Of a stretch of 64,000 nt of DNA, positions 1-64,000 are shown piece after piece (positions within the stretch are counted from its first letter, which is position 1; each line of letters begins with the position of its first letter). The DNA is taken from NCBI RefSeq assembly GCF_020085105.1, contig NC_058051.1:5444501-5508500 (forward strand), read 5' to 3'. The DNA comes from Siniperca chuatsi (taxonomy: Eukaryota > Chordata > Actinopteri > Centrarchiformes > Sinipercidae). The position numbers and the translations under genes are program-made. Under the pieces are notes generated by a model, which was not told the DNA's origin, made no database searches, and worked only from the letters and a program-made list of their open reading frames with translations.

Positions 1-312
1 CACTGGTTTATTTATTGACCCTTTAAATTGTATGGAGGAATCTGTAGCCAGCCTTGCTGAAATTTTGATACTTAACTGAATTGTGGAAATGCTTCATGGA
101 GCCAAAGTGGGACGGGGCTGCAGGATATCTCTGCTCTGTACACCAAGGTTGAGCCGGGGCCACCCTGCCACCTGGAGTCTTAACCAGATCTAATTTGTCT
201 CCTCATTCTCCTCTTCCTCTTCCCTGCTTCAACCCATTCATTCCTACTACTCAATGGTACTCTCACACCTGCTTCCTCCATATCACTCTTCCCCCTCCTC
301 CTCCTCCGGCAG

Positions 313-534
313 GTGGGATCAGAGATGGCGATATCCGGCAAGGCAGTAAGCCTGTACTTTGAGGAGAAGTTGCAGGAGATGTTTCCAGATCAGAGCTTCC
401 CTGAGACACCTGAACCTGAGTCCCTGGACACAAAGGAAAAGGAGGATGATGACACAGACAACTCTGAGGAGGACTTCCTACAGCCCAGACGCAAACGCTT
501 AAAAACAGATGAGAAAGTGGTTCACATCAAGTGA
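313..534 (+). CDS. C-terminal coding exon of an unrecognised gene (partial)
   Basis: A splice acceptor (pyrimidine-rich tract ending ggcag at 308-312) is followed by an open frame of about 73 codons ending in TGA at 532-534. The peptide starts with a short, possibly helical stretch (AVSLYFEEKLQEMFP), then an acidic low-complexity segment rich in Glu and Asp, and ends with a basic cluster (RRKRLKTDEK) resembling a nuclear localisation signal. This suggests the C-terminus of a nuclear protein, but I do not recognise the family and the rest of the gene lies left of the window. The first codon of the frame is GTG at the splice border, so it is not a translation start. A 3'UTR with an AATAAA near 1052 follows. 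The exon call is fairly secure; the function is unknown. Confidence 0.7.
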   Translation: MGSEMAISGKAVSLYFEEKLQEMFPDQSFPETPEPESLDTKEKEDDDTDNSEEDFLQPRRKRLKTDEKVVHIK

Positions 535-1080
535 GAACCAACCACAAATGAAACGAGAAGTGAAAAACTGTCTTCCTCACATCCCACACTTTTCCTTTGT
601 TTGAGGCAGCAAACAAAAAGGACGAGATTCGCTGTACAAACTGCTTGGTTTATCTCATCCTTGCCTTTAATAGGAATTACTGTCAACTACATTAGACATC
701 TGCCTTTATCAGAACTCTTGAGTTGAGTTCAGAAACATAGAAGAGCTGCATTCCCTCCTTATTTCATGGACACTCAAGAACTCGCTTGTACAGATTTTGA
801 AGTAGGACTTGTTTTGCAATAGTTAAGTTAACGATTGGCCATTTCTTTTCTATCATCCATTTTCATTTGTAGATTTGTTGTGACAGTTGCTTTATAAAAC
901 ATTTAAATCCCCTCTTCCCAGTTCTTAATGTATTATATCTATAATTTGAAACCTACCAAGTATTTGTATGACTTTGTGGAAGCGTTATGTAAATAAGAGA
1001 ATCTAGCCCACTGAAGGTATTCCTACAGTATTGATGTTTGGGTGCGTCATCAATAAAACCTGTTCATGAAATGTATCAAA
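535..1080 (+). terminator. 3'UTR and poly(A) signal of the first gene
   Basis: The 3'UTR is AT-rich with no competing long frame. It ends at a canonical AATAAA (1052-1057) followed by a TGTTCATG stretch. The transcript end is inferred to lie about 15-25 bases downstream. Confidence 0.65.
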
Positions 1081-1121
1081 GAAAATGTGTGGTATGGCTA
1101 GGTTTGGGGTTGCCAGGGAGC

Positions 1122-1325
1122 TCTTAAAGGAGCATTTCACCCAAATTACAAAAAGAACAACAAAAATCTAGCTGTGTAGATATTTTTGGTTTATTTTGTC
1201 CATGTTTCAAGATAGAATTTCATTTGTGATGCCTACAAATGTAGTAGCTACATCTCTTTGCAGAAATAGTGTCCCCTTTACTTTGGATAATCCACAGAAC
1301 TAACAGTAGTAAAAGTTCAGGTGTA
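1122..1325 (+). repeat. Partial miniature transposon, CACCCAAATTA family
   Basis: It begins with AAAGGAGCATTTCACCCAAA and continues with a stretch (TTTATTTTGTCCATGTTT, later CCACAGAAC) shared with the fuller copy at 22261-22687. The right terminal repeat is missing, so this is a truncated, non-coding copy. Confidence 0.6.
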
Positions 1326-1326
1326 A

Positions 1327-1680
1327 CATTAGGCTAGGCAAGGCAAGTTTATTTGTATAGCACATTTTATACACAAAGGCAATTCAAAGTGCTTTGCATA
1401 ATACATTAGAAACAAAAAAGAAAGAAAATCAGCATAAAAACATTAAAATGCAATTTATTTATTTTTTTTAAAGGAAATGAAAACACTAAGAGACATAAAT
1501 ACAGGAGGGCAAGGGATCATTCTAAGTATGTAAGGTTCAGTCAAAGGCAGTGCAGAAAAAAAGTTTATAATCTGGATTTAAAGGTGGTCAAAGTTGGTGC
1601 AAGTCTAATATCCTCTAGGTTTGTTCCAGCTCTGATGCACGGTAACTAAATGCTGTGATGGCTCTGTTCTATTCAAGGTT
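1327..1680. repeat. Interspersed fish repeat (GGCAAGGCAAG type)
   Basis: It opens with GGCAAGGCAAGTTTATTTG and a following AATTCAAAGTGCTTTGCATA, a sequence I know as very common in teleost genomes, probably a retrotransposon tail. It carries no coding potential. The class assignment is uncertain. Confidence 0.5.
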
Positions 1681-1684
1681 TAAG

Positions 1685-2705
1685 GTACATTTATTTCATT
1701 CTACAACACAGGGCTGCACAATGAAATTAAACTTGTAGCCCACTTCACGCTACACACACAAAACATATATACAAATATTTAATATTAGAACACAATAAAA
1801 ACAATATATGCAGTTACTTATATACATATATTATAAAAGGTAGTGGTACGGTAATATGCAAAAACCAGCGTAACAGAAAGTTCCATGTCATTTATTTATG
1901 GTGGAGTGTGAAGGATGAGGTGGAGTTGAGGAGTCTCACAGCCTGAGGAAAGAAGCTGCTGTGTAGTCTGGTGGTACGACAGCGGATACTTCTGTATCGC
2001 TTGCCAGACGGCAGCAGGGTGAGCAGGCTGTGGCTGGGGTGGTACTGTCTTTTAGTATCCTTTGGGCTCTGCGCAGGCACCTCACCTCATTGATATCACA
2101 GATGCTCAGTGGGTTGGTACCAATGCAGTTCTGGGAAGTTTTAATCACCCGCTGCAGAGCCCTCTGGTCCTGGGCCGTGAACATCCCATGCCAGTTTGTG
2201 ATGTTTCCAGTCAGGTTGCTTTCTATTGCTCCTCTGTAAAAGAACTTGACAGGAATTTTGCTTTCTTAAGTTTCCTTAAGAAATAGTTGTTTCTGAGCCT
2301 TGTTGTGCTAATATTCTGTGATAATTATTGAATTACACTGAATCTAGAAAACCAACCACTTTAACATGTTTCACAACAGTTAATATTTTTCATTCGATTC
2401 ATAATGATATATTTGGTGGGGGGGTTGGCCGATGATGGTGGCGTCGTCCACAAACTTCACAACAATGTTCTCACCCTGTTGGGGATTGCACGCAGCCCTG
2501 GGGGGGGGGGTTGAGCCCAGTGTTGAGCACCAATTACAGAGTGTGGTACTCGAGCCCAGAGTGCTAAGTCAGCCAATCAGTTTCATGGGGGAGATGGTGT
2601 TGAATGCTGAGCTGAAATCAACTAGGTGTTGTTCTCAAGGTGTGTGAAGACTGAGTCGAGGGCAGTGGAGATGGCATCCTCTGTTGATCTGTTGCCTCCA
2701 GAAAC
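1685..2705 (-). mobile_element. 5'-truncated non-LTR retrotransposon (L2/Rex-like LINE), antisense
   Basis: Read on the minus strand this matches the 3' part of a common fish LINE: reverse transcriptase remnants (2420-2700, then 1890-2240), then a 3' tail whose plus-strand form at 1690-1735 contains CAACACAGGGCTGCACAATG. The inverse of that tail occurs again at about 62740-62812. The frame is broken throughout and short open frames in it are remnants, not genes. The family name is from memory of teleost LINEs; the exact subfamily is uncertain. Confidence 0.7.
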
Positions 2706-2872
2706 CCTTTTAAACACACCAGTTCTCTGAGGAACTTCGTGTAGCTTATCAGGTTCCTTGAGGAACCCTTTTGTTCACCATGGTCTGGAACTACTTTGGG
2801 TTCTTCAAAGCACCATTTCCTAACCATCTGAGGTTCTTCAAGGAACTTTAGCTTATTTGGGGGTTTAAGGCC
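2700..2872. repeat. Degenerate tandem GGAACC/GGTTCC repeat
   Basis: Related units (GGTTCCTTGAGGAACCC, GGTTCTTCAAGGAAC) recur several times; each unit is a small imperfect palindrome. A related stretch lies at 4500-4690. Confidence 0.55.
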
Positions 2873-4055
2873 TATTATTGCTACTGCTGCAACTACTATT
2901 ACTACTACTAAAACAAAACATTACAACACCAAATCAAATTTAATTTAAGGCTGATTTATTTTATTATTTTTTATTTATTATTCATAATATAATGAAGAAT
3001 ACAATGAGGTGTCATATTAATAAAACAAACATTACATAAATAAATATCAAATTACACACAATAAATAATAAATAAACAAATAAACAAGACAAGAATTAGT
3101 CCTGAAAGTAGTCCTGAAATTACTTTCAAATTTCAAAAGCAATTTGATGACTTTTACTGGCACACTTGTCACCACCGATGAGTCATTTCACAGCCAACAC
3201 AGAAATCCACACTTATTGATAGTGCTGTATTCATTTAAGTTCATTATCAAGTAAAAATACATTTGATTGTTACAGATTCCAGGGTGGGGTGGGGTGGGAT
3301 GGGAGAGGAGAAACAGGAACAACGATGGACCAGTCTTCTTCTGCAGAGTGTGATCCAGAAAGAAGAAAGACAGTCTTTAATTTCATTAAAATCATTCCTC
3401 GTGGTCATTGCATGAATTATTATTTGAATGTATGTTAAGTCATGTGACTGTAAACATGTACAAAACAAATATTTTAACAGAATTTAACTATTGTTGTGGA
3501 GCACAACCCACACACACACACATAACCAACGATCTTGACAGAATGTGGCTATCAGCTTAAAAATGTTAGTTGCAAACACTGACTAGTATATAACGTTAAT
3601 TGATTCAGTTTATAGCAGAAAGACAGTTATATTTATCTTGCCTGGCTTAATGCTGGCCAACAACTAAAACTGCAAACATAAGTGAAAAAGACAGACACAA
3701 GGATATGAGGATTGCCGTTAGCTAGGTGATAACGTTAGATTTTTTTTTTACATTTTATATGATGTTAGGGTAACTGAGTGAGAGAGTGAACAAGACAACA
3801 TTTCCTATGTAGTGGGAAAAAAAAACTTTCAACCCTTTTTTGTCAGCTAGCATAGCCAAAGTTAACATGAGCGACTATACGGCCGTTAGCATCATTGCTA
3901 ACGTTAGCTAACACCACAGGAATAGTAATGCTACATTCAGGCTGTATTTGTGTAAACTTCATATCAGTTATCACGTCAAATTAAACCACTTAACCTGTGT
4001 GTTTTACTGTTAAGGAGTTAGCAGCAGTAGGTAGAGACAGATAGCTAAAGTTACC
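2873..4055. other. AT-rich spacer without a supported gene
   Basis: AT-rich DNA with a run of GTTAGC/GCTAAC words at 3840-3915. No coding exon is supported. On the minus strand an acceptor-like ctctgcag lies near 3345, which might belong to a non-coding transcript starting near 4100. Confidence 0.4.
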
Positions 4056-4058
4056 TAC

Positions 4059-4150
4059 CTCAAAGGAACTGCTGTTGGTAGACGTTGAGCAGTTCAATTT
4101 GACCGTGGCGCGTTCAGGGACACTGGGACATTCCAGAGTTCAATGCGGAG
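4059..4150 (-). ncRNA. Possible first exon of a divergent non-coding transcript
   Basis: On the minus strand CTTTGAG is followed by gtaggtaa, a near-consensus 5' splice site with the exon ending at 4059. No long open frame follows on this strand before the preceding gene's 3' end, so any transcript would be non-coding. No promoter element was recognised and the 5' end is a guess. Low confidence. Confidence 0.2.
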
Positions 4151-4326
4151 AGCTTCAAAAATTAGACTAATATGATTTTTTTTTTTTAATATATTGTATT
4201 ATACATATATCATATCCTCATGGTTAACTTCATTTGTATAACCTCCAGTTTAATTTATGGCAAACAGTTTGATGGCTATAGTTGTATCTTAGAATGCTGT
4301 GTGTATGAATATTATAACATAAGCCC

Positions 4327-4328
<2 letters not shown>

Positions 4329-4405
<77 letters not shown>
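4329..4405. repeat. (TG)n microsatellite
   Basis: An uninterrupted TG dinucleotide array of about 77 bases. Confidence 0.95.
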
Positions 4406-4406
<1 letters not shown>

Positions 4407-4499
4407 TCCTGAAGTGTATTAAAATGATTTCATGGTTTGAAGTTCTTTGGTGATTCGGATTTCCGACTATAAGTGAATGCACAGTCTGTGAGCTGAGGA

Positions 4500-4690
4500 A
4501 AAGTGCTTGCTGGAACCCACTGTGGTGGTCAGAGGTTCCTGCAGGAGCTTACAGGTTGTCGAGGGTTCTTTCAGGAACCTCATCCTATGGAAAGGTTACT
4601 CGAAGCACCTTTAATGTAATTTTAAGTTACCCAATAGGATATTTGAGTAACTTGTAAAGAGTTTCTGGAAGCACCTCAAATATAGGCCTA
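4500..4690. repeat. Degenerate GGTTCC/GGAACC repeat, second block
   Basis: Units such as GAGGTTCCTGCAGGAGC and GGGTTCTTTCAGGAACC resemble those at 2700-2872. Confidence 0.45.
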
Positions 4691-4868
4691 TTTATAAGTA
4701 CCTTGGGTGATATTTGTTATTCTATGATAATAAGAAGTCGGTATGACTCCATAAAAATATCGCAGCCTCGACTTCTGCATTGCCTATTTCAGCCTCCTCT
4801 TTATGTTGTTACAAGCACATTGACACATTAGATAACGTCTCCAGTGGTCGGAATCAGTTTAGGAGAAG

Positions 4869-4876
4869 CACGTGAC
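4869..4876. promoter_or_regulatory. CLEAR-like E-box (CACGTGAC)
   Basis: CACGTGAC matches the core of the CLEAR site (GTCACGTGAC) bound by TFEB/TFE3 at lysosomal genes. It lies about 190 bases upstream of a good 5' splice site at 5069/5070 and upstream of slc66a1, a lysosomal gene. Function is inferred. Confidence 0.35.
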
Positions 4877-4949
4877 CACAGTAGAAACTTGACTTGCAGC
4901 TAACCTGAACATAAAATCGCACCAGCTGACATCAGCGCAGCGAGGTGCT

Positions 4950-5069
4950 GAGTCGTCAGTCTGTCAGATTGTCAGCTGACACATTTTGCGTCACCTCAGA
5001 AATTTCGGAAATAGCTTGTTGAATCTACTCTTTTTCTTTTTATCTGACGTCGGATTTCATCGTTTCCAG
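4950..5069 (+). other. slc66a1: Possible non-coding first exon of slc66a1
   Basis: A stretch with CRE-like words (TGCGTCACC, CTGACGTCGG) ends at TTTCCAG followed by gtaggatg, a strong 5' splice site. The next plus-strand acceptor clearly in use is the one before the slc66a1 start codon at about 9959. The 5' border is arbitrary. The alternative is a first exon near 8.1-8.3 kb. Confidence 0.3.
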
Positions 5070-7600
5070 GTAGGATGTTTTCTCCTGACAGTTGTCCTTA
5101 CCAAATATATAATGGCAAAAGAAACTGCTTTCTCGTTTTTATGACGATATCGTTTTCACACCTTGAATGACTTTTTGCCACTCACTACAAAGTAAAACTG
5201 ACATTATCAACTTCAGCTATAGTGATAGCGACAATGAGCCATCGCGTCATCTCTGCACAGAACAAAAGAGAAGAACTGTCACTGTTACATTACTCTTACA
5301 GTCCGCCTAACAACTTCTCCAAAATTCACTGGGAACATTTGCATACAAGCCCGTTTTACAAAGGGTAAAGTCAGGTAAATGGACGCGGGAAGTAGGGTTG
5401 CTGAGGGGGCTGCAGCCCCCCCTAATATCAGGCTCAACAAAAACATCAATTAAACGTATAAAGACTTTTTTTTTTACTGGGATTTATATGCGTAGTGCAC
5501 TAGTATTTGTGGTAGCAAAGAGGTTTGACTGTAGTCTCTGTTAACAGCTTTTCAGCCAACATCAAACGGAGTGACAGCTGTCTCACATGACCGGATCCGT
5601 CGCTGGTTGAATGGGCATCGGTAGATCCCCGTGCCCTCGTCTCCTGCGTGAAATGCGCGTCCGGGTGTTGCCTCACTGCCTCTTCCTCTCCTTGCAGTTT
5701 AATTAGTTCAGTGTTCCTGTGGTTGCTGTGGCTGCTTCGACATACAGCAGGCCTATGTTGGTGTTCATGTTTGCTGTCTGCTTGTGAAACACGCTAAAAT
5801 TGTTAGAAATAATATAGCCTATATATACTGTGTGTGTATATATATATATATAAAGCAGCATTATAATGAAGTACTGTAGTGCTGCAGAGATGCCCTGGCC
5901 TACAAATCTTGTTCTCCGGATGTTTTCTTACATCTTCATAATATCTGTCAGAATAATCGCACATCGTGCAGCCCTAATAATAACCACTTAAAAAACAAAC
6001 GAACAAACATGAAATACAATTGTTCTTCAATTAAGTTGAATTGTTTGGTGTCCTTTTTAACCATCAGTGACTGTCCCATTTTACATCACCAGCTGTCCCA
6101 TTTTACTTGAACATGTCATCGGAGTGAGGTAGGGGTTCTTGATGTGATTCATAATGTATGTATGTATGTATGTATGTATGTGTACATACATACATACATA
6201 CAGTTGCCTCAGGTAGATAGGGTTTTCCTACTGAATGCATATTCTGTGCCACTTATTTTCCTCTTTGCTCGCCTCTCTAATGTTGTAATGTTAATGGCTT
6301 TGGCACATTCCATGCCCTTATCAAAAAATATATTATATTCATTTATCGCATTCATTTATCTGCTGATTATACTTTCCTCCAACTTTTCTGCCATGCTTTC
6401 CCTGTTCATATTGTCTACAATGGATATTAAAAATGTTAATATTCCCTTTTAAAGTATACCTCCCTCCCCCCACCAGGATGTGTGTGGGGGTGTGTGTGTG
6501 TGTGTGTGTGAGTGTGAGAGAGAGGGCGAGAAACATGCAACTGTACATAAATGCACAAACACTTGCATTGTGTGTGCATGTATGTGTGATATGCACAGAC
6601 ACTTGCGTGTGTAACGATGATGGCTAATTCTGGACTATTATGGCTGAAATGGGCTCACAGGCTGGCACACGACAGCATAGTAACTCATGATTTTATGGCA
6701 CCTGGTAGCCCAAAATCATGACGGTTTCACTTCAGAAAAATGCTGAATTTTTTTGTCCCATTTTACCTAATGCGTTCAGGTAAAATGGGACAGTCACTCA
6801 AAACCCTTTCCCATAAAAAGTTAAGTTTATTGGGAAAATATTTTGATTATAAGTCAAACAGTTAATAAAATGCAACATCCTACAACCATTTTTGGTGCTA
6901 TGCACTTATTGTTTTATCTGTAGTACTCTTATTAACAGAAAGAGAAAATCAACTTGCCACTTATCTTGCAAGTTCGGGGACCAGTGATTTTTTTTTTGAC
7001 GATTGTTTCATGTAAAGGACATTTGTAGCAACAATGCAATAACATGTTTGGTGACTGGCTGATAATATTTAAAGAGCCCATAATGTATAACCCTATTCGT
7101 CCCATTTACCTGATATCCCAAATTACCTGACTTCACCCTATAATTTATGAGCCTGGCTATTATAGCCAAGGTGTATTGTTTTTCACGGCTGCATACTAAG
7201 ATGCAAAGCTAGCGGAAGAATGTAGGAGGCCTCGGAACTAAAGAAGGCCCAGGACTAATGACTGAATTACCATGTGGAGCGAAATAAGCAGTTTAACAAG
7301 GCTTGTAGATATGTGATGAGAGTATGTGAAATGTGTGAGCGCTGGAACATCAGATTGGCACCGCTAAATTGTCCCAGTTCTTTAGAAAAGTAACATTAAC
7401 ATGAAAGCATACCATTGTATTGCTTGTTCCACAGTCTCAATAAATCTTTTACAACTCAAAAGTCTTGACCAGAGACTGTTATACACTGATGTTGATCCTG
7501 AGCTGTCCTGTGTGAAGCAGAATAATGATTTCTCAATCTTCAAAATCATAACATATCCTCAAAGGGAAAGGGATATATCGATGAGAGATTTTATTCTATT
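5070..7600. other. Spacer or 5' intron of slc66a1; no coding exon seen
   Basis: No coding exon is supported. It holds a GTAT array facing a CATA array at 6152-6201 (a perfect self-complementary stretch) and a TG/AG-rich tract at 6480-6530. The rest is AT-rich unique-looking sequence. Confidence 0.5.
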
Positions 7601-7614
7601 ATAAATAAAACCTC

Positions 7615-7992
7615 ACGCCACAAAAACTGTTTCTTTCATCTGCACCTGGCCTCATCAACAAGGCCCGGGACCCCCACTGACACTGACAATCATATAGGCC
7701 AGTACTGTAAACTTTTGCACATTCCCATGTAAATATTTTGCACATTGCAAAAACTGTAATTTAAATAACAGTCATATTGTACATATTCATTCTTATTTTT
7801 TAAAACATATTTTTTAAACATTCTTTAGTATCTTACTGTCAATTTTATATTTTATATTTATGATTCTTGACCTGGAATACTTGCTCTATCTTTCTTCTTT
7901 CTCTGCTATGTTCATTGTTTTGCACCAAAATACCAAAGCAAATCCCTTGTATGTGTAAACCTACTTGGCAATACAGCTGATTCAGATTTTGA
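7615..7992 (+). mobile_element. LINE 3' tail fragment
   Basis: It ends with TTGCACCAAAATACCAAAGC and a following CTACTTGGCAATACAGCTGA, the 3' end common to a fish L2/CR1-like LINE family. Only the 3' few hundred bases remain, as expected from 5'-truncated target-primed insertion. Confidence 0.55.
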
Positions 7993-8027
7993 AGGCCTGG
8001 CTGATTTGTTTTGGCGCTCGCGAGCCG

Positions 8028-8090
8028 CTAGTCACGTGCTTATTTTGATGAGCCCTACAGTGACGTTTCAGTTTAACGACCAATCAGCTC
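8028..8090 (+). promoter_or_regulatory. Candidate promoter: E-box, CRE-like site and CCAAT box
   Basis: GTCACGTG (8031-8038, CLEAR-like), GTGACGTTTC (about 8060-8069) and ACCAATCAG (about 8079-8087) cluster within 60 bases in a locally GC-richer stretch preceded by GCGCTCGCGAGCCGC. This fits a TATA-less promoter. slc66a1 starts 1.9 kb downstream on the same strand and is the likely target. Confidence 0.4.
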
Positions 8091-8992
8091 ATGGACATAG
8101 ACCTAGCTCGGTCATTGCCTGCTTCCGTGTTATTTTCCCAGAGGTTTTTGTTCAGCTAAGGATTTGCCGGAATGGGAATGTCTGCGGCTCCCCAGGCAAG
8201 ATGCATATGCTTGATTCATTTCCAGTTTGGTGGTTTGTAGACTTTTTTGACGTAAAAACCACAGGCGAGATCCAGCTATCTATTATTAGGTAGTAGTTCT
8301 TGTGGTTGTTAGCTAAATGGCTAATACATAATTTGGGTTATTTATTCTCTGGTTTCTGTTGAGCGTATTTTGTGTGAAAAAAGTGTGTTTTCTAGCGTTA
8401 CTCAATGTATAAATGTAGCTACACATACCACCACTTTATTTAACGCTTACTGTCTTGATCTAATCAGCAGAATGTTTTGTTTATGGCAGGTTTTGTTTTT
8501 AAGCAGGACTGCCAACTTTAAATTTCGTTTGGAGTGAGATTCGGTATCGGTGAAGTCGGTGCATTTTATGAGTAGACCTTCTGTGGCATTACCCACCGCA
8601 GGGGTCGGGACCATCACTCCTCACAATTTGAATGCATTTATAGATGAAAAGTCATTAATCATGGTCAATGATGAATAAGTATGGTTGATCAGCACACCTG
8701 CTGACCTCCAGGCATCATAACCTAAATCATGAGACCAAACCTAACCTGGGTATCTGGAGATCTTCCCCCAGAAAATTGTTAATTTCAGAGACTGTTTTCC
8801 TGCGTTCTAGTGAATTTATGGAGTCATTTTGTTGCCAAAATGTGGAGTCAGGAGGACGGGGGAAGTGGGACTCTCAGGAGAATCTGAGGGTTAAATATAT
8901 GAGCTGCTGCTGCTGATGATGATGATGATTTTGTTCACTTATATTGTTAACGGATACTATTGGTGATTTGATTTTCAAATGTGTAGTAATTT

Positions 8993-9040
8993 GTGGGTGG
9001 GTGGAAGGGTGGGGGGTGGGGGGTGGGGGTTGGTGCACAC
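8993..9040 (+). repeat. G-rich tract with quadruplex-forming pattern
   Basis: Successive G runs of three to six separated by one to four bases fit the G3+N1-7 pattern for an intramolecular quadruplex, on the strand sense to slc66a1. Confidence 0.6.
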
Positions 9041-9374
9041 CATAAAGCGGGGGTCTGGGGGTCCTTCCCAGGGGAAAAAGGATTTAATACCATTTTCTGC
9101 GTCCTTTTATCATATTCTCAGCTACTTAAAAGCAACACATTGGGTTTAAGATGGCTATCATGCTTAGTTTAATCATTCTCTCATGAAAGGTGGTAAATAT
9201 AATATATGTATAATATGTACAGAAAAAGCTGTCTTACTCTCTGCATGTTTAATCCAGAACCCTACTGAACATCACATGCTGTGGTATTCAATTAGAGATA
9301 GGCACTATCAACAGATAATTCCATTTTCAACTTCAATCACAACATACAGAAACAGAAATGTATCAAAATCTGAA

Positions 9375-9378
<4 letters not shown>

Positions 9379-9422
<44 letters not shown>
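9379..9422. repeat. (TA)n microsatellite
   Basis: An alternating AT tract of about 44 bases. Confidence 0.9.
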
Positions 9423-9427
<5 letters not shown>

Positions 9428-9962
9428 AAGAAGTTAAACACTGTCAGTAGTTTTATCAAGTTCACTGTAAAATAATGTGTTAGCTTTTGTTTATGTTCAA
9501 GTCCAGTGTCTAGTACTCTTTATTATGAGGAGTACATTATGATTATACCTTCTCACTGTAACTCAAAATACATGCCTTTTTTACTCCCTTTAAAAAAATA
9601 GACATCAATTAATCGATGAGATCAATTCATCAAACTTGCTGTTGTTGGCGACGCTTCATTTTTAAATTTTTCTATCACAAAACTCTACCAGTAATGTTAC
9701 CACTCTGTCACAAACTGTCTGCACCTCACAGTGCGAGAGGAGGTCCGCTTGATTACTATCCCAGCCTTCCCCTGTGTCGCATCATCTGGGCGGAGTTGAT
9801 TCATGCCGAGACGTTATCAGTTATGCATCTGTTTTTCACTGCCTGAGAAAGTGGATGTGTGGCGTGAGAGCGTGTGAAAAGTGTCAATTGCGTGAGTGAA
9901 TATGTAGGTTATTTTTTTTAATAAACTGGATGTTTTACAGACGATTTTCTCTCCTGCAGAAT

Positions 9963-12900
9963 ATGTGGACAGACGGAGTCCTCACACGGGGTGCCTTTGG
10001 ATGGACCACTGAAGGAAACTTCACTTACTTGTGCCCTAATGGGTCCAAATGGGTTTGGGACGGGTTTGGGGAATGTGCCCAGGATGCGAGGGACATGGCC
10101 AGCATTTACCTAGGCCTCCTGTCCATCCTCTGCTTCATGGTGTCTTCTCTTCCGTAAGTGTTTATGGTAGTGTCTGTGCCTCTCAGAGGAAATGCTCTTT
10201 TATCTTAACACTGTGTATAATTCTGTCTGGTTTTTTTCTGGTTGCAGACAGTACTACAGCTCATGCAGAACAGGGAATATGGACAGCGCCCTTTCTATTT
10301 GGTTTCTGCTGCTGTGGTTGGGAGGTGACACCTGCAATCTGGTGGGCTCCTTCTTGGCAGACCAGCTTCCACTTCAGGTGACTTGTAGTGATATAATGAT
10401 TGCCTCAGTGTAAGGGTGTTTCCCGTGACAGAGTTGGGCTGCAACTAACAGTTAGTTTTATTATAAATGAAGCTATAAATCATTGTTTTTTGCTCAATTC
10501 TTTGGTTTGTAAAATGTCAAAAGCGATGAGAAATGCTCATTACAAGTTATGAAAACCAGAAATTATGCTTTTAAATTATTTCCCATTCAATGAAAAAAGT
10601 AGGGATTTTATTATGTTATGACAAAAAAAGCAAATGAACATTTTTAGAGCTATTACCTGTTCATAATTGTTTGTGTCTTGATCAATGACTTAGATGATTA
10701 ACTAATTATTCCAATTGTTATTGATCATTTTTCTGTCAATAGGCTAATTCATTACTTGACTAATCGCGTCAAGGAATGATACAAATAGCTTTTTAAAGTG
10801 AATCCCCTTACAATGACTTTGTTTGTGTGAAGAAAATCTAATCTTTGTTACATGTGTCTTACTCCCTGTCATCCAGATATATACTGCCATTTATTACGTT
10901 GTAGCTGACTTGGTGATGCTGGCCATGTACTTTTATTACAAGATAAGGAACAAAATGGTTGAAAGTGAGTGTTTTTTTTTGTTTTGTTTGTTTGTTTTAC
11001 TACTCAATTTTCAAAATGCCCAGTATAAGGACCAAATTGTCGTTTTCTGTTGTGTTTGAGTTTCAGTGCGCTGTTTGCATCGTTGTACCTCATTTGGTAT
11101 CCTAGACATAGGCCTTTCTTAACATATGGAATAGAAATGAAAAACCCCAAACATGTATTTAATCTGCAACTGTAAAACTTGGGGATGATTCAGTTGCTAA
11201 TAAGGCATTGCTTATTTAAGTCTAAATCAGTTTTATCTGACACAGCAGCTTAATGAACAGCAGCTTCTTATATAACAATGATCTAACACTAGACAACATC
11301 ACATGCCTCATGTTGCTGTGGCGTTTGTTCCCGTACTGTTGACCTTTGACACAGTAATCCTTGTCTGAAAGAATGTGCTAAGATGTCCTCCCAGTGCTGA
11401 TGATGAACACAGGTGTTGTCTCTTCTCCAGGCAGGATGGTTTTGCATGTGTTGGGTGTAGCCTGCGTCCTGGGCTTCACCACAAGCCTCGCCCGACTCCC
11501 CGGGTTAGGCACCCAACAGGAAATCATTCCTTCTGGTTTCAGAAGTCGGGCCTTGCTCTCAATCTCTGACGTTAGCCCTATCAAGGTGAGTCCTATTAAT
11601 TTGTTTAATAAGTGACCTGTGGGAAGTGAACCAGTTATGTGTGGCTTTTTTTTTTTTTTCATGGTGTAATGTTGTGTCTGCCTCTCTGTCGCTTCAGGCT
11701 TTTACCCCGAAAGAGATTATTGGTTTCTCCATCGGCTCAGTGTCGTCCGTGCTCTACCTCTGCTCCAGACTTCCCCAGATGTACACTAATGTGAGTATGA
11801 CAAAGTGTAGACTCCTTAGTACTATTGGCTGCATACTGTAGTTGGTAGTCATTAACTGATATTAATACTTAAGCTAATATTAATAAAACATGGATAATAA
11901 TGATAATTAGAACAAGTATCCCCATCATAATATTACTTTAGCATCACTCTATAGTGCAGACTTTCAAATTATAATAGTTACACTTTTTTTTTTTCTCATT
12001 ACATGAATGTTGGTAAAACTACATCCAATACAACATGTTCTAAACTAAAAAATTCCGATATTTTGGTATCGAGATTGAAAATTCCTATATCAGGTCAGGT
12101 ATCTACGGGTACCCAATGAGTAACATGTATAACATTTAACAATAATAATAATAATAGACAAAAAAGCTGTAAAGGCATTACAAGTTGTGTTTAGATGTAT
12201 GTTTAAATCTGCATTAGATGCAAAATGTATGTCAAAGTGAAAGAGGCAAAATTCAATGTAACTGAAAACTGAGCAGGTGAAAACGCAAGTGAATACTCAC
12301 AGCATGGAGAGTTGCCTCTGCAATCTGCACATATCGCTGCACATATCACTCTGGTAGAAAATATGTGGTGGCTGTGTAAAACCTATCTTCTTTAAAAAAA
12401 AAAAAAAAAGGTTAATGTTATTCCCACTTCCTGTCCTCTCATTTCTCCCCACAGTTCAAGAGAAAGTCGACAGAGGGAGTGTCTTACTTTCTGTTCGCGC
12501 TGGTCATCCTGGGAAACACCACATATGGCCTGAGTGTGCTACTGAAGAACCCTGACGAGGGCCAGGGTGAGAGAAGCTACCTGGTCCATCACTTGCCCTG
12601 GCTCATTGGCAGCCTCGGCACCCTCTCCTTAGACCTCATTGTATCCTTTAATGAAAAAAAACATGGCCGCTGCTGCTGGGCCTCTGGACTGTCCTTAATC
12701 CCACGTACATGCTACATTTTAGGCAGTGCTGACCTTGTAGAGAGGACACTTCATCGGATGGGTGAAGGTCTCATGACTGCGTGTGTGGAAACACAAAGGT
12801 CCAAACACTCAAGGGGAAACTGGCTTGTCACCAGCAAAGAAACAGTGTAAAAGCTGCACTACCAGCCCCAGGAGGCCACGTGTCTCTTTGCACCCCACAA

Positions 12901-14480
12901 ATGTGGTGGACTAAAGTATCAACTTGCTTGCTGCTTTGTTTTTCAATTAACATATAGATGAGGCAGGGCCAGCTCTCAAAAGAACCAGGTGAAAGCTTTT
13001 ACTGAACATATGCCAAGATCACTTTGGTTCTCTAAATATCCACATCAGACATTTTCAGCTCATACCCCAGCTCTACTGTCATAGTCATTTGCAATTTATT
13101 AAAAGCTGAATATCAGTCTGCCTTAGCACTTGGTATAGCACCATGGTTAGATTAACACTGTACCCCTATTGCCCCCCCACATGTACCTTATTGCCTCCTA
13201 GTTCTCATTAAAGGAGATTGATACCATTCTCTTATCTGTCTGGTAAATATGAAGCTACAAACAGGAGACGGTTAGTTAGCATAAACTAAACTAACTGTGA
13301 CAACCAGCAGAGACTCCAGGTAGTCACAGTGCCTGGCCAAAAAGTAGCCAAACAAGTAACCTCCACAACCATTGTCATTTTAACAAGATATAATGTGTTA
13401 ATTTTAATTGAGCTTCATAGTGCTTTTTAACTTTGGACAGAGCCAGGCTAGCCTCTCCAGTCTTTATTCTAAACTAACATTGCTTGGCTGTAACTTCATA
13501 TTTAATGGACAGACATGAGAGTGGTAGCAACCTTCTAATTCTCAGCAAGAAAGGGAATGAGCGTATTTCCCAAAATGTCAGACTATTTCTTTAGGTATAG
13601 TGCCCACTAGCAGAATATACATCAGAATCAGAATCAAATACTTTATTGATCCCCGAAGGGAAACTCTTTGTTACAGCAGCTCGTCTTTACGTCTGTGCAC
13701 ACAGGAGAAAGTACTAGCAAAAAAATATATAATACAATACACTACAAAAACTATAAAAAACAGGTCAGAAAATAAATTAAGTACCAAGTGGGTATAAGTA
13801 TAAAATAAAATAAAAACCATTTGCAGCCTCATATACCCAGAGACCAGCCCAGGTTGTCTGTGTTTCTATTTTGGTAATTTGACTAAATGCAACTTTATTT
13901 AGGAATATGCACTATGTAAGAACAACTAAAATAACACAAGTGTTAAAACTAGATTTTGATACAGGATTCCATCAATAAGACAGGGCTATGGTTAGGCAAT
14001 AATGCAGGATACGCGTTAGTTGATATTGCACTTGAAAATTCTCCAACACATTTGCAATTAATTTAAATTAGTAATATCCAATTGCCACACAGTGAACCTG
14101 GGACTTTGGGGAGTCTTGGGAATCTGTGGCCCCAGTGCCCACTTTGCCCGGTGGGTGATCCAACCTTGCACAGCAGATATAAAGGACATTTTTCTTTATA
14201 CCATGAATTAGGGTGTCAGCAAGTGTTTTGTCACTTTGTGGTCAAATTATCTTTTCAAAATTGAAAAAGCCAAGTATCTTCTGTTCTTCATACTTGTGTG
14301 TTTTTCTAGCTGAAATTCTGACAGTAACTGGTTTAGCATTAAACAGATTTCTTTCACAGGATTTCTTTAGATTTCCTTAACGCTGTGGTTCAGATCTCCA
14401 TCCAGTTCATAATTTACCGCAAATCTGCAGTGGAGCTGGGCATCGGCCAGGATGAGACAACGCCTCTGATCGTGAGCTAA
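9963..14480 (+). CDS. slc66a1: Lysosomal cationic amino acid exporter SLC66A1 (PQLC2)
   Basis: Seven coding exons join in phase: 9963-10153, 10248-10377, 10877-10964, 11431-11585, 11698-11790, 12455-12640 and 14394-14480, giving 309 residues (human 291). All splice sites are GT-AG. The protein has about seven hydrophobic segments and the two PQ-loop motifs that define the family: SSLPQYY (Pro64-Gln65) and SRLPQMY (Pro214-Gln215). It has a luminal N-glycosylation sequon near Asn19 and ends in ETTPLI, a dileucine-type lysosomal sorting signal. Known role of the family: export of lysine, arginine and the cystine-drug disulfide from lysosomes, and recruitment of the C9orf72 complex. The start lies three bases inside its exon, so the 5'UTR comes from at least one upstream exon. 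E-boxes resembling CLEAR sites lie 1.9 and 5.1 kb upstream. Confidence 0.95.
13205..13600 (-). repeat. Partial miniature transposon in slc66a1 intron 6
   Basis: This is the inverse of the family seen at 23970-24390: the right end GTATTTCCCAAAATGTCAGA mirrors GACATTTTGGGAAA there, and GAGCCAGGCTAGCC is shared. The left end is incomplete. Non-coding. Confidence 0.6.
13618..13830 (-). mobile_element. LINE 3' tail fragment, antisense
   Basis: CAGAATCAGAATCAAATACT followed by TTTATTGATCCCCGAAGGGA is the inverse of a common fish LINE 3' end. A second copy lies at 48985-49190. Confidence 0.65.
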
Positions 14481-15925
14481 ACGAACAAAAGAAGAATGTA
14501 CCGGTGGGACACAAGCCAGACTTACTACTTCCAATGAACCCTCTAAATCAAATTTCTGACAAAATCAGGATGAACAAACTCTATATTTTAGTTTAATTTT
14601 ATAGGTGTATTTATTATGCTCTCTATTTTTTTTTTAATGTTTACAGTGTTCTTTTTTTCTGCAAAAAAACTGTGACACAAATTTCTTCACTTGGGTTCAG
14701 CTTCAGCGATGTGATTCACACACTGCTCTTAATGTTTGCGTTTTAAAGGGACAATTGAGGGTTTCAGGTGTCTGACATGGATTGTAACTCCTCCTGCCAA
14801 CCTGAACTCCTCCGGATTTTAGGTCACAACCTCAATTTGATGTCAGACCTCATATAGGTGTCAGAAACCTGCTGGCCTGGGTGAACAGACGATACAGGTT
14901 TCTCTGAAATGATTCAGGAGTTTTTAAAGGTGGGGTATGCCATTCTGGAGAAATCCAATACCATGATATATAGCGAACAACAACACCGCAAGTAATGTAA
15001 CTAACGTTAGCTAGGTTGTGGGTTAGCAAACTGTTCCTATATTTGCTGCTGCCAAGCTAACAGCCAGAGAGGACGAGACGGTTTCCCAGAGCCAGCACAG
15101 CAGCTCCAGACAGCGATACTCATAACTCTCCTGCTACCATGGCTAACATCACAACAACAGCATATCTTGGCAAAGGAGAAAGTAAGCTGAATGTCAGTGG
15201 GCAAGTCATATAACGTTACCGGACACACAAATCATGGCTGGAATAGTGTTGTGTGGCTCGGTCCGAGCCACTTTGTTTATTTCGCATTTACAGAGCCAGG
15301 GCTGCGTACAAACACCAGATTTTATTTTTTTTTTCAGCACGCACACTGAACGGACAGCTAGCGGACCGTGAGGAGATATTAGCTGAATTTGACAAAAAGA
15401 CGTATATCCGATTAGAAAGGCATACCCCACCTTTAAGTTGACACTTTCAAATTATGACACTAACCACTGCATGAAGCCCTGTCTGATCTTGTTTACAGTA
15501 TTTCAGAATTAGCACAAGAATCTTTAGTTTTTCGGGCTTCAATGATGTGTCTGATTGGAAAAGAAGAAATGTTTTGTAAAACATTTGCAAGTGTAAATTG
15601 TATTTAGTCCATCTTTAATTGATGTTAACAGCAAGTGCCATAATTAAAAACCAAACCTTTTCTGAGCATTTATGTTTTTTGTGCATTTTAGATATCTTTT
15701 TAAGTACAGTTGTACGATTTTATTTTACTTTGTTTTTCAAATACAGACACTTGACTTGATTTTGTTTGCACTGGTGATAAAAGTCACACGACTTTATATA
15801 GGTTTCCTCTACCATGTTTAATTTACACATTTTTATTTTCTCAGTCTCACTGTTTTGCACATCAAAAGTTGGTTTTGTACAAAATATTAAATATGTTCAG
15901 TGGGTCAGTGTACTGTAAAGATTAA
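14481..15925 (+). terminator. slc66a1: Probable slc66a1 3'UTR with late poly(A) signals
   Basis: No AATAAA was found directly after the stop. The first plausible hexamers are ATTAAA variants near 15885-15925. If these are used, the 3'UTR is about 1.4 kb and includes the whole transposon at 14928-15432. The end is inferred. Confidence 0.4.
14928..15432 (+). mobile_element. TTAA-flanked MITE (piggyBac-like), complete copy
   Basis: A 505-base non-coding element whose ends AGGTGGGGTATGCC and GGCATACCCCACCT are inverted repeats, flanked on each side by TTAA (14924-14927 and 15433-15436). TTAA duplication is the signature of piggyBac transposition. The interior is unique to the family and includes GGCTCGGTCCGAGCC, a palindrome. 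A second, inverted copy is at 30354-30851. Confidence 0.8.
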
Positions 15926-15929
15926 AAAA

Positions 15930-16876
15930 ATGAATAACACTTTTCTATGTTCCTTTGATTCTGGGTGAAGTGTTGATTGAATCATTTTAAGATTGTTCCA
16001 ATTCCTTTTTTTTTACTTGCTGTAATTTATGAGTTTTAGTCAAACTGCTCCTCTTAAGAAGAAAAGCTCTCTGGGAGCACCTCCTCCCCTACAGTTTACT
16101 CTCCCCAACTCCTACTTTTTTCTGCCCAGTAGAGGTCAAGGCCTGCTATTGGCCTTGATGTTGACCTTTGACCCTTTGCCTTCACTGACCTCAACCCCCA
16201 GCGACTGTTTGACCTGCTCCTGGGAGGCCTTGACAGCCGTGTTGTTTTTCTTCATTAGCAGATTCACACTGGCCTCTCAGTTACACCCCCATAACACGCA
16301 CGCACACACTTTCCCTCACTATTAAACATAATGCAATCATACACACTCAGAACAGTAAGGGCCCACCCACCAAGGAAGCAAGGTCAGTACAAAAAATATC
16401 AAGGGTTCAGTAAGTAAGTGTGTGTGTGTGTGTATTTGGGGGTGGAGGGTGTGCGGTTGTGAAACAGTGGCAGAGAGATTGTTAAGCGGGTTGGGGAGTT
16501 AGCAGGAAGAGCCAGTGATAGGGAGCATCCATCCATCACAAGGGATGAACAAGAAGCTGTTTATAAACACTCTATACTGGGAATTTCTTAATGAGATGAT
16601 TCCAGTTTCTACAAGCAGAGCAGGGAGGGGGTCCTTTGTGACTCAGAGGGTGCCAGTTCAAATCCCTTGTGCAACTATAAGGCCCCATGCTGGGAATTTT
16701 TATTTTAAGTTCCTAGTGTTTTCCCAATACTTCCCCTATGAATTATTTCTTCTTGCCAATGACACACACTTGTCCTGTAAGAGAATATTTACAAGAAAAA
16801 AGATCTTTGGTCAGGTTTCTGCATGTCCAGCTCAAACACACATCAAGAACAACTGTCTCATTTGAAAGGTTCTGTT

Positions 16877-16923
<47 letters not shown>

Positions 16924-16955
16924 TGAGGATAAAGGCTGGGCTGGAGCCAACATTA
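15930..16955. other. Spacer between slc66a1 and nr1h5, first part
   Basis: No coding exon is supported. It contains a short TG tract near 16410 and a (TG)n array at 16881-16921. Around 16630-16690 there is a weak tRNA-like word (AGTTCAAATCCC, B-box-like) that could be a SINE relic. Confidence 0.4.
16881..16921. repeat. (TG)n microsatellite
   Basis: A TG dinucleotide array of about 40 bases. Confidence 0.95.
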
Positions 16956-17031
16956 CAAAAAGTGAGATAGTTGGACAAAGCGAGAGGACGTTGGGACGCT
17001 CAGTGCAGCAGTAAGGCTCCCACCATCAGCG
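16955..17031 (+). other. nr1h5: Possible 5' non-coding exon of nr1h5
   Basis: ACCATCAGCG is followed by gtgagtcc, a consensus 5' splice site, on the strand of nr1h5. The nr1h5 start codon at 21671 sits directly after an acceptor-like tctgtccag, which implies an upstream exon; this is the best candidate seen. The 5' border is arbitrary. Confidence 0.3.
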
Positions 17032-17249
17032 GTGAGTCCACAACCTCTGCTTCTAACTAACACAACTGCAACATAAACAGAATTGTTCTTAAGCCAACGC
17101 AATGTTATTTAGTTATCTTCGACCTAAACATCAGCACGTTAACTCTCCTGCATTTTGAATAAGTCATCTACAGGGGTCAAAAGAAGGGATATTTAACATT
17201 ACATTTTGTCATTTTTTTTTGCTGCTGTTAGAGTGGATTCTCTTCAAGA

Positions 17250-17410
17250 TTCAAAATTCAGCACTTTATTGCCAGTTCAACATAACTGATAGGAATTTGT
17301 TTTGATGAGCTCACATAGAACAAGAAACCTAAGGACATAACATGACCAAGAGGAAGGCATAAAAAATGTTTAAAAATGACCAGTAAAAGCTTTGTGCATA
17401 AAAATGTAAA
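17250..17410 (-). mobile_element. LINE/SINE tail remnant
   Basis: AAGATTCAAAATTCAGCACT followed by TTATTGCCAGTTCAA resembles the inverse of a retrotransposon 3' tail common in teleosts. Short and degenerate. Confidence 0.35.
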
Positions 17411-18904
17411 ATGAATAAGACATTTGATCCAGTATGGGTGCTATTAGCACAAAACGACTTCCCAGTTATTTAAAAGAAGGTAGAAATTAAAAAGTCAGGT
17501 GAGACGAATGCTGTAAAATCTTGTGCTCATTTTTCCGTTGGCCAGGTTGTACACGCTGCATTAAGTAGGGTAGGGTACTGTTTTTATCAGGAATTCAATG
17601 TATTTGATTACATCCAGCATACACAACCATTATATCAAAATAGACAGAACATAGAAGAAAATGAACAAACAACATAGTATGAAAGTCCAATCTCAATAAC
17701 CTCTACAGATTGGAGGAAATGGTTTCAACCAAATACTTTATGTAGACATAACTACCATTTGACAATTTACATTCCTTCTCATGATAAATACCCTCCAACC
17801 ACACTCACTCACAAATGCTCAAACATAAGCTATGGACTTTATTCATGAATACTGAGGCCACTTTAATGTAAGCGTCAGTTTCCTGCAAGGATCAGTAAAC
17901 AGTCCAGGCCATTATCGAGCTGCAGCTACCAGCCAGCAGCTCTCTGATAGAGAGGAGCTGGCCACATGGAGAGGACGTCCTGAACGGGATTTATGGTGTG
18001 CTGAATTTATCTTGTAATGTGAGTGGTTCAGGACTAATGAGTTTAGGAGTTTGCACATGCCATCAGTTTGTTTTCTTTGGTCTGAACTATAGAGGAAAAG
18101 TTGTCTTAGTTGCCTTTTTCTGTTTGGTTTATTTACATTTGTGTTAAGTAGAAACACTGGACTTTCCTCGATTTCTGTGGTGTTCGTCTCATTATACTCC
18201 ATTTCTTTTTTGTGCACACATTTTCAGGAATCTTGGTGCCCTAAAAGTCTTTCCCTCCTTTCTCCCCCTCTCCTTCTTTCATGACACTTACCTCCCATGG
18301 GGCAAGCCCTCATAGTCAGGCCTGTGTCCAACAATGTGTCCAACAGTGTGACACCTCCAGAAGATCCATGGCGACATTTGCACAGTCCCAGATATTGTCC
18401 CCATCATTTAGTGTCACTCTCAGCACTGCTGCCTGCTCTCTACTGTCCTTCCATTCCTCAGAGGTCAGAGATAGTTGGAGGAATAGCTGATGGCTTGTTT
18501 TGCCACATATGTTGGGACATGACACACTGCTGTTAACTGAGAAATAACAACAGCCTCTTCTTTAGCAATCGATTCATGCAATTCCTGAAACTAACAACAA
18601 TCTATCATATAGAGGCATTTGTTTATGATACACTACACTTTACGCAGATGATACTATTCTATTAAGTCAGCACATGGGCGTTAAAGAACTGTTGATGGAG
18701 ACGTTCATTTTTAAGTCTTTTCCATAATTTCCATAATTTGAGCTATGCTTGCAGTGAATGTCTAATTTAGACTAATGCCCAGGTTCACTTAATCTAGGAA
18801 CTTTCTAGAAACAAAGGTCAACACACTGAAGCAGGGCAAAAATGGAATGAAGAAAATCAAACAAGTTGGTTTGAATTAGAATAATGTGAGTTGATGTTAC
18901 CTCT

Positions 18905-19590
18905 TTGGAAGTTATTTGTTAGCCATGCTAGTGGCATAAATCCAACCAACTTTGGTGATCTGCTAATGTTTCCATTAGCGCCACCATGAGGTTGACGTTT
19001 TTGGCTTTTATTGAAACATAGCAACAAGTATTAGATGGATTGCCATGAGATTTTGGTACTAATATCCATGGTGGCCAGAGGATGAATTCGAATGACTTTG
19101 GTGATCCCCTGACTTTTCCTCTAGCCCCACCATGAAGCTGACATACGTGGTTTTGAGTGAAATGTTTCAACAACTATTGGATGGATTAACATGAAATTTG
19201 GTACACAAATTCATGCCCCCCTCAGGATTACTTGTAATAACTTTGGTGGTCCACTGATTTTCCTTCTAGTGCCAACATCAGGTCAAATTTGTAATTTGTC
19301 CAGTACTTTGGTTTATGACCAAATACTTGCAATGATCAAATTCTCATCAGCTTCAGCTGCACTTTGGATTTAATGCTAATTAGCAAATATTAGGATGCTA
19401 ACATGCTAAACTAAGATGGTGGTGAACATGGTAAACATTATACCTGCTAAAGAAGAGCATGATAGCATTGTCATTATGAGCATGTTTTTGCTATCATGCT
19501 GATGTTAGCATTCAGCTCAAAGCACCGCTGTGCCTAAGTGCAGCCTCACAGAGCAGCTAGCATGGCTATAGACTCTTAGTCTTGTTTCAT
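18905..19590 (+). repeat. Interspersed repeat, GCTAACATGCTAAACTAAG family, copy 1
   Basis: Shares long stretches with copies at 27190-27660 and 29165-29575: a start near TTAGCCATGCTAGTGGCAT, internal units with GGATGGATT and GATCCCCTGACTTTTCC, and a right part with AACTAAGATGGTG and CCTCACAGAGC. Inside this copy one unit is repeated about three times. It has no coding potential; the class is unknown to me. Confidence 0.7.
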
Positions 19591-20906
19591 TTTGAGTGAA
19601 CGAATTAAACAATCACTCAAATCAGTTTTGCTGCAATAACTGTCCAGCAAGAACTAACTTGTCTTCTCTATTAAAGTCAAATACATTTTTTATATAAACC
19701 AAAATCACAAGTTTGTCTAAGAGGAAAACATACACCGTCAATCCTTAGACCCTCAATTTGGAAAAAGGAAAAATCTCCACAAAAACAATTTTTTAATGGG
19801 AAAAAAGAGGAAAGCAAAGGAGGATTCCCTCTTCCAGGACAGCAATAGGTCTTGTATATACAGAATAGACTTCAGAAAAGAATTCACTATATTATATACT
19901 GTATATATATATATATTCTCACACTGGGCTCACTGCTTGTCTTCACAAAGTCTTAGAAGAACTTAAAAATAATCTTGAGACCTTAAAAGCAATATTATCA
20001 GTGTAATTAGTCTTGTATTTTTCACCATGTGAAGGCAGGCTTGTAGTGTTGAATTTATTTTTGTTCCTCAATAATTCATTTTCTGTTAACCTTTTTCCTA
20101 TTCTGCAAATTTGTAGTTTTAAGTAATGTTTTTATTTTATTTGGTTTTCGTTAGTTTGATTTTAATTGCTCTGTGATTCAAATCAAAAGCTCTTAAAAAT
20201 GTAACATTTGGCTTTCTGAATCCTGCAGGCCGCCTTGCAAAATTCAGGTGTTTGTGTGGTTCTATATTACAACAAACTTTGTGGTAGGTTTTTGACATGT
20301 AGGACACAATTTTGTTTTGTTTGATTTATTTGCTCTCTTTTAGTTTGTGCTTTCCCCTAAATTACAATTTAACTCGAAGCAGCATTGTCATTGTGCACCG
20401 TGTGCACATGTGTACTAATTTACCCTTTGGACATAATCTTCAAAGGAAAGACACTGTGTAGCTAGCAACCGAATTCCTGCGTCATTTGTCACTGAGATCG
20501 ATCGTAATCACTCCAGTGAAGGCTACAGCTTCAGTGTGCATGATTGGCTCTTCTCTAACCCTGTGCTATCCACCGGTCAGTCCTGGTTCCCATAATGAGC
20601 CAGTGAAAGGGATGATATGCGGGTGGGAGGACGCCGTTAATCCTCAGTAAGCATGCTGCATGTCAAACGGCCCTGCTCAGAGATTTACAGGCCAGTGTTG
20701 AGGTCACTCCTCTGTCTCCTCTGGATGGTTCAGGCCTCAACTCCTTTCGCTCTGCCCGGCCTGGTTAACTGTCTGTGGGGGAGGCGGAGGTCGTCGAGCC
20801 CCTTCAATCTAACTGCTGTCTAATATTAACTGCAGCACAAACAGAACAGCGGTAAACAAAAGGCAGAGTAAACACACTCTCAAGGCTTGGAGGACAAACA
20901 TGGACA

Positions 20907-20965
<59 letters not shown>
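20907..20965. repeat. (CA)n microsatellite
   Basis: A CA dinucleotide array of about 58 bases. Confidence 0.95.
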
Positions 20966-20968
<3 letters not shown>

Positions 20969-21670
20969 GTATAGTAAATAGTTCAATGTAAGTAATAGGG
21001 TTTGTTTCGCATGGATTGAACCTGCCAAAAGCTGCAGCATTAGTCCATGAAATGCTCATGAAAACTTTTAACAGGTGATTCATTGATGGGAATTATTTTA
21101 TTCGTCTCATTAGATTAAACTGAGAAATTGTTTCCTTTGCCCAGCCCAGCTGTTGCACTCTTGGATACATCCATTCAGGCCAAACCTCAACACATACACA
21201 CATATACACACATGAGTGTCCCTCACTGTGCCCATGAGGGCATCCATCTTTTCCTCCCTTCATCCATCCATCCGTGCTGTCTTCTGATCTGTGAAGTCCT
21301 GGCCAGCTCCAGCTGTTTGGACCACAGTCCCATTCCTGTTCTTCCTGGGTGTCCCCGCTTTCCCTTTCGTCTATCCCCTGGGGACGGTTAAGACCTCCTC
21401 CAGCACATCATCCACCATAGACCAAGAGCCTCAGCTGCACTCTTCCTCTCTGCTTTGTAAAAATAGGCTGGGATATCAGCCTGGACAGCTAAGAGACCTG
21501 GACGCATCCTGGGGATTGAGGAATGTCTCCATACTTCCCAGATCCTTCATATCTGTGTGAATCCTCTGAGTAATTGTCTGTGTGTGTGTGTGTGTGTGTG
21601 TTTATATCTGCATGTGTGTGTGTGAAGATAGATCCCGTTTTACAAGCTAAAGAGAGGATCTTCTGTCCAG

Positions 21671-23364
21671 ATGAGAGAGTGGACTGAGTTGGAGATGAGC
21701 TTTTCGGCAGGGGGGTTTCTCTCCGCCGCGGATGGTTACTGCTCCACAGAGCAGCTCCAGTACTATGGTGAGTCCACAGTGACACTCCTGTCTCTGCTTC
21801 TTTCTCTTCTGCTCCTCCGTCCACTTTTTGGTTTCGCTGTTGTTTAGCCTTTAACTTTCTCTTCTCAATCTACTTCTGTTTTTTTCTTTGCTTCTCTAAA
21901 ATAAGTTTGTGACATATTAAGACTTGCAATAGTTATAGATAAAACACTGAAGATGGACTAATATGAGAATTTATGATCCTCTGTCTTAACTAGACTGTTG
22001 ACATGTGATAACAATACATTTATACCAAGAGTTGAATATAAGTAAGTACAGGAAAGACTGGATATTCAGACATGAGTGGTCATGTCTTATGTGATTTGAA
22101 TGTGTGGAGACATTTTATTTGCAAAGCACTTTCAGTGTTGTTGATCAGTGGTAAATGAATTCAAATGCTGTGTAACATCATTGGTTTCACTGGCAGGTAG
22201 ATATTTCTAATCTGGAATAGCAAGGAGTCACAGCTGGTATATTTTGTTTTCTACTGTTGCAAAGGGTTAGTTCACCCAAATTACTGAACAAATGTACGCA
22301 CTTCAGATAGATTTTATGGTTTAATTTGTCCATGTTTTTTTTAGATATTCACTAATAAGATTTCTGACTACACCTCAATACGATGAATGGAATCAATTTC
22401 CTTTGTGGTGCTCTCAACTTTGATAAATTGCATCTATAAAATTCAAAAGCAACCATCTCTTTCTAGCATTGTCCCTGTACCTCGGGGGAATCCACAGAAC
22501 ACACAGTTGGCTGTTTTTATAGAGACTATTTCTTCAGCAGAACGTAGTTCTTATGAAAAATGTTCACTGTTTTTTTTAACCTGCTTCACCTGGGTAAATT
22601 AAACCCAAACCATCTGCATGGTTAGATACCACCAGTGTTAAGAGATTTTTTTTTATTTTTTTTGTCATTTGGGTGAACTGACCCTTTAAAGTGGCCTATT
22701 AAACTGTTGTGACCTCAGTCCTAACTGGATCACCCATATCTATTCATGTTTCTATACACTCTTATTGACCAGTTTCAATGCATACTATCAGAGATACTGC
22801 CATTTCTTTTTACATTTTTTCAACATATGTCAGCTGATTTGTTGATTCAGTCCAATGCTGACTTAACGTGAGACTATGTAACTTTTGAAAGAAGAAATAA
22901 CACTTTCTTCTTCTTACAAATGAAAAGTTGAATTCATAAGCAATAAAATGCACCCTTGCTCAAGTCATTACACACGGGGGTTTTGCTGCTACAGCTAAAC
23001 TTGGTCTGGTATGACCAGTAGCTTATGGTGGTTAATGATTAGCAAACTAAGTAAGTGGGTAATTTATACATTATACAACGAAGATGTGACTGCTCTCTGT
23101 GTGCAACGCAACCTTATCTCATTCACTCTCACAGTTGATGAATGAATGTCAAGCGTTTATTTACCGCCTTTGAGAACTCAATGACATGAAAAAAATTGTT
23201 CTTGAAGAGGTTCAGCCTGCTCACTGCATTCACAGCACGCAGGGAGGCTGAGCGTGCATTGGAGGTATCTATACAGTATTTATACTGACGTGTATCATCA
23301 ACAAATTCCCCTTGTTGTCTGCCCTCCTGCCCTTAGGAGCAGGGGGTGGGGTGGGGAGCTATGT

Positions 23365-23421
<57 letters not shown>

Positions 23422-26400
23422 GTTGTTGGTGTTGTTTGGCTCCCTAGTGTGCGTGGGATGGAAGAGAGGCTGAGGAGTGTTTAGACAGGGTTCAAATGGT
23501 TTACAAACAGTGCGAATCACAGTCCTGTCACATGCCGAGAAAGCAAGGACCCCCCCCCAAACCATCACCGCCATAGTCTGGTAAAGACAGGAAACATCTG
23601 GAGAGGGAACGAAGGAGAAGACAAAAAGGAAGGAGTACAGAGGGGTTAATAAGTTCCCGTTAAAGTGATGATTCTTCTTTCGGACATTTACTCGACCAGA
23701 GCAGGGGTGTCAATCAACTAAATACACCAATTTTCTACATCTGCTGTCATTTGTCATCAAAACTTGAAAAGTACTTAGATGAATTCGAGGGTCCAAAATG
23801 TATCAGTTTTGATGACTATTTGTCAGGTTGAAGACAGATGACTAATAGATAGTCACAGTGGCAAAGTATTGAGAGTAGCAGCCCTTACCACACGTACAGT
23901 AAAAGGCCCTCCTACATACCAGAGCAGAGTTGCTCTGCTGTAAAAAAAATAAAAATAAAACTAATTTAAAGGAAAAGTTCGACATTTTGGGAAAAATTCT
24001 TCTTCACTGTCTTCCTGTGACATAGATGAGAAGATTGATACCACTCTCATGTCAGTACACTACATATGGAGTTATACCAGGCGATAGTTAGCTTAGCTTA
24101 GCATAAAGACTGGAAGCAGGGGGAAACAGCTAGCCTGGCTCTGTCCAAAGGTAACTAAATCCGCCTAACAACACCTCACTAATTAAGACATAATATCTCG
24201 TCTGTTTTGTGGTTTTACTGGAGGCCATGTGTTGGACTATTCCTGGACCGAGTGCAGTGACTTCCTAGAGTTGCTGTTTCCTTTTTCCAGTCTTTCTGCT
24301 GAGCCGAGCTAACCGGCTGCTTGCTCTAGCTTCATATTTAGCGTACAGATTGGAGAGTGGTATTGATCTTCTCATCTAACTCTCAGATCAGACTCGGTAT
24401 CAGCAGATACTCCATATTAAAGCATAATGATAAAAATGAAATGTGATCAGGACATCCCTACTTTTGACTGAGCCTTGTGACTTTTCAACAAGAATACATT
24501 TTTATAACAGTCACTTCAAATAGAGGCTCTTGCTCACAGGCCCTTAGCCCTTGGCCCCGGAGCCTCTGACCGGGAGGCCGGTCCAACAATCTATCCATTG
24601 TCATCAGGGTTACAGTATCTTCACTTAAGCCATTCTAGGGACTAAAAGTCAGGATATCACGACCTTTGCTGTTTAGATGATGACCATTCCTTTTTTATTT
24701 TTATTCCTACGACTTTATGGGAGTGTAATACTAAATCATGTACCCCTTTAACAATGCTACAGAGCTACAGGGATGGTTGGTTGGTTTCCCTGTCAAAGCT
24801 TAACGGCACACTTCAACCACAATTTAAAAGAACACACATTTTTAACATTATCAGATTGATATTATTATCAGCCCTCATCTTCATGCAACATGTTTTACCC
24901 TTTAAATTTCCATCTCCAGCAGTTCTGAGACTCCTGACATTTGGGTGGGCTTTCCATTTAATCAGTGCATAACAGATCCCACAGCAGTCCCAGTTGTACT
25001 GGTCCAGCTGTACTTTAAGAGGCTGCCAGTGGTCACACATGTTTTCTCAAAGGAGACAGGACATGCAAAACACAAGCTGCTGACCCAACTCAAAGACGTT
25101 TCAGTCCGTCACAACACTGAATGGCCATTACAGACTGAATGAAACATCCAGAAAGAGCATCAAAAATCCTAAATGGCACAGGAAGCTCTCAGCTGCATCC
25201 TGTTTCAGCAGTCTGAACAAGTTCACAAGGTCTCACTCTCAGCGTTTTATTGTATCCCCCAAGAGCCATAAAAGCAGTGAAGTCACACGAATCACGTAAG
25301 ACCACATTCCTACGATGCTCTTTGACTTAACACGTAACAACGCAATTTCATTGCTTGAAATCTTCATTCATGTTTCTGGTCTTGCTAATGCAGTTGTTAT
25401 GGCTGAAAATCAGTCTTCCTTCATTGTTCTGTTTTTTTGTTGTTATTCAGATATGTGTGTGTGAAACATTTTTAATGTTTATGGTACTGACCAGATTACG
25501 TTTTTGGGAAGGATACCTGCTGGACGTCAGGGAGATGCACAACATAGTGACTGATCAACCTCTCTGTTTACAAGTAGTATCCTGGTTATGATTGGGGTTT
25601 TGGAGTATCCTGGTGATGTATTGTGCATGTAAACTTATCCTGGTTTTGAGAAACCCGGATATGCTACTTGGAGTACTCCTATAGAAACCATTATACTGTG
25701 GCATGTAAACACCTTATCCAGGTTTCTGAACATTCTTTGTTGGTACAGAACATAGTGGCTGAGATGGTGAGAAATCAAGACAGAACTGTACACAGATGAT
25801 CATAAACCTGGATACTGTTAGAATCATGTATACAGAGAAATTAATAACCAGGTTGCTCATGTTCCACGTCATCATCATCAACAGTTTTCTAAGAAGTTCA
25901 AATTCCCTTTTCATGTGGTCTTTAAATGTCAGGTCAAATGCCTAAATAATCTTGCTTGCATCATTTTCATTTGTTTTTTTGCTAGAAATATTATAAGGAA
26001 AACTGAATCAGATCATAAATCTGAACACAAAATTGCAAAAGCCACATTGAAGTGGTCCACATCTGCAGGTCTACACAGTTCACTCATTAGTCATAAACTT
26101 AAATTTCTGACATACATAACAATTAGTACAAGTTTTTGTTCCTGGACTTCCATTTCATTCCATTTCAGACATGCTGGGTGACCCTCTGGGCTACCCCCTG
26201 CAGGACCCTGACCTCCAGCTGCTCCCTTACAGCCAACAACAGTACAGCACCGCCAACCTGCCCTTCTCCCTCTATGGCTCTCCGCCCTCCTCCACCTCGT
26301 CTCCCTCCTCTTCTTCTTCCTCCTCACAGCCCTGCCATCCTCTGTACCACTACAGCCCTCATTGCCTGGAGGCCCCCTGTGAGCCCAGCCCCGAGCCCCA

Positions 26401-29400
26401 CTGCGGGGGCCTGGCTCAGGGGCTCGGAGCAGTAGGACTGCCGCTGGGGCGGAGGACACGGGTAGGGTCGGGAGGGAAGAGCAGAGGTCAGGACGAGCTG
26501 TGTGTGGTGTGTGGAGATAAAGCATCAGGGTATCACTACAATGCTCTTACCTGCGAGGGATGCAAAGGTATTTCTCACTTTTCACTTTTGTATTCTATCT
26601 TTTTATTCTTTTCTCCAATGCTGTATAGTTGTATTCTGAAAGCTAATCTAGTAAGATTTTGTTTCAACCTCACCTGGTCCTTCTTTTCCCTTCTTTACCT
26701 GGATGCTGTAGGTTTTTTTAGGCGTAGTGTGACTAAAAAGGCTGTGTATCACTGTAAGAGTGGCGGTAGCTGTGAAATGGACATGTACATGAGGAGGAAG
26801 TGCCAAGACTGCCGACTGAGGAAGTGCCGCGCTGTGGGAATGCTGGCTGAGTGTAAGTGACCTCTACTATACTTCAACGACATGAAATTAAATGTAAAAC
26901 ATCATGTAATAAATGAAAATGATTGATGAGAGTAATTAATACCTCCTAAAATAAAATTCATTTAACTGATCTGGCTGGTTTGTTGTGAGTCTGAAAATGC
27001 ATATTTTTTCTTAGGCCTTCTGACAGAGGTGCAGTGCCAGTCCAAACGACTAAGGAAAGGAGGTAAAGATAGAAGACAGGAGGAAGAGGAAAACACAGAC
27101 AGTAGAAGGGTCAGCTCTACTAGCAGGCCACCTGGACAGGTACTATAAAGCAGGACTGACTTAGTCTGTTCTTGATTGGATGGCAGATGGCAGCTTTTTT
27201 AGCCATGCTAGTGGCATGGCCCCGATGATTGCAATGCTGGTCTTTTAGTTGGCCCACAATTCTGGTCCAGACTGAAATGTCTCAACAAGTATTGATTGCC
27301 ATGAAATTCTGTACAGATATTCATGGTCCCCAGAGGATGAATCCCACCGACTTTGATGATCCCCTGACCTTTCCTGTATGGCCAATATGACGTTGATGTT
27401 TTAGTTTTTTAGTGAAATGTCTCAGCCTCAGCTGTACTTTGTATTTAGTGCTAATTAGCAAATATTAGCATGCTAACACACTAAACTAAGATGGTGAACA
27501 TGGTAAACACTATTCCTGCTTAGTGTCAGCCATGTTACCATTGTAATTGTGAGCATGTTAGCATGTTGACGCATTTAGCTCAAGGTACCACTGCGCTGAA
27601 GTACAGCCTCACAGAGCCGTTAGCATGGCTGTAGACTCTTAGTCTTGTCTGGAGATTGTTGATTGTATAGTTGTTTAGTTTGAATGTTGGGTTGAAGGAT
27701 GCTGCCGTGATAGCGCTTTAAATTTATTAAATGCTTGGTTGGTCAGTTGGTTGTATGATTGACTGTTATTGACTGCAATTTGGATAAAATCCAATTTCAT
27801 GGTACATGCAATTTTATTTTGCCATATTAATATATATTGTGATATACTACATTTTGTTTTTGGACAAAACAGCTACATGGGAATGTTTGTTTTAGACTAA
27901 TCTAGCAAATTAGATACCTGGCAAATCTAATAGTGCCACGAAGCAGTCCTGCTCATTGATTTGTAACATTGCCCACAATGCCCTAATACACTTTTACACA
28001 TTTTATAGACATACAAATTTATATCGTTTTATGGTATAGTGTCATATCGCCCAACTCCTATTGGTTGAACAATTAGATCACACTGATGATAGGTTGGATT
28101 CGTTAATCCACTGGTTATATGGGTTGTTTGTTTTTATGATGTGATAGGGTGGTTGGCTCTTTTTAAAAAAAATGTTTCTGTTAAATGGTTTGGTTGATTG
28201 TTTGTTGAATGGTTGGTTGGCTGGTGACCACGTGGTTGGTTGATGGTTCAGAACACAGAGGATTTGATTAGTGAAATGGTCAACATGTTGTTTTGTTGGT
28301 TGGTTGGGTGCTTGGCTAGTTAGATCCTTGGGTGGTTTGTTGGATGGTTGGTCATTTTGTGGTTTGGTTTTTGGCTCGTTAATTGGATGGTTGGATAAAT
28401 GATTAGCTGTGTAGCTGGTTGGATGATTAAACAAAACCATATAAGACCAGTGTAAACTCTCCTCCCCCTGCGGTGGTCAAATTCACACAACATTTATCTT
28501 TCATCTTAATGCACTTTCTGTCCTGTAGTTTTAACATGGGGAAATTATATCATAATCTTGATACTAGTTTAACCTTGTGTTGATTGATTTGTTGAGTCTC
28601 TGTAATTAATATTATAAAGAGTACGGTCTAGACCTGCTATATAGGAAAAGTGCAATGAGATAACTTCTGTTATGAATTGGCGCTATATAAATAAAATTGA
28701 ATTGAATTGAACATCCATCTGCACCAGGCTTCGTCTGCCAGTTTAACCCGAGAACAGAAGTACATTGTGGACAGGATGGTGGAGGCCCATCGACTGTACA
28801 GAGCACAGGACAGCAGCCATTGCAGGGTAGGTCACAGTGTGGAAACACTAGTTGTACTTTCAAACCAGAGTTACATTTTTTATGTTGCCCTCTTGGTTTC
28901 TTGTGTTTGTTCAGTTGTTTGAGTGGCCATGTACAGAAGAAGGGGAGGGCTTGTCTGATGTTGCATCGCCCCAATTACAAAGACTGCTACAGTTTGCCAG
29001 GACAGTGCCAGGTAAGACGGGAATGTATACCCTCAGAATCTCTAATCTGCTTTCTGCTGTGTTCACTTGAGAAAGAAATATAGAATCTAATAAAGGGAAA
29101 ATATGATCAAATTACAAGGAAATTTAAAGGAGAGGTGCTATCTGTTGCTCTGTGGCACTCTCCTACAGTATGTTGAGATGAAGTAGCCCTTGTAGCTGAA
29201 GCCCTGCACTGAGTTTTTAGCCTTGCTCTATAGATGGCTCTAGGGATGGCAATGTTGCCCTATTGGTCCACCACTTTGGTCCAGACTGAAATATCCCAAC
29301 AATCATTGGATGAATTGCAATGATAATTGGTAGCCTACACACACTTTTTTTCCCTTCAGGATGAATTGTAATAACTTTGGGGATTCTCTGACTTTTTATC

Positions 29401-32096
29401 TAGCCCCACCTTCAGGTCAAAATTTTAATTTGTACAATACTTCCATCAGCCTCAGCTGTACTTTGTGCTTATTGCTAATTACCAAATTTTAGCATGCTAG
29501 CACGCTTTCCTAACATGGTGAACATAGTAAACCCCACAGAGCCACTGGTATGAATGGCTTTAGACTCTAGTGTGTTTCACTGATCATGTCAGAAATGACC
29601 AGTGACCTCTTAAAATGCTTTGCATTAGGATTTTAAAACCAGTAGTGCCAGTATAATCAATACTAAGCTACTATGAAGTTCCTGCAACTCTCATTTCCCA
29701 TAATTTCCTATCTGGGCACTATAGGTTTTAGCAAATGCTATTCAAACAGGACTAAATAGTGCAGAGAGATTATATTTATCTGCTGATTTGGTGCTCTAAT
29801 GATTATTTACGGCACCAGGGCTGTGTATGATGGATTGGCGTGAAATTAAAAACAGTTTAGCCATGTTTATGATAATGAAGGAACATGTCACCCAGTGCAA
29901 CAGTGTGGCTAATTGATGTGTTTTAATGGTTTTTCAACAATGGATGTCTATGGTACAGAGGAATAAGTTATATCAGACTTTGGCAACACATACAACATTT
30001 GTCAGTAGGATCAATTCATTGTTGTTTTTGATCTTTTCATGGGATTTTTGACAGTAAGAAAAATATCCTTTAAATATGGATATTTTGACAAGATTTCTGG
30101 GGACTAAAAAGAGCAAAAACAGATGACTGCAAGGAAACAATGAATGGATGATTTGTCTGTTTTTTTTGGTCATGAAATTAAAATGGTTCATCCCATATGG
30201 AATTCCATGGCGCATGATAATACCACACATTAATAAGGACTTCCAAGGAAGTACATACTGCCATCCATCATCACAGCCATTGTGTTGAGAGAATGATAAC
30301 GTGATTAAAACATGTAAATACAAAGCAGAGCCTCATCAAATTCGGTAATTTAAAGGTGGGGTATGCGATTCTAATCCAATACGCGTCTTTTTGTCAAATT
30401 TAGCAAATATCTCCTCACGGCCCGCTAGCTGTCCGTTCTGTGTGTGCACTGAAAAAAAATCTGGTGTTTGTACACAGCCCTGGCTCTGTAAATGGGAAAC
30501 ATACAAAGTGGCTCGGACCGAGCCACACAACACTATTCCAGCCATGATTTATGTGTCCGGTAACGTTAAATGACTTGCCCACGGACATTCAGCTTACTTT
30601 CTAGTTTGCCAAGATATGCTGTTGTTGTTGTGATGTTAGCCATGGTAGCAGGAGAGTTGTGAGTATCGCTGTCTGGAGCTGCTGTGCTGGCTCTGGGAAA
30701 CCGTCTCGTCCTCTCTGGCTGTTAGCTTCACAGCAGCAACTGTAGGGACAGTTTGCTAACCCACAACCTAGCTAACGCTAGTTACATTACTTGCTGTGTC
30801 GTTGTTCGCTTTATATCATGGTATTTGTTATGATATTGGATTTCTCCAGAAACACATTTCACTCATAGGAAATCCTGAAAAAATCAAATAAACAAATGCT
30901 GTATATAAAAACAAATAATGATGTTCCCGTCACAGGTTTTGACCTCCTGGATTTTTCAGACCAGCGCTCTCTCTTGTCTGTCTCTTCACTGGAGGTCATG
31001 TTCCTGCTCTCAGCTCAGCAGTTCTCCCACAACCCAACAAGCCCCAGTCCAGGTGAATAAACCAACAGACAGGCATTTATGAACCATACTTGCATTTGAG
31101 TCGGTATGAAGCAAGTTCAGTCTGATATTTAGTAAAAAAAAAATTGTTTCTTTTTCACTATTATCAGCCCTGCAGCTTTTCAGTATGTCAACACACAACT
31201 GGCTGAGAAATGTAGAGTCAAAGGAAAGCAGCCACAGTAGGACATTGGTCAGCTCAGGTGAATCCAGACATGCACTCGCTCAGAGAATATATAAGAGCTT
31301 ACACGCTTTGAAAAAAAATAGTTAAAGATATTTCACATAAAAATTAACAATTTCCTATTTGCTGGTGTGAACAGGAGGCAGTGAGGATCTCTTCGGGCCA
31401 GTGCTCAACTTCTTCCACAGCATGGAAATGCTGCGGGTGACGGAGGCTGAATACACCCTCCTCACTGCTACAGCTCTGCTCTGCTCAGGTCAGACCAGGA
31501 ATCTATGCTCTCTAATTTGTGGATGTTTGGTCTGAAATAATCCAATCAGCTGTCAAGTCAAGACATGTCGATGCTCTATTCAACTGTAAAAAAAATCATT
31601 AGCTCTTCAGCAGGTTGTGATAGTAAAACGACGCCTCTGAATGATTCACTCAGTCTGTCTCACAGGGTCTGACTATAGACATTATCAAGGCTTAAAATGG
31701 CTTTGCTGCTTTCATGCTCTGTAGGGGTTTTCAAAGTCTGACAACTGCTCCCCCCCATGCAACACAGTTGACGTTTCCATACATTAGGTGTTTGGCAACT
31801 TGAATGTGGCAGTCCATGTTTGGATATAAACACAAAGAAACTCAAGATCTCATCTATGTTTTAGTGTTATGAACCTGTCTCTCTGTCCTGTAGACCGTGC
31901 ATCCCTGCAGGCAGCCAGCTGTGTTGAGAAAATGCAAGAACTGATCCTGGACATGCTGTCCAGGGTGTGTGGGGCTCATGTTGGAGCTGCGTGCGGGAGA
32001 CCTCAGCGGTTTGGCCGCCTGCTGGGCAGACTGACGGAGTTGCGAACCCTCCGTCACAACTACCTCCTCCTGACGAGACAGCAGCTTGGACACTGA
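21671..32096 (+). CDS. nr1h5: FXR-beta-like nuclear receptor NR1H5, lacking helix 12
   Basis: Ten coding exons join in phase: 21671-21767, 26169-26567, 26712-26852, 27015-27139, 28728-28826, 28915-29011, 30936-31052, 31168-31257, 31375-31488 and 31894-32096, giving 493 residues. A serine-rich N-terminal region precedes a two-zinc-finger DNA-binding domain (about residues 144-209) with P-box CEGCKG and the FXR-typical [17 protein letters not shown]. The ligand-binding domain (about 255-493) keeps the nuclear receptor signature ([15 protein letters not shown]) and the FXR helix 10 block GRLTELRT. Oddities: the protein stops 15 residues after GRLTELRT, where FXR continues about 30 and ends in the AF-2 helix; the charge-clamp lysines of helices 3 and 4 are Arg and Ser; FXR's ligand-contacting Arg in MFLRSAE is Leu. 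NR1H5 is preferred over NR1H4 because of this divergence; LXR is excluded by the DNA-binding domain. Confidence 0.9.
22261..22687 (+). repeat. MITE, CACCCAAATTA family, in nr1h5 intron 1
   Basis: Left end AAAGGGTTAGTTCACCCAAA and right end TTTGGGTGAACTGACCCTTT (allowing one mismatch) are inverted repeats; about 427 bases, non-coding. It is related to the truncated copy at 1122-1325. Confidence 0.75.
23371..23418. repeat. (TG)n microsatellite in nr1h5 intron 1
   Basis: A TG dinucleotide array of about 48 bases. Confidence 0.95.
23970..24390 (+). repeat. TTAA-type MITE, right-truncated, in nr1h5 intron 1
   Basis: It starts after a TTAA with AGGAAAAGTTCGACATTTTG and carries GTTAGCTTAGCTTAGCATAA and GGCTCTGTCCAAAGG, typical of a very abundant teleost MITE. 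The right inverted repeat is missing. The inverse, also partial copy is at 13205-13600. Confidence 0.7.
25555..25745. repeat. Probable short DNA transposon remnant in nr1h5 intron 1
   Basis: Words such as GCATGTAAACACCTTATCC and GCATGTAAACTTATCCTGG repeat in direct and near-inverted form, a pattern I associate with fish MITEs. Borders and class are uncertain. Confidence 0.35.
27190..27660 (+). repeat. Interspersed repeat, GCTAACATGCTAAACTAAG family, copy 2 (nr1h5 intron 4)
   Basis: Starts TTTAGCCATGCTAGTGGCAT and ends near GACTCTTAGTCTTGTCT, co-linear with the copy at 18905-19590 but shorter, with fewer internal units. Confidence 0.7.
28030..28435 (+). repeat. Degenerate TTGG-rich minisatellite (nr1h5 intron 4)
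   Basis: Diverged units around TGGTTGGTTGG and TGGATGGTTGG repeat over about 400 bases. The long antisense frame across it encodes only Pro/Asn/Gln-rich low-complexity sequence and is not a gene. Confidence 0.65.
28600..28712 (+). mobile_element. L2-like retrotransposon tail next to nr1h5 exon 5
   Basis: GGCGCTATATAAATAAAATT ending in repeated GAATT units is the stem-loop tail typical of fish L2-type LINEs and their SINEs. It ends about 15 bases before the acceptor of exon 5 (28728), so the insertion sits in the branch-point and pyrimidine-tract region. Confidence 0.55.
29165..29575 (+). repeat. Interspersed repeat, GCTAACATGCTAAACTAAG family, copy 3 (nr1h5 intron 6)
   Basis: Shares GGTCCAGACTGAAAT, GCTGTACTTTGTGC and the ending GACTCTAGTGTGTTTC with the other two copies; more degenerate and missing part of the right end. 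Confidence 0.6.
30354..30851 (-). mobile_element. TTAA-type MITE (piggyBac-like), second copy, inverted (nr1h5 intron 6)
   Basis: This is the inverse of the element at 14928-15432 and is highly similar along nearly its full length. The left end is preceded by TTAA (30350-30353). The right end stops at TTTCTCCAGAA without the last roughly 16 bases of the inverted repeat, so this copy is terminally truncated. Confidence 0.8.
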
Positions 32097-32495
32097 CAGA
32101 AATGGTGAAAACCACCACTATCATCTCTGGGGAGTTTCATGTTTGAATTTAAGGACTAGATGGTTCTGTATGAGCTGAGAAATTGCGCAAAAACATTTTA
32201 GAAATGCAAGCTTTTCACCTGATATTGATCAGATTGTGTTGGATTCTTTGGTCTCAGTTTTTGAAAATCACACAAATCTTTCACCATCTTTTCAGCTGAC
32301 TTCAGTTCATTCAGACCTGCAGTCATTATTGAATTTTAGCTTATGATGGGACTGAAATGTGTTTGTGGACTGCTGCATTTTAATGGGACAAAAGATATGT
32401 TTTAGGTCTTTTTATAACTGTTGTATACAGCTAACATGTAACAGTACTTTTCACTATGCTGAGTAATGTTAAAATAAAATGAAAAATTAAGACTG
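32097..32495 (+). terminator. nr1h5: nr1h5 3'UTR and poly(A) signal
   Basis: A short 3'UTR leads to AATAAA at 32473-32478. Just after the stop the old frame reads a Lys-x2-Pro-Pro-Leu pattern beyond a second stop, weakly reminiscent of the lost helix 12 region. Confidence 0.7.
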
Positions 32496-33794
32496 TGTAA
32501 TGAATTTTTTTCATTGGAAAAAAATGAATGACTAAATGGACTTCACTGTCACCACGCCTGTTAACTCTTCCAGAGATTTGAGCTAATGGTCTGCATCCTT
32601 GCTTGCAAAGCAAATAAATGTCCTCCAACCAAGTGATTATTAAATAATACTTGAATGAGAACTGATCTCGCCTTTGGTTTAAAAAAAACAAAAAAAAACC
32701 CAAAACACAAAACAGCAGTTAATTATTCAAAAAGGTTTTTAATAGAGCATTTCTTTCCCAAAATTAGGAAATACTGGTTCAGACAAAATATTTTGTGAGC
32801 AGGTAAAATATGCAGGTAGTACAAGCTTATAAAGGTGTATTTTTCCATTTGATAAAATGGGGCTCTCGACAATAAATAGAATCTTCTTGGGGTCAACAGT
32901 GAATGATGGCGGTTGGTCTTGAGTAAAATCATCAACATCAAACCAACCGTGTGAACTCATTTGTTAAAATCTTGGCTGCATGTTTTTAAAACACTCCATT
33001 TGTTTTAAATAAGAATTAATTCTCAACTTTAACCAATATAGCTTTATTTCTATAGTTCTGTCTTCCATAAATAAATTATTTCTCTCCGTATCAAAAAGAG
33101 AATTCAAATATAAAGAACACTGGCTCATTGTGTTGTAAGCAAGTCAGGAATTATTTTATCTCCACAAATACACACAGCCTCACTTTGCCCTTTGTGGATT
33201 GATTGAAATACGCATTTCAAAACAGCAACATTAAATTAAATTGGGTTTGATAATACACATACATATGTACACAAAGTATGCCTTTATATTATACAAGTGT
33301 CTTTGTAAAAGATTAAAATGTAAAAAGCTATTGTATAAAAGATGGCAGTGATCCATTCATACGTCATCTGCATTTCATATAAATATGGCAAATCTCTTTT
33401 CTGACAATTTCATTCCTTGGCAGTAGCATTATACAAAATAGAGGGGAATTCTTTTACATTTGATCCAGACACACAGCTTGAACACATCCAGGTGGAGTAA
33501 GCAGATCCCTCAATACACCCCTGAACAGGGAACTAGCGCTTACTGACTGCAGCAACACGGGACCTAAAGGTAACTTCATCCACAACAATGACACAAAGGC
33601 AAACACCACTGCTCTGTGTGTCAGACACTAGTGGTTTGGTAATGAACTTCAGTTCAGGACTCGGTGCTGCCACAGCAACCTCTTCAGACCACAGTGTGAA
33701 TACAAATTCAACTTGCAGTAGGACTCTGCCCACCTGCTCCTTTAAGACCAAAGAGAAATGCATAGTGGCTGACTGTGGCGCTCACAGTCGCCCT
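32496..33794 (-). terminator. brpf3: brpf3 3'UTR and convergent gene end
   Basis: On the minus strand AATAAA occurs at 33043-33048 (plus-strand TTTATT), about 750 bases after the brpf3 stop. nr1h5 ends from the other side near 32495, leaving roughly 0.5 kb between the two signals. No other feature was seen here. Confidence 0.5.
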
Positions 33795-36700
33795 CTACAG
33801 GTAGTTTGAGGCCACAAAGCCGTGGCTGTGGCTGACGCGGCTCTGGTGGATCATGGCGCGGTCATACGCCACCTGGACAGACTTGCGGATGCTGGACTTG
33901 CGGCCCTCCATTATGCGCAGCTTGTCTGCTGTGTCGTCTACACCCAAGGGTGTCACCTTGTCACGTGGGAGCCACTGCCTACAGTAGATATACATAGATT
34001 CAGACTGTTAGAGCCTTTGAAGAAGAGTGATGATGACCACCTTTCACTGCTTTAGACCTGTTTTGTATGACCCCTCTCTCTCGCTCTCCAATGTAAAATA
34101 TAAAGTGTAAAGTAAATGTATACATATAACTACAACATATAAAACTATATTCATTTTACAATTTACAAATGAAAAAGTCCTCCTTGACTGGACAATTCAC
34201 CCAGCTGAAGTGTATTTAACTAAACACCTGCTCCATGTAGGTCTATAGCTGACCTCTGACCTCACTGTGGCAGGAGGAGCATTGCATTAGATTTGAGCAT
34301 TTCTGTTTGACCCTCACCATGTTCGCTTGTTATCAAAGAAGAGCACCAAGTAGAGCCTCTCGTTGGTCTCCTCCTGCCTCTGCTCCCCCAGTCGGAGGAC
34401 GTCTTTGGGTGGGACAGGGATGGGCACCCCGTTGTGCAACAGGCCCTCCTCGGGCATCTCTGGGTCAATGATCTGGAATGAACACAGTCAAACAGGGAAT
34501 TTAGGTCTGTTTCTAGCACTGCACACAGCTGTTCTATGGTCCCAGGGTACTCTTGATTTTTGTTTCTTCTAGATGTGGTTATATCACTGTCAAACTCACT
34601 TATTGAGTTTGAAACGCTTTGAGTAGTTGGAAAAGACGAGAAAGGCGCTATATAAGTATGGTCCTCAGTCCACTTATTTCGATTTCTCAACATGTGGTTT
34701 GGTGAAAGCTGCCTACATTATTTAAAAGCTTCACCACCTGTTGACAGCTCATATTAGATGGCTCTTCAGTAATACTAGGTAGGGGGATTACCAGAGCAGG
34801 ATAGGAAGGATATCCCCGACACTTAGCCCACACCAGTTCTAGAGGCTCCAGCTCTGTCTCATCGTCAGACGTTTGGCTGCCGTTGCCTGCAAAACAGCAG
34901 CAGATGGTGGCATAATTTTATGAATAAGAAGGAAATGAACACGACATTCATACATACTCTTAACTTTACTGGGAATATGTGTTATATTTTGTGACACAAA
35001 AATTGTGTTGTTAAAAGAGTAACTAAACCCCCAAACCACTTTTTGAAAACCAATGTATATGGGTATTTAGTGGTGTTGTTGATGGATTTAGGTCCAAATC
35101 TCGACATTTTAGTGCTATGTTTCGCTGCTCTGATTGGTTGTAGGTCTGGGCCTGTGTCCAGTCTGCAGGTCTTTCCAGCACAACATACCGGGCTCACGAA
35201 ACTCAAACTAGGCAGTGTCAAGATTCTGTTACTACATTGCCTATTTCCCCACCTTTTCAGAAACACATTTTAGTGTACTGTAATTTGAGAAAGTATGTGA
35301 CCAGGCCGCCATTTTTTCCTGCTTGAAAACGGACCAAGCATCGCTCATGGCACCTCCCCATCGCTCAGGGCTACGTAACGACACATGTTTCGTTGCGGTG
35401 ATTGATTGTATGTCAATCCAATTGCGCCCCCTCCCAGAGCTGCCCATGTTGATACTTGTTTCATGTTCTAGAGGCATTTTTTGAATTTCCAGGGTAGAGG
35501 CACTTCAGCCAAAACTTTGGGGTTTTGTTACTCTTTAAGGCACATTTGTGAGCAAGAGAGAGGGAAAAGAGGATGATATGCAATGTTACACAGAAGAAAA
35601 CTTCTTTTTAAAATTCAGGTGAACAAAAAAACAAAAAAAACAACAACAACATACCAGTGTAATCTGAGTCTCCGTTGACTATCTCCAGGAAGGGAACTTT
35701 GGAAAGAGCTGGTTTCCCGAGGCTTCGTTTGGGTGGTGAGCTGCTGTAAGATAGCACCTTGTATTGTCAATGTACTGTCAATCATTACTATAACCAAACA
35801 ACCACTGACAACAGATACACCATGTCTTACATTTCTCTGTGGAGGACTGGACAAGGGCTGTACTCAGAGTCGGACTCGCCGTCTTTGTGCTTATTGAAGC
35901 CATTGGTCAGTCCTGAAAGCAAATGAGAGAAATCTCAGAACAGCGGCAGCTGAAACAAGACCAGGAGGAAAACTAGACAGGAAAAGGGGACACCTAAGCA
36001 CAGATATCTTTAGATATCTTTCTCTCATCTCAGTCACAATGAAAACAACACCACAATATAGTGCTACAACAATGAGTGTAAAAGAGTACAGCACACAATA
36101 ATCCTAGATAATGGGGGGATGCAGGGGTGGTGTATGGGTGAAGTGAAATGGGCAATTGTTTGTTTTGTTGATCAGGTAGACTGAGATAGGCAAAAACAAG
36201 CTCCTATACTGTGATCAGGTAGCACACTTTGTTTCCTCACGACAAAGGGAAAGAACAAGAGCTCAAAGGATGTATGATTAATACACAAAACTAAGTTTGA
36301 CATGTTGTAAAATATGTAATTAGTATTAGCTAGCTAACCTAAAGTGATAAACAGATAGTAAAAATGGATAAAGCCAAGTTGAAGACTGCTATTTTATCTC
36401 TTGAAGAGGTCTGTTCTGAAAGAATGTAGCTAAATTTAACATTACTTAGTGGGAAACTAACATCTGTAACTGCATTCTAACAAGTTATACATCCCTCCAC
36501 ATATTTTTGCTGACATTGTCATTATTTGTATCATGACTGTTGAGACATGTTTAAATTTGTTATTAGCTACCAGTTAAGTAAGCACATTCCAACAAGCATC
36601 CTATTTGATCACTTTCTAGTGAATGTCTTCAGCGCCAACAGTAGTCAGTTCTAAAACACCACCCTGAGTGGTGGATCTTAAACTTGGGGCAAAAGAAGTG

Positions 36701-39700
36701 TCCAATGTCAGTAACTAAGTGAAGCTTCTCACCACTTTCCAGTGTATGATTTGGTGTCTTCTCCAGCTCACTATCTGAGCACATGTCTCGGCTGGGGGTC
36801 CATTGTTCATTGAGGGTGGGGGGTCCTGGGCTTTTCTGTGGGGTCTTGGATGGAGTGGACAAAGGTGTGGAGGATGTGGAGTTGGGTGCTGTAGGGGTGT
36901 TGCTTGTATCATCGTCCTGTGGCCCCTTGCCATTCAGCAAAGGATTGTCTCTCTCTCTGAACAGCTTAGCTCCATTTTTTGCCTTCTTGAACAATACAGA
37001 GGTTCGTCGCCCAACTCCTCCGGTGGTGGGCCGTGGAGGGGCGCTGAGCACTGGCAGGCCGTTGGCCACTGCCTGTCCTTGTCCACTGTGCAAAATGGGA
37101 GGCGGTGACACAGGCCACTCCTGTGCTTTAGTGCAATTAATGTTCTCTGTGGTGCTGTTTGAGAGGTCACCGTCCAGCTTTAGGCGTTTGCAGGGCCAGC
37201 TGGGGGACTGGGGCTCCCCTGTGATTGGCCGCAGGGTGGGAGGCTCCAGAGGTGCGTCCCCCCGTCGTGGAGGAGGAGCAGGCCCTGTAGGTTCCAGTGT
37301 CGGGGGTGAAGTGGATTTGAGGTCTTCTGAAAGATGAGGACAAAAACGACATTCAATTTCATTCAGCGTTTATTTGAAATGAATGCCCATTTAGTATGTA
37401 GTGTGATGTGGTGGTGTAGTATTCACACTGGAAAATGGTTTCACTTCATAATGATTTACACTTCACTCTAACCACAGCCCAAAGGGAGCTGAGGTATTCT
37501 GTGGATATGGAGGACCTTATCAAGACGAGTGAGTAAACAACTTTGCGCTCACAACTGTACACCAGCAACATGGTAACATGGCAGTATTTTATGACTCAAC
37601 TGACACAAATCAAAGGCGTTCTGCTGCCCTCGTCTACGGTAGCAAGCCCTCCTCTACTGTAGCAAGAGACTGTTTGTAGTCAGAAGTGGGATGATATGAC
37701 ATGACTGTACGTGGCCAATGGAGAGTGGTGAGTCCATGAGAGTGATGTATAGAAGAGGTGCAGACATAGAGTGCACTGGGAGAGAGGAGTTGTGAGGCAG
37801 CCATGGCTAACGAGACTCTGTGGGCCCCTACTTACTAGACTGGAGACAGTGGGGTGGTTGGGGTTGGTGCGTGGGGGGGACCCTGGCTCAATTACCTGAG
37901 GACAATGTTCCGTTAGCTCATGTTCACAACTGGTCTCATTGAAAAAAGTGGCTTTTAAAGGTTCATGCATTGGCAATTTCATACTGTTGAAATGTCAGTG
38001 CTTTTCATCACCCACCTTTGTCCGAAGATGAAAGGCTGTTGTCTGCCTTGGCCTCTTTGTCGTCATCTTCCTCATCATCGTCATCCTCATCGTCTTCTTT
38101 CAGATGTCCATTGTGAAGGCTGTGGCGGGGGTGTTGGCCTTGTCTGTAGCGGATGTTGTTGATCTCACGACGAAGCAGGCGGATGCGTCGAGTTCGGGCG
38201 CCACTGCATCGCATGGAGCTCACAAAGTCCAGCTTTTCTAACAGCTCCTTCAGCTGTTCCTCCACTGTCATATGAAGCCGGTTGTCTGGATCCAGCACAC
38301 TGTCAACTGGACACAAGAGGAAGGAGTTAGGCTAACAGTGAAGCTAGCATGCATGTCCCACAAAAGGTACAACAAATATGAGTTTAATACTGATATTTTT
38401 TAACTGAAGCTGAGTTGCTTGTATTAGCTAATGAGCAACAGTACAAGAGCCAATGCACTTGCAAATGAGAGATGAGAACCATTCTCTGCTCTCAAAAAAA
38501 GAGGAGAACCCACCACCTGTTTATCACACCTGAGTTCAATTGTTCTAGCCACACCCAGGCCTGATTACTGCCACACCTGTTCTCAATCAAGAAATCACTT
38601 AAATAGGACCTGCCAAACAAAGTGAAGTAGACCAAAAGATCTTCAAAAGCTAGACAGCATGCTGAGATCCAAAGAAATTCAGGAACAAATGAGAACGAAA
38701 GTAATTGAGATCTATCAGTCTGGAAAAGGTTATAAAACCATTTTTAAAGCTTTGGGACTCCAGCGAACCACAGTGAGAGCCATTATCCACAAATGGTGAA
38801 AACACGGAACAGTGGCGAACCTTCCCAGGAGTGGCCAGCCGACCAAAATTACCCCAAGAGCGCAGTGACGACTCATCCACTGACAAGACAAAAGTTGAAG
38901 GTGTGTGTTCCATTTACATCTGGCGTAAAAGTAACACCGCATTTCAGAAAAAGAACATCATACCAACAGTAAAATATGGTGGTGTGATGGTCTGGGGCTG
39001 TTTTGCTGCTTCAGGACCTGGAAGACTTGCTGTGATAAATGGAACCATGAATTCTGCTGTCTACCAAAAACTCCTGAAGGAGAATGTCTGGCCATCTGTT
39101 CATGACCTCAAGCTGAAGTGAACTTGGGTTCTGCAGCAGGACAATGATCCAAAAGACACCAGCAAATCCACCTCTGAATTGCTGAAGAACAAAATGAAGA
39201 CGGAGTGGCCTAGTCCTGACCTGAATCCTATTGAGATGCTGTGGCATGACCTTAAAAAGGTAGTTCATGCTTGAAAACCCTCCAATGTGGCTGAATTACA
39301 ACAATTCTGCAAAGATGAGTGGGCCAAAATTCCTCCACAGCGCTGTAAAAGACTCACTGCAAATTACACTTAAACACTTGATTGCAGTTGTTGCTGCTAA
39401 GGGTGGCCCAACCACTTTTTCACACAGGGCCATGTAGGTTTGGATTTAGTTTTCCCTTAATAATACTTTCATTTAAAAACTGCAAAAAAAAAAAAAACCT
39501 GCAAAAAAAAATAAAAAATCAGGAAGGGGGCAAACACTTTTTCACACCACTGTATACACAACAGCCTGAAATCTGAATCTGAGCTGAACTAAATTTCAAT
39601 CCCATCTAATCAACTTTAAGTTGCAGTGTACTGATGTATTATCGTCAAAATTAATGTTTATTTGTACTGTATCATAGACCATGTATCTAAATAAGTATTA

Positions 39701-42700
39701 AATCATTTGGGAGCGATACATACAGACCCCTATCTTAAGTACAAAAGGTGTGTGTGTGTGTGTGTGTTCATATTTCCTGTTGAGTACCACCACTTTGACT
39801 TACCATCCTCCCAGGTGCAGCTGTAAAAGTCTCGTTTCTGCGGTGACTCGGGAAGGAGCATGCCAGTGTCCATGTCCAGGCCTGTGTTGGTGGCTTGTCG
39901 TTGGGCATGGCGCAGTATGGCTCCCCCTAAGTCTCGAAGACGCAACGCTGCCCGGTGGAAGACTGTGTCCTTGGCATTGTAGAGGAGGCAGTTGGACACC
40001 ATCAGGTTGAAGTCTATTTCCAGGTCAGCCACTGAGCGGTAGGCATGACTCTCCAACTTAGAGCACATAGTGGAAAAGTCCATGGGCTTGCTGATAAACT
40101 CCATGTAGTCTGGGACCTTAGAACAAGACAGAATGGCATATAAAATACAAATTAGTGAGCTTAAAATTGTGTCACGTGGACCGCTAACAGAGGGCAGGAC
40201 CTTTTAAAATTATGCTGTTGAGAAACTGATTTCCAGTCTGCAGCTTAAATCAGTTATTTTAATTTCTGGGTCAATTCGCAACTATGGAGCCCTGTTTTTA
40301 TAATCGCAACAATGAAGCGTTCTGAATTTGCTACCTCTCTGATTTCACCTTTGACTGGCTTCTCCTGCATAGCAATAGCAGCCAAGGCTCATGTGTATTG
40401 TAGTACATAGAACTGTACATCAAAAAAAGATTTCTCAGAAACAAAGTTGAAATAATTGAAAGTGGTAAGAACATCTTTAAGGTCTTCATTATCTCGGAGT
40501 CCTGTGATTCTCTGTTAAGTAACATTGGGCATGCCATTTAAAGAAATCTTTGAAATGGGAATACAGGGGACACTTCTGGCCAGCAGACCCTCCCACTTCA
40601 CAATCCTATATAAACTGTGTCCATGCATCTGGTCTCAGTGTTGTAACAGTGAAATGTCTGACCTCCTTGATGTTGACTGGCTGTGCAAAGATCTGGGCTG
40701 TGTCCTTCTCCTGTAGTTGCTCCAAAGTGGAGCGGAGCAGCACCAACATCGGGGTCAACTGTATCTCCAGAGCTGCTTGGTGAACTTTGACCTGCAATTG
40801 TTAAAGGATATGTATGTGATGTCAACATACATGGAAGTTGCTACCATAAAGAATTCAGGCAAGTTCTTACAGACTGCCGCAGGCTAAAGAGAAAAGATGT
40901 AATGCGAAGCAATACTTGTGAGGGACTGTGTAATGTTAACTAACCAAGCCAATGGTTTTCTGTATGAAATGTGATAAAATCAAAATATTTCTACAAAGAT
41001 GTCCACAGACAACTACAATATAATTTAAAGTCCTCATCTGGTCAGACTTCAATATTCACAGACCACTGGCTGTCCAGCATAGCTTATGTATGTAAGGTAA
41101 TTGTCAGTTTTGATGGGCTTTACTTTTCCCAGTAACGGAGCTCTACCCATTCATAGCAGCCACAAATAACGGGTAGAGCTGCAGTTTGTGGTTAGTATCA
41201 CCACGAAAAAAAGAGATGTCAAAGAAAAGTGAGACCATCCAAACATCTCAGAACTTCAGACTACACTGGAGAACACATTAACATTTTAAATACCCATAAT
41301 TTATGCACTTCAGATCTTCAAAATTCCAGCTTTGTGTTCTGTACATTGAAAGTTATGCTTTCCAAGGGTAAATGGTGAATTAACAAGCCTGAATATGAAA
41401 TACAGTTAATAGCCATGCCTGTTTGCATGTCAGATTCATCCGTATATGTTACCTGTTCTCGTTTGAGCTTCTCCCTCTTGCGGATGAGCTCAACCAGCAG
41501 CCTGGCTTTTTCAAGGTCATGCCGCAGCTTCTGCCAATATCTCAGTGCTTCTCTTGCAGCAGAAACCTTCTCATCCACCTCAGGCTACAAAGTACAATAC
41601 ATTTTTTAGAGCTCTGTTGTATAAACACTGTATCAGAGATGTACAGTGATGTGAAAAAGTGTTTGTCCCCTTCCTGATTTATTTTTTTGCATGTTTGTCA
41701 CACTTAAATGTTTCAGTTTATCAAACAAATTTAAATATTAGTCAAAGATAACACAAGTAAACACAAAATGCAGTTTTTAATTGAAGGTTCTTATTATTAA
41801 GGGAAAACAAAATCCAAACCTACATGGCCCTGTGTGAAAATGTGATTGCCCCCTAAACCTAATAACTGGTTGGGCCACCCTTAGCAGCAACAACTGCAAT
41901 CAAGCATTTGCAATAACTTGCAATGAGTCTTTTACAGCGCTGTGGAGGAATTTTGGCCCATTCATCTTTGCAGAATTGTTGTAATTCAGCCACATTGGAG
42001 GGTTTTCGAGTATGAACTGCAGCATCTCAATAGGGTTCAGGTCAGGACTTTGACTAGGCCACTCTAATGTCTTCATTTTGTTCTTCTTCAGCAATTCAGA
42101 GGTGGACTTGCTGGTGTGTTTTGGATCGTTGTCCTGCTGCAGAACCCAAGTTCGCTTCAGCTTGAGGTCACGAACAGATGGCCAGACATTCTCCTTCAGG
42201 AGTTTTTGGTAGACAGCAGAATTCATGGTTCCATTTATCACAGCAAGTCTTCCAGGTCCTGAAGCAGCAAAACAGCCCCAGACCATCACACTACCACCAC
42301 CATATTTTACTGTTGGTATGATGATCTTTTTCTGAAATGCTGTGTTACTTTTACGCCAGATGTAATGGGACACACACCTTCCAAAAAGTTCAACTTTTGT
42401 CTTGTCAGTCCAGAGTATTTTCCCAAAAGTCTTGTGGTTTTAGTCTTGGAACTCTGCCATGCAGGCCATTTTTGCCCAGTCTCTTTCTTATGGTGGAGTC
42501 ATGAACACTGACCTTAACTGAGGCATGTGAGGCCTGTAGTTCTTTGGATGTTGTTGTGGGGTCTCTGAATGGCTGAAGAAGAACAAAATGAAGACTTTGG
42601 AGTGGCCTAGTGGAGATAGGTTGAGCAAACTGTTTGCGAATGTTTATTCAACATCTGTTGCATAATAGCTGAACCTTATATGGATTCAGATGTGAATTTG

Positions 42701-45330
42701 ATACAGCATTCTAGTGAGGCTGACAGACGAAGAAGAACAACAAAATGAATCTGAATCCTATTGAGATGCTGTGGCATGACCTTAAAAAGGCAGTTCATGC
42801 TCGAAAACTCTCCAATGAGGCTGAATTACAACAATTCTGCAAAGATGAGTGGGCCAAAATTCCTCCAAAGTGCTTGATTGCAGTTATTGCTGCTAAGGGT
42901 GGCCCAACCAGTTATTAAGGTTTAGGGGGCAATCACATTTTCACACAGGGCCATGTAGGTTTGGATTTTGTTTTCCCTTAATAATAACAACCTTCATTTA
43001 AAAACTTAAAAACAAGCATTTTTTGTTTACTTGTGTTATCTTTGATTACTATTTAAATTTGTTTGATCTGAAACATTTAAGTACGACAAACATGCAAAAA
43101 AATAAATAAGAAATCAGGGGGGCAAACACTTTTTCACACCACTATATCTAAAAGGCAATCAATGAATTGTAGAAATTGTTTGGTAGGACAATGGCAAAAT
43201 AAATACACTGAATACCATCACAAAAAATGTAATCATCAGAGTACAAAAACAGTTACAGAGTGCCAAGGTTGTAGTTCTGTTTCCTGCCCTGACCTGTTCA
43301 GTATTCCTTTGGGATTGGACATTAGAGTGCAAACGCCGGACCAGCGGCACACCATTCCTCGACTGACGCTTCAGTAACCAGTAGCTATGCAGCCTCTGCA
43401 TGAACTGGTTTTTTCTCTGGAAGAGGATTCCTTTGCAGATGATATTCAGCCTGTACAACAGAAGGATGCAAGTTGTCTTACTGTCAACATGACAACTGAG
43501 CATCAGTTCAGGCATTACCACTAGAGAAATGTTTCTTTTAAATTGTACACCAATGCTTAATTAAACTGGCTAGCAAATTCAAAAATCTCCACCAAAAGCT
43601 GCTTTAAAACATTTTTTTGGTATGTTTTGACCAAGTTGGTCTTCACTAGGCGTGTTGAAGATTTGATGAAAATCATCTTGGTCAAATGTTAAAAGTATTG
43701 GTCAAAATAAAATAAAATTGGGTGTTTAATTTTTGTTGAACAGCAACAGAAGCACAGCATTTTATTTTATTCATAATAAAAGAAAATTTAACCTGTTTGT
43801 GGGTATCTGAGGCATTGCCATTTGTGGTGAAGCAGTGTGTCGTGTTGTTGACTCTGTGCTCTTCTTCCCTTTCTTTTTATCCGTCTTGGCATCATCTTCA
43901 GACTTTCTGCCTTTTTTTGGTGTTATAGGACCCTCTGTGTAGGCACTCCATCCTCTACTAGCTCTCCCTCTGCTGCCCACCACTCTTCCTTCACTCTCTT
44001 CATCTGAGATGGTCTCTTGTCCTGGTGGTGAATGGGCCTCACAGAATGCGGTCTTCTTAACAGAGAATGTGGTCCCGTTGACATTTGTCTCTCGCACAGG
44101 ATCTATCTTCATAAACAAGCCAGCACGCTGAGCACATGTGACATGAAACGCTGTGTAACAGTTGGCCTTGTGACACTGAATTGATGCACCGCGGCCCTTC
44201 TGCTTACACAGGTAGCAGGTCAGTTTCCAGCGTGCTGGGGGAATGTTAATGACCCCTTCCACTGGTTCTAGAAAAACTGTGTTGGCAAAGCAGACTTCAG
44301 GGATCCAGATGGCACAGACCACATGTGCCCAGCGGCCGTCACTCGTTTGCTTGAAGGCGCCGCCACGGTTCGGACATAGAACACAGTCAACAGGTTTCTG
44401 AGGGGACTGTAGGCAGCAGCGGCACAGCCACTGGCCCTCAGGGATGTAGGGCACTCCGTAACACTCCTGGTGCACAGCCAGGTTGCAGGAGTCACAAAAG
44501 AGGATGACGTTGCTGTTGAGGCACTCATCATCTAGGCACACACAGCAGAAGGCATCGTCGTCAATAGTGTTCTGAGAGGGTGCCCGGCTGCGGGCTTCCC
44601 GGTACGCCTCCTCCTCCAGCCGGTCCACCAGCAGCTCAAAGGTGTCTGGTGAGACAGTGGAGTAACCCTCTGATGTCCGGCCAGCATTGACCATCTCCAA
44701 CCAGGCGGTGTCCTCTTCGTCCATGTCATATTCTGCCTCAGCTTCCTGCTCCTCAGCTAAGCATTCAATGTAGCGGTAATATGCTGTAGGCAGAGGAGGT
44801 GCCTCGACTGGCGTGAAGGTTTCTAGCACATGAAACTTAGGTTCGGGGAGGGTCATGTGGTGATGGTGTGATGTGTTAAACTTTTCGGGTGTTTGTGGAT
44901 GAGAACTGGGGCAGTGGTTCTTGGAAGGTGGTGGCGACTTGACAGGAGGACATTTGGAGTCTTTCCTGCGGCCTCGGGGTGTGACGGGTTTGCGGACTGT
45001 TTGGGCACTGCTGGTGGGAGATGATGACTGCTCACTGTTCTCCTTGTTGCTGTTACACTCACTAATGTCCTGAGCCATCATCTCATCTTCAGTAATGACC
45101 TCCAATGGCTCCAGTATAGAAATGCGGTGAAGCCTACCATCCAGTTCCACTTCCACCACCTTCTGGGCCTGGGCGTAAGTCAGGGTTTCTCTGCTTGGAG
45201 ACGCTTTAAGGCTATAAGGGGACGGGGATCGCTGGCGGGCACCCCCACGCCCGCCAATTGTCCCATTGGACTTCCTGACATCGGCTCCACCTCCTGCTGC
45301 CACCTGGCCTTTTCGACGTGGCTTCCTCAT
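33795..45330 (-). CDS. brpf3: Bromodomain and PHD finger protein BRPF3, histone acetyltransferase scaffold
   Basis: Twelve minus-strand coding exons: 43793-45330, 43294-43450, 41453-41584, 40663-40791, 39804-40116, 38016-38306, 36733-37326, 35831-35912, 35655-35743, 34792-34886, 34318-34472 and 33795-33978. They join in phase into 1252 residues (human 1205). Seen in order: the conserved N-terminus MRKPRRK and [10 protein letters not shown], an enhancer-of-polycomb-like region with [11 protein letters not shown]1 (about 261-308), zinc knuckle and PHD2 (about 314-435), a bromodomain (about 620-735, with YNAKD) and a C-terminal PWWP domain (about 1115-1200, [15 protein letters not shown]). BRPF3 is known to scaffold the KAT7 (HBO1)-ING-MEAF6 complex and favour H3K14 acetylation. 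The start matches human BRPF3, not BRPF1 or BRD1. Exon 9 has a tandem CAGCAG acceptor, so one Ser may be optional. mapk13 lies upstream in the same direction, as in human. Confidence 0.95.
34560..34690 (+). mobile_element. L2-like retrotransposon tail in brpf3 intron 10
   Basis: ACGCTTTGAGTAGTTGGAAA followed by GGCGCTATATAAGTA is the characteristic 3' tail of L2-type LINEs and SINEs in fish. Confidence 0.55.
35015..35534. mobile_element. TTAA-flanked MITE in brpf3 intron 9
   Basis: A 520-base element with ends AAGAGTAACTAAACCCC and GGGGTTTTGTTACTCT as inverted repeats, flanked by TTAA at 35011-35014 and 35535-35538. Non-coding; piggyBac-like by target site. It is not the same family as the element at 14928. 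Confidence 0.75.
38506..39553 (+). mobile_element. Tc1-like DNA transposon, internally deleted, in brpf3 intron 5
   Basis: Plus-strand Tc1-like element. It retains the start of the transposase region with helix-turn-helix coding (38655-38860), then skips most of the central part and resumes at GACAAGACAAAAGTTGAAGG. The catalytic-core remnant includes [16 protein letters not shown]. It ends in the 3' inverted repeat ...CTTTTTCACACCACTGTA. The 5' inverted repeat is missing, and there are stops and deletions, so no active transposase. It lies antisense to brpf3. Confidence 0.8.
41644..42565 (-). mobile_element. Tc1-like transposon, left arm of an inverted composite (brpf3 intron 2)
   Basis: Reads from the 3' inverted repeat (CAGTGATGTGAAAAAGTG at 41644) backwards through the 3' half of the transposase. 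The minus-strand frame carries [13 protein letters not shown], the second catalytic Asp context QDNDPKHTS and DLNPIEM. It stops abruptly near 42565, where the sequence switches to the opposite orientation. Confidence 0.8.
42566..43145 (+). mobile_element. Tc1-like transposon, right arm of the inverted composite
   Basis: From about 42566 the same family runs in the plus direction. About 40 bases are followed by roughly 125 bases of unrelated sequence (42607-42735), flanked on both sides by a GAAGAAGAACAA word. Then the 3' part runs from about 42740 to the terminal ...TTTTTCACACCACTATA. Both outer ends of the composite are therefore the same (3') end of the transposon. Confidence 0.75.
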
Positions 45331-46640
45331 AGGCCACCAATCACACGTTCCCTCCTGTTGGTTTAAAAGGAAATAAAATGAGAAAACTGTGTTGTCAACT
45401 TGTCAGACTGTAAGTACAAGAATAAGCATTTCATGATGCTACAGTAGAATATGAAAACATTATGCCATCATTCCACCATTTACAGATAGCCCTATATAAT
45501 GATACATTCATACAGGACATTGCCCTTGCTGTAATATTTTGCTGTTATTGTTAGCTTTTGTTATCTTAATAAATTGTTCTGTAATCACTTATTATCTAGC
45601 TAGATTTATTCTCTGCTGCTTCAACAGCTTAATTTCCCCTTGTGATGATTATAAAATTTACAGGACTAAGCAAAATCTAATGCCATTGCTGTAACAATGC
45701 CATAAAACTAAGGCCTTAAGAGGCTAAACATGCTCTAAACATATTGACTTATTAACTCATTCAAAACAATCTCGTGCATTGCATTTTACTGTGTTATCAG
45801 GCAGGGATATGGTCAATATCACCTGTAGTGTAAAACATTCCTTCACACACCTCAACTCGCAAAACCCTTACTTACTCAATCCTAGTAGCTAAATATGTAG
45901 ACCAATGTATTGACAACTGACCAATTGTCAAACTGAGGGTTACTCTCCACTGTCAATACACACACGGGCAATAGAGAAAAATTATCTGTAGATGATTCTC
46001 GACTTAATCTCATAAACTGCTGGCAACTACTATCAGGGCTAGCCACAACACAACGTGCACATCCAATCAGCTTTCATGAAAGTTTAACTGATCCATCCCA
46101 GAGCCAATCAGCTTTAAGAAAACCACTGTCTCAACTGATCAGCGTCCTTACTTTGGGAGTAAAATGTCAGCCATATTTACAGTTTTAAAACACTGTTAAA
46201 AGCTCTTCTATGGTTTGCATTTTAATAACGTTAATAGTTTTGGAATGTTCAAGCAGTGCTTCATCTGGTCAAGTCGGGATGAGAAAGGCAAAGTACTGTG
46301 ACAGTATTCCTGTACTCTGACATAAAGTACGGAGACAAGTAGGTTAGTATAATTAAAGATATCAGCTAGCTAACCTGCTAACTTTAAAACATGGGCAGTG
46401 CCAACGTTAGCTGGCTATTATTTTTAACGTTGACAAGGCGCAGAACAAGTTAAACCATTGCTAGCTAAAACGGAATTAAAAGTTCTGAGCCACTCTATAA
46501 TATAGAAACGTTAGGTAGCAAACTTAAGCCATCTTACCTATTATGGCAACTGACTTGACACAAGTAGCTCGACAGCCGGCGGTCTAAAGCCGCTTCTACA
46601 GTAATGGTTGCCTAGCCAGCCGCCTTACTTGCTGTAGTTT
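45331..46640 (-). other. brpf3: brpf3 5' non-coding part: UTR, intron and probable first exon
   Basis: The exon with the start codon begins at an acceptor (aaccaacag, exon from 45354). Upstream on the minus strand a probable first non-coding exon ends at 46538 with GCCATAATAG followed by gtaagatgg, a strong 5' splice site. It is GC-richer (GACAGCCGGCGG) and its 5' end is placed near 46640 by eye. The intron between holds nothing recognisable. Confidence 0.5.
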
Positions 46641-47630
46641 CGAAGCTAATAGCTACCGTTAGCCAGCTACAGTTTGCTGGTACAACCGGTATATTTCGAT
46701 ATTTTATAACGCTTCCGTTTCTTCACAACACGGCGATTTGGAGGCAAGCAATCAATCCCAAATGCTTACTGAGAACACGAGTGGTACATTTACATTGATA
46801 ATATGAAAAACAACTTATTGTCGACCCAGTTTTGTGAGAAGGAGAAATACTAGCCTCCTTTCGTCTAGCTGGCTAGCTATTTGCAGTATGTGCCAAATTG
46901 AAATTAGCTAAAGTAAAAACACAGGACTTCCGGAAACGTCTTTCAGAATAAAGTCCTTATTGGCGTATACTGTTTTCAATGTTTCACCACTAATACAACT
47001 AAAAATAATTAGTTACATTTAACGTGAGACCGAATTTAATTACACCTAGTTTTTTCCTGACATGTCCTTTTCACAGTATTCCATTACCGTACAGTCTATG
47101 TGTGCTGTATCAATACACATGGTGAAATGTAGCATATGTTGAGTGAGCAGTATTATATATGTGGCCTAGGTAGTTAGGGGCTGCAAAGTGCAGAGATACT
47201 CCTACACTTTTTATTTACAGATTTTAAATAACCCATATTTAATATATTCTTGCTTGAAGTATGTTTTACTGTTTTTAAATTGTATTTTTTCCATCTATGT
47301 TGTGTTACTATTTCATGCTGTAATACGTAATTTTCTGGGGATATTTAATCTTCTTGATCCAACCTATTGTCTTTTGTTTTGACATGATGCAATAATTTTT
47401 AAACTTAATTTTTGCTTCTTACACTTTCAATAGGACATTCTAGGATAATTATCTTTAAAATAATGTATTGCTTTAGAAGCTAGACTTTCAATCTTGATAA
47501 ATCAAATTGCACAAAATGAGTTGTCATTCTACATGATTGTAAATCATTTTATTTTGACAGCGAAATATCTTGCATCCGTTTTTATGGAAGCATGTGGGCT
47601 ACCTTGATAACAGCAGATTGATACAAGTTT
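46641..47630. other. Spacer between brpf3 and mapk13
   Basis: The part next to brpf3 probably holds its promoter: no TATA box, with many GCTAGC/GTTAGC words. No gene or recognised repeat was seen in the rest. Confidence 0.4.
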
Positions 47631-47634
47631 ATCC

Positions 47635-47680
47635 CGCCCCCATGACGTCAGTAGACTATGATTTTCGCGCGCAAGCTACT
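47635..47680. promoter_or_regulatory. GC box, perfect CRE and E2F-like cluster
   Basis: CCCGCCCCC, a perfect palindromic TGACGTCA (47643-47650) and TTTTCGCGCGC occur within about 40 bases, in an otherwise AT-rich spacer just beyond the 3' end of mapk13. This looks like a promoter or enhancer core, but no gene start was identified beside it. Confidence 0.4.
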
Positions 47681-47699
47681 TAACAGGGTCAATGACAGA

Positions 47700-48649
47700 T
47701 CAGTCTGTTTTGATCTTAGTACAGCTTTATTAGCACTCTGAACTTTATGTGGACGGTTTTCTCTGGAGTGGAAACCTGACATCTGTCCTGTCACCCTATG
47801 TACACAAAACGTGTGCAGACATGCATGTGCATGAATTGTTTATTCTATTCATATACACACATACCTACTCAGAGCAACAGGCCCATGGATAAAATGAGTG
47901 TCATGGGGAGCAAGGTGTCTAGTGCAGGATCCCCATCAAATAGATGACGTGGAACCACAAAGTGATTCAAGCAGAGACATGAATAAAAGGACTAGTTGCT
48001 TTTAGCATCATACACACCATCATGGTCACATATTGCAGCTGACACTGGTGACATATTGCACATTAACCGCCCAGGAACCGCTAATCTTTTGGGGACTTTG
48101 TTGGTCTGGGGTTTTTATGGCATTCATAGGCAAAACCCAGACTTTGTCCCTTTCTGATCATTTTAATTAACAACATATAAAGATTCTATTTTCACCTCAA
48201 GCCTGCACTAATTTTAATGACAAGAGATTTTAGTTGGCAATGAGTTAGACCTTAGATCTATTTGTGTAGTCTGTCTTGGGCAGCAGCATTTACTATTTGC
48301 CGTAAAAACAAAACTTCATACACATCTTGTCTTATTGTTTAATTGGAAAACAATATTACAGTAAATCTTACAGTAAACCCTGTGACCTTTGGTCACAAAA
48401 CATTTGCAAGACAATCCACTGATAGGGAATGTGTAACATGAAGAGCAGTCTACACTTAGGAAACAATTGCACATTACTTAAAAAAAAGGTGTGACAGTTT
48501 AAAAATAATTACTCTTCTGAACACTGATTCAAAATCTAAACATATACAGGGTAAAAGCAAGAGTGAATCCATGGTTCAAATATGCAAGGGCACCATTGGC
48601 TGTTTGCTGTGAAGGTTGGGGCATCAGTAGTTACAAGACATTCATCAGG
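47700..48649 (-). terminator. mapk13: mapk13 3'UTR with poly(A) signals
   Basis: On the minus strand AATAAA occurs at 47839-47844 and 47726-47731, about 0.8-0.9 kb after the stop codon. Which is used cannot be told. Confidence 0.45.
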
Positions 48650-59252
<10,603 letters not shown>

Positions 59253-62088
59253 GAAGAAGAGGAGAAGGCGAAGCTAGAAAAAAACTTCTCCCGCTGTACG
59301 CCTATCACTTGTTCAGAAGGTAAAGCGAAACACTGTTCAAGTACGAGACAATATACCCTACACCGTACTTCCGTTAGTGGTTTTCAAAAATAATGTCCGT
59401 TAGACACTAACTGTGGGAGTGGAAACAAACAGCTAGATAACATGCTGCGCAAACCCGCGAACAAAAAGACTAAGGACGTAAAATGCATTCTGTAAAAACT
59501 GACTGAACTCGTCTCGTATAGCTAGCTGTGATTTACACTGGAGTCTTTGTCACTTTTTTGCCTCCATTAATGTCAACTAATAATAATAACATAAAGATGG
59601 TATTTAAAGCAAATACAAACCCTGCTAAATGTATTCAGAAAACATGGCTTTTTGTTTGCTTTTTTTGATTTTCTTGTTTTATAAGATTCTCATTTGAGTT
59701 TCATTTGACTTTCACTTTAAAAAGCTAAATAAGCCTATATTTTCAATAGTCATGAAACGAAACTTTATTTTGGAAAATCACTAAAGTTCCGGTCTAAACC
59801 TTACTGTCTCCGGTGGGCTTGACTCAGCAGCACAGTATTTTGATGTCAGTAAACTGCAGCCACTCTATTACAGTGGATAACATGTTAGGTAACCTGTAGG
59901 ACTACTTAACATGTAGCCTCATGTGGTCTTCCCTTTGCAGAAAAAAAAACATTTCACAACAAAAAGCTTCATCCACCGTGTGGAAAACAACCAAATGGCG
60001 TAATCGCTATACTCTAATCTCTAAGTCAAGAGATCCTCACTGAAAAATCAGGCGGCTTGCTTGCTGAAACATGTCAATATGACTCGATTTGCTCCCACCC
60101 ACGCACAGTAGGTGTTACTTGTCATGAATAATTACTGTACATTTCCAGAACTTTATGAATCATGGCAGCCTACGGCAAGACATTCACACTTTCAGGCATG
60201 GGCAAAATCATGTAAACTAAGCCCTGCGATTTTGACTTTGTACACAAATATACTGTATGTTTATTATCAAATTAGTAAATGATTCAAAACTATGAACCTT
60301 TCTTTTTCAGTCATGCTGTTTTTAGTGTTATAACATGAACAAACTAAAAAGACTAATGTTATTCCTGTACTGTAGCTTAAACATTTGTGTAAAAGAACAG
60401 TTCCCCCTGAAAGCCTGAAAAGCCAGAAAATCAACACTGAAATCTACAGTGCCATCAAGATACTTAACCTGGAGCTACTCTGTTGGCAGTCTAAGACTGG
60501 CCTTGTTAATTCAATGCTGGTGTTTTTCTTTCCATCTGAATGGATATCCAGTTGCAATAATACTGTCAGTTTTCTGTTATCAGAACTGTACCTGCATATC
60601 TGTGTGATAACAGGCTCCATGTTAACTCAGTTTCAGCTGGATCTTTTCTGCTATTAGTAAATCTGTGTTCTGACGTTCTCCATAAATCCAATTTTATTTG
60701 AACTAAACCTCATATGTGTGTATGTGTACAGAGGGTGGTCTTAAACTTCCAAATCTTATATAACTAATTAACTAAACTAAACTAAGATTAGTTATATAAG
60801 AATTCCCCACAATATTCCTATTTGGAATATCAATAATGATACAAAATGCAAATTGACAAATCAGGTTATTTATTTATTATAATCATAAATGTTAGATCAG
60901 GTAGGGACTATGTAAGCATGTGCGTTTGGAAGTGTTTATTAATGGTTATTTTATTCAATAGCAGAATGTAAGAAAACACAATGGTGCTAAGATGGCGCAT
61001 ATAAAATCTAATTAAATGATCATACAGTCAAAAAAATAAATGAGCGAATTAAAACTCAAATGTGGTATTCATCTATAATGCCTGTTTGGGATCTAAGTCA
61101 AGGCAGCTCTCATATTGGGGGACAGCATTTTAAGTAAAAAAAAGGGGTGAGGTGTTTTTAAGTCTGCAGTAAGTAAGATTTTTACTGCTGGATGGCACAA
61201 AATGACCGTAATATATCTGTGGGGGTTGAAAAGGTTATGGATCGATAGGAATGACTCAGCCAGTTCTTGGCCAGCTGCTGAACTTTCTGGCTTTCAAAAC
61301 TCGCTTTCCATTCTGTTCTCTGTTTTGGAGAGAAACCACCCTACCTACTGGACTTTCGAGACCTAACCTCTATTTAGTCAAATGATTGGCAAAGTAGACT
61401 AGCCCTAAGGAGGATGAAACTGTAGCATCCACGTGTCAAAGAAGTTTTCCCCTTTCCCTCATTTGTCACAGAGATTTGCCCAAGAGTTGACTCAATCAGC
61501 CTATGTGCCCACCATGTTAGCAGCATTCACACACAAGCGTGTGCGTCAGTAAAAGTCATGGTAACAGAACAGTGACACGTGACAGAGGCCGTGTAAGATC
61601 TGCAGACTTTCCACCTTCTCACTTTGTACTTGGACTTGACACGTGTTGACCTGCTGCAAAACCTAAACGCTGGACAGCTAAACTCTTGGAGATCTGAAGC
61701 ATGTGGAAAACGAACCTTGTTGAAGAACCAAAGCAGTGGATAACTAATCTACTTTGAAAAACCAACCTACTGGAGAATTGCCTGTCAACTGACCACCAAT
61801 CACAGAGGAACACCTGCTGATTGGAGTCCAGTGTGAGTGATCATGCAGATAGGTTAAGACAACTTCTAAATTCATGTTTTTCCTATGCTTAGTTCATCAG
61901 TTCATCTCCCTAAAACCATTAAAAGCTTTCTCAGCACAAACATGAACAAACATATCTAGGTGACTTTAAAGGTGGACAAGTAACACAGTTTAATTTGGCC
62001 TGTTTGAAAAACACAGATTGAGGGATACAGACGTTTTATCGGTGTAAAACTTTGTCATGTGCTGTGCATGTGCGTGTCCTGCGTCCAG
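59253..62088. other. mapk13 5' region and upstream spacer
   Basis: The first 200 bases should hold the mapk13 5'UTR and promoter; no TATA box was recognised. No coding exon is supported elsewhere. A 15-base inverted repeat (TCTTATATAACTAAT at 60754-60768 and its inverse at 60786-60800) forms a potential hairpin. A 5' splice site-like AGT/gtgagt lies near 61834. Confidence 0.4.
60754..60800. repeat. Short AT-rich inverted repeat
   Basis: 15-base arms separated by 17 bases. No flanking duplication was recognised. Confidence 0.6.
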
Positions 62089-63411
62089 GATGCCCTCTCC
62101 AGCACGCCCCCTGACCTGCAACTTATAAACTTGGAGAAAAGTAAGTAACCATATTATGGCCATGGTCAGCAATAAAACCTTTATACTTAAAAGAATAGTA
62201 ATAAAAATAATAAATTATTAAAACAAGCGATCCAGTGAGGATCCTTTCACTACCACAAAACAGCTATGATGTATACAATTGGATACATACTCATCCATTA
62301 TTAGGAGGCCTACTGTAGTTTATGTATTTTATTAATCACCTTTTTCTATAGGTGATGGGGCCCTACATGAACACACTATTATTTGCCAAAATATGAAGAA
62401 TAATTTCACATGATTTCTGTATGTGTGTTTTGTCTGTGCTCCCGTCACCATTCTGTAGTGGATGAGGCTGTATTGGAAAAAGGTAATGTCTCAAATTTGT
62501 ATTATTTAACAATATCTAAAGAATCTAAATCTGAATAATGAGGTTTGTGGTTGTGTGTTGTGTTTTTTTTTTCAGTTTTAATAATTTGGCAACACTTTCT
62601 TTTAACCCCCCATTTAGCATTTATAGGCACTATATAAACATGTACAGTATAAGTAACTGTATATATTGTTTTAATTTTATTTATATTCTATTCTAATTTT
62701 AAATATTTGTATATGTGTTCTGTGTGTGTAGCATGAAGAGAGCTACAACTTTAATTTCATTGTGCAGCCCTGTGTTGTAGAATGACAAATAAATTTACCT
62801 TGATTTAATAAATGGTTTATAACACACTATTAAGAAGTTGTAAGCAGATAGGGCAGAAAGAACATTTTTAAATCTTTATTAATGTACAGTATTTGTCTAC
62901 CGTTATAAATTATCCTATGAAGATATATTTTATATTATTACGAATGTGTTTTACTATATTGTCATTCTTTATGTTTACACTCCAACCTCCAATTATGGGT
63001 GGTTATAAACCATGTATTAAATGTTTTTACACTGCTTATCAATGCTAAATAGGGGGTTGAAACAAAAGGGTTACCGTATTGCTTATTTATAGTGGTGATG
63101 GTGTGGTTGATGATGTGTTTGACGGTGATGATAAGGGGGATCTCCTCTCATCCAGAAGTTTCCAGCACCCGATTTTTGGCTTGATCAGTGGGTCTGGGTA
63201 TGATTAGTTTTCTCTTAAATGTTTTTCAGGAAATGACCATCAGATAACTGCAGGTACAAGTTTGAACCTGAAGAAGACCCATCGGGATGTGGCTCTCTCT
63301 CAGTACCATCTGTCAATCATAGGAAGAGTTGTGAGGAAAGCCTTGGCAAAGAGGAAAGCTGTAAAGAGCAGAATCCTGTATGATTGTCAGCCCTGTATGA
63401 TGAAGGACTGA
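62089..63411 (+). CDS. Candidate small split gene, unrecognised
   Basis: Three short segments have good splice borders: 62089-62140 (cgtccag / gtaagt), 62459-62482 (tctgtag / gtaatg) and 63230-63411 (tttttcag / stop TGA). They share one open frame across both junctions. A start codon is created by the junction of the first two (A from the first, TG from the second), which would give 67 residues beginning MDEAVLEKGNDHQ and containing a basic stretch KALAKRKAVKSR. If an upstream coding exon exists, the first segment would add Asp-Ala-Leu-Ser-Ser. I recognise no family. It may instead be a non-coding transcript or chance. It lies upstream of mapk13 on the opposite strand. Low confidence. Confidence 0.3.
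62588..63075. mobile_element. MITE with a LINE tail nested inside it
   Basis: Outer ends GGCAACACTTTCTTTTAACC and GAAACAAAAGGGTTACC are imperfect inverted repeats, extended inward by CCCCATTTAGCATTTATA and its near-inverse. It fills most of the second intron of the candidate gene. Confidence 0.6.
62738..62815 (+). mobile_element. LINE 3' tail inserted in the MITE
   Basis: TTTCATTGTGCAGCCCTGTG followed by TTGTAGAATGAC is the inverse of the tail at 1690-1750, so both come from the same LINE family in opposite orientation. Confidence 0.65.
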
Positions 63412-64000
63412 TAATCCATTTGGAAAAAGTAGGATCTGGTGGCTGGACCTTTCTTTGTAACTGTGATGGCTGACCTTATGCGTCTGGCAGAGCTGGCAGT
63501 GCCCTAGGTAGCACCTTGCATTAGCTCCTATTTATATCTAGAGGCTCGATTTTTTCTTTGTAATATTTAGGGCTGGCCTCTCTGTCTGGCAGGGCTGGCG
63601 ATGCTCCAGGTCACACCTTTACCGTTGCTCTTTTGCATTGAAAGGAAACATCTGAGGTATTTCAGATCAACTTGCTCATGTGCCATGCTTGCCTGAGGTT
63701 CAGTTGGCTTCATGTGAATAGGACGAGCCATGGATCGAACCACAAAAAAAACAACAACCCTGAAATGAATGTAAGACCTGCTACCACCTGAGCTACTGCC
63801 ATTCACATAATGTGGGAAAAAAGGGTGAGTACAAGCTTTTGACTTGGAAAGAATGTGAACTACAATGGTCTAATATATAAGACAAAGAAAGTAATGTATG
63901 TTAGCTTACATATACATATACTGTACCTGTGTATCCATTTAACATCATTTATTTAATAATTCAAAGTCAATTTATCTTACTCTGTTGTTCTTTTATTTAT
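63412..64000. other. Right-edge spacer
   Basis: No coding exon is supported. It contains a tRNA-derived SINE head on the minus strand at 63720-63803 and otherwise AT-rich sequence. Confidence 0.45.
63720..63803 (-). mobile_element. tRNA-derived SINE head
   Basis: On the minus strand GGCAGTAGCTCAGGTGGTAG (A-box region) is followed about 45 bases later by GTGGTTCGATCCATGG (B-box GGTTCGATCC). The spacing fits an internal RNA polymerase III promoter. The body does not fold as a proper tRNA (T-run between the boxes, no matching acceptor stem), so this is a SINE rather than a tRNA gene. Confidence 0.6.

Follow-up and report, generated by a model that had tools for sequence, protein, structure and literature searches.

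The locus raises the question of what a nuclear receptor of the FXR class would do if its protein ended before helix 12. The window, that is, the whole stretch of 64,000 nucleotides that was analysed (C10:5444501-5508500, from a genome of 719 Mb in 65 contigs), carries an NR1H5-like gene of the FXR class of nuclear receptors. Its structure is intact, and the encoded protein ends at helix 11. The gene has eight coding exons on the plus strand (26171-32096), and their joined open frame encodes 430 residues. All seven introns are GT-AG, and the eight exons contain neither a stop nor a broken splice site.

Exon 1 (26171..26567) contains the N-terminal region from the first ATG and the start of the first zinc finger, in an open frame followed by a GT donor; a further coding exon may lie upstream of it. 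The remainder of the DNA-binding domain is in exon 2 (26712..26852), and the hinge is in exon 3 (27015..27139), which aligns with the nr1h4 exon. The ligand-binding domain starts in exon 4 (28728..28826) and continues through exons 5 (28915..29011, helix 3 region), 6 (30936..31052, helix 4-5 region), 7 (31375..31488, helix 7-8 region) and 8 (31894..32096, helix 9 to 11). Exons 2 to 7 all have GT-AG borders. A probable 3' untranslated region follows at 32097..32495, with AATAAA at 32473; its end point is an estimate. When the joined protein is scanned with Pfam from the zinc fingers onward, the C4 zinc fingers (zf-C4) and part of the ligand-binding domain are found, the latter at 50.5 bits against a cut-off of 23.5.

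The zinc fingers are of the FXR type, as 62 of the 73 residues are identical to human FXR. When solved structures are searched with both domains, the top score goes to LXR-beta (165.8 bits) and the next to an FXR zinc-finger chain (157 bits). If only the ligand-binding part is used, every one of the 31 solved sequences that reach E 1e-20 or better is an FXR, so this domain is closest to FXR. A five-row tree also groups the gene with FXR, against LXR. Within the genome itself, its zinc fingers are otherwise most similar to those of an LXR-type gene on C1 and of nr1h4 on C4, while a search with the last exon at E < 1e-3 finds only the gene itself and nr1h4; this search missed LXR and is thus not exhaustive. 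NR1H4 (FXR), both of the same genome and human, has the zinc fingers, the exon plan of the ligand-binding domain and the GRLTELRT block in common with the NR1H5-like gene. The name NR1H5 is given by elimination, as this is the FXR-type gene of the genome other than nr1h4, together with a synteny that we take to support it. PMC4339804 lists NR1H5 in mouse, rat, mallard, turtle and frog.

Viral contigs scanned with the last exon gave no relative. A scan of genome contigs gave a single match, a nuclear-receptor-like stretch at 5001-5108 of L075 (JAITBX010000071.1) with 53% identity over query residues 62-97. The contig is filed in a Burkholderiales bin, and the stretch is probably animal contamination of that bin.

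The first-pass annotation had placed the stop 15 residues beyond the GRLTELRT block, and this is what the sequence reads: GRLTELRT is found at 32025 and the stop TGA at 32094-32096, both in exon 8. It had also given FXR a tail of about 30 residues. The FXR of the same genome indeed runs 30 residues past GRLTELRT into an intact helix 12, located in the matching last exon of nr1h4. Helix 12 is intact in nr1h3 (LXR) of this genome as well, where the protein ends LPPLLSEIWDVNE before its stop. Among 26 other C-terminal receptor exons of the genome, a set that omits the NR1H5-like gene and nr1h3 and was classified by reading, 18 have helix-12-type ends, four end like Rev-erb without helix 12 and the other four run into intron. 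The NR1H5-like protein has no helix 12 and no AF-2 core of the kind found in FXR-type receptors, and in this it resembles Rev-erb (NR1D1/NR1D2), which ends 15 residues past LRTL/LRSL compared with 14 here. PMC7840129 singles out the Rev-erbs as the only nuclear receptors that lack helix 12.

Helix 12 carries the glutamate that makes up one half of the charge clamp for coactivators, and this half is missing here. Activation through AF-2 is not to be expected from such a sequence, which supports the earlier proposal that the receptor cannot be activated in the normal ligand-dependent way. According to PMC3042382, NR1H5 is activated by sterols such as lanosterol; this implies a working AF-2 elsewhere, unlike in the Siniperca gene.

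The changes are not limited to the C-terminus. In FXR (numbered with the last residue taken as 472) the coregulator groove includes Lys303, Ile317 and Lys321, and the pocket Arg331 and His447; like helix 12, all of these are lost or replaced in the NR1H5-like gene. According to the alignment the groove changes are K303R in exon 5, which preserves the charge at this helix 3 position, and I317R and K321S in exon 6. The combination of a helix 3 Lys, a hydrophobic helix 4 residue and a helix 4-5 Lys that makes up the corepressor groove is here Arg, Arg and Ser. We compared these positions in 38 other receptor segments of the genome, taken from 39 loci (L068 gave no match, and one opposite-strand row of L073 was dropped). 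Position 317 is hydrophobic in 32 segments, polar or acidic in six and basic in none, while position 321 is Q, R, K, E, D or Y and never Ser. Four loci, which we take to be NR4A, have Asp or Glu at the same groove position. They are thus charged like the NR1H5-like gene, but acidic instead of basic, and the three that were read keep their C-terminal helix, unlike the gene studied here. The I302R mutation of TR, at the same groove position, reportedly blocks coactivator binding; a literature search for this mutation found no paper.

In the pocket we find R331L, H447Y, Y369F and Y361L, and W454 is replaced. Arg331, His447 and Trp469, which we take to be bile-acid pocket residues of FXR, are thus Leu, Tyr and absent, respectively. 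His294 is replaced by Gln, but it is also Gln in nr1h4, where residue 361 is already Phe, so these two changes are weakly informative. Further, ten residues are missing in the helix 6 region of exon 6 in comparison with nr1h4, and the ligand pocket would be shorter there.

Conservation is uneven along the domain. We counted the residues on which human FXR and nr1h4 of this fish agree. Those retained in the NR1H5-like protein are 7/20 in the helix 1-2 region, 5/15 in helix 3, 16/25 from the last part of helix 3 through helix 5, 1/12 near helix 6 and 12/33 in helices 7-8. The fraction is higher in helix 9 (10/15) and helix 10/11 (11/12), and after residue 443 it is 3/25. Helices 9-10/11 together keep 21/27 compared with 34/85 in helices 3-8 (Fisher p 0.0008, with assumed helix borders and a grouping chosen post hoc). 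Since helix 10/11 is conserved across nuclear receptors as a whole, folding may account for its retention here. Apart from the groove and pocket changes, the helix 4-5 block is well preserved, and with 16/25 kept the domain has not simply decayed around the groove.

Because the groove is changed in addition to the loss of helix 12, our best reading is a passive competitor that would bind DNA and pair with RXR and would recruit no coactivator. We hold this reading tentatively, at slightly less than an even chance. The FXR-type zinc-finger domain would bind DNA and the helix 9-10/11 face would pair with RXR. Coactivators with LxxLL motifs should not be recruited, given the missing helix 12 and the altered helix 3-5 groove. 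The receptor would then be a passive rival of FXR for both RXR and response elements, and activation in the receptor pair, if any, would come from RXR. The gene structure, the missing helix 12, the substitutions and the conservation pattern are read from the sequence, whereas expression, RXR pairing, DNA sites, competition, function and the extent of the truncation among lineages are inferred. Putative competition for FXR elements, which had been suggested at first pass, fits the kept zinc fingers (62/73) and helices 9-10/11 (21/27). Several points count against the passive competitor: K303R retains the charge that corepressors need, the helix 4-5 block is otherwise kept, helix 10/11 may be retained for folding, the ligand-binding part evolves fast, and there is a small chance of a +2 frame tail of FXR-like length.

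Going further, it is conceivable but on balance doubtful that we are looking at a second, independent origin of a vertebrate nuclear receptor lacking AF-2. A fish FXR paralog would then act permanently as a dominant negative in bile-acid signalling, having lost helix 12 and changed the shared groove while keeping DNA binding and RXR pairing, so that RXR ligands alone would speak through the pair. A search of titles and abstract starts, with most subscription journals outside it, found no report of a helix-12-less fish NR1H5, which is weak evidence of novelty. If true, such a paralog would show that a receptor can become a silent partner in the course of evolution. It would also bear on bile-acid signalling and toxicology in fish, where the roles of the two FXR-type genes may be opposite.

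A different history is decay, in which constraint is weak, the gene is heading for loss and the truncation has no regulatory role. The ligand-binding domain evolves fast, and this fits decay as well: measured from one common fork, its tree branch is 2.1, that of nr1h4 0.84 and that of human FXR 1.02, subject to a long-branch warning. So do the replaced pocket and groove residues and the ten missing ones. Further, NR1H5 is a human pseudogene and was not found in Tetraodon, according to PMC3042382. Against decay stand the eight exons free of stops and broken splice sites, and zinc fingers that are so largely identical to those of human FXR. A change of role and gene loss are both plausible histories, but we regard decay without a role as unlikely.

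The first-pass annotation had also suggested a constitutive repressor. In the form of a Rev-erb-like active repressor, the receptor without helix 12 would hold NCoR/SMRT permanently and silence FXR-type elements. Four C-termini of the genome end Rev-erb-like at nearly the same column (the one that was checked best matches NR1D2 and NR1D1), and the helix 3 charge is retained as Arg. There is also a precedent in the truncated TR-alpha of thyroid hormone resistance, where the loss of helix 12 abolishes activation and gives a dominant negative receptor with constitutive repression (PMC8852717). These are disease alleles, whereas the NR1H5-like truncation belongs to a reference assembly and comes with an altered groove.

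It is the groove that speaks against active repression. Corepressor peptides dock in the helix 3-5 groove that is also used by coactivators, so that coregulators share one common groove (PMC3315023). Rev-erb, a member of another subfamily, retains the residues of the groove and recruits NCoR with heme; in Rev-erb-beta the helix 3 Lys takes part in corepressor docking (PMC7840129). The one Rev-erb examined here, on C21, has both the hydrophobic residue and the Lys of helix 4-5 (FAKHIPGF..DQVTLLK), where the NR1H5-like gene has Arg and Ser. Because of these residues we rate Rev-erb-like repression lower and find it rather improbable. The precedent of TR-alpha speaks for the constitutive repressor, I317R and K321S speak against it, and it is the less supported part of the earlier proposal. 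The sequence would favour the passive competitor, with DNA binding and RXR pairing, over a Rev-erb-like recruiter of NCoR.

A small indel before the stop, be it an assembly error or an allelic frameshift, could hide a real tail of FXR-like length in the +2 frame. A frameshift-tolerant alignment does pick the +2 frame, in which Trp and stop are as far apart as in FXR, and the codon score of this tail (2.31) is reached by 7.8% of stop-free noncoding pieces. If only the portion past the stop is scored, it is matched by 19% of such pieces. The alignment score of the full +2 tail is equalled by 60/400 shuffles and 31/400 window pieces, and from residue six on by as many as 302/400 and 217/400; from the Trp, a start chosen post hoc, the numbers are 40/400 and 14/400. 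The tail also lacks an exact helix-12 motif.

As far as the stop, codon statistics support the annotated frame. With log-odds derived from 2148 codons of the same genome, the segment from GRLTELRT to the stop scores 6.69 in the annotated frame, compared with -0.62 and 2.23 in the other two, the latter being the +2 frame. After the stop (32097-32143) the score is negative in all three frames, the best being -0.23. A hidden +2 tail is in our view highly improbable.

The earlier statement that no splice donor precedes the stop needs correction. There is a donor-like site, AGG/GTGTGT, at 31965 within the last exon. A rough weight matrix gives it 6.9 bits, inside the range of 4.3-11.2 bits seen for the seven donors of the gene. 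What stands is that there is no downstream helix-12 motif to join: P-h-h-x-E-h-(W/F/L/Y/M) does not occur on the plus strand from 32041 to 64000, and the short form of the motif does not occur within the first 2.1 kb of the downstream search. A separate exon encoding helix 12 would further require a splice from 31965 that deletes helix 10/11 of the receptor, while helix 12 of nr1h4 lies within the matching exon and the stop of a convergent BRPF-type gene is reached already at 33795-33797. Such an exon is therefore extremely unlikely. Finally, the tail may have been replaced by a mobile element.

The old frame past the stop does read QKW, a second stop and KPPL, as had been claimed. The idea that this is a faint echo of the lost segment did not survive comparison, as it is no better than chance in DNA or protein. 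In four local DNA alignments with the FXR tail, 13% to 58% of random window pieces do equally well, and the best protein score among the three frames is equalled by 41% of random pieces.

Some other features of the window were noted. The convergent gene, presumably a BRPF, occupies 33795-45402 on the minus strand, has Pfam matches to EPL1, PHD, bromodomain and PWWP, and is the next gene found downstream of the NR1H5-like gene. A DDE_3 transposase-like stretch lies between its exons (41900-42439, minus strand). Two protein-kinase-like exons below the Pfam cut-off, at 52873-53121 and 57114-57377 on the minus strand, resemble what we take to be a p38 MAP kinase gene, and a PQ-loop repeat exon is found at 12416-12850 on the plus strand.
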